Of a stretch of 64,000 nucleotides of DNA, positions 1 to 64,000 are shown one piece after another. Under the pieces are notes generated by a model that saw nothing but the letters and a program-made list of their open reading frames with translations, ran no database searches and was not told where the DNA came from. Position numbers and translations under genes: made by a program. This DNA comes from Pelagibacteraceae bacterium (lineage in GTDB: Bacteria; Pseudomonadota; Alphaproteobacteria; Pelagibacterales; Pelagibacteraceae): contig JALEGD010000001.1 of assembly GCA_022763425.1 (NCBI GenBank), forward strand, positions 634,572 through 698,571, in the 5' to 3' direction. Each line of letters starts with the position of its first letter. The stretch's first letter is position 1.

Positions 1-1242
1 TATCCCCATGTTGGAAATGCAAGACCATTAATTGTTTTTGATTTATTATTTAGATTATTATCTAAAATTTATCCAACTTCTAAAGTTACATATGTAAGAA
101 ATATAACAGATATTGATGATAAAATTATTGAAGCATCAAATAAATCTAAAATTTCAATTCAAGATCTTACAAGCAAAGTAACAAAAGATTTTCATGATGA
201 TTGTAATTACCTAGGATGCCTTAATCCAACAATAGAACCCAAAGCTACAGAGCATTTAAATGAAATGATTAATTTAATTAAAAAATTAATTCAAAATGAT
301 TTTGCCTATGAGTCTAATGGGCATGTATATTTTCAAGTCACAAAATTTAAAAAATATGGAAATTTATCCAATAAAAAAATTGAAGAATTAATTTCTGGTT
401 CTAGAGTTGAGGTTTCTGATAATAAAAAAGAACCAGGAGACTTTGTTCTTTGGAAACCTAGCAAAGAAAATGAACCTAGTTGGGACTCTCCATTTGGAAA
501 AGGGCGTCCAGGTTGGCATCTAGAATGTTCCGCAATGTCTGAAAAATATCTTGGTAATCATTTTGATATTCATGGAGGAGGTTTAGATTTAATTTTTCCT
601 CATCATGAAAATGAAATAGCTCAATCTGTTTGTGCAAACAATAATGAAAAATTTTCTAATTATTGGTTACACAACGGTTATGTTACTGTTGAAAAGCAAA
701 AAATGTCAAAATCACTTGGTAATTTCATTACCATTAATGAGTTAAAAAAAAATTATAATGGACAAGTTGTAAGACTTGCTATGCTAAGTACGCATTATAC
801 TCAACCATTTGATTGGAATGAAGATATTTTAGATGTATCTCAAAAAAGCTTAGATAAATGGTATGAATTTTATTCTGATGACAAGGAAGAAATAAGTGAA
901 GAAAATTTAAAATTTTTGTTAGATGATTTAAATACACCTCTAATGATTTCAAATATCCATGAGTTATATAAAAAAGCGAAAACTGGAGATAGTTTGTCGG
1001 CTAAACAATTATCATCCTCATGCAAAATTTTAGGTTTATTTAATCAAACTCACGATGAATGGAAAAATTTTAAAAAAATAGGAAAAATAACTGCAGAAGA
1101 AATAGAAAAATTAATATCGGAAAGAGATAAAGCCAGATCTAAAAAAGATTTTAAGACATCAGATGAAATTAGAGATTTGTTAGTAAGCAAAGGTGTTCTA
1201 ATTAAAGATAAAGATGGTATTACGACCTGGGAATACAAATGA
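1..1242 (+). CDS. cysS: Cysteinyl-tRNA synthetase, 5' end cut by the window edge
   Basis: Class I aminoacyl-tRNA synthetase that charges tRNA-Cys with cysteine in the cytoplasm. The reading frame is open from base 1. By comparison with E. coli CysS, roughly the first 33 residues lie outside the window. The HIGH-type ATP motif is seen as PHVGNAR at bases 4-24 and KMSKS at bases 700-714. The zinc-site elements HLECS and PHHENE are also present, followed by the C-terminal helical domain ending in TTWEYK, as in the family. The first internal ATG (265) is not the real start, because conserved sequence (NITDIDDKI) lies upstream in frame. The stop overlaps the cimA start by 4 nt (ATGA), so the two are probably co-transcribed. 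Confidence 0.97.
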   Translation, partial: YPHVGNARPLIVFDLLFRLLSKIYPTSKVTYVRNITDIDDKIIEASNKSKISIQDLTSKVTKDFHDDCNYLGCLNPTIEPKATEHLNEMINLIKKLIQNDFAYESNGHVYFQVTKFKKYGNLSNKKIEELISGSRVEVSDNKKEPGDFVLWKPSKENEPSWDSPFGKGRPGWHLECSAMSEKYLGNHFDIHGGGLDLIFPHHENEIAQSVCANNNEKFSNYWLHNGYVTVEKQKMSKSLGNFITINELKKNYNGQVVRLAMLSTHYTQPFDWNEDILDVSQKSLDKWYEFYSDDKEEISEENLKFLLDDLNTPLMISNIHELYKKAKTGDSLSAKQLSSSCKILGLFNQTHDEWKNFKKIGKITAEEIEKLISERDKARSKKDFKTSDEIRDLLVSKGVLIKDKDGITTWEYK

Positions 1243-2843
1243 GTAAAGAAAAAATTTATTTATTCGATACTACTTTGAGAGATGGTGCTCAAACTGAAGG
1301 TGTTGATTTTAACATGAATGATAAAGTTAAAATTGCTAATGCATTGTCTGAAGTTGGTATTGATTACGTTGAAGGTGGGTGGCCCGGTGCAAATCCTACA
1401 GATACCAATTTTTTTAACGAACCACCAAAGTTAAAAAGTAACCTAGTTGCTTTTGGAATGACTAAAAGATCTGGCAGAAGTTGTGAAAACGACCCTGGTA
1501 TATCATCAATTGTAAACGCAAATGTTAATCATGTATGTATTGTTGGAAAAAGTTGGGATTATCATGTTGATGTTGCTCTTGGCATTTCTAAGGAAGAAAA
1601 TTTAGAAAATATTAAAGATACAGCTAAATATTTTATTAAAAATAGTAAAGAATTTATGTTTGATGCTGAGCATTTTTTTGATGGTTATAAAAATAACAAA
1701 GATTATGCTCTATCTTGTTTGAAAGCTGCCTATGATAATGGGGCTAGATGGATTGTGCTTTGTGATACAAATGGTGGAACACTGCCTAACGAAGTTGGTG
1801 AAATTGTATCCGATGTATCAAAAGTAATTCCAAATGACCATATAGGTATACATACCCACAATGATACTGGTAATGCAGTTGCAAATTCATTATCCGCAGT
1901 AATAGCGGGTGCAAGACAAATACAAGGAACATTAAATGGATTAGGTGAGAGATGTGGTAACGCTAACTTAGTTTCAATAATACCTACTTTAATTTTAAAA
2001 AATTCTTTTAATAAAAATTTTGAAACAAATATTAATACTGAAAAACTAAAAAAACTTACAAATTGTTCTAGGTTATTAGATGAAGTTTTAAACAAAACTT
2101 CAAACAAACATGCTCCATATGTTGGTGCATCAGCTTTTGCACATAAAGGAGGATTGCACGTTTCTGCTGTTCAGAAAGATCCTAAAACTTATGAGCACAT
2201 TGAGCCAGAGCAAGTTGGTAATGAAAGATCAATTGTTATCTCTGATCAAGCAGGTCGATCAAATATTTTATCAAGATTAGAAAAGCTTGATATTCAAATA
2301 AATAAAGATGATCCTAAAATTCAAACTATTTTAGATGAAGTTAAAGATAGAGAGTTTACAGGATATTCTTATGATGGAGCAGATGCTTCTTTTGAACTTT
2401 TAACAAGAAGGTTGTTAGGAGAAGTTCCAAATTATGTACAAATTAAAAATTACGAAGTGAAAATTGTAAAAGATACCGATAAAAAAAATATTAACTCTAT
2501 TGCCAAAGCTTATTTAATTGTTGATGGAAAAGAAATTCTTTGTGAGGGTGAAGGTAACGGTCCTGTAAATGCATTAGATCAAGCGATAAGATCTAATCTT
2601 GATAAAATTGGAAAGTATTCAGATTATTTAAAAGATTTAAAATTGATTGATTATAAAGTTAGAATTTTAAATACAGGTACAAATGCAACAACTCGAGTAT
2701 CAATTGAAAGTTCTGATGACAAAGGCAAAAGTTGGTTTACCATCGGTGTTTCACCAAACATAATAGAGGCTTCATTCAAGGCTCTGTTAGATAGTATAGA
2801 TTACAAGCTTTTTAAGGAAAATGCTCCCTCAAGTAGCAATTGA
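1239..2843 (+). CDS. cimA: Citramalate synthase (isopropylmalate/homocitrate synthase family)
   Basis: 534 residues. It probably condenses acetyl-CoA with pyruvate to (R)-citramalate, the entry to isoleucine synthesis by way of 2-oxobutyrate. The N-terminal HMGL-like TIM barrel shows DTTLRDGAQ (residues 10-18), holding the metal-binding Asp of RDG, and HTHNDTGNAVANS further on, with the metal-ligand HxH. A LeuA-type dimerisation and regulatory domain follows from about residue 390. The length and the opening KIYLFDTTLRDGAQTEGV suit the citramalate-synthase subfamily better than LeuA, whose N-terminus reads differently. A homocitrate or isopropylmalate synthase role cannot be excluded by motif alone. 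It overlaps cysS by 4 nt. Confidence 0.85.
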   Translation: MSKEKIYLFDTTLRDGAQTEGVDFNMNDKVKIANALSEVGIDYVEGGWPGANPTDTNFFNEPPKLKSNLVAFGMTKRSGRSCENDPGISSIVNANVNHVCIVGKSWDYHVDVALGISKEENLENIKDTAKYFIKNSKEFMFDAEHFFDGYKNNKDYALSCLKAAYDNGARWIVLCDTNGGTLPNEVGEIVSDVSKVIPNDHIGIHTHNDTGNAVANSLSAVIAGARQIQGTLNGLGERCGNANLVSIIPTLILKNSFNKNFETNINTEKLKKLTNCSRLLDEVLNKTSNKHAPYVGASAFAHKGGLHVSAVQKDPKTYEHIEPEQVGNERSIVISDQAGRSNILSRLEKLDIQINKDDPKIQTILDEVKDREFTGYSYDGADASFELLTRRLLGEVPNYVQIKNYEVKIVKDTDKKNINSIAKAYLIVDGKEILCEGEGNGPVNALDQAIRSNLDKIGKYSDYLKDLKLIDYKVRILNTGTNATTRVSIESSDDKGKSWFTIGVSPNIIEASFKALLDSIDYKLFKENAPSSSN

Positions 2844-2881
2844 CAATAGTTTTTTGATATCTATAACTCCAGTTTTTATAA

Positions 2882-3499
2882 ATGACAAAAAGAATAAAAT
2901 CTAAGCATAAAGTTGATAGAAGGTTAGGGGCTAACATTTGGGGTAGACCAAAGAGTCCATTTAATTCTAGAGCTTACGGCCCAGGCCAACATGGACAAAG
3001 ATCTTCAGCTAAACCATCAGATTACAAAGTTCAGTTACAAGCAAAACAAAAATTAAAAAATTATTATGGAAATTTAAACGAAAGACAGTTTAGAAATTTA
3101 TATAGAGAAGCAGATCGTAGAAGAGGCAATACCGGAGAAAATCTAGTAGGTCTTTTAGAGAGTAGATTGGATGCAGTGATTTATAGAGCAAAATTTGCAA
3201 CAACTGTTTTTCAGGCTAGACAACTAATTAATCACGGACACGTAAAAGTTAACGGTAAAAGAGTAAATATTTCAAGTTTCAAATTAAACGACAAAGATGA
3301 AGTAGAGATTAAAGAATCTTCAAAACAACTTGCTTATGTATTGTCATCAACACAATTAAAAGAGCGTGATGTTCCTGAATATATTGTTGCTGATCATAAA
3401 AAAATGACAGCTAAATTAGCAAGAGTTCCAAAGTTTGATGAAATTCCATACCCAGCAATAATGGAACCGAATTTGGTAGTTGAATATTATTCTAGATAA
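2882..3499 (+). CDS. rpsD: 30S ribosomal protein S4
   Basis: 205 residues, matching the usual S4 length (206 in E. coli). S4 is a primary 16S rRNA-binding assembly protein. Visible are the N-terminal zone with [13 protein letters not shown] and the S4 RNA-binding domain (about residues 95-160: [32 protein letters not shown]). It stands alone here, 38 nt after cimA, rather than in the alpha operon (rpsM-rpsK-rpoA), a common alphaproteobacterial placement. Its stop codon directly abuts the stop of the convergent grxD, leaving no room for a terminator between them. Confidence 0.98.
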
Positions 3500-3829
3500 T
3501 TACTTTTTAAAATTAATGCCTTTGTCTTCAAAAAGTTTTTGAAGTTCTTTTTTTTCAAACATTTCTCTTACAATATCGCAGCCTCCAACAAACTCTTCAT
3601 CAATATAAAGTTGAGGAATTGTAGGCCAATTACTATATTCTTTAATTCCATTTCTAATCTCTTCGTCATCTAAAACATTAATACCGGTAAATTGCACCTC
3701 TAAGTGTTTTAAAACATTTGCAACAGCCATTGAAAAACCACACTGAGGCATATCAGGGGTACCTTTCATGAATAATACGACTTTATTATTTTTAATTATC
3801 TCATCTAATTGTTTGTTAATTTCAGACAT
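3500..3829 (-). CDS. grxD: Monothiol glutaredoxin (Grx4/GrxD family)
   Basis: 109 residues. The active-site CGFS at residues 30-33, preceded by KGTPDMPQ, is diagnostic of monothiol glutaredoxins that bind and pass on [2Fe-2S] clusters with glutathione. Later motifs fit the GSH and thioredoxin fold (WPTIPQLYIDEEFVGGCDI). It is the last gene of the sfsA-map-pur-bolA-grxD operon and starts one base inside the bolA stop (TAATG). Grx4 and BolA proteins form a well-known [2Fe-2S]-bridged complex, so the adjacency supports a joint role in iron-sulfur trafficking or iron sensing. Confidence 0.97.
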   Translation of the reverse strand: MSEINKQLDEIIKNNKVVLFMKGTPDMPQCGFSMAVANVLKHLEVQFTGINVLDDEEIRNGIKEYSNWPTIPQLYIDEEFVGGCDIVREMFEKKELQKLFEDKGINFKK

Positions 3830-4059
3830 TATTTTTCCTCTGTTGTTAAGGCAAGCGCATGTAGCTCAGCACCCATTTTACCTTTTAAAGCTTTATAAAC
3901 CATTTGATGTTGTTGTACACGGTTTTTACCTTTAAATTGAAATGATTTAATTTTTGCAGAAAAATGATTATCATCACCTGCGAGATCTTGAATTTCAATA
4001 TCTGCATCAGGAAAACCTTCTTTTAACAATTTTTCAATTTCTTCTTGTTTTATTGCCAT
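3829..4059 (-). CDS. BolA family protein (IbaG-like)
   Basis: 76 residues with the BolA class II KH-like fold. It has an N-terminal helix (EEIEKLLKEGFPDADIEIQDL), a central strand with GDDNHFSAKI and the family motif HQMVYKALKGKMGAELHAL, whose conserved His is the cluster ligand shared with glutaredoxin. It is short and close to the IbaG/BolA2 type rather than the longer E. coli BolA. It lies between purL (4-nt gap) and grxD (1-nt overlap). It probably partners the downstream CGFS glutaredoxin in Fe-S cluster handling. The choice among BolA subfamilies is uncertain. Confidence 0.93.
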   Translation of the reverse strand: MAIKQEEIEKLLKEGFPDADIEIQDLAGDDNHFSAKIKSFQFKGKNRVQQHQMVYKALKGKMGAELHALALTTEEK

Positions 4060-4063
4060 GAGA

Positions 4064-6253
4064 TTAATTATTATATTTATAAAACCAATCTTTATTTAGT
4101 TTACATAATTCTTGTAAATTAAATTTCAAGTCATCATCTATGTTAATTTTTTCTGATGTTTTACCAATATTTTCAAAGTAAACATTTAAATCTATAAGTT
4201 TTTTTTCAAAGCCATTTTTATTTTGATCGTCAACCTCAACAATATATCTAGACTGATCTTCACCAAATAAAAATTTAACTCTATCCAATGATTTTTTATT
4301 TGTATTTAATTCAAAACCAATTTGAGAAGCTATACTCATTTCTAACAAACATAAAATTAGACCACCTGATGATATGTCATGACATGACTCAACTAAATTT
4401 TCATTTATTAGTGATCTGATTGCTTCACCATTTTTTAATTCATCATTTAAATTAATAGATGGCGGAGGACCCTTTTTTAAATGTAAAAGGTCATAACAAA
4501 GAATACTCTGTTCTAGGTGACCTGCTGTTTTACCAATAATATAAATATTATTATTTTTATTTTTAAATCTTGAACTTTTTACTTTTGAAATATCTTTAAT
4601 TAAACCTACACCACCAATCGTTGGAGTGGGGTTAATACCAACACCATTAGTTTCATTATAAAGTGAAACATTTCCAGATATCACTGGATAATTTAATTTC
4701 TTACAAGCTTCTGTCATACCTTTGATGACACCAACAAATTGACCCATGATTTCTGGCTTTTCAGGATTACCAAAATTTAAACAGTTGGTAATCGCAATAG
4801 GTTCTGCACCGACAGCACATAAATTTCTATATGTTTCACATACCGCTTGCATTCCCCCAGTATAAGGATGAGAATTGCAATATCTTGGCGTGCAATCGAC
4901 GGAGGCTGCAATTGCTTTTTTATTATTACCATGAACCCTAATAACCGCAGCATCACCACCTGGAAATTGTGCAGTATCGCACATAACCATATGATCATAT
5001 TGTTCCCATACCCATGACTTATCTGCTTGGTTTGGATGGGATAATAAATTTTTAATTGCTTGTTCTAAATTGATATTATCTAATTTTTTTTCAAGGTCAG
5101 TATGTTCTGGTTTTTTAATTTCAATCCATTCTCTTTCATACTTTGGAGCCTCATCTGCTAATGCAGAAATTGGTATGTCGCAAACAGTTTTATTATCATA
5201 TTTCAAAGTAAGGTTTTTTGAGTCAGTCAAAATTCCGATTACAGAAAAATCCAAGTCCCATTTTTTAAAAATCTTTTCAGCTTCTTTTTCTTTTCCGGTT
5301 TTAAGAACAATAAGCATTCTTTCTTGGCTTTCAGATAGCATCATCTCATAAGGAGACATGCCTGTTTCGCGGCATGGTACTTTGTTAAGATCTAATTCAA
5401 TTCCAATATTTCCTTTTGAAGCCATTTCTACTGAAGAAGAAGTTAAACCTGCGGCCCCCATATCTTGAATAGACACAATCGTATCTGTTTGCATTAATTC
5501 AAGACACGCTTCTAATAATAATTTTTCAGCAAAAGGATCTCCAACCTGAACCGTGGGTTTTTTCGATTCTGAGTCTGAGTCAAATTCTTGAGACGCCATG
5601 GATGCGCCATGAATTCCATCCCTTCCAGTTTTAGAGCCTACATAAATTACTGGATTACCAACTCCACTTGCAATCGAATAAAAAACCTTATCTTTTTTTG
5701 CTAAACCAATGTTCATTGCATTAACTAAGATATTACCATCGTAACAGCTATCAAATTCCACTTCTCCACCAACAGTTGGAACTCCGATACAATTTCCATA
5801 TCCTGCAATTCCTGCAACCACACCATTTAAAAGATGTTTAGTTTTGGGGTGATCAGGTGAGCCAAAACGAATTGCATTTAAATTAGCAATTGGTCTTGCA
5901 CCCATAGTAAAAACATCTCTTAAAATCCCACCAACACCAGTAGCAGCACCTTGATAAGGTTCAATAAATGATGGATGGTTGTGACTTTCAATCTTAAATA
6001 TAGCAACATCACCATCATCAATATCAATTACACCTGCATTTTCACCAGGTCCTTGAATTACCCTGTCATTTTTGGTTGGCAATGTACCGAGCCACACTCT
6101 TGAAGATTTGTAAGAACAATGCTCATTCCACATTGCTGAAAAAATTCCAAGTTCAGTAAAGTTTGGATTTCTTCCAATTAAAACTTTTATTTTTTCATAT
6201 TCTTCTGGTGTTAAACCATGCTGAACAGCTAAATCTAAGTTCACTTCTGTCAT
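4064..6253 (-). CDS. purL: Phosphoribosylformylglycinamidine synthase subunit PurL (short form)
   Basis: 729 residues. This is the ATP-dependent synthase subunit that converts FGAR to FGAM using ammonia channelled from PurQ. It is the small PurL type, which needs separate PurS and PurQ, not the fused form of about 1300 residues in E. coli. Motifs include [22 protein letters not shown] with GAATGVGG (nucleotide and Mg site), [11 protein letters not shown] and the second-half SGNVSLYNE with PTPTIGGVG. Its start overlaps the purQ stop by one base (TAATG), giving the order purS-purQ-purL of the FGAM synthase complex. Confidence 0.98.
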
Positions 6254-6930
6254 TAATTTAATAATGATTGAAAAATACCTGAACCATCAGTTCCACCTAA
6301 AATATTTTCAACACATCGTTCAGGGTGGGGCATCATTCCAATTACATTTTTGTTTTTATTAATAATTCCCGCAATATTTAAACAAGAACCATTTGGATTA
6401 CTTTCATCGTTAATATTTAAATTTTCATCACAATATTTAAGTACAATTTGTTCATTATTTTGTAATTCATTTAATGTTTTTTCATCAGCAAAATAGTTTC
6501 CTTCATTGTGAGCAATTGGAATTTTTATTTTTTCATTTTTTTTATATTTTGACGTGAATGGTGTTAAGTTATTTTCAATTAAAAGATTTACATATTTGCA
6601 GATAAATTTTAGTTTTTTATTTCTTAACAAAGCTCCAGGTAGCAAACCAGTTTCTGTTAAAATTTGAAAACCATTACAAATTCCAATTAAATAACCACCT
6701 TTATCCGCATGCTTAATTACTTCATTCATTATATTTGATTTTGAAGCCATACTTCCACACCTCAAATAATCTCCATACGAAAAACCACCAGGCAAAACAA
6801 CTAAATCGGATTTTGGCATTTCATTTTCTTGATGCCAAATCATTGTAGTTTGTATATGAAATTTTTCTAATGCAACTTTTACATCTCTGTCACAGTTTGA
6901 TCCTGGAAAAACTATGACATTAGCTTTCAT
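6253..6930 (-). CDS. purQ: Phosphoribosylformylglycinamidine synthase subunit PurQ (glutaminase)
   Basis: 225 residues, class I glutamine amidotransferase. It hydrolyses glutamine and delivers ammonia to PurL. The nucleophile Cys85 sits in GICNGFQ, and the His-Glu pair is in PHPER near residues 199-203. An N-terminal FPGSNCDRD and a [16 protein letters not shown] segment are typical of PurQ. It overlaps purS and purL by one base each, so stoichiometric co-expression of the three subunits by coupled translation is likely. Confidence 0.98.
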
Positions 6931-7169
6931 TAAATTTTATTAAATTTAAAATTTTCTATAGTTTGATTGGCGAGTAATTTCTCACATGAAGATTTAACCA
7001 AATCAGATGCTTTATTTTCATCAGTTTCGTTTACCTCTAATGTGAAATATTTTCCTTGGCGGATATTTTTAATAGTATTTAGGCCAATATCACCAAGTGC
7101 GTTTTCAACTGCTTTACCTTGAGGATCTAATACCTCTTTTTTAAGTGTTACAAATACTTCGAATTTCAA
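6930..7169 (-). CDS. purS: Phosphoribosylformylglycinamidine synthase subunit PurS
   Basis: 79 residues, the small bridging subunit that organises the PurL-PurQ complex in organisms with short PurL. Recognised by VTLKKEVLDPQGKAVENAL near the N-terminus and the following LGLNTI-like turn with RQGKYFTLEV. Length and position, directly before purQ, are standard. It lies one base after purC and overlaps purQ by one base. Confidence 0.96.
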   Translation of the reverse strand: MKFEVFVTLKKEVLDPQGKAVENALGDIGLNTIKNIRQGKYFTLEVNETDENKASDLVKSSCEKLLANQTIENFKFNKI

Positions 7170-7170
7170 T

Positions 7171-7953
7171 TTATTTTTTTTTAAGTTTAATAGTTTTGGA
7201 AATTCCAGATTTTATTTCCATTATATTGCTGCCTTCTGGCATGATTCCCAATCTTTTTGCAACTTCAGTGTAAGCTTCAACTAGGCCGCCAAGCCCTTTT
7301 CTAAAACGATCTTTATCTAATTTTTTTTCATCTTTTGTATCCCATAATCTACAAGTATCAGGGCTTATTTCATCAGCTAGAATAACTCGACTATCGTCTG
7401 CATTCCAAACTCGTCCAAACTCAAGTTTAAAATCAACAAGTTTGATACCAACGCCTCTAAATAAACCGATCAGAAAATCATTGATTCTAAATGCGGTCTC
7501 AGAAGCTTGAGCTATTTCTAAAGAAGATGCCCATCCATTTACTTCAATATGCTCTTCAGTAACAAGCGGGTCATCTAAATCATCATTTTTAAAATAATAT
7601 TCTATAATTGGTCTTTTTAAAATTGTTCCTTCAGCTATTCCCAATCTTGTAGATAAAGATCCCGCTGCAATATTTCTCACAACAAACTCTATTGGTAGGA
7701 TTTCACAATTTTTAATTAATTGTTCCCTCATATTTAATCTTTTGATTAAATGTGTTTCAATGCCAATATCATTTAACTGACTTAATAAAAATTCAGAAAT
7801 TCTGTTATTAAGAACTCCTTTTCCCTCTATGACTGCTTTTTTTTTATTATTAAACGCGGTAGCATCATCTTTAAAATACTGAACTAAAGTATTTCTTTCA
7901 GGACCTTCGTATAAAATTTTTGCTTTACCTTCGTATATTTTTTTTCTTCTCAT
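7171..7953 (-). CDS. purC: SAICAR synthase
   Basis: 260 residues. It ligates aspartate to CAIR using ATP, a step of IMP synthesis. The N-terminus [14 protein letters not shown] carries the nucleotide-binding strand and loop. [25 protein letters not shown] and [14 protein letters not shown] are the conserved active-site blocks. Its start shares one base with the purB stop. Placing purB and purC next to the purSQL genes puts five of the de novo purine enzymes in one transcript. Confidence 0.98.
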
Positions 7954-9245
7954 TATTTTAAAACTCTTCCTAATATGTGATTAATATACCTTTTATGGTA
8001 ATTTACATCAAATAACTGTTTAAGTTCTTTTGCTGTTAAGTTTTTTTGAATTAATTTATCTTTCTTTAGATTATTGTAAAAATCTTCGTTTTTGTCCCAG
8101 GTTTTCATCGCATTTTTTTGAACAACTTTATACGCATCTTCTCGTTTTACTCCTTTTTGAGTTAGTTTTAACATAACTCCTTGAGAAAAAATTAAACCTT
8201 TGAATTTATTTAAATTACTTTCCATTGTTTTCGGATGAACAACTAAATTTGCAACTACATTATTTAGTCTAATGAGTAAAAAATCTAGAGTAACAGTAGC
8301 ATCAGGCCCAATATTTCTTTCAACACTCGAGTGAGAAATATCTCTTTCATGCCACAAAATTATATTTTCCATGCCAGGAATTGAATAGCTCCTTACCAAT
8401 CTTGCTAATCCAGTTATATTTTCTGATAATACTGGATTTCTTTTGTGTGGCATAGCAGATGAACCTTTTTGTCCTGATGAAAAATATTCCTCTGCTTCCA
8501 AAACTTCAGTCCTTTGCAAATGCCTAACCTCAGTTGCTAATCTTTCTGCTGAACTAGCTATTAATGCAAGAGTATTAAAAAAGTGAGCATGTCTATCCCT
8601 TGGAATTATTTGTGTGGAGATTGGCTCTGGTTTTAAGCCAAGTTTTTTTGCAACAAACTTTTCGATATTAGGCCCTATGTGAGCAAAAGTTCCAACAGCT
8701 CCAGAGATTGCACATGTTGAAATTTCATCAATTGCTTGCTCTAATCTCTTTTTGTTTCTTTTGAATTCCGCATAATAAGTAGCAAGTTTTAAACCAAATG
8801 TTATCGGCTCAGCATGAATTCCATGACTTCTGCCAATTGTAATGGTATTCTTATATCTCTTTGATTTAGCCTTTAATGTTTTTAGAAGTTTATCAATATC
8901 TTGAACAAGTATTTTTCCAGCTTGTTTAAGTTGCAAATTAAAGCAAGTATCTAATACATCAGATGATGTCATTCCTTGATGGAGGTACTTTGCCTCTGGA
9001 CCAACTTTCTCCGCTATGGATGTTAAAAAAGCTATAACATCATGCTTTGTTTTTTTTTCAATATCATCAATTCTTTTAATATTAATTTTTGATTTTTTTC
9101 TAACTTTCGCGGCTACTCCTCTTGGAATAATTTTATACTTTTCCATTGCTTGCGCAGCATATATTTCAATATCTAGCCAAATCTTAAATTTATTCATTGG
9201 CTCCCAAATTTGAGCCACTTCTTGTCTTGAGTATCGTGGAATCAT
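7953..9245 (-). CDS. purB: Adenylosuccinate lyase
   Basis: 430 residues of the fumarase/aspartase superfamily. It cleaves SAICAR to AICAR and adenylosuccinate to AMP, each releasing fumarate. The superfamily signature loop is [10 protein letters not shown]. Other blocks are [21 protein letters not shown] and [12 protein letters not shown] (substrate His). The N-terminal [15 protein letters not shown] matches the bacterial PurB start, supporting the ATG at 9245. It lies 12 nt after map and overlaps purC by one base. Confidence 0.98.
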
Positions 9246-9257
9246 TAAACTATTGTA

Positions 9258-10010
9258 TTATGAAAGGGTAAAAATTTCATACCCATTATTTGTTATACCC
9301 ACAGTGTGTTCGAATTGTGCTGATAATGATTTATCCTTTGTTACTGCAGTCCAACCATCATTTAAAAGTTTAGTTTCGTATTTTCCAGCATTTATCATTG
9401 GTTCAATAGTAAAAACCATTCCCTCTTCTAGTTTAGGCCCTGTTCCTTTTTTTCCATAATGAAGAATATTTGGTTCCTCGTGAAAATTTCTACCAACTCC
9501 ATGTCCACAGAAATCCCTAACAACCGAGTAACCTTTTTTTTCTACAAAATTCTGAATTTCATAACCAATATCACCTAAGCAAATTCCTGGCTTAAGAATT
9601 TCAATAGATCGATCCAATGCTTCTTTTGTAGTTTCAACTAAATTTTTTGCTTTAACAGATACTTTTCCAACACAAAATGTTCTTGAAGTATCACCATGAA
9701 AACCATCAACAAAAGATGTTATATCTACATTAACTATATCGCCCTCCTTTAAAATTTTTTCGGAAGGTATTCCATGACAAACAACGTGGTTAACAGAGGT
9801 GCAAATAGATTTTGGAAAACCTTTATAAAAAAGTGGTGCTGATACTGCTTTATTTTTTTTTAGAAAATTAACACATAAATCATCAATCTCTTGTGTTTTC
9901 ACTCCAGGTTTAATTTTATCAGAAATAAAATCTAAACATTGCGATGATATTTTTCCAGCGTTTCTTAATTTTTCAAATTCATCAGGGTAATATTTATTAA
10001 ACTTAGCCAT
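9258..10010 (-). CDS. map: Methionine aminopeptidase, type I
   Basis: 250 residues. It removes the initiator methionine from new proteins and uses two metal ions. Metal-ligand segments are visible: VDITSFVDGFHGDTSRTF (two Asp), HGVGRNFHEEP (His), EPMINAG (Glu) and FEHTVGIT (Glu). The substrate His is in NHVVCHGIP. There is no N-terminal zinc-finger or linker extension, so it is type Ia-like. It overlaps the end of sfsA by one base and leads into purB after 12 nt. Confidence 0.98.
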   Translation of the reverse strand: MAKFNKYYPDEFEKLRNAGKISSQCLDFISDKIKPGVKTQEIDDLCVNFLKKNKAVSAPLFYKGFPKSICTSVNHVVCHGIPSEKILKEGDIVNVDITSFVDGFHGDTSRTFCVGKVSVKAKNLVETTKEALDRSIEILKPGICLGDIGYEIQNFVEKKGYSVVRDFCGHGVGRNFHEEPNILHYGKKGTGPKLEEGMVFTIEPMINAGKYETKLLNDGWTAVTKDKSLSAQFEHTVGITNNGYEIFTLS

Positions 10011-10705
10011 TAAATTATAACTTTTATACTCTTACATACTGTTATTTCGTTATCTTTAACTTTGCAAGAATAGGCAATGATTTTAACACCTTTTTTTTTT
10101 GCTTTTTTTATTTCATCAAAATAATTCGGATCAATATCAGAAGCTATTCTTATGGATTTAGAATCTTCTCTTTGAATCAAGAAAAGCAAATAACTTTCAT
10201 AACCTTGCTTTATAGCATCTTGTAAATGAGCCAAATGCTTTTTACCTCTTGTTGTAACTGCATCTGGAAATTCAGATATATTTTTTTGTCTACAAAGAGT
10301 AACGTTTTTTACTTCTAAAAAAGCTTTTTGATTTTTGTTTTCTAAAAAAAAATCAAACCTTGTTTCTTTAGAAAATTTTGCTTCTCTCTTAATTGATGTA
10401 AACTTTTTAAGTTCTTTAATTTTTTTATTTTCTAAAGCTTCCTCAACTATTCTATTAGCTCTATGAGTGTTTACACCAACATTACTTTTTTTATCGTTAA
10501 TAATTTCTAAAGTATATTTGAGTTTTCTATTTGGATTATCGCTTTTAGAGATCCATGCATCATTATTTTCATCTAGAAGGCCAAGCATTGAACCAGAATT
10601 TGGACAGTGAGAAGTTATTTTTTTTTTATTTAATACTACATCAGCAAAGAATCTTTTGTATCTTTTGAGAAATTTAACGTGTATTAATTTAGGCTCAATT
10701 TTCAT
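10010..10705 (-). CDS. sfsA: SfsA family DNA/RNA nuclease-like protein
   Basis: 231 residues. SfsA was named for sugar fermentation stimulation in E. coli and has an OB-fold DNA-binding part plus a nuclease-like part; its physiological role is not settled. Conserved blocks are FLKRYKRFFADV at the N-terminus, TSHCPNSGSMLGL, NTHRANRIVEEAL, RFDFFLE, LEVKNVTL, FPDAVTTRGKKHL and a C-terminal Asp-rich IASDIDPNY. The N-terminus aligns with E. coli SfsA from the first Met, so the ATG at 10705 is well supported. It is the first gene of the minus-strand operon, and its start codon directly abuts the start of the divergent cinA-like gene. Confidence 0.94.
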   Translation of the reverse strand: MKIEPKLIHVKFLKRYKRFFADVVLNKKKITSHCPNSGSMLGLLDENNDAWISKSDNPNRKLKYTLEIINDKKSNVGVNTHRANRIVEEALENKKIKELKKFTSIKREAKFSKETRFDFFLENKNQKAFLEVKNVTLCRQKNISEFPDAVTTRGKKHLAHLQDAIKQGYESYLLFLIQREDSKSIRIASDIDPNYFDEIKKAKKKGVKIIAYSCKVKDNEITVCKSIKVII

Positions 10706-11434
10706 ATGGAATTTAAAAAAGAATTTACAGCAGGAATAATTATTATTGGCAATGAAATTTTATCTGGAAGAACTGTTGATAAGAATACATCTTTTATTGC
10801 AACGTGGTTAAATGAAAAAGGTATTAGCGTTGAGGAAGTTAGGGCTATTCCAGATAAAGAACAAGTAATCATTGATACAGTTAATGAGTTGAGAAATAAG
10901 TTTGCCTATGTTTTTACCACAGGCGGAATAGGACCTACTCATGATGATATTACATCAGAGTCTATTTCAAAAGTTTTTGATCAAAAATATCAATATCACC
11001 AGGAAGCATACAAATCACTTGAAAATTATTATAAAAATCAAGATTTTAATGAGGGAAGAAAAAAGATGGCAAAAATGCCAGAGCACGCCAAATTAATTCC
11101 TAATCCAAAAACTTTTGCTGCTGGTTTTTATGTTGAAAATGTTTTTGTTTTACCTGGAGTACCAAGCATCTTACAAGTAATGGTTCCTTATTTAGATAAA
11201 ATTATTAAAAATGGAAAAAAAATATTATCAATATCAATTGACTCTGGTTTAAGAGAAAGTGTTTTAGCAGATGGTCTATCTAAAATTCAAAATAAATATA
11301 AAAATATAGATATAGGTAGTTATCCCTATTTTAAAGATAAGCCTGGCACAATATTGGTTTTGAGATCTGTTGACGAAATTCAAATTAAAAATTGCGAAAC
11401 TGAGGTTAAAAAGTTAATTCAATTGTATAAGTAA
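10706..11434 (+). CDS. CinA-like / molybdopterin-binding (MoCF) domain protein
   Basis: 242 residues. The MoCF-biosynthesis fold shared by CinA, MogA and MoaB covers about residues 8-175: GIIIIGNEILSGRTVDKNT, VFTTGGIGPTHDDITSESI, LPGVPSILQVM. The C-terminal nicotinamide-nucleotide deamidase domain of full-length CinA is absent. CinA-type MoCF domains have been linked to ADP-ribose pyrophosphatase activity, but the function of stand-alone alphaproteobacterial members is not established. No alternative start exists between the ATG and the conserved GIIIIGNE, so the start is fixed although it touches the sfsA start codon. Confidence 0.88.
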   Translation: MEFKKEFTAGIIIIGNEILSGRTVDKNTSFIATWLNEKGISVEEVRAIPDKEQVIIDTVNELRNKFAYVFTTGGIGPTHDDITSESISKVFDQKYQYHQEAYKSLENYYKNQDFNEGRKKMAKMPEHAKLIPNPKTFAAGFYVENVFVLPGVPSILQVMVPYLDKIIKNGKKILSISIDSGLRESVLADGLSKIQNKYKNIDIGSYPYFKDKPGTILVLRSVDEIQIKNCETEVKKLIQLYK

Positions 11435-11490
11435 GTTATATCATCAATTAAGTTGCATTTGATTTATAAATTAAATAGAAAACCCATTAT

Positions 11491-11576
11491 GCCCTCGTGG
11501 TGGAATTGGTAGACACAAAGGACTTAAAATCCTTGCCGCTTGCGGAGTGCCGGTTCGAGTCCGGCCGAGGGCACCA
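11491..11576 (+). tRNA. tRNA-Leu (UAA)
   Basis: An 86-nt cloverleaf with a long variable arm, as expected for a type II tRNA. The acceptor GCCCTCG pairs with CGAGGGC, discriminator A, and CCA is encoded. The anticodon stem AAGGA/TCCTT encloses loop CTTAAAA, giving anticodon TAA, which reads UUA and UUG leucine codons. The T-arm is CCGG-TTCGAGT-CCGG. UUA is a very common leucine codon in this AT-rich DNA. Confidence 0.97.
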
Positions 11577-11687
11577 ACCTATAAAATCCTATACTTTCCT
11601 ACATAACTTTATGAATTGGACAAACGAACCCAAATTAGCCTTGTATTTAAAGGACTTTTATTTTTAAGATTTGATTATTATTCGTTT

Positions 11688-13628
11688 TTAAATATCTAAA
11701 CTAAGATTTTTATTTGCATTTTCTGAAATGAATTTTAATCTAAGTTCAGCGTTCTTTCCCATTAAATCACTCACAAGTTTATTTGTTTTTTTCATCTTTG
11801 GTTTTTGGACGGGTAGGACAACTTTTATTAATTTTCTAGTTTCCTTATTCATTGTTGTTTCTTTTAATTGAGCTGGCATCATTTCACCAAGCCCTTTGAA
11901 ACGACTAATTTCTATTTTCGCTTTTTTATTATCTTTTAATAATTTATTTTTTCCCCCTTCATCAATAGCATAGGTTGATTTTCCAGAAATATTCAATTTA
12001 TAAAGTGGTGGAACTGCTAAATATAAATGACCATCCAAAATTAATTGAGGCATTTCTGAAATAAAAAAAGTTAAAAGTAGTGTTGAGATATGATCACCAT
12101 CAACATCAGCATCTGTCATAATAATAATTTTTTCATATCGTAAATCTTTTTTGCTATAATTTTTTCCTCTTCCACAACCTAAGGCTTGTAACAAATTATT
12201 AATTTCAGTGTTTGCTAAAATTTTCGCTGCATTTGAACTTTTAACATTCAAAATTTTTCCCCTTAAAGGGAGTATAGCTTGAGTCATTCGGTCTCTTGCT
12301 TGTTTTGCCGAACCGCCCGCTGAATCTCCCTCTACTATAAACAGTTCAGTTCCTTCTGTTTTGTCACTTGTGCAATCTGATAATTTTCCTGGAAGTCTTA
12401 TTTTTCTAAATGCAGTTTGTCTTTCAACATTTTGATTTAAATCATAAATATTTTTTTCTCTAATTTTTTCTTCTAAAACATTCAGTATGTTTTTGGCTGC
12501 TTTTGAATTCCTGTTTAACCATTCCTCAAATATAGAACTTGCAAAGCTATCACAATATTTTTGAACAAAATTAGATGATAATTTATGTTTTGTTTGACCT
12601 TCAAATTCTGGGTTAGAGATATAAACTGAAACAATATAAGCCGCTTGATCAAATATATCATCCTGTGTTGCTTTGCTTACTATTTTGTTATTTTTATTTT
12701 TTGCATATTTTCGAATTGATTTTGCTATTCCAGATCTAAAACCTGCATCATGTGTACCACCATTCATGTTATAAACAGTATTACAGAATGCTTTATTATA
12801 TTTTATCTTTTCCTTATTGAATTGAAGCGCAAATTCGATTTTACCTTTTTTATCTTCTAAGTTACCGGATTGGAAACACACCTTTTCATGAAGAACATTG
12901 TTTTGGTTAATTTCATTTTTTAAAAAATCTTCTAAACCTTTTGAGAATAATAATGTTTCTTTTGAGGGTACTGAACTTTTTCTATTAAGTAAGTCCTTGT
13001 TACATTCCCAATTAATTTTGATGCCTTTTTGAAGATACGCTTTGTTTTTAGCTAATTCATAAATTTTTTCTGGTTTAAAGTTTACATCTTTTCCAAAAAT
13101 TTCAGGGTCTGGAGAAAATGTAATCTGCGTACCGTTTTTTATTTTATTTTTACCTTTAGTTTTTAATTTATTTAATATTTTCCCTTTAGAATAATCTTGA
13201 GAGTATATTTTAGAGCTTTTTGTAACTTGAATATTTAATTTAGAACTAAGAGCATTAACAACCGAAAGTCCTACACCATGCAATCCAGCTGATGATTTAT
13301 AAACACTATCATTAAATTTACCTCCTGAGTGAAGTGTAGTCATGACCACCTCAAGAGCCGTTTTCTTTTTCTTTGGATGTTTATCTATTGGTATACCTCT
13401 TCCATCATCTGAAATTGTAATGGTATTTTTGTTAACTAGTTTAACAACTATTTCTTTTGCATATCCAGCAACTGCTTCATCGATACTGTTATCTAATATT
13501 TCGTTTGCTAAATGATGATATGCGGTCTCATCAGTTCCACCAATGTACATTCCAGGTCGTTTTCTAACTGGGGCTAAACCTTCTAATACTTCAATGTCTT
13601 TAGCGGAATAAGTTTTTGAAACAGCCAT
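11688..13628 (-). CDS. parE: DNA topoisomerase IV subunit B
   Basis: 646 residues. ATPase subunit of topoisomerase IV, which decatenates daughter chromosomes together with ParC. The GHKL ATPase domain (EILDNSIDEAVAG, DDGRGIPIDKHP, GLHGVGLSVVNAL) is followed by the transducer domain and a TOPRIM domain with EGDSAGGSAKQARDR and DADVDGDHI metal-binding acidic residues. I chose ParE over GyrB because of RPGMYIGGTDETAYHHL and the TELFIVEGDSAGG and QARDRMTQAILP forms, which follow the alphaproteobacterial ParE pattern. A GyrB-type insert is absent. It stands alone between tRNA-Leu and glnA. Confidence 0.9.
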   Translation of the reverse strand: MAVSKTYSAKDIEVLEGLAPVRKRPGMYIGGTDETAYHHLANEILDNSIDEAVAGYAKEIVVKLVNKNTITISDDGRGIPIDKHPKKKKTALEVVMTTLHSGGKFNDSVYKSSAGLHGVGLSVVNALSSKLNIQVTKSSKIYSQDYSKGKILNKLKTKGKNKIKNGTQITFSPDPEIFGKDVNFKPEKIYELAKNKAYLQKGIKINWECNKDLLNRKSSVPSKETLLFSKGLEDFLKNEINQNNVLHEKVCFQSGNLEDKKGKIEFALQFNKEKIKYNKAFCNTVYNMNGGTHDAGFRSGIAKSIRKYAKNKNNKIVSKATQDDIFDQAAYIVSVYISNPEFEGQTKHKLSSNFVQKYCDSFASSIFEEWLNRNSKAAKNILNVLEEKIREKNIYDLNQNVERQTAFRKIRLPGKLSDCTSDKTEGTELFIVEGDSAGGSAKQARDRMTQAILPLRGKILNVKSSNAAKILANTEINNLLQALGCGRGKNYSKKDLRYEKIIIMTDADVDGDHISTLLLTFFISEMPQLILDGHLYLAVPPLYKLNISGKSTYAIDEGGKNKLLKDNKKAKIEISRFKGLGEMMPAQLKETTMNKETRKLIKVVLPVQKPKMKKTNKLVSDLMGKNAELRLKFISENANKNLSLDI

Positions 13629-13666
13629 AACAAACCTTTAAGTAAAATTATGAAATTATCAATTAT

Positions 13667-13699
13667 AAAAAAAAACCCCGGGATTTAGACCGGGGTTTT
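13667..13699 (-). terminator. Intrinsic terminator of glnA
   Basis: On the minus strand a 10-bp perfect stem AAAACCCCGG/CCGGGGTTTT with an 8-nt loop (bases 13672-13699 in plus coordinates) runs into a stretch of nine T residues (the A run 13667-13675 on the plus strand). It lies 25 nt after the glnA stop. It is one of very few GC-rich stems in the window and a textbook Rho-independent terminator for glnA. It also sits just upstream of parE, so parE probably needs its own promoter or read-through. Confidence 0.93.
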
Positions 13700-13723
13700 A
13701 ATTATCGAAAAATTGTTAGTATA

Positions 13724-15130
13724 TTATGAGCTATAATACATCTGAAACTCGATAGGGTGAGGGGTATGTTCAAAGTTATGAATTTCCTCCATCTTCAAGT
13801 CGATATATGCATCAATTTGATCGTCTGTGAAAACTCCACCTTCGGTTAAGAATTTTCTATCTGCATCTAATGATGTCACTGCTTCTCTTAACGAACCGCA
13901 TACAGTTGGAACACCTTTAAGCTCTTCTTCTGATAATGCATACAGATCTTTATCAAAAGGTTTACCTGGATCAATTTTATTTTTGATTCCATCTAATCCA
14001 GCCATTAGTAGCGATGCAAAAGTTAGGTAAGGGTTACCTGCTGCATCTGGGAAACGCACTTCCACTCTTTTACCTTTTGGGCTAGTACTAAAAGGTATTC
14101 TGCAGCTTGCAGATCTATTTCTTGATGAGTAAGCAAGTAAAACTGGTGCTTCGAAACCAGGTATTAATCTTTTATAACTATTTGTTGTTGAGTTTGTAAA
14201 AGCATTGATTGCTTTTGCGTGTTTAATTACACCTCCAATATAATGCAAACAAGTTTCAGACAAACCTGCATAACCATCACCTGCAAAAAGTGGTTTTCCA
14301 TCTTTCCAAATTGATTGATGGCAATGCATACCTGAACCATTATCACCTTTAACTGGCTTTGGCATAAATGTAGCAGTTTTACCAAATGAATTTGCAACTT
14401 GCTGAACCGCATACTTGTATATTTGCATGTTATCTGCGTTTCTAGTTAGCGTATCAAATAATACCCCAAGTTCGTGCTGAGAAGGAGCAACTTCGTGGTG
14501 ATGTTTTTCTACTTTGACACCCATATCTTTACAAGCTTTTAAACATTCAGCTCTTAAATCTTGAGCACTGTCAACTGGAGGTACTGGGAAGTAACCACCT
14601 TTAACACCAGGTCTATGACCTAAGTTTCCACCCTCGTATCTTTTATCCGTGTTGTAAGGACCTTCGCTACTATCAATTTCAAAACTTGTTTTATTCATTG
14701 AGTTTGCAAATCTTACATCATCGAATACAAAAAATTCTGGCTCTGGACCAAAATATATTGTGTCACCAACTCCAGATTTTTTTACGTATTCTTCAGCTAG
14801 TTTAGCTGTTGATCTTGGATCTCTTTCATACTTATCTTTTGTGATTGGATCATAAATGTCACAAAATAATACTAATGTATTGTGAGACATAAATGGATCA
14901 ATAAATGATCTACTTGTGTCTGGTTTTAACACCATATCTGACTCATTTATTGCTTTCCACCCAGCAATTGATGAACCATCAAAAAACACTCCATCGTTTA
15001 ATAAATCTTCATCAACTGTAGAGATGTCTTGTGTTAAATGTTGAAGCTTACCTCTTGGGTCTGTAAATCTTAAGTCTACGTATTCAACTTCTTTTTCTTT
15101 TATAGTTTTTAAAATATCAGCAGCGCTCAT
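13724..15130 (-). CDS. glnA: Glutamine synthetase, type I (adenylylation type)
   Basis: 468 residues. It makes glutamine from glutamate, ammonia and ATP and is the main ammonium-assimilation enzyme. GS signatures are [36 protein letters not shown] (ATP and metal site) and NRSASCRIP. Tyr397 in DKDLYAL occupies exactly the position of the Tyr adenylylated by GlnE in E. coli GlnA, which predicts GSI-beta regulation by adenylylation. A strong ribosome-binding site AAGGAGT lies 6 nt before the ATG (plus-strand 15137-15143). It is monocistronic: a terminator follows and the SDR gene is divergent. Confidence 0.98.
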
Positions 15131-15182
15131 ACTTTTACTCCTTTTTAAATTTTCGATATCAGATAAATATTAAAAAACATTA

Positions 15183-15211
15183 AATATTGCAGTGTTTTTT
15201 AGTTATGTCAG
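15183..15211 (-). promoter_or_regulatory. Candidate sigma-70-type promoter of glnA
   Basis: On the minus strand CTGACA (plus 15206-15211; five of six bases match the -35 consensus) is followed after 17 nt by AATATT (plus 15183-15188; four of six match -10). This would start transcription near 15176 and give a leader of about 45 nt with the AAGGAGT ribosome-binding site. No sigma-54 -24/-12 element (TGGCAC-N5-TTGC) was seen. Called by eye in AT-rich DNA, so moderate confidence only. Confidence 0.45.
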
Positions 15212-15229
15212 ATATGCATTTATGCATAT
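15212..15229. promoter_or_regulatory. Inverted repeat, possible operator between glnA and bdhA
   Basis: ATATGCAT-TT-ATGCATAT: two perfect 8-bp arms separated by 2 nt. It lies directly upstream of the proposed glnA -35 element and 19 nt before the SDR start codon, a placement suited to an activator of glnA or a repressor or activator acting on both divergent genes. The binding protein is unknown. AT-rich palindromes arise easily by chance, so the call relies on position as well as symmetry. Confidence 0.4.
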
Positions 15230-15248
15230 ATTAAAGAGGTAAAAATAT

Positions 15249-16019
15249 ATGAGAAAAAAAACTATTTTGGTTACAGGATCAACAGGAACTATAGGCCTAT
15301 CAATTAGCGAGTATTTTTATCAAAAAGGCTACAACGTTATTATAAATGGGAAATGTAAGCCTTCACAACTTAAAAGTGTAAAAAAGAAATTTAAATCCTC
15401 TAGGGCTTTATTTTTTAATATCGACCTAACAAAAAGTTTAAATGTAAAGAGGGTTGTTCATGCTACAGTTAAAAAATTTAAGACAATTGATGTATTAGTA
15501 AATTGCGCTGGAATTCAATATGTTGAAAGCATAGACAAATATCCTGAGAAAATTTGGAGAAGCATGATGGATATAAACCTTACCGTTCCATACCTTTTTA
15601 TCAAAGAGACTTTGCCCTTTATGAGAAAGTATAAATGGGGAAGAATAATAAATATTGCCTCAACTCATGGATTAATCGCTTCAAAGAAAAAATCAGCTTA
15701 CACGGCATCGAAGCATGGATTAGTTGGCCTCTCCAAGGTCGTTGCTTTAGAAACTGCAGAAGAGAATATTACTTGTAATTCAATATGCCCAGGGTTTGTG
15801 TTAACTGAATTAATTCAAGATCAAATTGATGTGATTGCAAAAAATAAAAAACTATCAAAATCAGAGGCTGAAATTGAATTATTAAGAGAAAAACAACCTT
15901 CATTAAATTTTGTTAAAAAAGAGCAGATTGCAAAATTAATTTACTTTTTGTGCTCAAAAGAAGCTTCAGAGATAACAGGATCTGCTATTTCAATAGACGG
16001 CGCCTGGACAGCTCAATAA
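15249..16019 (+). CDS. Short-chain dehydrogenase, probably D-3-hydroxybutyrate dehydrogenase
   Basis: 256 residues of a classical SDR. The dinucleotide motif is TGSTGTIG (9-16), NCAG is at 85-88, and the catalytic triad is Ser138, Tyr151 and Lys155 (YTASK). The second half follows the 3-hydroxybutyrate dehydrogenase pattern closely: KHGLVGLSKVVALETA, NSICPGFVLTELI, REKQPSLNFV and a C-terminus SIDGAWTAQ. It would interconvert 3-hydroxybutyrate and acetoacetate with NAD(H). Other SDR substrates remain possible. An AGAGG ribosome-binding site precedes the ATG. It is divergent from glnA and followed by tRNA-Leu. Confidence 0.8.
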   Translation: MRKKTILVTGSTGTIGLSISEYFYQKGYNVIINGKCKPSQLKSVKKKFKSSRALFFNIDLTKSLNVKRVVHATVKKFKTIDVLVNCAGIQYVESIDKYPEKIWRSMMDINLTVPYLFIKETLPFMRKYKWGRIINIASTHGLIASKKKSAYTASKHGLVGLSKVVALETAEENITCNSICPGFVLTELIQDQIDVIAKNKKLSKSEAEIELLREKQPSLNFVKKEQIAKLIYFLCSKEASEITGSAISIDGAWTAQ

Positions 16020-16081
16020 ACTTAGGTAAATCGATAATTGATAAAATGATTAAAAACATTATAAAAGCTGAAAATTTAACA

Positions 16082-16165
16082 GCGGGAGTGGTGGAATGGT
16101 AGACACGCTAGTCTTAGGAACTAGTTCGGCAACGAGTGAAGGTTCAAGTCCTTTCTCCCGCACCA
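16082..16165 (+). tRNA. tRNA-Leu (UAG)
   Basis: An 84-nt type II tRNA with acceptor GCGGGAG/CTCCCGC, discriminator A and encoded CCA. The anticodon stem CTAGT/ACTAG encloses loop CTTAGGA, giving anticodon TAG for CUN leucine codons. It has a long variable arm (TTCGGCAACGAGT) and a T-arm GGTTCAAGTCC. It ends 12 nt before the trigger-factor start, so it may share a transcript with tig. Confidence 0.96.
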
Positions 16166-16177
16166 TTAAGGATTAAA

Positions 16178-17575
16178 ATGAAAGTTAATATAACGTCAAC
16201 AAAGGGATTAGAATCAAAGTTAAATGTGATTGTAACCAAAAAAGAAATTCAAAAAAAAATAGATAGTAAACTTGATGAAGTGAAAGATACCATTAATTTA
16301 AAAGGGTTTAGGCCTGGAAAAGCACCAAGGGAATTATTAAAAAAACAATTTGGAAAAGCTTTATATGGCGAAGTTATAGAAAAGACTTTAAATGATTCTG
16401 CATTTCAAGCTTTAAAAGATAAAAACATTAAACCTGCTGGTCAACCAAAAATAGACATTAAGTCTTCAGGTGAAGATAAGGACTTAGAATTTACTATTGA
16501 AGTTGAAAAAGTTCCTGAAATTAAAAAAGTTGATTTAAGTAAAATTCAAATTGAAAAATATGAAGTTAAAGCGGATAAAAAAGATTTAGACTTTAGATTA
16601 AACCAGTTGGCTGAAAATGCTAAGAAATATATTGATAAAGAAGAGGGTAAAGTTGCAGAAAATCATGACTTAGTTGAGTTTAATTACGAGGCAACAGTAG
16701 ATGGAAAATCATTTGATGGAAACAAAGGTGAAAAATTACAAATAGTTTTAGGTATAGATCTTTTTATTAAAGGATTTGATAAACAAGTTATTGGTGTAAA
16801 AAAAAATGATGAGAAAATAGTAAAAGTAAAATTACCAGATAATTATCCAAAAAAAGAATTAGCTGGACAACAATCAGAATTTAAATGTAAAATTTTAAAT
16901 ATCAAATCACCTAAGGATCAAAAAATTGATGATGCTTTTGCTAAAAATATGGGTGCAAAAGATTTGGCAGATCTAAAGTCCATGATTGAGAAACAGGTTT
17001 CAAGAGAATTTGAAAATATCACAGACCAGTTGTGTAAAAAAGAAATTTTAGACCAACTTGATAAAGAATTTAAAATGGAATTACCAAAAGGGATGCTTGA
17101 AGAAGAAACAAAAAATGTAGAACATACCTTCTTACACGAAAAGATGCATGAAAAAGGAGAGAAGGATCATTCCAAAATTAAATTAGATGATAATGAAAAA
17201 AAAGAAGTAAAAAAAATATCTGAAAGAAGAGTAAAGCTTGCTTTAGTTCTTGCGCATATTGGAGAAGAGCATTCTGTAAAAGTATCTTCGCAAGAACTTC
17301 AAGGTGAGTTAGAAAAACAACTTAGAATGTATCCTGGTCAAGAAAAAACAATTAGAGAATATTATCAAAAAAAACCAGCCGAGTTAACAAAGCTTAGGGG
17401 TCCTATATTTGAAGATAAAGTTATGAACTTAATTAAAGAAAAAGCTAAAGTAAAAATTAAATTAGTGTCTAAAGATGAGCTTCAAAAAATTATGAGCCCA
17501 AAGCCTGATGAAAAATCTAAACTTAAGGCTAAAACTCCCAAGAAATCTCCCGCTAAAAAAACTAGTAAAAAATAA
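16178..17575 (+). CDS. tig: Trigger factor (ribosome-associated chaperone, PPIase)
   Basis: 465 residues from the ATG at 16178. A longer in-frame start at 16136 would lie inside tRNA-Leu and is rejected; AAGGAT just upstream of 16178 is a plausible ribosome-binding site. The N-terminal ribosome-binding domain carries [17 protein letters not shown], where GFRxGKxP is the L23-docking signature. An FKBP-type PPIase domain (about 150-235, [18 protein letters not shown]) and a long helical C-terminal chaperone domain follow. The last 25 or so residues are lysine-rich ([12 protein letters not shown]) and extend beyond the normal fold. It starts the conserved tig-clpP-clpX-lon block. Confidence 0.97.
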
Positions 17576-17607
17576 TTAATACATATAAATTTAAATCATC
17601 GATTCGT

Positions 17608-18222
17608 ATGAAAGATCCATTTGATGTTTACATGAATACACTGGTACCCATGGTGATTGAACAAACACCACGAGGGGAGAGGTCTTTTGATATTTATTCA
17701 AGATTATTAAAAGAAAGGATAATTTTTTTAACTGGACCTATTAACTCATACATTTCAAGTTTAGTTTCAGCTCAACTTTTATTCTTAGAGTCAGAGAATA
17801 ATTCTAAAGAGATTTATTTGTATATTAATTCACCAGGAGGCGTTGTTACTGATGGTCTTGCGATCTATGATACTATGCAGTTTATAAAACCAACTGTATC
17901 TACATTATGTATTGGACAAGCCGCATCAATGGGTTCTTTTTTATTAGCTGCTGGCGAAAAAGGTTTAAGAATGTCATTACCAAATTCAAGAATAATGGTT
18001 CACCAACCATCTGCTGGTTTTCAAGGCCAGGCAACAGATATTGAAATTCATACTAAAGAAATTTTAAGTACAAAAAAAAGGTTAAATGAAATTTATTCTA
18101 AACATACCGGTCAAAGCGTTGATTCAATTAAAGAGGCTCTTGAAAGAGACAAGTTTATGAGCGCAGAAGAAGCTAAGAAGTTTGGAATTGTAGATAAAGT
18201 CGTAGAAAAACGAGAAAACTAA
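17608..18222 (+). CDS. clpP: ATP-dependent Clp protease proteolytic subunit
   Basis: 204 residues. Serine peptidase that forms the two-ring ClpP chamber fed by ClpX or ClpA. The catalytic triad is visible as Ser107 (QAASMGS), His132 (VHQP) and Asp181 (ERDKF). YINSPGG forms the oxyanion-hole and strand region. A short N-terminal propeptide before VPMVIEQT is likely removed by self-cleavage. It lies 32 nt after tig and 72 nt before clpX. Confidence 0.98.
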
Positions 18223-18245
18223 AAAATTTTCAATACAACTAATAC

Positions 18246-18275
18246 TTGATTAAATGAGTCTGAGTAGGTTATTCT
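18246..18275 (+). promoter_or_regulatory. Possible promoter ahead of clpX
   Basis: TTGATT (18246-18251) is followed after 18 nt by TATTCT (18270-18275), in the 72-nt gap between clpP and clpX. This would allow ClpX to be made independently of ClpP. Matches are partial and the spacing is at the upper limit; the gap could simply be leader sequence of a tig-clpP-clpX transcript. Confidence 0.3.
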
Positions 18276-18294
18276 AGTTACTTATTGATTCGAA

Positions 18295-19566
18295 ATGTCT
18301 AAAGAAAATAAAAATACTTTATATTGTTCTTTTTGCGGAAAAAGTCAGCACGAAGTTAGAAAATTAATTGCCGGTCCTACAGTTTTTATTTGTGATGAGT
18401 GCGTTGAACTTTGTATGGATATCATCAAAGAGGAGAGCAAAAGTCAAATAGCTAAAAATGAAGAAGGTGTACCAACTCCTAAAGAAATTTTTTCAATTTT
18501 AAATGAGTATGTAATTGGACAAAAGAAAGCTAAACAGATTTTATCTGTAGCAGTTCACAATCATTACAAGAGACTAGGTCATACTGAAAAGTCTTCAAAT
18601 GATGTTGAATTGGCTAAATCCAATATACTTCTAATTGGACCAACAGGATGTGGTAAAACTTTATTAGCCCAAACTTTAGCAAAAATATTAGATGTTCCAT
18701 TTACAATGGCTGACGCTACAACCTTAACAGAAGCTGGTTATGTTGGTGAAGATGTTGAAAATATAATTTTAAAATTATTACAAGCTGCAGATTACAATGT
18801 CGAAAAAGCACAGCGCGGTATAGTATACATTGATGAAGTGGATAAGATAAGTAGAAAAACTGAAAACCCATCAATCACAAGAGACGTTTCTGGCGAGGGT
18901 GTGCAGCAAGCACTATTAAAAATTATGGAAGGAACAGTTGCTAGTGTTCCACCTCAAGGTGGCAGAAAACATCCGCAACAAGAATTTTTGCAAGTTGACA
19001 CAACCAATATACTTTTTATTGTCGGAGGAGCGTTTGCAGGTATTGATAAAATTATTTCAGATAGAGGACAAGGCTCATCAATTGGTTTTGGGGCAAAAAT
19101 AAAAAATAAAGTTGAAAAAGGCACAGGTGAATTAATGAAAGACGTTCAACCTGAAGACCTTCTTAAATTTGGTTTAATTCCTGAATTTATAGGAAGATTA
19201 CCGATTATTTCAACGCTTGAAGATCTTGATGAAGATAGTTTAGTTAAAATTTTAGAGGAACCAAAAAACTCTTTAACGAAGCAATATTCTAAGTTATTTG
19301 AAATTGAGGGTGTTAAACTATCTTTTGCTAAAGAAGCTCTAAAGGCTATAGCACAAAAAGCAATTGTCAGAAAAACAGGAGCTAGAGGTTTGAGATCAAT
19401 TATTGAAGAAGTGTTACTTGAAACTATGTTTGACCTTCCTTCTATTGATGGCGTAGATGAGGTAATTTTAAATAAAGAAGTGATTAACGGTAAAACAAAA
19501 CCTTTATTGATTTATTCCAAAAATAAACCCGATACAGAAGAAAAAGACACAAAAATAGCTAATTAA
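18295..19566 (+). CDS. clpX: ATP-dependent Clp protease ATP-binding subunit ClpX
   Basis: 423 residues. AAA+ unfoldase that recognises tagged substrates and feeds ClpP. The N-terminal zinc-binding domain has ligands Cys11, Cys14, Cys33 and Cys36. Walker A is GPTGCGKT (115-122), Walker B is VYIDEVDKI, and the [11 protein letters not shown] stretch holds the ClpP-docking IGF loop. The C-terminal subdomain shows the sensor-2 motif [11 protein letters not shown] hairpin follows the gene before lon. Confidence 0.98.
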
Positions 19567-19570
19567 AGCT

Positions 19571-19599
19571 GGTGATAAATTTATAATTATCACCTTGTT
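19571..19599 (+). terminator. Possible weak terminator between clpX and lon
   Basis: GGTGATAA (19571-19578) pairs perfectly with TTATCACC (19587-19594) across an 8-nt loop, and TTGTTT follows. The stem is AT-rich and the T run is interrupted by a G, so partial termination or an mRNA 3'-end stabiliser are both possible. It lies 4 nt after the clpX stop codon. Confidence 0.5.
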
Positions 19600-19628
19600 T
19601 TATAACAATTAATAATTATGTTTTACTT

Positions 19629-22019
19629 ATGACTTCTGATCTAAAGTCTTTACCAGTTTTGCCACTTAGAGACATTGTAGTTTTTCCAAATGTCACAACA
19701 CCTCTGTTTGTAGGCCGAGAAAAGTCAATAAATGCTCTCGATTTTGTTATGAGTGAGACAAAGAAAATTGTTTTACTTGCACAAAAAAACCCCGATATAG
19801 ACAATCCTCAAGAAAAAGACCTCTATTCTGTAGGTACAATTGCTGAAGTTTTACAATTATTAAAATTACCAGATGGTACAGTCAAAATATTAGTAGAAGG
19901 AAAATCAATTTCAAAAGTTTTAGAGTTTAACAAAAATGAGAAATTTTTAGAGGCAAAAATTGAAAATTGCAAACTTATAGAATCAAAGGGTAATAATTTA
20001 TTATCACAAGCTTTAATAAATAAATTTAATAAATTATCAAAAACATCAAAAAAATTTAATGACGAAAGTAATGTAAATTTTAAAAATATTTTGGACCCAA
20101 ATATTATTGCCAATAAAGCTGTTTCCACATTGGGTATAGAGTTAGATGAGAAGCAAAAAATATTAGAAACTTTAGATATTCAAAAAAAATTAGAAATTAT
20201 AATTGGGCACCTCGATAATGAGTTAGAGTTAATGTCTGTTGAAAAAAAAATTCGTGGAAGAGTAAAAAATCAAATGGAGAAAACCCAAAGAGAGTATTAT
20301 TTAAATGAGCAATTAAAAGCAATTCAAAAAGAACTTGGTGAAATTGAAGAAGGCAAAGATGAATTAAAACAACTAGAAGATGCTATTAAAAAAGCTAAAA
20401 TGCCAAAGGATGCTCAAGAAAAATGTTTTTCTGAATTAAAAAAATTAAAGACAATGAGCCCAATGTCTGCTGAGTCAACGGTTGTTAGAAACTATTTAGA
20501 TTGGATGACATCTCTTCCTTGGCATGAAAGTTCTGCTGTAAGTACAGACTTAGAAAAAGCCGAACAAATTTTGGATAAAGATCATTATGGTCTTGAAAAA
20601 GTAAAAGATAGAATTTTAGAATTTTTAGCTGTTCAATCTAGAATAAAAAAAATTAAAGGCCCAATATTATGCCTAGTCGGTCCCCCTGGTGTTGGAAAAA
20701 CTTCATTAGGAAAATCAATAGCTAAAGCAACCGGACGAGAATTTGTTAGGATGTCTTTAGGTGGAGTTAGAGATGAAGCTGAAATTAGAGGTCATCGCAG
20801 AACATACATAGGGAGTTTGCCTGGTAAAATCATACAAATGATGAAAAAGGCCGGAAAAACAAATCCATTATTTTTATTAGATGAAATAGATAAAGTTGGA
20901 ATGGACTACAGAGGTGACCCTTCTTCCGCATTATTAGAAGCTCTAGATCCAGAACAAAACAAAGATTTTAATGATCATTATCTAGAAGTTGATTATGATT
21001 TATCCAACGTAATGTTTGTGACAACAGCAAATACACTTAACATTCCTGGCCCTTTGCTTGATAGAATGGAAATTATTAGACTCGCTGGCTACACTGAAGA
21101 AGAAAAATTAGAAATCGCTAAAAAATATCTTTTGCCAAAACAACTTAAAGACAATGGTCTTAAAGCGGAAGAGCTTATTATAAATGATGAACAAATTCTA
21201 GAAATTATAAGAAGATATACAAAAGAGTCAGGTGTTCGGGGGTTAGAAAGAGAAATTTCAAAGCTTTCAAGGAAAACTGTTAAAGAAATTGTTTCTAAAA
21301 AATCAGCTAAAGTAGAAATTAATAATAATAATATTGATGATTATTTAGGAGTTAAAAAATTTAAATATGGAGAGATTGAAAAAACAGATTTAACTGGAGT
21401 TGTAACTGGCTTAGCCTGGACAGAAGTTGGAGGAGAGCTACTATCTATTGAAACAGTAGTGATGCCCGGTAAGGGAAAATTAGAGTATACTGGTAAACTT
21501 GGTGACGTCATGAAAGAGTCAATCAAGGCAGCAAAATCTTTTATTAGATCAAGATGTTTAGACTATGGAATAATTCCACCTGTTTTTGAAAAAAAAGATT
21601 TTCACGTTCATGTTCCAGAAGGAGCTACACCTAAAGACGGACCGTCTGCCGGAATAGCTATGGTTACATCAATTGTTTCAGCTTTAACAAATACTCCTGT
21701 AAAAAGAGATGTTGCAATGACAGGTGAAGTAACTTTAAGAGGAAGAGTTTTGCCTATTGGCGGATTAAAAGAAAAATTACTTGCTGCTTTAAGGGGCGGC
21801 ATCAAAACAGCAATAATACCATCTGAGAATGAAAAAGATTTAAAAGATATTCCTCAAAATGTTAAAGATGGAATAGAAATTATTCCAGTTGATCATGTCG
21901 ATCAAGTTATTAAAATTGCTCTTACAAAAAAATTAGAACCTACCGATTGGATTGATGTTGATCACCTAAAAGAGAATAAAGATACTGACATTAATAATAA
22001 AACTAAAAACGCTCACTAA
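19629..22019 (+). CDS. lon: ATP-dependent protease Lon
   Basis: 796 residues, usual LonA length. It degrades misfolded and regulatory proteins. An N-terminal substrate-binding domain (LPVLPLRDIVVFPNV at the start) and a coiled-coil region are followed by an AAA+ module with Walker A GPPGVGKT (351-358) and FLLDEIDK. The protease domain has the Ser-Lys dyad: Ser673 in GPSAGIAM and Lys716 in GGLKEKLLAA. An ATG 11 nt upstream runs into a stop, fixing this start. The stop codon abuts the stop of the convergent lipoprotein gene with no spacer. Confidence 0.98.
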   Translation: MTSDLKSLPVLPLRDIVVFPNVTTPLFVGREKSINALDFVMSETKKIVLLAQKNPDIDNPQEKDLYSVGTIAEVLQLLKLPDGTVKILVEGKSISKVLEFNKNEKFLEAKIENCKLIESKGNNLLSQALINKFNKLSKTSKKFNDESNVNFKNILDPNIIANKAVSTLGIELDEKQKILETLDIQKKLEIIIGHLDNELELMSVEKKIRGRVKNQMEKTQREYYLNEQLKAIQKELGEIEEGKDELKQLEDAIKKAKMPKDAQEKCFSELKKLKTMSPMSAESTVVRNYLDWMTSLPWHESSAVSTDLEKAEQILDKDHYGLEKVKDRILEFLAVQSRIKKIKGPILCLVGPPGVGKTSLGKSIAKATGREFVRMSLGGVRDEAEIRGHRRTYIGSLPGKIIQMMKKAGKTNPLFLLDEIDKVGMDYRGDPSSALLEALDPEQNKDFNDHYLEVDYDLSNVMFVTTANTLNIPGPLLDRMEIIRLAGYTEEEKLEIAKKYLLPKQLKDNGLKAEELIINDEQILEIIRRYTKESGVRGLEREISKLSRKTVKEIVSKKSAKVEINNNNIDDYLGVKKFKYGEIEKTDLTGVVTGLAWTEVGGELLSIETVVMPGKGKLEYTGKLGDVMKESIKAAKSFIRSRCLDYGIIPPVFEKKDFHVHVPEGATPKDGPSAGIAMVTSIVSALTNTPVKRDVAMTGEVTLRGRVLPIGGLKEKLLAALRGGIKTAIIPSENEKDLKDIPQNVKDGIEIIPVDHVDQVIKIALTKKLEPTDWIDVDHLKENKDTDINNKTKNAH

Positions 22020-22496
22020 TCAACAATCATCACTACTGCATTTATCAGATGGCAATAGTATGTAATCTTTAAAAATATTTTTAGATTTATTTAGTTTTAT
22101 AATTTTATTTTTTCTTAATATTTTATTCTCTTTAATTAATATTTTTTTTTCTAAAGCTAATATTTTTAGCTTTTGATTTTCTTTTTTTTCATGTTTTTTT
22201 ATTAATTGAAATATTTCAATAGATGTATTGCAGTCGTTTGTTTTGCCATGACAAGCTAATATTACACTTTTCTTACCATCCTGAGTAATAAGGAAAGCAA
22301 TTGGATAACCATCAACACGCCTATCTAGTTGATATGAGTAAAACTCCCCATTAAGATAGTTTGATAATCTAGATAATTGTTCAGATGAAATATTAATATT
22401 TTGATCCACATAATAATATTTTAGGGTTTTGAAGTTTGAGCAACCAGAAAACAAAAGAATTATTAAAAAATAAAATTTATATAGTTTTTTATGCAT
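22020..22496 (-). CDS. Predicted lipoprotein of unknown family
   Basis: 158 residues; no family recognised. A hydrophobic N-terminal segment (FYFLIILLF) ends in the lipobox LFSGC with Cys19, so a type II signal peptide and membrane anchoring are predicted. The middle contains a compact region with paired Cys residues (ACHGKTNDC) and the C-terminus ends in CSSDDC. Residues 97-140 form a lysine-rich, heptad-like stretch (KILALEKKILIKENKILRKN), possibly a coiled coil. It converges on lon without a gap. In many alphaproteobacteria a hupB gene lies between lon and tRNA-Val, but this protein is not HU-like. Function unknown. Confidence 0.7.
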   Translation of the reverse strand: MHKKLYKFYFLIILLFSGCSNFKTLKYYYVDQNINISSEQLSRLSNYLNGEFYSYQLDRRVDGYPIAFLITQDGKKSVILACHGKTNDCNTSIEIFQLIKKHEKKENQKLKILALEKKILIKENKILRKNKIIKLNKSKNIFKDYILLPSDKCSSDDC

Positions 22497-22567
22497 TATT
22501 AAGATTACTATAGCCTTAATTTTTTGGTTTATTAATATTAAAAATAGTGTATCTCAACGATCCTATA

Positions 22568-22643
22568 GGGCGGTTAGCTCAGTTGGTAGAGCATCTCGTT
22601 TACACCGAGAGGGTCGGGAGTTCGAGTCTCTCACCGCCCACCA
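22568..22643 (+). tRNA. tRNA-Val (UAC)
   Basis: A 76-nt cloverleaf with acceptor GGGCGGT/ACCGCCC, discriminator A and encoded CCA. The anticodon stem TCTCG/CGAGA encloses loop TTTACAC, anticodon TAC, reading GUA and related valine codons. T-loop TTCGAGT. It is followed after 6 nt by tRNA-Asp, so a dicistronic precursor is likely. Confidence 0.97.
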
Positions 22644-22736
22644 ACTTCTGGGGGTGTAGCTCAGCTTGGTTAGAGCGCCTGCCTGTCACGCAGGAGGCCG
22701 CGGGTTCGAGTCCCGTCACTCCCGCCAGCAGAAGTT
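22643..22736 (+). repeat. Inverted repeat flanking tRNA-Asp
   Basis: AACTTCTG (22643-22650) and CAGAAGTT (22729-22736) are perfect complements that bracket the tRNA-Asp body. At least 7 of the 8 pairs lie outside the mature tRNA, so the precursor could carry an extended helix beyond the acceptor stem, leaving the discriminator, CCA and two further bases as a bulge. This may guide end processing or separate tRNA-Asp from tRNA-Val. The observation is direct; the role is inference. Confidence 0.5.
22650..22727 (+). tRNA. tRNA-Asp (GUC)
   Basis: A 78-nt cloverleaf with acceptor GGGGGTG/CACTCCC (one G-T pair), discriminator G and encoded CCA. The anticodon stem CCTGC/GCAGG encloses loop CTGTCAC, anticodon GTC, for GAU and GAC. 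T-loop TTCGAGT. The G73 discriminator is the expected identity base for aspartate tRNA. Confidence 0.96.
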
Positions 22737-22741
22737 TAGTT

Positions 22742-23260
22742 TTAATTTTTCTTAGTTTCGTCAGCTATTTTTAAATTTCTAGCTTCAGTTAATATTTTTT
22801 CTTTAATTTTACTGCCTAAGTTTGTTGTGTTTTTTAAAATTTTACAATTACTTTTGTTTTGTCCGCAGCTTTGTTTGAATGTATCTACTTTAATAGATCT
22901 TGGGCTCAATTCATTAGATAAAAATCTTACATTTATTTTTATACTTTCATTGGAATTATTTGAGCTATACCAGTCTGTAGTGATTATTCCTCCAGAGTAA
23001 CTTACATTCGAAAGTGGCATAAAATCAAGAGAGTTTAATGCAGCTCTCCACATTACATTTGAAGTAGCAAATTCATAAGTTGTTCCTTTGTTCCCTCCCA
23101 TTTTACTTGAAAAAACACCTTTTGCATTTTCTACTTTTTTATTCACATTTGTTTCTTGTCTAATAATTTTTCCTGTGGTTGGATCTCTCTTGGCTTTACA
23201 AGAGAAAATAAAAAAACAGAGCAAAATTAGAATAAAACTGTTAAATTTCCTAAAAAACAT
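22742..23260 (-). CDS. DUF3576 domain lipoprotein
   Basis: 172 residues. The N-terminal hydrophobic stretch ends in a lipobox-like FIFSC (Cys21), predicting an anchored periplasmic lipoprotein. The rest resembles DUF3576, a family widespread in alphaproteobacteria, with the hallmark WRAALNSLDFMPLSNV and GGIITTDWY and a following strand-rich region (KINVRFLSNELSP). Function is unknown; members are often linked to the cell envelope. It is divergent from the porin-like gene across a 184-nt gap and ends 15 nt after tRNA-Asp on the opposite strand. Confidence 0.8.
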   Translation of the reverse strand: MFFRKFNSFILILLCFFIFSCKAKRDPTTGKIIRQETNVNKKVENAKGVFSSKMGGNKGTTYEFATSNVMWRAALNSLDFMPLSNVSYSGGIITTDWYSSNNSNESIKINVRFLSNELSPRSIKVDTFKQSCGQNKSNCKILKNTTNLGSKIKEKILTEARNLKIADETKKN

Positions 23261-23311
23261 AGTAACCCTCTATATATATTGCTTAATATTGTTCAATATA
23301 ACAAAAATGTA

Positions 23312-23325
23312 TTGCAAATATGCAA
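23312..23325. promoter_or_regulatory. Inverted repeat upstream of the porin-like gene (distal)
   Basis: TTGCA-AATA-TGCAA, two perfect 5-bp arms with a 4-nt spacer, in the 184-nt gap between the divergent DUF3576 and porin-like genes, about 120 nt before the porin start. It could be an operator. The arms are short, so chance is a real alternative. Confidence 0.3.
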
Positions 23326-23349
23326 CACATTTATTTAAATTTTTGATTT

Positions 23350-23390
23350 TAATCAACTTAATTGATTATTTAAGGCAAATTTTCTAATGA
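23350..23390 (+). promoter_or_regulatory. Porin-like gene promoter region with inverted repeat
   Basis: TAATCAA-CTTAA-TTGATTA (23350-23368) is a perfect 7-bp inverted repeat. Its right arm contains TTGATT (23362-23367), which with TAATGA (23385-23390) after 17 nt could serve as -35 and -10 elements. A regulator bound to the repeat would then overlap RNA polymerase. The start of transcription would fall near 23397, with a leader of about 48 nt and a GGAA ribosome-binding site. Weak -10 match; call made by eye. Confidence 0.35.
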
Positions 23391-23444
23391 TTACATGTTT
23401 TGACGTTAAAACAAAACATAAACACAAACTATAAGGAAAATAAC

Positions 23445-24488
23445 ATGAAAAAACAATTGTTATTAACTACAGCTATTGCTGGTTTAGTTGCTGTTTCAGG
23501 TGCTCATGCAGAAACAAAAATTTCTGGTAACTTAGAGCAAACTTGGAAGAACGTAAGTGACGATGCTAGTAATGGTGCTGCATCAACTGAAGGCTTTGGT
23601 ACTGAGTACAACATCGGTTTATCATCTTCAGCTGAGTTAGATAATGGTATGTCAGCTAGCTTCGGAATTAATTTCGAATCTACAACTGATGCTGCTAACA
23701 AAGATGTGCATTACTTAACATTAGGATTAACTGATGCATTATCAATTTCATTTGCACAAGATAACGGAAACAACTTATCAGGTTCTGCGGTTCCGCACAT
23801 TTCTGATACTGCATCAACTGTTGTTGGCGCTGGTTTCAGTAACTTAGGTATTGGTGCATCTGATGGTCATAACGACCAACACATTAGAGTTGACGCTGCT
23901 GTAGCAGGTGGAACTTTCACTGTAAGATATGTACCAAATGATGGTCATTCTAACAATGGTGCTTCATCAACTGCTGCGGAGGCTTCAAACTCTGCAACTG
24001 ACTTCATCTACAAAGGTTCTTTGGGTGTTGAAGGTTTAGGAATCTTAGTTGGACAACACACTGCAGACAGAAACAGTGTGGGTGGTACTGACTTAGCTGA
24101 CACTAAATACAAAGTATTTGGTGCTTCTTATAACTTTGGTCAGTTCTCAGTAGGTGCTGAGAGAGCTAAATCTGAAGGTGATGTTGCTGCAAGTACTGCT
24201 AGAGGTATTTCAGCTACTGCTGACGGAGAAAAAGATGAAATGGAATCAACTACTGTAGGTGTAACATTTGCAGCTAGTGATAAAGTTTCTCTTGGTTTAG
24301 TTAGAACTGAAACTACATATACTGATAACGGTACAGAAGATCCTCAAGAGGAAACTACAACTATGTTAGGTGTAGGATACTCTTTAGGTGGTGTTGCGAT
24401 CGATATCAACTACGCTCAAACTGAGAACGTAGCTTTCGGTACAACTGATAGAGACACTCTACAAATTAGAACAATTCAAAAATTCTAG
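23445..24488 (+). CDS. Porin-like outer-membrane beta-barrel protein
   Basis: 347 residues from the ATG at 23445, chosen because a GGAA ribosome-binding site precedes it and it begins a classic signal peptide (MKKQLLLTTAIAGLVAVSG, likely cleavage after AHA at residue 22). An upstream in-frame start at 23400 would bury the signal. The mature protein is Gly/Ser/Thr-rich with alternating strands and ends in Phe (TIQKF), the C-terminal signature for BAM-assisted insertion. It resembles Gram-negative general porins. Substrate unknown. Its own terminator and a long upstream region suggest an abundant, separately regulated product. Confidence 0.85.
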   Translation: MKKQLLLTTAIAGLVAVSGAHAETKISGNLEQTWKNVSDDASNGAASTEGFGTEYNIGLSSSAELDNGMSASFGINFESTTDAANKDVHYLTLGLTDALSISFAQDNGNNLSGSAVPHISDTASTVVGAGFSNLGIGASDGHNDQHIRVDAAVAGGTFTVRYVPNDGHSNNGASSTAAEASNSATDFIYKGSLGVEGLGILVGQHTADRNSVGGTDLADTKYKVFGASYNFGQFSVGAERAKSEGDVAASTARGISATADGEKDEMESTTVGVTFAASDKVSLGLVRTETTYTDNGTEDPQEETTTMLGVGYSLGGVAIDINYAQTENVAFGTTDRDTLQIRTIQKF

Positions 24489-24507
24489 TTTGAATTAGTT
24501 TAATTTT

Positions 24508-24542
24508 AAAACCCACCCTTTTTATTAAGGGTGGGTTTTTTT
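24508..24542 (+). terminator. Intrinsic terminator of the porin-like gene
   Basis: A 13-bp stem AAAACCCACCCTT (24508-24520) pairs with AAGGGTGGGTTTT (24527-24539) around a TTTATT loop, followed directly by more T residues to 24542. It begins 19 nt after the porin stop and ends 3 nt before the next start codon. A strong Rho-independent terminator. Confidence 0.95.
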
Positions 24543-24545
24543 ATA

Positions 24546-26309
24546 ATGAATAAAAAAAAAAAAGACGAATTAGATATTTTAGTATCACTTTTAAATAAGA
24601 ATGATTTAGATAAGTTTTATTACTTAACCAAAGATTATTTAAAAGATAAAAATAATTGTAATCCAATAATATTAAACCTAATAGGTATTTATTTTCATAA
24701 AATTGGAAAGTTCAAAGATGCTATCGAGCTATTTGATATTTCAATATCAAAGTCAAAAGTTTTAGCGGTTATTGTAAATAAATGTAATTCTTTGGTTGAG
24801 TTGAAAGAGTATGATAGGGCAATTGCAATTTATAAAGAGATTATTGAAGAGAAAGAAGACTTAAATATACCCTATATCGGTATTTCAAATATTTACATAA
24901 GAGATAGAAAAAACAAGCAAGCCATTCAAATTCTACAAGATGGTTTATCAAAAATACCTAATGATTTTGAGTTAAATTATGCCTTAGCAACTACATTTTT
25001 TATCGAAAAAAATTATTCAGATGCCTTAAAAAAATATCTAGAAATTTTACCTCTCAAGACCAACCATCCTGATTTACATAATCGTATTGGACTTTGTTAT
25101 GAAAATCTCTCAAAACTAGATAATGCTAAGCAATCATACATTAACGCATTGAAAATTAATGCCAATTTTATCGATGCTTTATGCAATTACGCCAATTTAG
25201 AGCGTTCACTTGGGCATATGGATATTGCAAAAAAAACTTTCGAAAAAATTTTGAGTATCAACCCATACATTCATGAAGTTCATAGGTACCTATCAATTAT
25301 AAAAAAATATTCAGATCAAGACCCACATTTAAAACAAATGTTATCCGTAATTAAAGATCAAAAATTTAAGGATAACGAACATAAATTGTATCAAATATAT
25401 TTTGCTCTAGCTAAAGCATTTGAGGACATTGGAAATTATGAGCTGAGCACACGTTATCTTTTAAAAGGAAACAATTTAAGAAGAAAAACAACTGTTAATC
25501 ATAGTATTGACTACGCAACAAAACACTTTGAAACTATGAAAAGAATTTTTGAAAAAATAGATATAAAAAATTTAAAAGGATCAGATGACAGTTCACCAAT
25601 TTTTATTCTTGGAATGCCAAGATCTGGTACAACTTTAGTTGAGCAAATTATTTCTAATCACCCAGAAGTAAATTCTGGTGGTGAAATGATATTTGTAAGT
25701 CAAGTGATAAAAGATTTTTTCCCACAAATTGATTTAGATGAGTTTGAGAAAAAAGTTAGCGCTAATATTAAAAATAATTTGAAACCAATGAGTGACAAAT
25801 ATTTAGAACTAGTAAAAAATAAAAATATTAAAAAATATTTAACTGACAAACTCCCCAATAATTATACTTTTATAGGATTTATAAAGCTTATGTTTCCAAA
25901 TTCTAAAATTGTTCATTGCAAAAGAAACTCTAAAGATAATTGTTTATCAATTTTTAAGAATTTTTTTTCTGATAACGGTATATGGTTTGCTTATGACGAA
26001 ATTGAATTAGCAAATTTTTATCATTTGTATGAAAAATATATGAATTTTTGGAACAGTCTTTTTGATGGTGAAATTATTAATATTCAGTATGAAGATTTAA
26101 TTAAAGATCAAGAGAAAGTAACTCGTAAATTAATTTCTGATCTTGGTTTAAATTGGGACGAAAATTGTTTAACATTTTATAAAAATACTGCCAAGGTTGA
26201 TACTTTAAGTACGACACAAGTAAGACAACCAATTTATAATCAATCAGTAAATATTTATAAAAATTTTGAAAAATTTTTACCCAATTTATTTAAAAAACTA
26301 AGTATCTAA
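24546..26309 (+). CDS. TPR-repeat sulfotransferase family protein
   Basis: 587 residues from the ATG at 24546; the upstream GTG frame lies inside the terminator and is rejected. Residues about 10-300 are tetratricopeptide-like helical repeats (for example KIGKFKDAIELFDISI and ENLSKLDNAKQSYINALKIN). From 351 a sulfotransferase domain begins, with the PAPS 5'-phosphosulfate loop GMPRSGTT (356-363) and a later 3'-phosphate-type segment VHCKRNSKDNCLSIFKNFF. It probably transfers sulfate from PAPS to a glycan, lipid or protein, but the acceptor is unknown. No signal peptide, so cytoplasmic. It has no close operon partner and overlaps the convergent rlmB end by 12 nt. Confidence 0.85.
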   Translation: MNKKKKDELDILVSLLNKNDLDKFYYLTKDYLKDKNNCNPIILNLIGIYFHKIGKFKDAIELFDISISKSKVLAVIVNKCNSLVELKEYDRAIAIYKEIIEEKEDLNIPYIGISNIYIRDRKNKQAIQILQDGLSKIPNDFELNYALATTFFIEKNYSDALKKYLEILPLKTNHPDLHNRIGLCYENLSKLDNAKQSYINALKINANFIDALCNYANLERSLGHMDIAKKTFEKILSINPYIHEVHRYLSIIKKYSDQDPHLKQMLSVIKDQKFKDNEHKLYQIYFALAKAFEDIGNYELSTRYLLKGNNLRRKTTVNHSIDYATKHFETMKRIFEKIDIKNLKGSDDSSPIFILGMPRSGTTLVEQIISNHPEVNSGGEMIFVSQVIKDFFPQIDLDEFEKKVSANIKNNLKPMSDKYLELVKNKNIKKYLTDKLPNNYTFIGFIKLMFPNSKIVHCKRNSKDNCLSIFKNFFSDNGIWFAYDEIELANFYHLYEKYMNFWNSLFDGEIINIQYEDLIKDQEKVTRKLISDLGLNWDENCLTFYKNTAKVDTLSTTQVRQPIYNQSVNIYKNFEKFLPNLFKKLSI

Positions 26310-27032
26310 AAAATTTATAATAGAAAGTGCTGCAGATACAGCATTTGAAACATTTAAGCTTTCAATTCTATTATTATTAATATTTATCTTAATTACAAAA
26401 TCAGAATTATTGATAAGGTTTTTTGAAATACCCTTTTGCTCAGATCCAAATATAAATATTTTTTTTTCATTATTCAAAACTTCTTTGCTTAATTTTTGAT
26501 TAGATTTTCCATCAAAAGAATAAATCCAAAAGTTATTTTCTTTTAAAAACTTTAATGTAGTAGAAAGATTTACAACTTCAAAAATTTTTATATTCTCTAT
26601 TGCTCCCGAACTTGATTTATACATGGTAGCACTTTTACTAGGAAAATTCCTGTCCTTGATAATCATAGCATCTACATCAAAGGCGACCGCTGTTCTAATG
26701 ATAGAGCCAATATTCCTTGGATCCGTAATATTGTCTAAAATTATTATATTTTTGATATTAGGTATATGATTTTTAATTTCTAACTTATTTAATTTATTTA
26801 TTTTTGCAGCAATATTTTGATGAGCCAAATCTGTGTCTTTAAATATTTTTTTAAAAAAGTTTTTTTCTACCTGTTTAAATACTGTTTTTTTATTTTTTTT
26901 GAGCAATTCTTTACTAATATCAATTTTACCATCCTTTAAAAATACCACTTCGTTCACTATTCTATTTTCATTATTTAATGCTGATATGACTGAGTGTGTA
27001 CCTGCAATCCAAAAATCTTTTATGTTTTTCAT
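26298..27032 (-). CDS. rlmB: TrmH-family 23S rRNA (guanosine 2'-O) methyltransferase
   Basis: 244 residues of a SPOUT methyltransferase with an N-terminal substrate-binding domain (WIAGTHSVISALNNENRIVNEV) and the three SpoU motifs: NITDPRNIGSIIRTA, FGSEQKGIS and ESLNVSNAVSAAL, which form the trefoil-knot SAM site. RlmB methylates G2251 in 23S rRNA. The length and N-terminus suit RlmB better than tRNA TrmH, but a tRNA target is not ruled out. It is divergent from tRNA-Tyr, 50 nt away. Confidence 0.88.
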   Translation of the reverse strand: MKNIKDFWIAGTHSVISALNNENRIVNEVVFLKDGKIDISKELLKKNKKTVFKQVEKNFFKKIFKDTDLAHQNIAAKINKLNKLEIKNHIPNIKNIIILDNITDPRNIGSIIRTAVAFDVDAMIIKDRNFPSKSATMYKSSSGAIENIKIFEVVNLSTTLKFLKENNFWIYSFDGKSNQKLSKEVLNNEKKIFIFGSEQKGISKNLINNSDFVIKININNNRIESLNVSNAVSAALSIINFLDT

Positions 27033-27060
27033 AATAAATATATTGATATGGGGATTTGAG

Positions 27061-27066
27061 TATAAT
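27061..27066 (+). promoter_or_regulatory. Consensus -10 element ahead of tRNA-Tyr
   Basis: A perfect TATAAT lies 16 nt upstream of the mature tRNA-Tyr 5' end, the right distance for a transcript with a short precursor leader. No good -35 is found at 16-18 nt (TTGATA occurs only 12 nt away), so the match may be assisted by other features. It is the most likely start of the tRNA-Tyr, tRNA-Gly, tuf transcription unit. Confidence 0.5.
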
Positions 27067-27082
27067 ATGAACGCTTAATTTT

Positions 27083-27168
<86 letters not shown>

Positions 27169-27218
27169 CGAAAAAATCACTTGAAACCAGGGGTTAAATG
27201 AGTAAATACCCCCTTTAC

Positions 27219-27292
27219 GCGGGTGTAGTTCAGTGGTAGAACTCCAGCCTTCCAAGCTGGTTGCGTGAGTTCGATTCTCATCACCCGCTCCA
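27219..27292 (+). tRNA. tRNA-Gly (UCC)
   Basis: A 74-nt cloverleaf with acceptor GCGGGTG/CACCCGC, discriminator T and encoded CCA. The anticodon stem CCAGC/GCTGG encloses loop CTTCCAA, anticodon TCC, reading GGA and GGG. T-loop TTCGATT. It ends 39 nt before tuf and is probably cut from the same transcript. Confidence 0.96.
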
Positions 27293-27331
27293 GGATGGAA
27301 AATTTATAAATTAGGAGAGAAATAAAAAAAG

Positions 27332-28519
27332 ATGTCAAAAGAAAAATTCGATAGAAGTAAACCGCATTGTAACATTGGAACAATCGGACACGTAGACCAT
27401 GGAAAAACTACGTTAACAGCAGCTATTACAAAAGTTATGGCTGATAAGGGTGGAGCAAACTTTGTAGCATATGATCAAATTGATAAAGCTCCAGAAGAAA
27501 AAGAAAGAGGAATTACAATTTCAACAGCACACGTTGAATACGAAACTGAAAAACGTCACTATGCTCACGTTGACTGTCCAGGTCACGCTGATTATGTAAA
27601 AAACATGATTACAGGTGCAGCACAAATGGATGGAGCAATTTTAGTTGTGAATGCTGCTGATGGACCAATGCCTCAAACAAGAGAACATATTCTTTTAGCA
27701 AGACAAGTTGGTGTTCCAGCGATTGTTGTATTTTTAAATAAAGTAGACACTGTACAAGATAAAGAATTATTAGAATTAGTTGAAATGGAAATCAGAGAAC
27801 TATTGACATCATATCAATTTCCAGGAGATACAATTCCAATCATTAAAGGGTCTGCACTAAAAGCAATTGAAGGTGATGCTGAATTAGGAATCAAACCAAT
27901 TGAAGAATTAATGAAGGCGGTTGACGAAACTATTCCTCAACCTGAAAGACCAAAAGATAAACCTTTCCTAATGCCAATTGAAGACGTGTTCTCGATTTCT
28001 GGAAGAGGTACAGTTGTAACTGGAAGAATTGAGCAAGGTGTTGTTAATACTAACGATGAATTAGAAATTATTGGTATTAAAGAAACACAAAAAACGGTTT
28101 GTACTGGAGTTGAGATGTTTAGAAAACTTCTTGATACTGGTGAAGCTGGAGATAACATTGGTGCTTTATTAAGAGGTATTGATAGAGACCAAGTTGAAAG
28201 AGGACAAGTTCTTGCAAAACCTGGTTCAATTAAACCTCACACAAAATTTGAAGCAGAGGCATATATTTTGAAAAAAGAAGAGGGAGGAAGACACACTCCG
28301 TTCTTTTCAAAGTATAGACCTCAGTTTTATTTCAGAACAACTGACGTAACTGGTGAGGTAACATTACCAGAAGGTACTGAAATGATTATGCCTGGAGATA
28401 ACGCTAAGATGACTGTTACTCTAATTAACCCGATTGCAATGAATGATGGTTTGAAGTTTGCAATTCGTGAAGGCGGAAGAACAGTAGGAGCTGGAGTAGT
28501 AACTAAGATTATAGAGTAA
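27332..28519 (+). CDS. tuf: Elongation factor Tu
   Basis: 395 residues. GTPase that delivers aminoacyl-tRNA to the ribosome. G-motifs are GHVDHGKTT (P-loop), [10 protein letters not shown] and NKVDTV; domains II and III follow with [13 protein letters not shown] and the C-terminal [15 protein letters not shown]. It sits between tRNA-Gly and tRNA-Trp, not between fusA and rpsJ, so the str-operon copy is missing from this window and this may be the only tuf. A GGAGAG ribosome-binding site lies upstream. Confidence 0.99.
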
Positions 28520-28542
28520 GCTTCACTTTGTAACATTAAAGA

Positions 28543-28618
28543 AGGAGTGTAGCTCAATTGGTAGAGTACGGGTCTCCAAAACCCGGGGTTGAGGGTTCAA
28601 GTCCCTCCGCTCCTGCCA
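28543..28618 (+). tRNA. tRNA-Trp (CCA)
   Basis: A 76-nt cloverleaf with acceptor AGGAGTG/CGCTCCT (one T-G pair), discriminator G and encoded CCA. The anticodon stem CGGGT/ACCCG encloses loop CTCCAAA, anticodon CCA. T-loop TTCAAGT. It lies between tuf and secE, a placement also known from other bacteria. No UCA anticodon is seen here, consistent with UGA being used as stop. Confidence 0.97.
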
Positions 28619-28634
28619 ATAAGCTAAAACTAAA

Positions 28635-28817
28635 ATGCAAAACCCTATAAATTTTTTTAGATCTGTAAAACAGGAAGCTTTTAAAATTACTTGGCCATCA
28701 AGAAAAGAAACTTTGATAGGTTCGGTTACAGTGATTTTCATGGCAATCATTGCATCTTTGTTTTTTTTACTTTTAGATCAAATATTTAAATTTGGGTTAG
28801 GGTTTTTAATAGGTTAA
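28635..28817 (+). CDS. secE: Preprotein translocase subunit SecE
   Basis: 60 residues, the short single-span form common outside the enterobacteria (127 in E. coli). The amphipathic N-terminal segment and cytoplasmic KITWPSRKETL motif precede one transmembrane helix (VTVIFMAIIASLFFLLLD). It clamps SecY in the SecYEG channel. It starts 16 nt after tRNA-Trp and lies 3 nt before nusG, the universal secE-nusG pairing. Confidence 0.97.
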   Translation: MQNPINFFRSVKQEAFKITWPSRKETLIGSVTVIFMAIIASLFFLLLDQIFKFGLGFLIG

Positions 28818-28820
28818 GTT

Positions 28821-29345
28821 ATGAAATGGTATATTGTTCAAGCACATGCTAGTGCAGAAAAGAAAGTTTCTGAACAAATCAAAGAAGAGCTTGAAAAAGC
28901 TGATTTAGGTTCAAAGTTTGGTGAAATTCTTGTTCCAACTCAAGATGTTACAGAAATAAAAAAAGGTAAGAGATCTGTGGTAAAGAAAAAGTACTTCCCA
29001 GGTTATATTTTAGTTAAGTTAGATATGACAAATGACGTATATCACTTAATTAAATCATTAAAAAAAGTAAGTGGTTTTTTAGGTCCGCAGGGGAAACCAT
29101 CTCCAATATCAGAGGAAGAAGTTAATAAAATTGTTGGGAACATGGAGGAAAGTGTAGCAAATCCATCCTCATCCATTACTTTCCAAGTTGGTGAGCAAGT
29201 TAAGGTTTGCGACGGCCCATTTGCCTCATTTAATGGCTCAATTGAAGAAATTGATGAAGATAAATCTAGACTTAAGGTCTCTGTTTCTATATTTGGTAGG
29301 CCGACACCGGTGGATTTAGATTATTCACAGGTTGAAAAGGTTTAA
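28821..29345 (+). CDS. nusG: Transcription termination/antitermination factor NusG
   Basis: 174 residues. It binds RNA polymerase and links transcription to Rho or to ribosomal S10. The NGN domain is at the N-terminus (MKWYIVQAHASAEKKV, KRSVVKKKYFPGYILVKLDM) and a KOW domain at the C-terminus (VGEQVKVCDGPFASFNGSIEEID). Standard length. It leads directly into the ribosomal rplKAJL genes. Confidence 0.98.
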   Translation: MKWYIVQAHASAEKKVSEQIKEELEKADLGSKFGEILVPTQDVTEIKKGKRSVVKKKYFPGYILVKLDMTNDVYHLIKSLKKVSGFLGPQGKPSPISEEEVNKIVGNMEESVANPSSSITFQVGEQVKVCDGPFASFNGSIEEIDEDKSRLKVSVSIFGRPTPVDLDYSQVEKV

Positions 29346-29351
29346 AAGATT

Positions 29352-29777
29352 ATGGCAAAAGAAATTGCAGGTTATTTAAAGTTACAAATTAAAGGTGGGC
29401 AAGCTAATCCAGCTCCTCCGGTTGGTCCAGCATTGGGACAAAGAGGAATTAATATAATGGAATTTTGCAAGGCGTTTAACGATAAAACAAAAGATAGAAT
29501 GGGACAACCAGTTCCAGTGGTTATCACAGTTTACAAAGATAAAAAATTTGACTTTGTAATCAAAACTCCACCTGCTTCACATTTAATTAAAGAAGCAATT
29601 AAATTAAAATCTGGATCAAAAGAACCAGGAAGAGTTGTTGTAGGATCAATTACTAAAGAGCAATTAAAAAAAATAGCTGAGGCTAAAATGACAGATCTAA
29701 ATGCTTTTGATATTGAAGAAGCTATTAAAATTATTGCAGGATCTGCAAGATCAATGGGAATTCAAGTTAAGGAATAA
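29352..29777 (+). CDS. rplK: 50S ribosomal protein L11
   Basis: 141 residues (142 in E. coli). It binds the GTPase-associated region of 23S rRNA together with L10. The N-terminal domain shows the Pro-rich [18 protein letters not shown], and the C-terminal RNA-binding domain ends in [12 protein letters not shown]. It lies 6 nt after nusG and 3 nt before rplA. Confidence 0.99.
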
Positions 29778-29780
29778 TTT

Positions 29781-30476
29781 ATGAAGTCTGTAGAAAAAAA
29801 ATCCAAAAGATTTAAATCACTTTTGAAAGATCTTGATCAGTCTAAATCATATAAAATCGAGGAAGCAGTAAAACTTATAAAAGATAGATCTAAAACAAAA
29901 TTTGTTGAGTCTATTGATTTAAGTTTAAACCTAAATATTGAAAAAACAAAATCAGATCAAACTTTAAGAACTACAGTAGATCTTCCGCATGGAAATGGAA
30001 AAAAGATTTCTGTCGCTGTTATTTGTGCGAATGATAAAATAGATGAAGCTAAATCATCTGGGGCAGAAAAAGTAGGATCTGAAGATTTAGTAGAATCTAT
30101 AAATAATGGAAAAATAGATTTTGATATATTGGTTTGTACACCTGACATGATGTCCAAAGTCGGAAAGTTAGGAAAAGTATTGGGACCAAAAGGTTTAATG
30201 CCAAACCCAAAGTTTGGAACAGTATCTCCAAACATTAAAAAGGCAGTTGAAGATATTAAAAAAGGAAAAGTAGAAATTCGATGTGATAAAGACGGAAATT
30301 TATCTTTATCAATTGGAAGAGCTAACTTTGATGATAAAAAAATTATCGAGAATTATAAAAGTGTTTTAGAAGTTGTGGAAAAAGAAAAACCAACAGGTTC
30401 TAAGGGAAATTTTATAAACTCAGCTCATGTTACTAGTTCAATGGGACCATCAACAAAAGTTGCACTAGGAGCATAA
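29781..30476 (+). CDS. rplA: 50S ribosomal protein L1
   Basis: 231 residues (234 in E. coli). It forms the mobile L1 stalk at the E site and is a classic autogenous repressor of the L11-L1 operon in other bacteria. Recognised by KFVESIDLSLNLNI, RTTVDLPHGNGK, GLMPNPKFGTV and the C-terminal NSAHVTSSMGPS. No L1-binding leader is visible here because rplK follows nusG without space. Confidence 0.99.
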   Translation: MKSVEKKSKRFKSLLKDLDQSKSYKIEEAVKLIKDRSKTKFVESIDLSLNLNIEKTKSDQTLRTTVDLPHGNGKKISVAVICANDKIDEAKSSGAEKVGSEDLVESINNGKIDFDILVCTPDMMSKVGKLGKVLGPKGLMPNPKFGTVSPNIKKAVEDIKKGKVEIRCDKDGNLSLSIGRANFDDKKIIENYKSVLEVVEKEKPTGSKGNFINSAHVTSSMGPSTKVALGA

Positions 30477-30484
30477 TTATTATT

Positions 30485-30997
30485 ATGAATAGATTAGAAA
30501 AAACAAATTACATTAATAATCTAAAAAAAGATCTTGAAGCAAACAATGCAATGATGGTCTATCATTACGAAGGCCTAAACGTTAATCAACTTGATGAATT
30601 AAGAGAAAAAATGAGAGCAGCAGGAGCTTTGCTAAAAGTAACAAAAAATAGAATTACAAAGTTAGCTTTAAAAGAAACGTCTTATTCTGAAGCAGAAAAT
30701 TTATTTACTGGACCTACAGGAGTAGCACTATCAAAAGACCCAATTACTTTAGCAAAAATCTTAGTAAATTTTCAAAAAACTAACGATAAACTCAAAATAG
30801 TTGGTGGGATAATGGACACCAAGCTTTTAGCCCCTTCAGATGTGGCTGAGATTGCGACATTACCGACACTAGATGAGGCGAGAGCTAAAATCGTTGGAAT
30901 TTTACAGGCACCACAGCAAAAATTATTAAGTATTTTACTTGCGCCGGGACGAAAAATAGCTAATTTGGCGCACGCTAAAAGTTTGAAAAAAGATTAA
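30485..30997 (+). CDS. rplJ: 50S ribosomal protein L10
   Basis: 170 residues (165 in E. coli). It anchors the L12 dimers of the stalk. The N-terminal rRNA-binding domain contains [28 protein letters not shown] and [10 protein letters not shown], with the L12-binding helix at the C-terminus. Only 8 nt separate it from rplA, so the long L10 leader that controls this operon in E. coli cannot be present in the gap itself. Confidence 0.98.
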
Positions 30998-31016
30998 CCT
31001 CGAGGGAATAAATAAA

Positions 31017-31388
31017 ATGGCAGATCTAAATAAAATTGTTGATGAATTATCAACTCTATCAGTTGTGGAAGCTGCAGAGCTTTCAAAGTTATTAGAAGAA
31101 AAATGGGGCGTAACAGCAGCAGCACCAGTTGCAGCAGCGGCGGCTCCAGCAGCAGGCGGAGCACCAGCAGAAGAAAAAGATGAATTTTCTGTTGTTCTTT
31201 CTGCAGCAGGCGATAACAAAATTGGAGTGATTAAAGAAGTAAGAGCATTTACTGGATTAGGTTTAAAAGAAGCTAAAGATTTAGTTGAAGGTGCTCCAAA
31301 AGAGTTAAAAGCTGGCGTAAATAAAAAAGATGCTGAAGAAGTTAAGAAAAAATTCGAAGCAGCAGGCGCTAAAATAGAACTTAAGTAA
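31017..31388 (+). CDS. rplL: 50S ribosomal protein L7/L12
   Basis: 123 residues. Stalk protein that recruits translation GTPases. The N-terminal dimerisation part ([25 protein letters not shown]) is joined by an Ala/Pro hinge ([18 protein letters not shown]) to the globular C-terminal domain with [17 protein letters not shown]. It is followed by a strong hairpin before rpoB. Confidence 0.99.
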
Positions 31389-31405
31389 CTAACTAGGAAT
31401 TTTAC

Positions 31406-31432
31406 AGCCTGATTAATTTATTTAATCAGGCT
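31406..31432 (+). promoter_or_regulatory. Perfect 11-bp hairpin between rplL and rpoB
   Basis: AGCCTGATTAA (31406-31416) pairs perfectly with TTAATCAGGCT (31422-31432) around a TTTAT loop, 17 nt after the rplL stop and 8 nt before the rpoB ATG. No T run follows, so it is not a complete intrinsic terminator. It may be a partial attenuator, an RNase III-type processing site as known between rplL and rpoB in E. coli, or a structure that sets rpoB translation. No Shine-Dalgarno sequence fits between it and the ATG. Confidence 0.75.
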
Positions 31433-31440
31433 AATTATAT

Positions 31441-34400
31441 ATGGAATTATCGTTTACTGATAAAAAAAAGATCAGAAAAAGTTTTGGTAAGTTAGAAAAT
31501 ATTGTAAACATACCAGACTTAATTGAAGTTCAAAAAAAATCTTACGATAGTTTTTTACAATTTAACGAAGATAATAAGTCAGGATTAGAAAAAGTATTTA
31601 AGGAAGTTTTTCCAATAGAAGACTTTGCTGGCTTGGCAACAATTGAATACGTCAGCTATAGATTTGAAAAAGAAAAGTATGATGTTGAAGAGTGTAAACA
31701 AAGAGGATTAACTTATTCTGCTCCTCTAAAAGCCACGTTAAGATTGGTTGCTTATGATGTAAACGAGGAAGAGCAAACAAAACAAATTCTTTCAGCAAAA
31801 GAACAAGAAGTTTACATGGGTGATCTTCCGTTAATGACACCTCGAGGTACGTTTGTTGTTAACGGTATTGAAAGAGTAGTAGTAAACCAAATGCACCGAA
31901 GCCCAGGAATTTTCTTAGATCATGATAAAGGAAAAGGACATTCAAGTGGAAAACTTTTGTTTAATTGCAGGGTAATTCCATACAGAGGGTCTTGGTTGGA
32001 TTTTGAATACGATATAAAAGATATTTTATATTTTAGAATTGATAGAAAGAAAAAAATCCCATCAACTACTTTATTAATGGCTCTTGGTTACCCAAGAGAT
32101 GAATTGTTAAATTTATTTCATGAAAAAATTAAATTTGATTTTGTTGATAAAGATAAACTTAAAACTAAATTTATTCCACAAAGATACAAAAATTATAAAT
32201 TAAAACATGATCTTGTAAATGCTGATAATAATAAAAAAATTTTAAAAGAAGGCACCAAGGTAAATATTCCTATAGCAATGAAATTGCAAAAAGAAGGTCT
32301 TAAAAATATTTTTGCATCATTAGAAGAAGTTCATGGAAGATATTTTGCTGATGATATCTTCAATGAAAAAACCGGTGAAGTTTACTTTGAATCTGGGGAT
32401 GAAGTTACCGAAGAAAGTTTAGAAAAATTAAAAGCGTTAAATATTAAATCTTTTTATTTATCTGAAATTGATGGTTTAAATATTGGTTCTTACTTAAGAA
32501 ATACTTTGATTGTAGACAAAAATAATACTGCTGATGAAGCGGTAATGGATATATATAGAATTTTAAGACCAGGAGAGCCTCCTACATTAGAAACATCAAG
32601 GAATTTATTTAATAATTTATTTTTTAATAATACTAGATACGATCTTTCAGATGTTGGAAGAGTTAAATTAAACTCTAGACTAGATTTAGACTGCGATCCA
32701 AAAATTACTGTATTGAGAAAAGAGGATATTCTCAAAATAGCAGAAACAATGCTTAGATTAAAAGATGGAAAAGAAGAAGTTGATGATATTGACCATCTTG
32801 GAAACAGAAGAGTTAGATCTGTAGGAGAACTTGTAGAAAATCAATTTAGAATAGGTCTTGTTAGAATGGAAAGAGCTATTAAAGAAAAAATGTCCTCAGT
32901 TGAAATCGATACTGTGATGCCACAAGATTTGATTAACTCAAAACCAATTGCAGCATCTTTAAAAGAATTTTATGGTACATCTCAATTATCTCAATTTATG
33001 GATCAAACTAACCCATTATCTGAGATTACACATAAAAGAAGAGTTTCAGCCTTAGGTCCAGGGGGTTTAACTAGAGAAAGAGCTGGCTTTGAAGTACGTG
33101 ACGTTCACCCAACGCATTATGGAAGAATTTGCCCAATCGAAACTCCAGAGGGACCAAACATTGGTTTAATTAACAGTTTAGCAACATACTCGAGAGTAAA
33201 TAAATATGGTTTTATCGAAAGCCCATACCGATCTGTAAAAAATGGAAAAGTTACAAAAGAAATTCATTATTTGTCTGCTATGGAAGAAGGAAGATATATA
33301 ATTGCGCAGGCAAACTCAGTACTAAATACCGATGGAACTTTTAAAGATGAACTTGTTTCATGCAGAAGAAATCTTGGTTTTGAATTGGCTAAACCAGAAA
33401 ACATAGACTTTATGGACGTATCTCCTAAGCAGGTTGTTTCAGTTGCTTCAGCTTTAATCCCATTTTTAGAAAATGATGATGCGAATAGAGCATTAATGGG
33501 ATCTAATATGATGAGACAAGCAGTTCCTTTAATTAAAAATGAGTCTCCTTTAGTTGGAACTGGAATTGAAAAAGATGTAGCCTTAGATTCAGGCGCAACA
33601 ATTATTGCAAAAAGAGATGGTGTAGTAGAAAAAATTGATGGAAAAAGAATAGTTGTAAAAGCAACATCTGATAAAGATTTAACAAAATCAGGTGTCGATA
33701 TTTATAATTTATTAAAATTCCAAAGATCAAATCAAAATACATGCATCAACCAAAGACCTTTGGTTAAAGTTGGCGATGTAATCAAAAAAGGTGATGTGAT
33801 TGCTGATGGACCATCAACTCAACTTGGCGAATTAGCTCTTGGTAAAAATGTTACTGTAGCATTTATGCCTTGGCTTGGTTACAATTTTGAAGATTCTATT
33901 TTAATATCAGAAAGATGTGTTTCTGATGATGTGTTTACGTCTATTCATATTGAAGAATATGAGGTTATGGCAAGGGATACGAAATTAGGTCCTGAAGAAA
34001 TTACAAGAGATATTCCTAACACTAGTGAAGAGGCTCTACGTAACCTTGATGAGTCAGGAATTGTATATGTGGGCGCTGAAGTAAAGCCTGGAGATATTTT
34101 AGTTGGAAAGCTTACACCTAAAGGAGATACAAAAGTTTCATCGGAAGAAAAGTTATTAAGATCTATTTTTGGAGAAAAAGCAACTGACGTAAGAGATACA
34201 TCATTAAAAATGCCATCAGGAACAGGTGGTACTGTTGTTGAAGTTAGAGTGTTTAATAGACATGGAATTGAAAAAGATGAAAGAGCTTTATCAATTGAAA
34301 AATCTGAAATTGAAGCTGTAATGTCGGATAAGCAAGCTGAGGAAAGTATTTTAGAATTAAATATAAAAATTAGAGCTCAACAGATTTTATCTAAAACAAG

Positions 34401-35517
34401 TTTAACTGAAGACTACAAGACTTTTTCAAAAGGAAGCAAATTAAGTGATGATGAAGTTAGAACATTATCTTTATCAGATATATTCAAACTAAAACTAGAT
34501 GATGCAAAATCAAATGAAGATTTATCTGCATTGAAAGAGCAGTATAATAAGGCAAAAAAAGATATCCAATCAAGATTTGAAGACAAGGTTGATAAGATTG
34601 AAAGGGGCGATGAATTATTACCTGGTGTGATGAAAATGGTAAAAGTTTTTGTAGCCATGAAAAGAAAACTTCAGCCTGGTGATAAAATGGCTGGTCGACA
34701 TGGAAATAAAGGTGTTATTAGCAGAATAGTTCCTGTTGAAGACATGCCTTATATGGCTAACGGAAAACCGGTTGATGTTTGTTTAAATCCACTTGGTGTT
34801 CCAAGTCGTATGAACGTAGGTCAAATTTTAGAAACTCATTTAGGTTGGGCATGCTCCGAGTTAGGTGAAAAAGTTAATAAATTATACAACGAATATAAAG
34901 CTAAACAAAAAACATTTGAACAAGCAAAAGACGCGCTTGGTAAGATTTATAACAATAGTGAAATTGAGAAAGAAATTAAAAAATTAAAAGAAGATGAAAC
35001 CAAAGATCTTCTTCACAATTTATCAAATGGAGTTCCTATTGCTACTCCAGTCTTCGACGGCGCAAGCGTTGAAGATGTAACGAGAATGTTAAAGTTTGCA
35101 GATTTACCGGAGAGTGGCCAAACGACATTATTTGATGGAAGAACTGGTGAAAAATTTGATAGAGAAGTGACAGTGGGTATTATTTATATGCTGAAACTTT
35201 ATCACATGGTTGATGATAAAATTCATGCAAGATCAACTGGACCTTATAGTTTAGTCACACAACAACCTCTTGGTGGTAAAGCTCAGTTTGGTGGCCAAAG
35301 ATTTGGAGAAATGGAAGTTTGGGCCCTCGAAGCATATGGAGCTGCTTACACATTACAAGAAATTTTAACGGTCAAATCAGATGATGTTGCAGGTAGAACA
35401 AAAGTTTATGAAACAATTGTAAAAGGTGATGATGATTTTGAATCTGGTATTCCAGAGTCGTTTAACGTTTTGGTAAAAGAAATTAGATCATTAGCATTAA
35501 ATCTGGAGTTAAATTAA
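31441..35517 (+). CDS. rpoB: DNA-directed RNA polymerase subunit beta
   Basis: 1358 residues (1342 in E. coli). It forms one half of the polymerase catalytic cleft. The rifampicin region is present as [29 protein letters not shown]; fork and flap segments include [38 protein letters not shown] and the C-terminal [25 protein letters not shown]. Its stop and the rpoC start share one base (TAATG), which suits equimolar synthesis. Confidence 0.99.
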
Positions 35518-38500
35518 TGAGTAAAGAACTAACAAATTTATTTTCAAAAAAAGTTAATAAACAAGACTTTTCTAAAATTAAAATTTCATTAGCAAGTCCA
35601 GAAAAAATAAGATCCTGGTCATTTGGTGAAATAAAGAAACCAGAGACTATTAATTATAGAACTTTCAAACCTGAAAAAGATGGTCTTTTCTGTGCAAGAA
35701 TTTTTGGACCAGTTAAAGATTACGAATGTTTATGTGGAAAATACAAAGGAATGAAATTCAGAGGTATTATTTGTGAAAAATGTGGAACTGAAATTACTAA
35801 ATCCAATGTTCGAAGAGAAAGAATGGGACATATTGAATTATCTACTCCTGTGTCACACATTTGGTTTTTGAAATCTTTACCAAGTCGAATAGCATTATCA
35901 CTAGATTTAAAATTAAAAGATTTAGAAAAAGTTTTATACTATGAAAACTTTATTGTCATTGAACCCGGTCTTACAAAATTAGAAAAAAATCAGATTATTT
36001 CAGAAGAAGAGTTTTTGAAAGCACAAGATGAATACGGCGAAGACCAATTCTCTGCTGGTATTGGTGCTGCAGCGATTAGAGAATGCTTGGCTAATATTGA
36101 TGTTGAGGCAGAGAGAGATAAATTAAGAGAAGATATAAAAACAATTAATTCAAAAGTTGTTTTAGAAAAAACTATAAAAAGATTAAAGCTAATAGAATCT
36201 TTTGCAGATTCAGGGAATAAACCAGAGTGGATGGTACTTACAACATTGCCAGTAATTCCACCAGAGCTAAGACCTTTAGTTCCTTTAGATGGTGGTAGAT
36301 TTGCAACATCAGATCTAAACGATCTGTACAGAAGAGTTATAAATAGAAATAACCGATTAGGAAGACTGATGGACCTTAGAGCTCCTGATATTATTGTAAG
36401 AAATGAAAAAAGAATGCTTCAAGAGTCAGTGGATGCATTATTTGACAATGGTAGAAGAGGAAGAGTGATTACTGGAACAGGCAAAAGACCATTAAAGTCT
36501 TTAGCTGAAATGTTAAAAGGTAAACAAGGAAGATTTAGACAAAACTTACTTGGTAAACGAGTAGATTACTCTGGAAGATCAGTAATTGTTGCCGGACCTG
36601 AATTAAAACTTCATCAATGTGGTTTACCAAAGAAAATGGCTTTAGAGTTATTTAAACCTTTTGTTTATGCAAGATTAGATAAATTAGGTTACGCTACAAC
36701 AATTAAACAAGCAAAAAAAATTGTTGAAAAAGAAAAGCAAGAAGTTTGGGATATTTTAGATCATGTAATTAGACAACATCCAATTTTATTAAATAGAGCT
36801 CCAACACTTCACAGACTAGGTGTTCAAGCTTTTGAACCTATTCTAACTGAAGGTAAAGCAATTCAATTACACCCATTAGTTTGTGCTGCATTTAACGCTG
36901 ACTTTGATGGTGACCAAATGGCAGTACACGTACCTTTGAGTATTGAAGCGCAACTTGAGGCAAGGGTGTTAATGATGTCAACGAATAATATTTTACATCC
37001 TGCCAACGGAAAACCGATCATTGTTCCTTCGCAAGATATGGTATTAGGAATTTATTATTTATCACAAGAGCCACTTGGTAAAAAAGAAGACAAGCCTCAA
37101 GGATACTTTTTAAATACTGACCAAATTATGCTTGCGTTAGAAAGTGGTGATATCAATATTCATACCAAAATAGTCTCAAGATTTGAAACCAAAGATGAAG
37201 ATGGAAATCAAAAGTTTTTAAAATACACAAGTACTGCTGGAAGATTTTTATTGGCAAACGTATTACCCAAAAACAAAAGTATTAAATTTGATTTAGTAAA
37301 TAGAGTACTTGCAAAAAAACAAATATCAGAAGTTATAGATGTTGTATTTAGATTCTGTGGTCAAAAAGAAACAGTTATTTTCTGTGATAAAATCATGGCA
37401 CTTGGTTTTAAAAATGCGTTTAAAGCAGGTATTTCATTTGGAAAAGATGATCTAATCATTCCAGAAAGTAAAGAGACAATTATTTCTGAAGCAAAAAAAA
37501 TGGTTGAAGAATACGAAAACCAATATGCTGAAGGATTAATAACAAGAGGTGAAAAATACAATAAAGTTATCGATCAATGGTCTAAGTGTACTGACAAAAT
37601 TGCATCTGAAATGATGGAAATTATCTCAAGTCCTCAACAAGATAAAGACGGAAGAGTAAAATCAAATTCAGTATTTATGATGGCAGATTCTGGTGCGAGA
37701 GGATCACCTGCTCAAATGAAACAGTTAGCTGGTATGAGGGGTTTAATGGCAAAACCTTCAGGTGAAATTATTGAAACTCCAATTATTTCAAACTTTAAAG
37801 AGGGTTTAACTATTTTAGAGTATTTCACATCAACACACGGAGCACGTAAAGGTCTTGCTGATACCGCCTTGAAGACTGCAAACTCTGGGTATTTAACTAG
37901 AAGACTGTGCGATGTATCTCAGGATGTTATTATTAATGAAAAAGATTGCGGTTCCAAAAAATCAATAACAATTTCTGAAATTATTGAAGGTGGAAACGTT
38001 GTTGTAAGCTTATCTGAAAGAGCATTAGGTAGAAATGCTGCAGAAGATATTAAAAACGCTCTTACGGGTGAAGTTATCGTTAAAAAAAATCAAATGATTG
38101 ATGAATTTAAGTGTGAAGATATTGAAGCTGCTGGAGTTAAAAGTTGTAATGTTTATTCAGTAATGACCTGTGAAAGTAATCAAGGAGTTTGTTCAAAGTG
38201 TTATGGTAGAGATTTAGCCAGAGGTATTCCGGTATCTATAGGAGAGTGCGTTGGAATGATTGCAGCACAATCAATTGGAGAGCCTGGTACTCAGTTAACA
38301 ATGAGAACTTTCCACGTTGGTGGAACTGCGCAAATTAAAGACGATTCATCTATAACAGCACCAGATGTTGGAACATTAAAAATATCTAATAAAAACTTAG
38401 TTGAAGACTCAAGTAAAAACTTAATCATCATGGGAAGAAACATCGAATTAACCCTTGAAAAAGATGGTGTAGTTTTCGCGTCGTTTAAAGTTCCGTATGG

Positions 38501-39692
38501 TTCAAAGTTGTATGTTAAGCCAGATGAACAAGTTAAAAAAGGACAAAAAATTTGCGACTGGGATCCATATACAGTACCGGTTATTGCTGAGACATCTGGA
38601 ATTGCAAATTATGTTGATCTAGTTGATGCAGTATCTATTGCAGACAAGACTGATGAAGCAACAGGTATTTCATCTAAAATAGTTTTAGATTGGAGATCTC
38701 AGTCTAAAAATTTAGATTTAAAACCTAGAATTACTTTGAGAGATAGCAAAGACAAAGTGGTTTTAAAAGCAGATGGAAATGAAGCTAGATATTATTTATC
38801 TCCTGAAACGATTTTATCAGTGGCAGATGGAGATAAAGTGAACGCAGGAGATGTGTTAGCAAGATTGCCAAAAGCAACTTCAAAAACTAAAGATATTACC
38901 GGAGGCTTACCAAGAGTTGCCGAATTATTTGAAGCTAGAAAACCAAAAGATGGTGCGATAATTGCTGAAAATGATGGTGAAATTATTTTTGGAAAAGAAA
39001 TTAGAGGTAAGCAAAAAATTACTATTAAAGGAAAAGATGGAATAGAGTCTAATTATTTGATCCCTAAAGGAAAGCAAATCAATTACAATCCTGGTGAAAA
39101 AATTACAAAAGGTGAATATTTGTTAGACGGAAGTCCAGCACCACATGATATTTTAAGAATATTAGGAATAGAAGCGCTAACAGATTACTTTGTTAACGAA
39201 GTTCAAGATGTTTATCGATTACAAGGTGTTGTGATTAACGATAAGCATATCGAGGTTATTTTAAGACAAATGTTAAGAAAATTAGAAGTTAAAGATCCTG
39301 GGGAGAGTAGTTTATTAGCAGGTGAGGTGATGGATAAAATAGATGCTAAACATTTAAACGCTAAATTAAAAGAAGAAGGTAAAAAACAAATAGAATTTGA
39401 TCCTGTAATGCTTGGTATTACAAAAGCTTCATTACAAACTAAATCATTTATATCTGCAGCTTCCTTCCAAGAAACTACTCGTGTATTAACTGATGCTTCA
39501 ATTAAAGGAAAAGCTGATGATTTAATGGGATTAAAAGAAAACGTGATTGTAGGTCGATTAATTCCAGCAGGTAGCGGAAAAAGCAGACAAAAATACAATA
39601 AAATTGCCAAGGACAAAGACATTGAGCTTCAAAATAAGATGGCTGCTGAAGCAATTACCTCTGAGACTGAAGAACAGCCAGCAGAGGTCTAA
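35517..39692 (+). CDS. rpoC: DNA-directed RNA polymerase subunit beta'
   Basis: 1391 residues (1407 in E. coli). It carries the catalytic Mg-binding motif [12 protein letters not shown]. The N-terminal zinc ribbon has CLCGKY and CEKCG, the second zinc site uses [13 protein letters not shown], and the trigger-loop and bridge-helix region ([23 protein letters not shown]) is intact. The C-terminal tail is short and acidic (ETEEQPAEV). It ends the rplKAJL-rpoBC group; 169 nt of spacer to rpsL follow. Confidence 0.99.
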
Positions 39693-39741
39693 TAGCCTTT
39701 AAAATTAACGATTTTTTTACATTAAATCACACACGCAATTG

Positions 39742-39770
39742 TTGACGTTCTTAAAATAATCAGTATTAAT
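39742..39770 (+). promoter_or_regulatory. Promoter of the rpsL operon
   Basis: TTGACG (39742-39747; five of six) and ATTAAT (39765-39770) are separated by 17 nt; TATTAA one base earlier is an equivalent -10 at 16 nt. It lies in the largest gap of the ribosomal region and would start transcription near 39777, giving a leader of about 85 nt before rpsL. It is the only promoter-size gap ahead of 25 tightly packed genes. Confidence 0.7.
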
Positions 39771-39776
39771 AGCGCA

Positions 39777-39852
39777 CTTTTTAAGGTAGCACGTAAAGCT
39801 ACGTTGGCTTTAAACTACTACCAACTGCTTACCAAATTGTTTCCTTAAAAAG
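39777..39852 (+). promoter_or_regulatory. Structured leader RNA upstream of rpsL
   Basis: CTTTTTAAGG (39777-39786) is a perfect 10-nt complement of CCTTAAAAAG (39843-39852), so the 5' end of the predicted transcript can pair with the bases ending 9 nt before the rpsL ATG. Inside lies a second hairpin: GGTAG (39785-39789)/CTACC (39818-39822), then, across a 4/5-nt internal loop, TAAAGC (39794-39799)/GCTTTA (39807-39812) with a 7-nt loop. The bases GG at 39785-39786 are shared by both helices, so two states could compete. An autoregulatory leader bound by a ribosomal protein is plausible; the ligand is unknown. Confidence 0.6.
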
Positions 39853-39861
39853 AATATTATT

Positions 39862-40233
39862 ATGCCAACTATAAACCAGTTGTTAAAAAAGAAACGTGTA
39901 AAGCAAGTGATTAGGAATAAAGTTCCTGCATTGCAAGCATGCGCTTTAAAACGTGGCGTTTGCACAAGAGTGTATACAACAACTCCAAAAAAACCAAATT
40001 CAGCTTTAAGAAAAGTTGCAAGGGTAAGATTGTCAAATGGATTTGAAGTTACTGCATACATCCCAGGCGAAGGTCATAATTTGCAAGAACACTCAGTTGT
40101 CATGATCAGAGGTGGAAGAGTAAAAGATTTACCAGGTGTTAGATACCACGTTGTAAGAGGTTTGTTAGATACTCAAGGTGTTGCTAATAGAAAACAACAA
40201 AGATCTAAGTACGGAGCGAAGAGGCCTAAATAA
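39862..40233 (+). CDS. rpsL: 30S ribosomal protein S12
   Basis: 123 residues. S12 lies near the decoding centre. The conserved [14 protein letters not shown] loop (site of streptomycin resistance changes in other bacteria) and [29 protein letters not shown] are intact. It opens the merged str-S10-spc operon and overlaps rpsG by one base. No clear Shine-Dalgarno is seen; a structured leader precedes it. Confidence 0.99.
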
Positions 40234-40703
40234 TGTCAAGACGTAGAAGACAAGCGAAAAGACAAATTGTAGATGATCCAATTTACGGATTAAAATCAGT
40301 TTCAAAATTTATAAATGCATTAATGATTGGTGGAAAAAAAACCACTGCAGAAAAAATTTTTTATAATTCATTTAGTTTAATTAAAGAAAAAGCAAAAGAA
40401 GATCCTGTTAAAATTTTTAATGAGGCTATTAAAAATGTAAAACCAAATTTAGAAGTTAAATCAAGAAGAGTTGGTGGTGCTACTTATCAAGTGCCCGTTG
40501 AGGTAAAAGCTGATCGTGGCCAAGCATTAGCGATTAGATGGTTACTAGATGCTGCAAAAAAAAGAGGTGACAAAACAATGCAAGAAAGATTGATGAAAGA
40601 ATTTCTTGATGCATCAACAAATAAAGGATCGGCAATCAAAAAAAGAGAGGACACACATAAAATGGCAGAGTCGAATAAAGCTTTTGCTCATTTTAGATGG
40701 TAG
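40233..40703 (+). CDS. rpsG: 30S ribosomal protein S7
   Basis: 156 residues. Primary 16S rRNA 3'-domain binder at the E site. Recognised by the start [40 protein letters not shown] and the C-terminal KREDTHKMAESNKAFAHFRW. In E. coli S7 represses its own operon by binding the S12-S7 gap; here the genes overlap by one base (TAATG), so that mechanism cannot operate in the same way. Confidence 0.99.
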   Translation: MSRRRRQAKRQIVDDPIYGLKSVSKFINALMIGGKKTTAEKIFYNSFSLIKEKAKEDPVKIFNEAIKNVKPNLEVKSRRVGGATYQVPVEVKADRGQALAIRWLLDAAKKRGDKTMQERLMKEFLDASTNKGSAIKKREDTHKMAESNKAFAHFRW

Positions 40704-40709
40704 AAAATT

Positions 40710-42788
40710 ATGAGTAAAGTTTACGCTAAAGATAAATACAGAAACATTGGTATCATGGCACATATTGATGCTGGAAAAACTACAACAACTGAAAGGGTTT
40801 TGTATTACACAGGTAAGTCTCATAAAATTGGTGAAGTGCATGATGGTGCAGCAACAATGGATTGGATGGAGCAAGAACAGGAAAGAGGAATAACAATTAC
40901 CTCAGCTGCAACAACCTGTTTTTGGAAAGATCACAGAATTAATATTATCGATACCCCAGGCCACGTAGATTTTACTATTGAAGTTGAAAGATCTTTAAAA
41001 GTATTAGACGGAGCTGTTGCTGTATTTGATGGCGTTGCAGGTGTTGAGCCACAATCAGAAACTGTATGGAGACAAGCAGATAAGTACAAAGTTCCAAGAA
41101 TGTGCTTTGTAAATAAACTAGACAGAACTGGTGCTGATTTCTACCGATGTGTAGACATGATTAAAGAAAGATTAGGTGCAACTCCTTTAGTTTTACAAAT
41201 TCCAATTGGTGCTGAAGCTGATCTACAAGGTGTTGTGGATTTAGTTAAAATGAAGGGTCTGGTATGGGAAGCGGAAGATCTTGGAGCAAAGTTTAATGAA
41301 GTTGATATTCCAGCTGACTTAAAAGAAAAAGCTGAAAAATATAGACAAGATCTTGTTGAAACGGCAGTTGAGCAAGATGAAAAATTAATGGAAGCTTACT
41401 TAGAAGGGAAAGAAATTAGCGAAGAAGACTTAAAAAAATGCATTAGGAAAGGTACATTAAATTTTAGTTTTGTACCTGTATTAACTGGTTCTGCATTTAA
41501 AAACAAAGGTGTACAACCTTTATTAGATGCAGTAGTTGATTTTCTTCCAAGTCCTTTAGATCTTTATGAAATAAAAGGAACAAAACCTGGTTCAGATGAG
41601 GAATTAGTTAGAAAATTTGATGATAGCGAACCTTTTTCAGCGCTAGCATTCAAGGTTGCTAATGATCCTTTTGTTGGAACAATTACATTTATTAGAATTT
41701 ACTCTGGAAAATTAGTTTCTGGAACTGGAGTGTTAAATTCATCTGCAGATAAAGAAGAGAGAATTGGAAGAATGCTTTTGATGCATGCTAACGATAGAGA
41801 AGATATTAAAGAAGCAAGCACAGGAGATATTGTTGCTTTGGCAGGTTTGAAACATACAATTACTGGGCATACCCTTTGTGTTAAAAACAATCCGATTGTT
41901 TTAGAGCCAATGGAGTTTCCTGACCCGGTTATTGAGATTGCTGTTGAACCAAAAACAAAAGGTGACCAGGAAAAAATGGGTGAAGCTTTACAGAGACTAG
42001 CAAAAGAAGATCCGTCTTTCAGAGTGTCATCAGACACTGAGTCTGGTCAAACCATTATTAAAGGTATGGGCGAACTTCATTTAGATATTATTGTAGATAG
42101 AATGAAAAGAGAATTTAAAGTAGATGCAAATATTGGTGCACCACAAGTTGCTTATAGAGAAACAATCGAAAGGTCAGCTGAAGTTGATTATACACACAAA
42201 AAACAGTCTGGTGGTTCTGGACAGTTTGCAAGAGTAAAATTAATTGTAGAACCACAAGAGCCAGGCAAGGGTAGAGAAGTTGAAAGTTTAATTAAAGGTG
42301 GCGCGATACCTAAAGAATTCATTCCTGGTGTTGAAAAAGGAATTGAAGGTGTGGCAGACTCTGGAATTTTAGCAGGCTTTCCTGTTATTGATTATAAAGT
42401 TCAAATTATTGATGGGTTACACCATGATGTTGACTCTAGTGTCTTAGCTTTTGAAATAGCTTCAAGAGCTTGTTTCAAAGAAGCATGTCAAAAAGGTGGT
42501 CTAAAGCTTTTAGAGCCAATTATGAAAGTTGAAGTAGTAACCCCTGAAGATTACATGGGTGATGTTATTGGTGATTTAAATAGTAGACGTGGTCAAGTTG
42601 GATCAACTGACAAAAGAGGAAATGCAACAGTGATTAATGCAAATGTTCCTTTGGCTAATATGTTTGGTTATGTAAATAACTTAAGATCAATGTCTCAAGG
42701 AAGAGCCCAATACACTATGCAATTTTCTCATTATGAAAAAGTTCCTCAAAATGTTCAGGACGAAGTAACAAAGAAACTGGCAGGATAA
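40710..42788 (+). CDS. fusA: Elongation factor G
   Basis: 692 residues. Translocase GTPase. G-motifs are [18 protein letters not shown] and NKLDRTGAD. Domains II to V follow with GMGELHLDI, and domain IV ends in [26 protein letters not shown]. It lies 6 nt after rpsG and 6 nt before rpsJ. The tuf gene usually found next in the str operon is absent here. Confidence 0.99.
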
Positions 42789-42794
42789 TAACAA

Positions 42795-43103
42795 ATGGAT
42801 CAACAACATATCAGAATTAGACTGCAAGCTTACGATCACAAAATATTAGATCAATCGACTGAAGAGATTGTAAATACTGCTAAAAGAACTGGAGCTCAAA
42901 TTAAAGGACCTATTCCACTTCCAACAAAAAAAGAAATTTACACTGTATTGAGATCACCTCATATTGATAAGAAGAGTAGAGAGCAATTTGAGACAAGAAC
43001 TCATAAGAGACTAATTGATATTATGGAACCAACACCAGCTACAATCGAAGCTTTAATGAAGTTAGATTTAGCAGCAGGTGTAGATGTGGAGATTAAAATT
43101 TAG
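42795..43103 (+). CDS. rpsJ: 30S ribosomal protein S10
   Basis: 102 residues. Ribosomal protein and NusG/NusB partner in antitermination. Conserved blocks are [35 protein letters not shown] and [12 protein letters not shown]. It starts 6 nt after fusA, so no separate S10-operon promoter or leader fits in the gap. Confidence 0.99.
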
Positions 43104-43105
43104 TT

Positions 43106-43888
43106 ATGGCCATTGGATTAGTAGGAAAAAAATTAGGAATGACACAAAGATTCTTTGAAAATGGAGAGTCTCTGCCAGTGACTGTATTAAAAATTGAAAA
43201 AGCGAAAGTTGTTGATGTAATTAATAAAGAAAAAAGAGGCTATTCAGCTGTTCTAGTTGGGTACGGACATATAAAAAATTCAAAACTTACAAAACAAATG
43301 AAAGGCTTTTTTGCAAAAAAATCACAGGAGCCCAAAAAAATTCTTAAAGAATTTAGATTAGAAAACACTGAAGAGTTAAAACCAGGAACTGAAATTAATT
43401 TAGACGTTTTAAAAGATAAAAAATATGTAGACGTAAGAGCAAAAACTATCGGTAAAGGTTTCGCTGGATCAATGAAAAGGCATAATTTTGGCGGTATGAG
43501 AGCAACTCACGGGGTATCAATTTCTCATAGAGCACACGGTTCAACTGGTCAGTGCCAAGATCCTGGTAAAGTGTTTAAAGGTAAAAAAATGGCTGGGCAC
43601 ATGGGGGCTAAATACAGAACTACGTTAGGCTTGGAGGTAGTTGAGGCAGATTTAGAAAATAATTTACTGTATCTAAAAGGAGCAGTTCCAGGAAGCAAAA
43701 ATAGTTACGTTGAAATTCAAGAGGCAATCAAGAATAAAAACAAATCATCAATCAAAGAAAGAGTTGAAAAATACAAAGCTTCATTAGCAGAAATGCAATC
43801 TACAAAGAAAGATAAAAAGAAAAAAGATAAAAAAACTGAAACTCCCGCAACTGAAAAAAGTGAAGGTGTAGAGGCTGAGAAAAAGTAA
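43106..43888 (+). CDS. rplC: 50S ribosomal protein L3, with charged C-terminal extension
   Basis: 260 residues, about 50 longer than E. coli L3 (209). The core shows GLVGKKLGMTQRF, RHNFGGMRATHGVSISHRAHGS with the Gln-methylation-type GSTGQCQDPGKVFKGKKMAGH, and ends near NSYVEIQ. The rest is a lysine-rich tail (KKDKKKKDKKTETPATEKSE) of low complexity. It overlaps rplD by one base. Confidence 0.98.
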   Translation: MAIGLVGKKLGMTQRFFENGESLPVTVLKIEKAKVVDVINKEKRGYSAVLVGYGHIKNSKLTKQMKGFFAKKSQEPKKILKEFRLENTEELKPGTEINLDVLKDKKYVDVRAKTIGKGFAGSMKRHNFGGMRATHGVSISHRAHGSTGQCQDPGKVFKGKKMAGHMGAKYRTTLGLEVVEADLENNLLYLKGAVPGSKNSYVEIQEAIKNKNKSSIKERVEKYKASLAEMQSTKKDKKKKDKKTETPATEKSEGVEAEKK

Positions 43889-44517
43889 TGAAAATTAATG
43901 AAATAAGTATTGATGGTAAAAATGTTGGTTCTTTAGAAGCTTCGGATAAAGTTTTTAAAGTTAAACCAAGGAAAGATATTATTCAGCAAGTGATTGACTG
44001 GCAACAAAATAGAATGTTTAAAAAAACTGGTCACACTAAGAGCAGAGGTGAAGTTAAAGGTTCAAGAAAAAAAATAGTACAACAAAAAGGATCGGGAGGT
44101 GCAAGACATGGTAATATTACTGCACCTATATTTGTAGGTGGTGGTATTGCTCACGGACCAAGACATAGAGGTAATTACGCAGTTAAAAAATTAAATAAAA
44201 AAGTTAGAAAATTAGGATTAGTCCATGCTCTATCGGTAAAGGCGAAGTCAGATCAAATTGCAATATTTAATGAACCAAAAATGTCAGGTTTAAAAACTAA
44301 AAATTTTAAAGATTTTTTAAAAAATATTAAGTCAAAAAGTGCACTATTTATTCACCATAAAGACGCTCCAAAAGAATTTGTTAGAAGTATTAAAAACATT
44401 CCAAACTCAAAAAAGTTAGAAGATGTGGGAACGAATGTTTATGATTTAATTAAATATGAAAAAGTTCTTTTCACAAAAGAATCTTTTAAAGCAATTGAAG
44501 AAAGATTAAATAAATAA
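43888..44517 (+). CDS. rplD: 50S ribosomal protein L4
   Basis: 209 residues. L4 lines the peptide exit tunnel. The tunnel loop contains GEVKGSRKKIVQQKGSGGARHGN and IFVGGGIAHGPRHR, and the C-terminal part ends with the usual basic helix. In E. coli L4 is the autogenous regulator of the S10 operon; the long leader it needs there is not present here. It overlaps rplC and rplW by one base each. Confidence 0.98.
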   Translation: MKINEISIDGKNVGSLEASDKVFKVKPRKDIIQQVIDWQQNRMFKKTGHTKSRGEVKGSRKKIVQQKGSGGARHGNITAPIFVGGGIAHGPRHRGNYAVKKLNKKVRKLGLVHALSVKAKSDQIAIFNEPKMSGLKTKNFKDFLKNIKSKSALFIHHKDAPKEFVRSIKNIPNSKKLEDVGTNVYDLIKYEKVLFTKESFKAIEERLNK

Positions 44518-44813
44518 TGAAAAACGAAAACGCAGCATTTGATATTATTTTATCTCCAGTCATTACTGAGAAATCTACAAATTTAAATGCATTAAACAAA
44601 TTAACTTTTAAAGTTGCGAAAGATGCAAATAAATCTTCAATTAAAAAAAGCATTGAGAAACTTTACAAAGTAGAAGTAATCAAAGTGAATACGATTTTAT
44701 CAAAGCCAAGAGTTAAAATGGTAAGAGGTAAAGTTGGCAGTAAAACAGGATATAAGAAAGCAATTGTCACTTTAAAAGAAGGTCAGACAATTGATATGAC
44801 AGCAGGAGTTTAA
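44517..44813 (+). CDS. rplW: 50S ribosomal protein L23
   Basis: 98 residues. Sits at the tunnel exit, where trigger factor and SRP dock. Recognised by SPVITEKSTNLNALNKLTFKVAKDANK and the C-terminal KKAIVTLKEGQTIDM. Trigger factor, its partner, is also encoded in this window. Overlaps rplD by one base. Confidence 0.98.
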   Translation: MKNENAAFDIILSPVITEKSTNLNALNKLTFKVAKDANKSSIKKSIEKLYKVEVIKVNTILSKPRVKMVRGKVGSKTGYKKAIVTLKEGQTIDMTAGV

Positions 44814-44816
44814 TAA

Positions 44817-45647
44817 ATGGCATTAAAAAGTTTTAAACCTTATACAAAATCAACAAGATCAACAATATTGGTTGATAGAAGTGATTTGTGGAAAGGAAAA
44901 CCTGAAAAAAGTCTAACAAAGTTTAAAAAAAGAGCTGTTGGAAGAAATAACCAAGGTCGTATTACAACGAGACACAAAATGATGGGTCATAAAAAAAGAT
45001 ACCGTTTAATTGATTTTAAAAGATCCAAGAATGATATTCCAGCTGAAGTTAAACGTTTTGAATATGATCCGTTTAGAAGCGCAAATATAATGCTAATAGA
45101 ATATCAAGACAAAGTTTTAAGTTATGTTTTGGGAGTCGAAGGACTTAAAATTGGAGATAAAGTAGTTTCTGGAGACAAAACAGAGGTTCAAAAAGGAAAT
45201 TCAATGATGTTAAAAAATATCCCAGCAGGCACATCAGTTCATAATATAGAATTAACTCCTGGAAAGGGTGGAATATTGGCAAGATCCGCAGGATCTTCGG
45301 CAACAGTTATGGGTCAGGATGATGATTATACTCTAATCAAACTTGGATCCGGCGAAACAAGAAAAATTTTATCAAAGTGTAAAGCGACAATCGGGCAAGT
45401 TTCTAACGTAGATAATAAAAACAAAAAAATTGGTAAAGCAGGAAGAAATAGATGGTTAGGTAAAAGACCTACTGTAAGAGGTGTAGTTATGAACCCTGTA
45501 GATCACCCACATGGTGGTGGTGAAGGTAAAACATCAGGTGGAAGAAACCCAGTCACTCCTTGGGGACAAGGAACTAGAGGATTAAAAACAAGAAATAATA
45601 AAAAAACAGATCAATTTATTATTTCTAGAAAGAAAAAGAGAAGATAA
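44817..45647 (+). CDS. rplB: 50S ribosomal protein L2
   Basis: 276 residues (273 in E. coli). Near the peptidyl transferase centre. Conserved blocks: GRNNQGRITTRHKMMGHKKRYR, ARSAGSSATVMGQD and VRGVVMNPVDHPHGGGEGKTSGGRNPVTPWGQ, which holds the essential His. Ends in a basic RKKKRR. It lies 3 nt after rplW. Confidence 0.99.
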   Translation: MALKSFKPYTKSTRSTILVDRSDLWKGKPEKSLTKFKKRAVGRNNQGRITTRHKMMGHKKRYRLIDFKRSKNDIPAEVKRFEYDPFRSANIMLIEYQDKVLSYVLGVEGLKIGDKVVSGDKTEVQKGNSMMLKNIPAGTSVHNIELTPGKGGILARSAGSSATVMGQDDDYTLIKLGSGETRKILSKCKATIGQVSNVDNKNKKIGKAGRNRWLGKRPTVRGVVMNPVDHPHGGGEGKTSGGRNPVTPWGQGTRGLKTRNNKKTDQFIISRKKKRR

Positions 45648-45650
45648 TTT

Positions 45651-45953
45651 ATGGCTAGATCAGTTTGGAAAGGACCATTCGTTCACCCAAGTCTATTAAA
45701 GAAAGTAGAAAAAGGTGGTGATGCTTTAAAAAGACCAATTAAGACATGGTCACGTAGTTCTACTATTGTCCCTGAATTTGTTGGTTTAAAATTTGAAATA
45801 CATAACGGAAAAAAATTTATCCCAATTACTATTTCCGATGAAATGGTTGGTCATAAATTAGGTGAGTTTGCTCCTACTAGACAATTCTTAGGACATACTC
45901 CAGCTGATAAAAAAGCAGGCGCGGCTGCTGCACCAAAAAAGGATGCTAAATAA
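45651..45953 (+). CDS. rpsS: 30S ribosomal protein S19
   Basis: 100 residues (92 in E. coli). Forms the head bridge with S13. Core motifs: [49 protein letters not shown] short Ala/Lys tail ([14 protein letters not shown]) follows the normal end. Overlaps rplV by one base. Confidence 0.98.
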
Positions 45954-46342
45954 TGCCTAAAAACACAAAGCCTACAAAAGACTTATCTACTGTAAAAGCG
46001 GTCTACAGAAATTTAAGATCAAGCCCTAGGAAAATTAATGACATTTTAAGATCCATAAGAGGAAAAAAAGCTGATATCGCTTTAAGAAATTTACAATTTT
46101 CAGAAAAAAGAGTTTCAAAAGAAATTTCAAAAACAATCAAATCAGCAGTGGCAAATGCTGAAAATAACAATCAATTAGATATTGATAATTTATTTATTAA
46201 AGAAGCTTATGTTGGAAAAGGAATGGTAATGAAGAGATATAGACCTAGAGCAAGAGGAAGAGCTGGTGAAATTAAAAAACCATTTTCTAACCTAACAATT
46301 ATTGTAAGTGAAAAAAAAGAAACTGAAGGAAAAAGAGCTTAA
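45953..46342 (+). CDS. rplV: 50S ribosomal protein L22
   Basis: 129 residues. Lines the exit tunnel opposite L4. Recognised by [38 protein letters not shown] and the tunnel hairpin [26 protein letters not shown]. It is longer at both termini than the E. coli protein (110). Overlaps rpsS by one base. Confidence 0.98.
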
Positions 46343-46344
46343 TT

Positions 46345-47022
46345 ATGGGACAAAAAGTTAATCCAATTGGAATTAGGTTAAAAATTAACAGAACTTGGGA
46401 TTCTGTGTGGTTTGCTAAAAAGCAAAATTATGGGACGTATTTAATAGAAGATTTTAAAATCAGAAAATACATTAATAAAACAATTAAAAATTCTGGTGTT
46501 TCTAAAATTTTAATAGAAAGACCTTCAAAAAAATGTGTTGTAACAATCTATACATCAAGACCAGGTTTTGTAATTGGAAAAAAAGGCTCTGATATTGAAA
46601 AGATAAAAAATAATATATCAAAAATTACTAATGATGAAGTAAGTGTAAATATTAAAGAAATTAGAAAACCTGAACTTGATTCATACTTAGTTGCTGAAAA
46701 TATTGCTCAACAATTAGAGAAAAGAGTTGCTTATAGAAAAGCAATGAAAAGAGCTATGTCTTCAGCTTTAAGACTTGGGGCAAAAGGAATTAAAGTTACT
46801 GTAAGTGGTCGTTTAGGTGGAAATGAAATTGCAAGAACTGAATGGTTAAGAGAAGGCAGTATACCGCTTCATACATTAAGAGCAGACGTAGATTATGCCG
46901 AAGCTGAAGCTTCTACTACTTATGGAATTATAGGTGTAAAAGTTTGGATATACAAAGGTGTTGTTTTCCAAAAAGATTTACAAAAGAAAATTGAAGCTGA
47001 AAAAAAAGAGGAAGCTAATTAA
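46345..47022 (+). CDS. rpsC: 30S ribosomal protein S3
   Basis: 225 residues. Part of the mRNA entry site and helicase. Starts [11 protein letters not shown]; the KH domain has [17 protein letters not shown] (GxxG loop), and the C-terminal domain shows GLGG-like [14 protein letters not shown] and [29 protein letters not shown]. Overlaps rplP by one base. Confidence 0.99.
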
Positions 47023-47438
47023 TGTTACAACCATCAAGAACAAAATTTAGAAAAGCACACAAGGGTAGAATTAAAGGAAAAGCTACAAGAGGTGCAGCTT
47101 TGAATTTCGGGTCACATGGCCTACAGGCTCTAGAACCTGAAAGAGTAACTTCTAGACAAATAGAGGCAGCCAGAGTTGCTTTAACAAGACACATGCAAAG
47201 AAAAGGACGTGTTTGGTTGAGAATTTTTCCTAATATTCCTGTTTCAAAAAAACCAATAGAAGTTAGGATGGGTAAAGGAAAAGGTTCACCTGAATATTGG
47301 GTGTATAGAGTAAAACCTGGTCGAGTAATTTTCGAAATAGATGGAGTTAGTGATACGGTAGCAAAAGAATCTTTTGATAGAGCAGCTTCTAAACTGCCCA
47401 TCAAAACAAAAATTATCAAAAGGAATTTAAATTTATAG
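47022..47438 (+). CDS. rplP: 50S ribosomal protein L16
   Basis: 138 residues (136 in E. coli). Binds near the A-site tRNA elbow. Conserved: [57 protein letters not shown] and [20 protein letters not shown], which contains the site that is hydroxylated in some bacteria. It lies 2 nt before rpmC. Confidence 0.99.
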
Positions 47439-47440
47439 AA

Positions 47441-47635
47441 ATGAAAACCTCAGAAATTAAAAAATTAACAGTGGCTCAACTTCAAAAGGAGTTAACGAAT
47501 TTTAAAAAGGAGCAATTCAATTTAAGATTTCAAAAAGTTAATTCTCAAATTCAAAATACTGCTAGAGTTAGAACTGTAAGAAGATCTATTGCAAAAATTT
47601 TAACTTTTCTAAACCAAAAGAAGAAAGATAACTAA
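47441..47635 (+). CDS. rpmC: 50S ribosomal protein L29
   Basis: 64 residues (63 in E. coli). Two-helix protein at the tunnel exit. Recognised by LTVAQLQKELTNFKKEQFNLRFQKVNSQIQNTARVRTVRRSIAKI. Overlaps rpsQ by one base. Confidence 0.97.
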   Translation: MKTSEIKKLTVAQLQKELTNFKKEQFNLRFQKVNSQIQNTARVRTVRRSIAKILTFLNQKKKDN

Positions 47636-47865
47636 TGCCAAAAAGAGTTTTAACAGGAAAAATTGTAAGCGCTAAAAATCAAAATACCGTAGTAATCCAG
47701 GTAGAAAGAAAATTTAGACACCCAGTATTAAAGAAAGTTTTAAAAAGATCTAAAAAATATCATGCCCATTATGATACAGGTGAATTTAAAGTTGGAGATG
47801 AAATTAAAATTATTGAGTCTAAACCAATTTCTAAATTAAAAAAATGGAGAGTTTTGGAGAATTAA
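47635..47865 (+). CDS. rpsQ: 30S ribosomal protein S17
   Basis: 76 residues (84 in E. coli). OB-fold primary binder of the 16S 5' domain. Recognised by [59 protein letters not shown]. It lies one base before rplN. Confidence 0.98.
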
Positions 47866-47866
47866 T

Positions 47867-48235
47867 ATGATTCAAGTTCAAACAGAAATGGAAGTTGCTG
47901 ATAATACTGGTGCAAAAAGGATTGAATGCATCAAAGTTCTTGGTGGCTCTAAAAGAAGATACGCTAGTATTGGTGACATCGTGGTAGTTAGTATCAAAGA
48001 TGCTATGCCAAAAGGGAAAGTGAAAAAAGGCGATGTTCACAAAGCTGTGATCGTAAGAACAAAAAAACAAATTCAAAGAAATGACGGTTCGGCTATTAAA
48101 TTTGACAAAAATGCTGCTGTATTAATAGCTGCAAATGGAGAACCTATCGGGACAAGAATATTTGGCCCTGTAACTAGAGAATTAAGAGATAAAAAACATA
48201 TGAAAATTATATCTCTGGCACCAGAGGTTTTATAA
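47867..48235 (+). CDS. rplN: 50S ribosomal protein L14
   Basis: 122 residues (123 in E. coli). Contacts the 30S subunit and binds RsfS. Recognised by the start [37 protein letters not shown] and the end [25 protein letters not shown]. Two nt separate it from rplX. Confidence 0.99.
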
Positions 48236-48237
48236 GA

Positions 48238-48573
48238 ATGAAAACAAAACTTAAAAAAGGACAAACAGTTCAATTAATTACAGGTGCTGACAAAGGTAAG
48301 TCAGGTGAAATAATTAAGCTGTTTCCAAAAAATTATAGCGCTCTTGTAAAGGGAGTTAATGTAAAGAAAAAACATCAAAAACCAACCAAAGAACAAAAAG
48401 GTGGAATAGTTAGCATTGAAAAACCTGTTCATTTATCAAATTTGAAAATTATTGATGGTAAAAAAAGCCAAGAGAAATCAAAAAAACAAGACACAAAAAA
48501 AACTGAAACAAAAGCAAAAAAAAATGAAACAAAAACAAAAAAAACTGCAGTGAAAAAAAAGGTAGCAAAATAA
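48238..48573 (+). CDS. rplX: 50S ribosomal protein L24, with Lys-rich tail
   Basis: 111 residues. The KOW core (about residues 1-75) has KLKKGQTVQLITGADKGKSGEIIKLFPKN and KGGIVSIEKPVHLSNLKI. From about residue 80 the usual C-terminal strands are replaced by a low-complexity lysine tail (KKQDTKKTETKAKKNETKTK), so total length resembles E. coli L24 (104) although the core is shorter. It lies one base before rplE. Confidence 0.97.
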   Translation: MKTKLKKGQTVQLITGADKGKSGEIIKLFPKNYSALVKGVNVKKKHQKPTKEQKGGIVSIEKPVHLSNLKIIDGKKSQEKSKKQDTKKTETKAKKNETKTKKTAVKKKVAK

Positions 48574-48574
48574 A

Positions 48575-49129
48575 ATGGAACCAAGATTAAAATCTATCTA
48601 CAAATCAGAAATTCTTCCTCAATTAAAAGATAGCCTGGGAGTAAAAAATGTTATGCAAGTTCCAAGACTTGAAAAGATTGTAATTAATATGGGTCTTGGT
48701 TTAGATGCGAATGATAACAAGGTTTTAAAAACAATTGAAACTGACCTTGCTAACATAGCAGGGCAAAAACCTGTTGTAACGAAATCAAAAAAAGCAATCT
48801 CTAACTTTAAAACAAGGGCAAAGATACCTTTGGGATTAAAGGTGACTTTAAGAAAAAATAATATGTACTTTTTCCTCGATAGATTGATTAATATTGCTTT
48901 ACCAAGAATTAAAGATTTTAGAGGATTAAACCCAAAAAGTTTTGATGATAATGCAAATTATAGCTTTGGTGTTAAAGAGCATGTAATCTTCCCTGAAGTA
49001 AATTTTGATAAAGTCGACAAAGTTAGAGGAATGGACATTACAGTAGTAACCTCAACAACTGATAAAAACCAAGCAAAAGCATTATTAGATAAATTTAATT
49101 TTCCATTTGTAAAGAAAGGAGCTAACTAA
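48575..49129 (+). CDS. rplE: 50S ribosomal protein L5
   Basis: 184 residues (179 in E. coli). Binds 5S rRNA and the P-site tRNA. Recognised by [67 protein letters not shown] and [15 protein letters not shown]. Overlaps rpsN by one base. Confidence 0.99.
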
Positions 49130-49434
49130 TGGCAAAAGTATCAGCTGTAGAAAAAAATAAAAAAAGAATAAAGTTAGCAAAGAAATATGAAGCTAAGAGA
49201 AAGAAGTTAAAAAAAATAGTTATGGATAAGAAAGTAAATTTAAACGAAAGATTTGAAGCAGCATTGAAGCTTGCAAAGTTACCAAAGAATTCTGCAAAAA
49301 ATAGAATAAGAAATAGATGTGAAATAACAGGTAGACCACATGGTTATTACCGTAAACTTAAAATGTCTAGAATAGCCCTTCGAGAACTTGCTTCTATGGG
49401 TAAAATTCCAGGCATGACAAAATCAAGTTGGTAG
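49129..49434 (+). CDS. rpsN: 30S ribosomal protein S14 (zinc-free type)
   Basis: 101 residues, the long form without the CxxC zinc motif (as in E. coli, 101). Recognised by [65 protein letters not shown] 10-nt gap before rpsH is the largest in the rpsL-adk run and contains the GGAG ribosome-binding site of rpsH. Confidence 0.98.
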
Positions 49435-49444
49435 GAGATAGATT

Positions 49445-49846
49445 ATGACAATAAGCGATCCAGTAGGAGATATGTTTGCAAGAATTAGAAATGCACAACA
49501 GAGAAGCCATCCACATGTAATGGTTCCATCTTCTAAATTTAAAAAATTTGTTTTGGATGCGATGGAAAGAGAAGGATTTATTGTAGGCTATGAAACAGTT
49601 AAGAATGAGGATACTTCATATGATCATTTAAAGGTTAATTTAAAATATGTTCATGGTAACCCAGTAATTAATGAAATTAGTAGAGTCTCTAAACCTGGAA
49701 GAAGAATTTATACAAGATTTGATAGTTTGCCCAGAGTTCAAAACGGTCTGGGTGTTGCAATTATTTCTACATCTTATGGAATTTTAACTGACAATGAAGC
49801 TAGAGAAAAAAAAGTTGGAGGAGAAATAATCTGTAATATTTCTTAA
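49445..49846 (+). CDS. rpsH: 30S ribosomal protein S8
   Basis: 133 residues (130 in E. coli). Central-domain 16S binder and, in E. coli, repressor of the spc operon by binding near the L5 start. Recognised by SDPVGDMFARIRNAQ, KPGRRIYTRFDSLPRVQNGLGVAIISTSYGILTDNEAREKKVGGEIIC. A GGAGATAGATT leader precedes the ATG. Confidence 0.99.
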   Translation: MTISDPVGDMFARIRNAQQRSHPHVMVPSSKFKKFVLDAMEREGFIVGYETVKNEDTSYDHLKVNLKYVHGNPVINEISRVSKPGRRIYTRFDSLPRVQNGLGVAIISTSYGILTDNEAREKKVGGEIICNIS

Positions 49847-49850
49847 TAAT

Positions 49851-50387
49851 ATGTCTAAAATAGGAAAAAAACATATACCAGTTCCAAGTGATGTAAAAGT
49901 TCAAATTGACGGTAATAAGATTAATTTAGAGGGACCAAAAGGTAAGAAGTCTCTTGATATTAATATTGAGCTTTTAAATATTACTTTTGAAGAAGGTAAA
50001 ATCATTGTTGCTCCAAAAGATCCAAAAAAACAAAATAAAATTATTTGGGGTTTGCAAAGAAGTTTGATTAATAACGCGGTTATTGGAGTTGGAAAAGGTT
50101 ATGAAGAGACTTTAAAATTAAATGGCGTAGGTTTTAGAGCAAATTTAAAAGGTAAACAATTACAGCTTCAACTAGGATTTAGCCATGACATTATGTACGA
50201 TATACCTGAGGGAATTTCCTTAAAAGTTGATAAACAAACTACGATTATTATCAGTGGTGTAGATAAAGAATTGGTTGGAAAAACTGTTGCTGATATTAAA
50301 TTTTATAAACCTGTAGAACCTTATAAGCAAAAAGGAATAACTTCAGAGGGGCAATTTATTTTGAAAAAAGAAGGTAAAAAGAAATAA
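49851..50387 (+). CDS. rplF: 50S ribosomal protein L6
   Basis: 178 residues (177 in E. coli). Near the sarcin-ricin loop. Recognised by SKIGKKHIPVPSDVKVQI, GPKGKKSLDI, NGVGFRANLKGKQLQLQLGFSH and the C-terminal KPVEPYKQKGITSEGQFILKKEGKKK. Overlaps rplR by one base. Confidence 0.99.
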   Translation: MSKIGKKHIPVPSDVKVQIDGNKINLEGPKGKKSLDINIELLNITFEEGKIIVAPKDPKKQNKIIWGLQRSLINNAVIGVGKGYEETLKLNGVGFRANLKGKQLQLQLGFSHDIMYDIPEGISLKVDKQTTIIISGVDKELVGKTVADIKFYKPVEPYKQKGITSEGQFILKKEGKKK

Positions 50388-50728
50388 TGATAAGCAAAAG
50401 TAACAAACGAAAAAATAGAGTAAGATTTAAAATTAAAAAAGTAAACAAAGATAAGCCACGTCTTACTGTTTTTAGATCTGCAAAAAATATTTACGCTCAA
50501 GTTATAGATGATAATAAAAGAGTAACTCTAGCAAGCGCTTCTTCAGTAGAAAAAAATATTGAAAAAAAACCTAAAAAGGATCTTTCTGAGATAGTAGGAA
50601 AGTTAATTGCTGAGAGGTGTTTGGAAAAAGGATGTAAAGAAGTTTATTTCGACAGAGGTAAATACAAGTATCATGGTAGAGTCAAACAACTGGCAGAAAG
50701 TGCAAAAACTGGAGGATTAAAATTTTAA
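50387..50728 (+). CDS. rplR: 50S ribosomal protein L18
   Basis: 113 residues (117 in E. coli). 5S rRNA-binding protein. Recognised by KPRLTVFRSAKNIYAQVIDD, TLASASS and CKEVYFDRGKYKYHGRVKQLAESA with the final GGLKF. It lies 3 nt before rpsE. Confidence 0.99.
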   Translation: MISKSNKRKNRVRFKIKKVNKDKPRLTVFRSAKNIYAQVIDDNKRVTLASASSVEKNIEKKPKKDLSEIVGKLIAERCLEKGCKEVYFDRGKYKYHGRVKQLAESAKTGGLKF

Positions 50729-50731
50729 AGT

Positions 50732-51229
50732 ATGAGTCAAACAAGTGAATTTAAAGAAAAATTAGTTGCAATTAATAGAATTACAAAAGTTGTAAAAGGC
50801 GGAAGAAGATTTGGATTTGCAGCGCTTGTGGTAACTGGAAATCAAAAAGGACAGGTAGGATTTGGTCAAGGTAAAGCCAAACAAGTTCCAGACGCAATAA
50901 AAAAAGCTTCTGAAGCTGCAAGAAAATCTTTAGTAAAAGTTGCGTTAAGAGAAGGAAGAACACTTCATCACGATGTAAGAGGAAGAAATGGCGCAGGTAA
51001 AGTTTTATTAAGAAGCGCACCAGCTGGTACAGGAATCATTGCGGGTGGTCCTGTTCGTGCAATTTGCGAGATGTCAGGAATTCAAGATGTGGTTGGAAAA
51101 TCTATTGGATCTTCTAATCCTTACAACTTAGTTAGAGCTTCTTTTGATGCATTAACTAAGCAAAAATCACCCAAAGAAATATCTTTAATTAGAGGTAAAA
51201 AAATTAAGGAAATAGTTTCAAGGAGATAA
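50732..51229 (+). CDS. rpsE: 30S ribosomal protein S5
   Basis: 165 residues (167 in E. coli). Fidelity and mRNA-entry protein. The double-stranded RNA-binding domain shows [27 protein letters not shown] and [17 protein letters not shown]; the C-terminal domain has [37 protein letters not shown]. Only 3 nt separate it from rplO, so the usual L30 gene (rpmD) between S5 and L15 is missing. Confidence 0.99.
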
Positions 51230-51232
51230 AGG

Positions 51233-51685
51233 ATGCAACTTAATACTTTAAACAAAAAAATTCATAAAGCTAAAAAAAGAGTTGGAAGAGGTATTGGTTC
51301 TGGTCTAGGGAAAACATCAGGAAGAGGTGTAAAAGGTCAAAAATCAAGATCTGGAGTTGCGATCAAAGCTTATGAGGGTGGACAAATGCCCTTGTACAGA
51401 AGATTACCGAAAAGAGGTTTTAACTCTCTTTATAAAAAAGAAAAAAATATTGCTATAAATTTAGATAAAATTTCTAAATTAATAGAATCTAAAAAATTAG
51501 ACTCATCAAAATCTATTGATTTAAGAAAATTTTTATTAAGCTCAAAAGCTCCTAAAAAGTTGAAAGTAAAAGTTCTGGGTACTGGAGATTTAAAAGTAAA
51601 AGTAAGCATTCTCGCTGATCAATTTAGTAAATCCGCACAAGCTAAAATTGAAAAAGCTGGCGGATCTATAGAATTAGTAAAATAA
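51233..51685 (+). CDS. rplO: 50S ribosomal protein L15
   Basis: 150 residues (144 in E. coli). Recognised by [29 protein letters not shown] and [20 protein letters not shown]. The ribosome-binding site AAGGAG overlaps the end of rpsE. It directly follows rpsE, with no room for rpmD, and lies 5 nt before secY. Confidence 0.99.
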
Positions 51686-51690
51686 TACAA

Positions 51691-53007
51691 ATGTCTGGTT
51701 TTGCTCAAAATGCAGAAAGTGGCTTAGGGGCCTTTTCAAAAGCTGACGATTTAAAAAAAAGAATATTATATACTTTATTAATTCTTATAATTTATCGATT
51801 TGGGACTTATGTCCCTTTACCTGGTATTGATCCAACATCGTTAAAAGAAATTGTAGGCGGCAATCAGAGAAGCCTTCTTGGTATGTTCAATGTATTTGCA
51901 GGTGGTGCTGTACAAAGAATGGCAATATTTGCGCTCGGTATTATGCCATATATTTCAGCATCAATTATAATTCAATTGCTTACTGGAGTAACAGAGTACT
52001 TTAAAAATTTAAAGGCTCAAGGTGAAGTTGGAAGACAAAAAATTACTCAATATACAAGATATGGAACTGTGATTTTAGCTTTAATACAAGGTTATGGAGT
52101 TGCGATTAGCTTAGAAAATTCTCAAGGCATTGTACAAGACCCTGGACTTTATTTTAGATTCGTAACTACCGTTACACTATTAACTGGAACAGTATTTTTA
52201 ATGTGGCTGGGTGAACAAATTACGGCTAGAGGTATAGGAAATGGAATTTCGTTAATAATCTTCTCTGGAATAGTTGCAGAGATCCCTGGTGCTCTTGCTT
52301 CTACTTTTGAATTAGGAAGAACTGGAGCAATATCTAGTGGAATAATAATTTTAATTTTATTGCTTTTATTAATAGCGATCTATTTTATTGTTTTTGTTGA
52401 AAGAGCTCAAAGAAGAGTTTTGATTCAATATCCAAAAAGACAGCAAGGTAATAAAATGTATGGTGGTGAATCTTCATATTTACCGTTAAAAGTAAATACT
52501 GCTGGAGTAATACCTGCAATTTTTGCATCAGCATTATTATTATTACCAATAACTCTTTCTAATTTTTCATCATCTTCAGAAAATTCTATTTTAATCTCAA
52601 TAACTTCAATGCTGGGTCAAGGAAAACCTCTTTACATGATATTTTTTGCAGCTGGTATAGTTTTCTTTTCATTTTTTTATACATCAATTGTTTTTAATCC
52701 AACTGAAACAGCAGATAATTTAAAAAAATATGGTGGATTTGTTCCTGGTATTAGACCAGGTGAGCGTACAGCTTTATTTATTGAAAATCTTTTAACTAAA
52801 TTAACAGTTATTGGGTCTGCCTATTTGGTGATTATATGTTTATTACCTGAAGTTTTGATAGCAAACTATCCTGTGCCATTTTATTTAGGTGGAACATCAT
52901 TATTAATCGTTGTTGTAGTTGGCATGGATACAATCACGCAAATACAAACAAGATTAATGAGTGTTCAATATGAATCATTAATTAAAAAAACTAAATTTAA
53001 TAGATAA
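51691..53007 (+). CDS. secY: Preprotein translocase subunit SecY
   Basis: 438 residues (443 in E. coli). Ten-span channel of SecYEG in the inner membrane. Seen are LLILIIYRFGTYVPLPGID (TM1), the plug region FNVFAGGAVQRMAIFALGIMPYISASIIIQLL, VEFVERAQRRV-type IVFVERAQRRVLIQYPKRQ before the SecA-binding loop, and PTETADNLKKYGGFVPGIRPGERTA. Its partner secE is also in this window. Confidence 0.99.
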   Translation: MSGFAQNAESGLGAFSKADDLKKRILYTLLILIIYRFGTYVPLPGIDPTSLKEIVGGNQRSLLGMFNVFAGGAVQRMAIFALGIMPYISASIIIQLLTGVTEYFKNLKAQGEVGRQKITQYTRYGTVILALIQGYGVAISLENSQGIVQDPGLYFRFVTTVTLLTGTVFLMWLGEQITARGIGNGISLIIFSGIVAEIPGALASTFELGRTGAISSGIIILILLLLLIAIYFIVFVERAQRRVLIQYPKRQQGNKMYGGESSYLPLKVNTAGVIPAIFASALLLLPITLSNFSSSSENSILISITSMLGQGKPLYMIFFAAGIVFFSFFYTSIVFNPTETADNLKKYGGFVPGIRPGERTALFIENLLTKLTVIGSAYLVIICLLPEVLIANYPVPFYLGGTSLLIVVVVGMDTITQIQTRLMSVQYESLIKKTKFNR

Positions 53008-53010
53008 AAT

Positions 53011-53667
53011 ATGAACTTAATATTATTTGGACCACCAGGCGCTGGCAAAGGAACTCAATCTTCTTTTTTAGTCGAGAGTGAAAAAATGTTTCAACTATCA
53101 ACAGGAGACCTTTTAAGAGCAGAACTAAAAAGTGGCTCAGATTTATCAAAACAATTGAAAGAAATCATGGATGCTGGAAAATTAGTCTCAGACGATATAA
53201 TCAATAATTTAATAGAGAAAAAAATTTCAGACCCGAGTGTAAAAAATAATATAATTTTTGACGGTTTTCCTAGAAACTTAGAACAGGCAAAGTCACTAGA
53301 TGATATGCTTGACAAGTATAATCAAAAAATATCAGCAATTATAAATCTAAAAGTAGATTATTCTGTACTTGTGAAAAGAATTTCTGGCAGGGTTTCATGT
53401 TCAATTTGCAAAAAACCATTTAATGAATTTTTCGACCCGCCTGTAGAACCAAATAACTGTTCAAATAACAAATGTGATTCTAGAGAATTAATTAAAAGAT
53501 CTGATGATAATGAAAATACTGTGACAAATCGTTTAAAAACTTATGATGACCAAACGCTACCTATACTTGATTATTACAGAAAAAAAGGAATCGTGAAGGA
53601 TGTAGATGCTATGAAAGCAATTAATGAAGTTACAGAAGAAATAAAGTCTATTATCAGTAACTTATAA
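53011..53667 (+). CDS. adk: Adenylate kinase with Cys4 lid
   Basis: 218 residues. Interconverts AMP, ADP and ATP. P-loop GPPGAGKGT (8-16), LSTGDLLRAE for AMP binding, and FDGFPRNLEQA. The lid carries four cysteines, Cys130, Cys133, Cys150 and Cys155, suggesting a zinc-stabilised long lid; the second pair is spaced CX4C instead of the usual CX2C. It lies 3 nt after secY and ends the merged ribosomal operon before an alpha-operon promoter. Confidence 0.97.
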   Translation: MNLILFGPPGAGKGTQSSFLVESEKMFQLSTGDLLRAELKSGSDLSKQLKEIMDAGKLVSDDIINNLIEKKISDPSVKNNIIFDGFPRNLEQAKSLDDMLDKYNQKISAIINLKVDYSVLVKRISGRVSCSICKKPFNEFFDPPVEPNNCSNNKCDSRELIKRSDDNENTVTNRLKTYDDQTLPILDYYRKKGIVKDVDAMKAINEVTEEIKSIISNL

Positions 53668-53669
53668 CG

Positions 53670-53697
53670 TTGACTTTAATAGTTCGATTACTATAAT
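53670..53697 (+). promoter_or_regulatory. Near-consensus promoter of the alpha operon
   Basis: TTGACT (53670-53675; five of six) and a perfect TATAAT (53692-53697) are separated by 16 nt, in the 62-nt gap between adk and rpsM. It is one of the best sigma-70 matches in the window. Transcription would begin near 53704, giving a short leader of about 26 nt with AAGG as the ribosome-binding site. It would allow rpsM-rpsK-rpoA-rplQ to be expressed separately from the upstream run. Confidence 0.85.
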
Positions 53698-53729
53698 CCA
53701 GCGATTTTAAAAATAAGGCAATCTAAACT

Positions 53730-54113
53730 ATGGCTCGTATATCAGGTGTAAACCTACCGTTAAATAAACAAGTGTATATCGCTTTACAGTATATTTATGG
53801 GATTGGTGATCACTATGCAGATAAGATTTGCAAAGAGTTAAATATTGAAAAATCAAAACGAGTAAATAGTTTAACTGATGACGAAGTTTTAAAAATTAGA
53901 GAACTTATTGACGAAAAATTTACTGTCGAAGGTGATTTAAGAAGAGAGATTTCATTAAATATAAAAAGATTAAGAGACCTGGGTACTTATAGAGGTACAA
54001 GGCATAGAAAAAAACTTCCTGTAAGAGGACAAAGAACATCATCTAACGCAAGAACAAGAAAAGGAAAAGCAATTGCAATCGCAGGTAAAAAATTAACAAT
54101 GGCTAAAAAATAA
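53730..54113 (+). CDS. rpsM: 30S ribosomal protein S13
   Basis: 127 residues. Head protein contacting P-site tRNA and the L5 bridge. Recognised by [68 protein letters not shown]. It follows adk; rpmJ (L36), which precedes rpsM in many bacteria, is not present here. Overlaps rpsK by one base. Confidence 0.99.
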
Positions 54114-54520
54114 TGAGTAAAGAAGAAGTTAAAAAGAAAAGTAAATTTAAAGGTAAGAAAAAAGAAAAAAAAGTTGTAACGTCAGGTAAAGCTTTCGTGA
54201 ATGCTACATTTAATAATACTATTATTTCAATAACAGACAAAAGTGGAAATGTTTTATCTTGGTCATCTGCTGGATCAAAAGGTTTTAAAGGATCAAGAAA
54301 ATCTACCCCATACGCTGCTCAAGTAGCCGCTGATGCTGCTGCTGCTAAAGCAGCAGAATATGGTTTAAAAACTCTAGACGTTGAAGTCAAAGGTCCTGGA
54401 TCAGGAAGAGAAACTGCTTTAAGAGCTTTACAAGCTAGAGGTTTTAAAATTGTCTCTATTAAGGATACGAGTCCAATTCCACACAATGGATGCAGACCAC
54501 CAAAGAAAAGAAGAGTTTAA
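54113..54520 (+). CDS. rpsK: 30S ribosomal protein S11
   Basis: 135 residues (129 in E. coli). Platform protein near the E site. Recognised by [48 protein letters not shown] and the basic end [17 protein letters not shown] short Lys-rich N-terminal extension precedes the core. It lies 23 nt before rpoA. Confidence 0.99.
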
Positions 54521-54531
54521 TTAAAAATTAA

Positions 54532-54546
54532 AAGGAGAATAAATTG
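54532..54546 (+). promoter_or_regulatory. Ribosome-binding site fixing the TTG start of rpoA
   Basis: AAGGAG (54532-54537) lies 6 nt before TTG (54544-54546). No in-frame ATG fits between this site and the conserved N-terminus, and the protein read from TTG ([17 protein letters not shown]) matches the alphaproteobacterial RpoA beginning. A strong Shine-Dalgarno paired with the weak TTG is notable because most genes around it have ATG and little Shine-Dalgarno. Confidence 0.85.
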
Positions 54547-55560
54547 ATAGAAAAAAATTGGAAAGAATTAGTAAAGCCATCTAAACTAGATGTTCAAACT
54601 AATGATGATAAAAGTTATGCAAAGATAACTATTGAGCCTTTAGAAAAAGGCTTTGCCCTTACACTTGGAAATGCTCTTAGAAGAATTCTTCTTTCTTCTA
54701 TTCAAGGAACAGCAGTAACTGCGATTCAAATTGATGGTGTAGTGCATGAATTTTCTTCTATTAACGGGGTTAGAGAAGACGTTACAGATATTGTTTTAAA
54801 TATTAAAGCTTTATCATTAAAGCTAAAAAATCCAGGACCAAAAAAACTAATATTAGATGCTCAAGGACCAGGTGAAATTAAAGCTAAAGATTTAAAAGAA
54901 AGTGCAGATATTGAAATATTAAATCCAGAACAAGTTATCTGTAACCTTGATGATAATACAAAAATTTATATGGAATTAACAGTTAACACTGGAAAAGGTT
55001 ATGTATCTGCTGAAAAAAATAGAGAAAAAGATTCTCCATTAGGTCTAATACCAGTAGATTCAGTATACAGTCCAGTTAAAAGAGTTTCTTACAATGTATC
55101 AGAAACAAGAGAAGGTTTATCTATTGATTATGATAAACTTACAATGGAAGTTGAAACTAATGGCTCAGTAGAAGCGGAAGATTGTGTAGCTTATGCAGCC
55201 AGAATACTTCAAGATCAGCTTGGTATGTTTATAAATTTTGAAGAACCAAAAGAGGTAGTTGCACAACAGACAAAATCTGAGCCAGAATTTAATAAAAATT
55301 TATTAAGAAGAGTAGATGAGTTAGAGCTTTCAGTGAGATCTATGAATTGTTTAAAGAACGACAACATTATTTACATTGGAGATTTAGTTCAAAAAACTGA
55401 AGGTGAAATGTTAAGAACTCCTAATTTTGGAAGAAAATCTCTAAATGAAATAAAAGAAGTTTTATCTGGAATGTCTTTATATCTAGGTATTGAAATTCCA
55501 AATTGGCCACCAGAAAATATAGCCGAATTATCTAAAAAATTAGAGGAAGAATATAAATAG
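54544..55560 (+). CDS. rpoA: DNA-directed RNA polymerase subunit alpha
   Basis: 338 residues from a TTG start. The N-terminal dimerisation domain has [27 protein letters not shown] and [15 protein letters not shown]. The C-terminal DNA- and activator-binding domain (from about 265) shows [50 protein letters not shown]. Length suits alphaproteobacteria. rplQ starts immediately after its stop codon. Confidence 0.99.
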
Positions 55561-56010
55561 ATGAGACATAAAATTGCTCATAGAAAACTTAATAGGACTG
55601 CCGAACATAGAAAAGCTCTTATTAAAAACATGCTAAACGCATTAATTAAACATGAGCAAATTGAAACAACTTTACCTAAAGCAAAAGAATTAAAAGTAGC
55701 GATAGATAAAATTATTACATTAGGAAAAAAGAATACTCTTGCTTCTAAAAGAATACTTATTTCTAAACTTCAAGACCAAAGTATTGTTAAAAAGATAACT
55801 ACAACACTTTTAAAGAGATATGAAAAAAGAAATGGCGGTTATTCAAGAGTTGTAAGATCTGGTTACAGATACGGAGACAACGCACCTAAAGCTTTTATTG
55901 AACTAGTTGATAAAGATTTTAATGCAAAAGGACAAGATTCTGGTCCATCACAAAAAAAAGTTGAAAACAAAGATCAAGAAAAAACAGAAGTAAAAAAAGA
56001 TAAAAAATAA
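55561..56010 (+). CDS. rplQ: 50S ribosomal protein L17, with charged tail
   Basis: 149 residues (127 in E. coli). Core: MRHKIAHRKLNRTAEHRKALIKNMLNALIKHEQIETTLPKAKELK and RVVRSGYRYGDNAPKAFIELVD. After residue 120 a low-complexity tail rich in Lys, Gln and Glu follows (VENKDQEKTEVKKDKK). Its stop overlaps the crcB start by one base (TAATG), tying crcB to the ribosomal transcript. Confidence 0.98.
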   Translation: MRHKIAHRKLNRTAEHRKALIKNMLNALIKHEQIETTLPKAKELKVAIDKIITLGKKNTLASKRILISKLQDQSIVKKITTTLLKRYEKRNGGYSRVVRSGYRYGDNAPKAFIELVDKDFNAKGQDSGPSQKKVENKDQEKTEVKKDKK

Positions 56011-56384
56011 TGAGCAACTTATTTCTTGTTGCTTTATTTGGAGCAATAGGAAGTTTATCTAGATTTGTTTTAATCCAAGCAACGCCAAAATTAATATATT
56101 TAAATTTTCACATAGGTACAATTCTTGTTAACTTAATTGGTTCTTTTTTTATTGGAATTGTAGCTTCACTTTTTGAAAAACAAATTTTAAGTAATGAATT
56201 TAGATCAGTAATTGTTTTTGGATTTTTAGGTGGGTTTACAACTTTTTCAGCTTTTACGTACGAAGTGTTTAATTTTTTAAAAACTGGAGATTATTTAAAT
56301 CTTTTTATTTACTTATTTTTATCAATTATAGTTAGTTTAATTTTATTTTATGTCGGTTATAAATTAATTAAAATTTTGATATGA
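56010..56384 (+). CDS. crcB: Fluoride ion exporter CrcB/Fluc
   Basis: 124 residues with four predicted membrane helices. Fluc channels are dual-topology dimers that let fluoride leave the cell. Conserved GAIGSLSRF near the N-terminus, GTILVNLIGSFFIGI (Asn of the pore), and GFLGGFTTFSAFTYEV (the Phe-box and Thr motif) are clear. It is translationally coupled to rplQ and overlaps rluC by 4 nt. No fluoride riboswitch is seen, and there is no space for one. Confidence 0.95.
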   Translation: MSNLFLVALFGAIGSLSRFVLIQATPKLIYLNFHIGTILVNLIGSFFIGIVASLFEKQILSNEFRSVIVFGFLGGFTTFSAFTYEVFNFLKTGDYLNLFIYLFLSIIVSLILFYVGYKLIKILI

Positions 56385-57247
56385 AAAAACCATTAAAATC
56401 TTTTGTTATCAATAAAGATTTTGAAGGTTCTAGAGTAGACAGATTTCTTAAAAAACAATTTCCAAATATTCCTCAATCTTTATTTGAAAAAAATCTTAGA
56501 AAAAAAAATATTACAGTAAATAATAAAAAAGTTAAAAATTTATTCAAACTTGAAATAAACGATATTGTAAATATTTTTACTGAACTGAAAATTGAAAATA
56601 AAATTAATAAAAAAAAACAAATTTTTAATATTAATGATTACAATGAATTAAAAAAAAATTTTGTCTTTGAGTGTGACGATTATTGTGTGTTAAATAAACC
56701 TTATGGATATGCTTCTCAAGATGGCTCAAAAGTTAAACAGAATGTAATAGATATATTGAATTCAACTAAAAAAAATTACTATATAGTTCACAGACTAGAT
56801 AAAGACACTTCGGGTTTGATGCTCCTAGCTAAAAATAGATTTTACGCTAAAAAATTTTCTGAAATGTTTAAATCAAGAGAGGTGAAAAAAAAATATCTTG
56901 TGATTATAAATGGAAAAATTAAAAAAAATAAAGGCGAAATTCATTCAAAAGAAAAGTTAAATGGAAAAGAAATTGAGTCTAAGCTTTATTTTGAGGTAAT
57001 ATCAAAAAAAAATAACTTTTCTTATCTGGAAATTGATTTGATAACTGGAAGAAAACACCAAATAAGAAAGCAATTTTCGGATATTGGCCATCCTATAGTT
57101 GGTGATTCAAAGTATGGAGATAAAAAAAATAATACTCAACTATGTTTATTGAGTTATGAAATAGTGTTTGAATATAATAATAAGATCAAAAAATATAAGG
57201 CAACTATTCCAGATAATTTCAAAACATGTTTGGAAAAGTTTTTTTAA
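56381..57247 (+). CDS. rluC: RluA-family ribosomal large-subunit pseudouridine synthase (RluC/RluD type)
   Basis: 288 residues. An N-terminal S4-like RNA-binding domain (DRFLKKQFPNIPQSLFEKNLRKKNITVN) precedes the catalytic domain with HRLDKDTSGLMLLAKN, where the Asp is the nucleophile, and later LITGRKHQIRKQFSDIGHPIVGDSKYG. It would isomerise uridines in 23S rRNA; the exact site (RluC versus RluD) is inferred. It overlaps crcB by 4 nt at its start and the convergent lipB by 29 nt at its end. Confidence 0.88.
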   Translation: MKKPLKSFVINKDFEGSRVDRFLKKQFPNIPQSLFEKNLRKKNITVNNKKVKNLFKLEINDIVNIFTELKIENKINKKKQIFNINDYNELKKNFVFECDDYCVLNKPYGYASQDGSKVKQNVIDILNSTKKNYYIVHRLDKDTSGLMLLAKNRFYAKKFSEMFKSREVKKKYLVIINGKIKKNKGEIHSKEKLNGKEIESKLYFEVISKKNNFSYLEIDLITGRKHQIRKQFSDIGHPIVGDSKYGDKKNNTQLCLLSYEIVFEYNNKIKKYKATIPDNFKTCLEKFF

Positions 57248-57848
57248 ATTCTGAAATTATTATATCATTTAAATCGTTGATTTCTGAAAAATTTATAAAA
57301 TCTGTCATGTTAGCAATTCCTCTATCCCTGATGCCACATGGAACAATTCCATTATAGTCTTTCTTATTAACATTTACATTTAGTGAAAAACCATGAAATG
57401 CTACCCATTTTTTAACTCTGATACCAATAGCTGCAATTTTTTCAGAATTATTTTTATTTTTAACCCAAATGCCAATGTTATTTGGGTCACTAAAAGATTT
57501 GATTTGATAATTATCTAAGATCCTGATTATTACAGTCTCAATATTTCTTACAAAATTTTTAATGTTTTTTTCTGTATTTAAATCAATTGCAAAATATATT
57601 ACTTTTTGTCCATCACCATGAAACGTCCATTGTCCGCCTCTATTTGTTTTGTAAATTGGAAATTTATTTTTGTTCAATAAATCTTTATCTTTTGCAGAAG
57701 TTCCAGCGCTATATAAATTTGGATGTTCTAGAATCCACAGAAGATTATTTGATTCTTTATTTTGTATTTTTTTCACTCGTTCTTCTAATAATTCAATTGC
57801 ATCCTGATATTCCACAGGTTTTTGGCTTATTTTTATTTCGAGTTTCAT
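57219..57848 (-). CDS. lipB: Octanoyl-ACP:protein octanoyltransferase
   Basis: 209 residues. Transfers octanoyl from acyl carrier protein to lipoyl domains, the first step of lipoate synthesis. Recognised by WILEHPNLYSAGTSAKDKDLL, TNRGGQWTFHGDGQKVIYFAIDL, the catalytic Lys region AAIGIRVKKWVAFHGFSLNV and catalytic Cys in GIVPCGIRDRG. Its end lies 29 nt inside rluC on the other strand, and its start is 29 nt from the divergent mgtE start. Confidence 0.96.
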   Translation of the reverse strand: MKLEIKISQKPVEYQDAIELLEERVKKIQNKESNNLLWILEHPNLYSAGTSAKDKDLLNKNKFPIYKTNRGGQWTFHGDGQKVIYFAIDLNTEKNIKNFVRNIETVIIRILDNYQIKSFSDPNNIGIWVKNKNNSEKIAAIGIRVKKWVAFHGFSLNVNVNKKDYNGIVPCGIRDRGIANMTDFINFSEINDLNDIIISEFKKTFPNMF

Positions 57849-57877
57849 AAAAAGATTTGTTAAAAGTATTTATTATT

Positions 57878-59254
57878 ATGTCAAACGAACAAACTATAGA
57901 AAAAAAAACATTTGAAGTCACTAAAGAACTTATTGATAATTTAGTTAGTCTGATTAATGAAAAAAGGGTAGTCGAGATCAATAATACTTTACATGCTTTG
58001 CACCCTTCAGATGCCGCGGAAGTCTTATCGAATCTTCCAGAAAAAGCTCGCTTCAATTTATTGTTACTTGAAGCGTTAGACTTACGACCTGATACTGTAA
58101 AAGAGTTAAACAACACTCTTCAAAAAGATATTCTAAATCAATTGCCTTCGGATAATGTGGCAGAAATTGTTAATCAATTAGAGTCAGATGATGCTTTGCA
58201 AATTGTTTCAAATTTAGATGAAGAAAAAAAGATTGATGTATATGAAAAAATTCCATTACAAGACAAAAAACTTTTAGAAGAAGTATTAAAAGCTTATCCC
58301 GAAGACTCTGCTGCTAGAATAATGCAAACAGAGTATTGTTCTGTCTCGCCAGAGTGGACAGTTGGGGAAACAATAGATTACCTAAGAGAAACCGATGATT
58401 TACCTAAAGAATTTTTACAAATATTTATTGTTGACGATAAAAAACGACCATTAGGCTCAGTTCCCTCATCAAGAGTTTTAAGAAATCCAAGGTCTACAAA
58501 GATGAGGGATATTATGGATGAAACTCAAATGCTTATCTATGGAGATTGGGATAAAGAGCAAGTTGGTTACTTATTTGAGCAATATAATTTAATTTCAGCT
58601 GGTGTAGTTGATAAAAATAATAAACTTATTGGTATGATTACTGCCGATGATATTTTAACAGTATTAAAAGAAGAAGCCGAAGAAGATGCTTTAAAGTTAG
58701 CAGGTGTACAAGATGAAGCTATTACTGACAATGCAGTAAAAATTACGAAAAAAAGATTTGTATGGTTATTAATAAATTTATTTACTGCTGTAATCGCATC
58801 ATACGTCATTGGTTTATTTGATGGCAATATTCAAAAAGTAGTCGCCTTAGCTGTTTTGATGCCAATCGTGGCATCCATGGGGGGTAATGCTGCAACTCAA
58901 ACATTAACTGTAACTGTAAGATTAATAGCAACAAAAGAACTTACCGCAGAAAACTTATTTAAAATAATTGGAAAAGAATTTAGCGTAGGTTTTTTAAATG
59001 GTATTTTGTTTTCTTTAATTTCAGGTTTATTTGTCTATTTTTGGTTTTACGAAATTAAGCTTTCAATTTTAATTGCTGTTTCAATGGTAATTAATATGGC
59101 TTGTGCTGGATTATCTGGAATAGCGATCCCTGTTGTATTAGATAAGTTTAAAATTGATCCTGCAATTGCATCAACAGTTTTTGTTACAACTGTTACCGAT
59201 GTTGTTGGATTTGTATCTTTTTTAGGTTTAGCTGGGATAATACTTGGTATTTAA
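57878..59254 (+). CDS. mgtE: Magnesium transporter MgtE
   Basis: 458 residues from the ATG at 57878; an upstream in-frame TTG would add seven residues without support. The N-terminal MgtE domain (LHALHPSDAAEVLSNLPEKAR) and two CBS domains (about 135-260) form the cytosolic Mg sensor. Five C-terminal membrane helices follow, containing the pore motif MPIVASMGGNAATQTLTV and a later GIAIPVVLDKFKIDPAIAS. It ends 4 nt inside the convergent panC gene. Confidence 0.96.
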   Translation: MSNEQTIEKKTFEVTKELIDNLVSLINEKRVVEINNTLHALHPSDAAEVLSNLPEKARFNLLLLEALDLRPDTVKELNNTLQKDILNQLPSDNVAEIVNQLESDDALQIVSNLDEEKKIDVYEKIPLQDKKLLEEVLKAYPEDSAARIMQTEYCSVSPEWTVGETIDYLRETDDLPKEFLQIFIVDDKKRPLGSVPSSRVLRNPRSTKMRDIMDETQMLIYGDWDKEQVGYLFEQYNLISAGVVDKNNKLIGMITADDILTVLKEEAEEDALKLAGVQDEAITDNAVKITKKRFVWLLINLFTAVIASYVIGLFDGNIQKVVALAVLMPIVASMGGNAATQTLTVTVRLIATKELTAENLFKIIGKEFSVGFLNGILFSLISGLFVYFWFYEIKLSILIAVSMVINMACAGLSGIAIPVVLDKFKIDPAIASTVFVTTVTDVVGFVSFLGLAGIILGI

Positions 59255-60054
59255 ATATTATCTATCAACCTCACCTTTCCTATATAGAATGCAACAAATA
59301 GTCTTGATTGATTATTAATTTTATCAGTAATTTTGAATGTCTTTAAATTAATATTTTCAATATAATCATACTTAATTTTATTTTTTTTAAAATTTTCTTT
59401 TATATCTTTTAAAATATTATTGTATTTACTTTTCTTTTTTTTAATTTTTTTTACAAAATTAATAATTAATGCAGCCTTTTTTTTATTTGCTTTATTAAGT
59501 AATTGATTTCTAGATGATAAAGCTAATCCATTACTATCTCTTATAGTTTTGCAGTTAATTATTTTAGTTTTGATTTTATTTAGAAATATAAAATCTTTTA
59601 TAATTTTTAATTGTTGAAAATCCTTCTCTCCTAAATACATTTTTGAAGAAGGCACAATATCAGCAAGCTTTTCAATAACTTTCAAAACACCTTTAAAATG
59701 TCCTTTTCTATATTTGTGTTCCATAATTTTATTTATTTTTGGATATTTTCTTTTTTTTGACTTCCAGGAGTAAATTTCATTAAAAGATGGAATGAATAAG
59801 TAGTTTACCTTAAGCTTTTTACAAATACGGATGTCATCATTAATTTTTTTTGGATATTTTTTTAAATCATTCTTATTATTAAATTGTTTTGGATTTAAAA
59901 AAATACTCACAACTGTTATCTTGTTTTCTGTGATAGATTTTTTTATTAAATACTCATGTCCTTTGTGTAAAGACCCCATTGTAGGAACAAAACCAGATTT
60001 CTTGATATTCTTAAAAAGTAAATTGATTTCTTTGGATTTTTTTATAATTTTCAT
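59251..60054 (-). CDS. panC: Pantothenate synthetase
   Basis: 267 residues. Joins pantoate and beta-alanine with ATP for coenzyme A. The nucleotidyltransferase motif FVPTMGSLHKGHEYLI carries HxGH; VSIFLNPKQFN, YLGEKDFQQLKIIKDF and RDSNGLALSSRNQLL are further family blocks. Lysine and isoleucine are unusually frequent even for this DNA. No panB is adjacent. It is divergent from galU with a 14-nt gap and overlaps the mgtE end by 4 nt. Confidence 0.95.
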   Translation of the reverse strand: MKIIKKSKEINLLFKNIKKSGFVPTMGSLHKGHEYLIKKSITENKITVVSIFLNPKQFNNKNDLKKYPKKINDDIRICKKLKVNYLFIPSFNEIYSWKSKKRKYPKINKIMEHKYRKGHFKGVLKVIEKLADIVPSSKMYLGEKDFQQLKIIKDFIFLNKIKTKIINCKTIRDSNGLALSSRNQLLNKANKKKAALIINFVKKIKKKKSKYNNILKDIKENFKKNKIKYDYIENINLKTFKITDKINNQSRLFVAFYIGKVRLIDNI

Positions 60055-60068
60055 TTAAAGTTTTAATA

Positions 60069-60863
60069 ATGATTAAACAAGCAATTATACCACTTGCCGG
60101 TTTAGGTACAAGGATGCTGCCCTTGACCAAAGCTTTTCCAAAAGAACTTTGGCCGTTAGGGGATAAATCAATTCTTGAAAATATTTTAGATGAATGTTTT
60201 GACGCAGGTATCAATGAAGTTATTTTAGTGATTTCAAAAAAAAAAAAATCAATAAAAGATTACTTTAAAAAAGATATTGTTCTTGAAAAAAAAGTTAAAA
60301 ATAAACCTGAGCTTTTAAAGTCTTTAAAAAATTTAAATAAAATATCTTCAAAAATTAAATTTGTTTACCAGGACAAGCCCAAAGGATTAGGCCATGCTGT
60401 TTTGTGTGCAAAAAAATTAATTAAATCAAAGCATTTTTTACTATTACTTCCGGATGACATTATAAATGGTAAGAATTCTTCTAAAGAACTTATTGCCATA
60501 AATAAAAAAACAAACTCTTCAGTTATTGCAATAAGAAAAGTGATTAAAAAGGATGTTAAGCGATATGGTATAGTAGGGTTTGATGAATTTAAAAATTTAA
60601 AAATTAATAAAATGGTAGAAAAGCCTTCAGTAAAAAACTCACCATCTCAGTTTGCAATTATAGGAAGGTATATTTTGAATAAATCTATTTTTAATTACCT
60701 AGGTAAACAAAAAAGTGGTAAATTAGGTGAAATTCAAATTACAGACGCAATGAACGCAATGCTTTTTCATGAAAATTTTTATGGATGCAAATTTAAAGGT
60801 AAATATTTAGACTGTGGAACTATAAATGGGTATATAAATTCATTTAAAGAAATAAATAAATAA
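60069..60863 (+). CDS. galU: UTP-glucose-1-phosphate uridylyltransferase
   Basis: 264 residues, somewhat shorter than E. coli GalU (302). It makes UDP-glucose from glucose-1-phosphate. The nucleotide-binding GLGTRMLPLTKAFPKELWPLGDKS, LPDDIINGKNS (metal Asp) and VEKPSVKNSPSQFAIIGRYIL are present, with the C-terminal KGKYLDCGTINGYI. It overlaps ugd by one base (TAATG), giving a two-step path to UDP-glucuronate. Confidence 0.95.
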   Translation: MIKQAIIPLAGLGTRMLPLTKAFPKELWPLGDKSILENILDECFDAGINEVILVISKKKKSIKDYFKKDIVLEKKVKNKPELLKSLKNLNKISSKIKFVYQDKPKGLGHAVLCAKKLIKSKHFLLLLPDDIINGKNSSKELIAINKKTNSSVIAIRKVIKKDVKRYGIVGFDEFKNLKINKMVEKPSVKNSPSQFAIIGRYILNKSIFNYLGKQKSGKLGEIQITDAMNAMLFHENFYGCKFKGKYLDCGTINGYINSFKEINK

Positions 60864-62173
60864 TGAAAATTTGTTTTATAGGTACTGGTTATGTTGGCCT
60901 TGTTTCTGGCGTGCTTTTCTCTGATTTTGGTAACAAGGTAATATGTGTAGATAATGACCAAAAAAAAATAGATAATTTAAAAAAAGGAATTATTCCAATT
61001 TTTGAACCTGGTCTTGATGAGCTGGTAATAAGAAATTATAAATCAAAAAGATTATCTTTTACAACTGACATAGCTAGAGCAATTAAAGACTCAGATATAA
61101 TATTCATTGCAGTGGGAACACCTACAGCCAAAGACGGAGTCTCCGCAGATTTAAAAAATGTTTATGCAGTAGCAAATGTTATTTCTAAAAATATAAATAA
61201 GTATAAAATAATTATCACAAAATCTACCGTCCCGGTTTGTACTGGAGATGAAGTTGAAAAAATTATTAAAAAAAATAATCCATCTTCAAAATTTGATGTA
61301 GTTTCCAATCCAGAGTTTTTACGTGAAGGTGAGGCTATTAGGGACTTTAGATATGCTGATCGAGTTGTCATTGGATCAAATAATTTGTCAAAAACAAAAC
61401 CAATATTGGAAAAACTTTATGAGCCAATTATTAAAAAAGGTGCAAAATTTATAGCAACAACTAGAAGAAGTTCAGAATTAATTAAATATGCAGCTAATGC
61501 ATTCCTGGCTACTAAGATTACATTCATTAATGAAATAGCAAATCTTTGTGAACAGGTTGGCTCTAATGTTGAAGATATTGCCATTGGCATTGGAACAGAC
61601 GCAAGGATAGGGCCTAGGTTTTTAAGGGCTGGCCCTGCTTATGGTGGTTCTTGTTTTCCAAAAGATACTAAAGCTCTTACTAAAATTGGAGACAAATTTA
61701 AAACGGATATGTCAGTTGTTAAATCTGTAATAAAAAGTAATGAAAAAAGAAAATCAAAACTTGCTGATCAAATATTAAAAATATTAGGTAATCCCAAAGG
61801 AAAAAAAGTTGGTTTTTTAGGTGTTACTTTTAAAGCAAATACAGATGACATGAGAGATACTCAATGTTTAAAAATTTTTCCTAAACTTTTGAATAAAGGA
61901 GTTAAGATTTCGTATTATGATCCAACTGGTGAAAAAAAAGAATTAAAAAAAATAAAATTTTGTAAAAGTTCTGCAGAAATTTTAAATCAAAATGACTTAA
62001 TTGTAATACACACTGAGTGGGATGAGTTTAGATCGTTAAATTTTAAAAAAGCTAAATCTAAAAAGATTAAAATTTTTGACATGAGGAATTTATATCAGCC
62101 AGATAGTTTTTCAAATAAAAAAATTACCTATTATTCAATCGGCAGACCTGTGAATGAAAAAAAAGCTCGATAA
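60863..62173 (+). CDS. UDP-glucose 6-dehydrogenase
   Basis: 436 residues. NAD-dependent oxidation of UDP-glucose to UDP-glucuronate. The Rossmann motif GTGYVGLVSG (7-16), NPEFLREGEAI, KYAANAFLATKITFINEIANLCE and the catalytic Cys in AYGGSCFPKDTKAL are intact. GDP-mannose dehydrogenase relatives share the fold, but pairing with galU favours UDP-glucose. Its last 20 nt overlap the clpS start in another frame. The gene is usually called ugd, udg or tuaD. Confidence 0.93.
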   Translation: MKICFIGTGYVGLVSGVLFSDFGNKVICVDNDQKKIDNLKKGIIPIFEPGLDELVIRNYKSKRLSFTTDIARAIKDSDIIFIAVGTPTAKDGVSADLKNVYAVANVISKNINKYKIIITKSTVPVCTGDEVEKIIKKNNPSSKFDVVSNPEFLREGEAIRDFRYADRVVIGSNNLSKTKPILEKLYEPIIKKGAKFIATTRRSSELIKYAANAFLATKITFINEIANLCEQVGSNVEDIAIGIGTDARIGPRFLRAGPAYGGSCFPKDTKALTKIGDKFKTDMSVVKSVIKSNEKRKSKLADQILKILGNPKGKKVGFLGVTFKANTDDMRDTQCLKIFPKLLNKGVKISYYDPTGEKKELKKIKFCKSSAEILNQNDLIVIHTEWDEFRSLNFKKAKSKKIKIFDMRNLYQPDSFSNKKITYYSIGRPVNEKKAR

Positions 62174-62456
62174 ACTTAGTCAACTTGAATTTAAAGAACA
62201 AACCAAGAAACCTAAATTTTTCAAATTAATTCTTCTAAACGATGATTTTACAACAATGGATTTTGTTGTTAAGATTTTAGTAATGTTTTTAAATAAATCA
62301 AATCATGAAGCAAATTTTTTAATGCTTAAAATTCACAATGAAGGATCTGCAATTTGCGGTGTTTTCCCTAAAGATGTTGCGGTTACGATTCAAAACAAGA
62401 TTCATAACTTTTCAAAAATAAATAAACAACCTTTGAAATGCATTGTTAAAGAATAA
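62154..62456 (+). CDS. clpS: ATP-dependent Clp protease adaptor ClpS
   Basis: 100 residues. Delivers N-degron substrates to ClpA. The core motif KLILLNDDFTTMDFVVKIL and MLKIHNEGSAICGVFPKDVAVTIQNKI are typical; the Asp-Asp and Met of the N-degron pocket are in NDDFTTM. The start overlaps the end of the sugar-nucleotide dehydrogenase gene by 20 nt. ClpA begins on the last base of its stop codon, so the adaptor and its unfoldase are coupled. Confidence 0.97.
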   Translation: MKKKLDKLSQLEFKEQTKKPKFFKLILLNDDFTTMDFVVKILVMFLNKSNHEANFLMLKIHNEGSAICGVFPKDVAVTIQNKIHNFSKINKQPLKCIVKE

Positions 62457-64000
62457 TGGCAACTTTTACAAAATCTTTAGAAAAATCAATTTCAAATGCA
62501 TTTGCCTTAGCTACTGAAAAAAATCATCAGTATGTAACATTGGAGCATCTTTTGTTTTCATTAATGGATGAAGAAGATGCTCAAAATGTAATGAAAGCTT
62601 GCAGCGTTGATATAGGTTTATTAAGAGAAAATTTGGAACATTATATTGATCATGAATTAGATAATATAGTTAACTCTGAAAAAATTTCAGATCCTCAACC
62701 CACCGCTGGTTTTCAAAGAGTTATTCAAAGATCGATAGTACACGTTCAATCTTCAGGTAAATCTGAAGTAACAGGAGCAAATATTTTAGTTTCGTTATTT
62801 GCTGAAAGAGAAAGTCACGCAACTTATTTTTTACAAGAGCAAGAAGTTACCAGATATGATGTCGTTAATTTTATATCTCATGGAATTACCAAAATAGAGA
62901 ATTTTTCATACACGGAAAATTTAGAGACAGATCAAAAAATTGGACAAAAGCCAAATGAACGAACTGCACTAGATAATTTTTGCGTAAATTTAAATCTAAA
63001 GGCTTCAGCCAATAAAATTGATACTTTGATCGGTAGAGATGATGAAGTGAGTCGTATGGCTCAAATCTTATGCAGAAGAACCAAGAATAACCCATTATTA
63101 GTTGGCGATCCTGGTGTTGGAAAAACAGCAATCGTTGAAGGTTTAGCTAAAAGAATTTTTAATAAAAATGTTCCAGAACCTTTGAAAGATTCTGTGATAT
63201 TTTCACTTGATCTTGGATCATTACTAGCAGGAACGAGATATAGGGGTGATTTTGAAGAGCGCCTAAAAACAATTATTAATGAAATTGAAAAAAATGATAA
63301 TTACATTCTTTTTATAGACGAGATTCATACGCTTGTGGGAGCTGGTACAACAACCGGTAACTCAATGGATGCAGCAAATATGCTTAAGCCAGCTTTACAA
63401 TCTGGAAAAATTAAATGTATTGGCTCAACTACTTTTACAGAATATCGGTCAAATTTTGAAAAAGATAGAGCTCTGCAAAGAAGATTTCAAAAAATTGATG
63501 TTTCTGAACCAACTATTGATGAAGCTTATAAAATTATGTTTGGTTTAAGGGATAAATATGAGGAATATCACAAAGTAAAATACAGTGATGAAGCTATTAA
63601 AGCTTCTGTTGATTTATCAGCTAAATATATTGGAAACAAAAGACTTCCCGATAAATCAATTGATATTTTAGATGAACTGGGCGCGTTTGAAAATTTAAAA
63701 GAAAACAAAGATAGAAAAGAAATTTTAGACGAGAGTGATGTGGAGCAAGTTGTTGCCAAAATAACAAAAATACCAGAAAAAAGTATTACCGCTAACGATA
63801 GGTATTATCTTAAAGATTTAGATAAAAATTTAAAAAGGTTAATATATGGACAAGATCATGCAGTTGATGCACTTTGTTCATCAATTAAACTATCTAGATC
63901 TGGCTTAAGAAATCCAGAAAAAACTATAGGGAATTATTTATTTAATGGTCCAACAGGTGTTGGCAAAACAGAATTGGCAAAACAATTATCGAAAACCTTA
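62456..64000 (+). CDS. clpA: ATP-dependent Clp protease ATP-binding subunit ClpA, 3' end cut by the window edge
   Basis: 515 codons visible of a protein usually near 750. Unfoldase partner of ClpP. The N-terminal Clp repeat domain starts MATFTKSLEKSISNAFALATEKNHQYVTLEHLL. The first AAA+ module has Walker A GDPGVGKT (217-224), FIDEIHTLVGAG and IGSTTFTEYR; the middle linker is short, as in ClpA rather than ClpB. The second module begins with IYGQDHAVDAL and Walker A GPTGVGKT (498-505), where the window ends. It shares one base with the clpS stop (TAATG). Confidence 0.98.
   Translation, partial: MATFTKSLEKSISNAFALATEKNHQYVTLEHLLFSLMDEEDAQNVMKACSVDIGLLRENLEHYIDHELDNIVNSEKISDPQPTAGFQRVIQRSIVHVQSSGKSEVTGANILVSLFAERESHATYFLQEQEVTRYDVVNFISHGITKIENFSYTENLETDQKIGQKPNERTALDNFCVNLNLKASANKIDTLIGRDDEVSRMAQILCRRTKNNPLLVGDPGVGKTAIVEGLAKRIFNKNVPEPLKDSVIFSLDLGSLLAGTRYRGDFEERLKTIINEIEKNDNYILFIDEIHTLVGAGTTTGNSMDAANMLKPALQSGKIKCIGSTTFTEYRSNFEKDRALQRRFQKIDVSEPTIDEAYKIMFGLRDKYEEYHKVKYSDEAIKASVDLSAKYIGNKRLPDKSIDILDELGAFENLKENKDRKEILDESDVEQVVAKITKIPEKSITANDRYYLKDLDKNLKRLIYGQDHAVDALCSSIKLSRSGLRNPEKTIGNYLFNGPTGVGKTELAKQLSKTL

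Follow-up and report, generated by a model that had tools for sequence, protein, structure and literature searches.

A candidate S8-responsive leader ahead of the rpsL operon in SAR11 bacteria and other Alphaproteobacteria

Described leaders and the locus in a SAR11 genome

Ribosomal protein S8 is a known translational repressor of the spc operon in E. coli. In Ca. Pelagibacter ubique, an element termed the 'rpsL motif' was described at the place considered here, with a P1 that carries a bulge, a P2 supported by covariation, and a junction of three stems whose nucleotides are highly conserved, and it was found in SAR11 and marine metagenomes only (Meyer et al., 2009; PMC2704228). The authors considered it a probable ribosomal-protein regulator, naming no ligand and seeing no likeness to the sites of S7, S8, or L4 (PMC2704228). 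Furthermore, a survey of rpsL leaders reported no globally conserved structure and no sequence feature common with the Pelagibacter element (Naville and Gautheret, 2010; PMC2965389). In the literature searched, the name 'rpsL motif' was met in Meyer et al. (2009) only, and no family of Rfam 15 matches the element at gathering or relaxed thresholds.

The DNA analysed here, hereafter the window, comprises 64,000 nt of a Pelagibacteraceae bacterium (GCA_022763425.1, contig JALEGD010000001.1, positions 634,572 to 698,571 of the forward strand), and all coordinates are those of the window (Table 1). The SAR11 element in it has already been published as the rpsL motif (PMC2704228); what goes beyond that paper is the alphaproteobacterial distribution, an S8-like core with a ligand candidate, and the competition of an inner helix, X, with P1.

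A 1391-aa open reading frame (ORF) ends at 39692 and is presumed to be rpoC from the place given for that gene by Meyer et al. (2009). After a gap of 169 nt, 25 ORFs on the same strand run from rpsL to 53667 with all gaps at 10 nt or less, in agreement with the earlier note, which had described 25 tightly coupled genes behind one promoter-size gap. The rpsL and rpsG genes overlap by one base (40233), which leaves no spacer for an S7 site of the E. coli type; the earlier note had argued from this overlap that the S12-S7 control site of E. coli cannot work here. No tuf lies between fusA and the next ORF (42788-42795), and no L30 ORF lies between the presumed S5 and L15 (51229-51233), where identities were inferred from gene order and length.

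The gap contains a putative sigma-70-like promoter, and TTGAC, an AT-rich -10 box, and a subsequent GC-rich stretch occur at the same place across the SAR11 family. In the window, the sequence directly after the -10 box (39770-39776) is GC-rich despite the AT-rich genome, and GCGC, CGGC, or GGCG is found there in the family. A GC-rich stretch behind the -10 box is a trait of promoters under stringent control. A putative transcription start at about 39775-39777 would be compatible with the promoter-like pair. On reading of the leader sequence, no obvious terminator-type attenuator (a GC-rich hairpin and a T run before rpsL) was seen. SAR11-family leaders mostly have no GGAG-type ribosome site; a clear one is found within the last 25 nt before rpsL in a sister family (f2, leaders L181-L195), where the transcript 5′ end, UCUU, could pair with it.

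Table 1. Features of the rpsL leader and associated genes in window coordinates
Feature	Coordinates	Strand	Basis or correspondence
Promoter-like pair (-35 TTGACG, 39742-39747; -10 TATTAA, 39764-39769; spacer 16 nt)	39742..39769	+	sequence; same placement across family
P1 5′ strand CUUUUUAAGG, outer helix	39777..39786	+	sequence, folding, clade permutation
X 5′ strand GGUAG	39785..39789	+	sequence, covariation; 39785-39786 common with P1
Invariant internal loop, 5′ side A-N-G-U	39791..39794	+	equivalent to S8-site A595, 596, G597, U598
P2 5′ strand UAAAGC	39794..39799	+	sequence, covariation
P2 3′ strand GCUUUA	39807..39812	+	sequence, covariation
Invariant internal loop, 3′ side A-A-A-C	39812..39815	+	equivalent to S8-site A640, N641, A642, C643
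X 3′ strand CUACC	39818..39822	+	sequence, covariation
Variable stretch separating X from P1 (third stem possible; alternative pairings differ by clade)	39823..39842	+	
P1 3′ strand CCUUAAAAAG, 9 nt upstream of the rpsL start codon (ATG 39862)	39843..39852	+	
rpsL (S12), at the head of the 25 coupled genes	39862..40233	+	ORF list; protein relatives
rpsH (S8), candidate ligand gene in the same operon, with STS loop	49445..49846	+	ORF list

Helices of the SAR11 leader and their competition

The pairing elements reported in the earlier note were all found. In DNA letters, the first ten bases of the predicted transcript, CTTTTTAAGG at 39777-39786, have their perfect complement, CCTTAAAAAG, at 39843-39852, a segment that ends 9 nt before the rpsL ATG; the inner hairpin of GGTAG/CTACC and TAAAGC/GCTTTA is present as X and P2; and the two G residues claimed for both the outer and the inner helix are G39785 and G39786. 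The fold of the leader is better than that of most dinucleotide shuffles (z -2.89), with 2 of 200 shuffles equally good.

Leaders were gathered from 143 SAR11-family genomes in 12 genera. Among 55 diverse cores, pairing holds in 92% of cells, and both-sided changes are seen at 7 of the 11 pairs. P2 accounts for four of these seven pairs, with 97.6% of its cells pairing, and X for three, with 85.1%. In 500 shuffle controls, which ignore relatedness, every measure lay beyond all shuffles except the number of pairs changed on both sides, which 8 of 500 attained. Tested column by column against a tree-based null, covariation was not significant, as the changes follow clades, and a helix-level test was therefore applied, for which 300 alignments were simulated along the tree with the sister family added. 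P2 scores above the maximum of each of the 300 simulated alignments, and the score of the 5-bp helix X was reached in 1 of 300. X is less certain than P2 because an unrelated alternative helix of four pairs (columns 2-5 with 19-22) scores about as high. In two clades, X is displaced by one position. The covariation check proposed in the earlier note thus yielded compensatory changes in the helices, and its single-column form with a tree-based null did not reach significance.

P1 is the least constant part of the leader and is not simply alignable, so that a strand-exchange test between clades was used. The pairing of each 5′ strand with the 3′ strand of its own clade was the best of 5040 clade permutations; when the nucleotides shared with X were left out, the own-clade assignment was weaker (89 of 5040). 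In the window's clade, 1% of shuffled 3′ regions match the real pairing with the 5′ strand. Sharing of nucleotides between P1 and X is accordingly a feature of the family and, together with the clade-specific pairing, indicates that two folds can compete, as the earlier note had supposed from the shared G residues of a single sequence.

In folding models, enforcing X and P2 costs 1 to 6 kcal/mol relative to the free ensemble, a difference that suits a switch. Enforcing both helices did not consistently close the ribosome site in these models. In the window's clade, enforcing X and P2 lowered P1 from 0.56 to 0.07 and did not lower the accessibility of the ribosome site, in a model that leaves out coaxial stacking of P1 on X. 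Such modelled opening of P1 would be the opposite of simple repression by occlusion. Additionally, a CCUUACUUC-like stretch was considered as another partner of the P2 5′ strand and rejected; this pairing is evident in genus g5, less clear in g2, g3, and g6, and absent in the window's clade, and clade permutation gives it no support (671 of 5040). In genus g5 leaders such as L028, GAAGUAAGG within the hairpin is also complementary to the CCUUACUUC-like stretch before P1 and could form an alternative long helix.

The internal-loop core and its distribution

Between X and P2 lies an internal loop with the core G-U//A-N-A-C, in which U-A and G-C pairs stand beside two bulged bases. Among the 143 SAR11-family leaders, G and U are invariant and A is present in 142 on the 5′ side, and the first A, the third A, and C are invariant on the 3′ side; the same A, A, and C are invariant in 42 of 42 mainly non-SAR11 alphaproteobacterial leaders. 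In 16S helix 21, S8 recognises a site with the pairs G597-C643 and U598-A640. These enclose the bulged N641 and the invariant A642 (PMC4176348), and equivalents of both pairs around the bulge are found in 143/143 and 42/42 leaders. Helix 21, located in SAR11 16S rRNA by similarity, reads AAGU//AAACU in this genome and in the 27 other SAR11-order genomes read, and the S8 site in the spc mRNA of E. coli, taken from the genome sequence by the published numbering (PMC4176348), is AAGU//AAACU with the strand order reversed. The leader form, ANGU//AAAC, occurs in 140 of 143.

A descriptor derived from the leaders matches SAR11 16S rRNA exactly at 597/640, and its best match in E. coli rRNA is the S8 site, the only match with nine pairs on each side; in relaxed form, it also matches elsewhere in E. 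coli rRNA. This likeness was noticed after the fact; the S8-core descriptor is found in 0.9% of shuffled leaders. In the window, a second, chance-level match falls in unrelated sequence at 14858-14885 (+). The second S8 triple, 595-(596-644), is not kept in most SAR11 clades, with A opposite A in 64 of 143 leaders. In the other Alphaproteobacteria, the loop is longer by one inserted nucleotide, and at the positions next to the core G occurs in 49 of 51 leaders and 50 of 51 can form a standard pair. The pair is C-G, U-G, or U-A, all six A partners facing U (Fisher 0.03), and judging by their sequence these positions may resemble the triple G595-(C596-G644) of T. thermophilus.

With a model of the SAR11 form, R1, the only strong match in this genome is the copy at rpsL, possible second copies being chance-level matches, and each matching genome within the family has one copy. 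The hairpin recurs in the sister family, where X has other sequences (AGUAG/CUACU and AGAAG/CUUCU). In other alphaproteobacterial rpsL leaders, the core descriptor picks hairpins in 18 of 29, compared with 21% of shuffles, which is weak evidence alone. Another model, R2, was built from eleven alphaproteobacterial hairpins and four forms of the SAR11 order; it matches 28 of 60 alphaproteobacterial rpsL leaders unused in the model, all 28 on the sense strand. Both-sided changes occur in 9 of 11 pairs among the R2 matches, in an alignment that was fitted to the structure and hence leans that way. R2 gave no match on the window's own leader. In the genome-wide search with model R3, 27 of the 28 matches listed are upstream of rpsL, 19 of these 27 in genomes outside the model; the count of at least 28 of 387 is a lower bound since the best 15 candidates per genome were scored. 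The distance between hairpin and rpsL is about 70-290 nt in most other Alphaproteobacteria.

Furthermore, the exact 22-base pattern CTGGTGGTAGG-N3-14-CCTAGACGCAG has 20 matches over 84,980 species, the record titles being Alphaproteobacteria, Rhodospirillales, Rhodospirillaceae, Reyranella, or unresolved Proteobacteria, and the 19 testable copies are all situated 136-233 nt upstream of rpsL. Ten loci of this kind have no covering family in Rfam. The best explanation is that the SAR11 leader is one version of a leader that occurs across Alphaproteobacteria, a putative kinship that rests on core, helices, and position.

The candidate ligand and comparison with known systems

S8, encoded within the same operon, is the best candidate for the ligand, and we lean, with slightly better than even confidence, toward an autoregulatory rpsL leader that responds to it. 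The internal loop of the hairpin formed by X and P2 would bind S8 by mimicking the helix 21 site, so that S8 in excess of free 16S rRNA would bind the leader and reduce operon expression. The 5′ end of the transcript is predicted to pair, as P1, with the segment before the start codon while sharing nucleotides with X, and competition between X formation and full-length P1 would be the probable output. Binding may repress through occlusion, through exposure of the 5′ end to decay, or by some other effect on translation or mRNA decay. The earlier proposal of an autoregulatory leader persists as the best explanation in view of the compensatory changes, and the proteins it suggested, S12, S7, and L4, have no match in the leader, the core of which matches the S8 site instead.

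It is possible, though on balance unlikely, that a leader of the same architecture binds a different protein of the operon (S7, S12, L4, L2, or other) and that its likeness to the S8 site is convergence or chance. S7, which is known as the str repressor of E. coli, is encoded directly after rpsL, and Meyer et al. neither saw likeness to the S7, S8, or L4 sites nor named a ligand (PMC2704228). The likeness spans only some five invariant positions and does not extend beyond the core, since R2 does not recognise helix 21 and finds nothing convincing in 16S loci, and the 23S site 1840/1899 also fits the relaxed descriptor. By contrast, among the descriptor matches in E. coli rRNA only the S8 site has long helices on both sides, and the spc mRNA has the exact A-A-A-C too.

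A structured leader that acts with no ribosomal protein, for example by shielding its 5′ end against decay or with P1 alone as a sensor of temperature or transcription speed, seems improbable to us. P1 takes in the predicted 5′ end and its 3′ strand is near the start codon in many genomes; however, the invariant positions lie outside this inconstant helix, in an internal loop, which is the mark of a binding site, and the distance of the hairpin from rpsL in most other Alphaproteobacteria also argues against such action. The block does stand directly behind a conserved promoter, yet conservation due to promoter or DNA-binding sites, with no RNA function, is highly improbable given the both-sided changes in P2 and X and the sense-strand location of every new R2 match.

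Returning to S8 as the favoured ligand, we give somewhat less than an even chance to the wider proposition that the str-S10-spc operon of Alphaproteobacteria is governed from its start by an S8 helix-21 mimic, which in SAR11 also competes with a 5′-end helix. If this is true, a control that E. coli places within its spc operon is exerted from a different site in Alphaproteobacteria. A role of the leader in setting the amounts of most ribosomal proteins is plausible. One binding event at a single leader before some 25 coupled genes would tune most ribosomal-protein synthesis, which matters for streamlined ocean bacteria with few regulators. The S8 proposal makes the orphan motif of 2009 directly testable, and the alphaproteobacterial spread permits work in laboratory species.

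Compared with known systems, the window's leader is a member of the rpsL motif (Meyer et al., 2009), sharing its place between rpoC and rpsL in SAR11, the covarying P2 with a loop of variable length, and the conserved flanking nucleotides, and differing in the occurrence across Alphaproteobacteria, the X helix competing with P1, the S8-like core, and the proposed ligand. The terminator-type rpsL leaders (PMC2965389) precede the same gene, although they are defined by terminators. The S7 site of the E. coli str operon controls rpsL-rpsG-fusA from the rpsL-rpsG gap, and no such gap exists here. With the E. coli spc S8 operator and 16S helix 21 (PMC4176348, PMC10931766), the leader shares the equivalents of G597-C643, U598-A640, N641, and the invariant A642; S8 is encoded in the operon in both cases, its regulation being putative here. 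Unlike the spc site, which lies at rplE and has no E. coli-type counterpart seen at rplE in this operon, the leader stands ahead of rpsL. It further differs from the helix 21 and spc sites in the extra loop nucleotide of most Alphaproteobacteria and in the loss of the second triple in most SAR11, and the strand order of its core is that of 16S rRNA, opposite to that of the E. coli spc mRNA.
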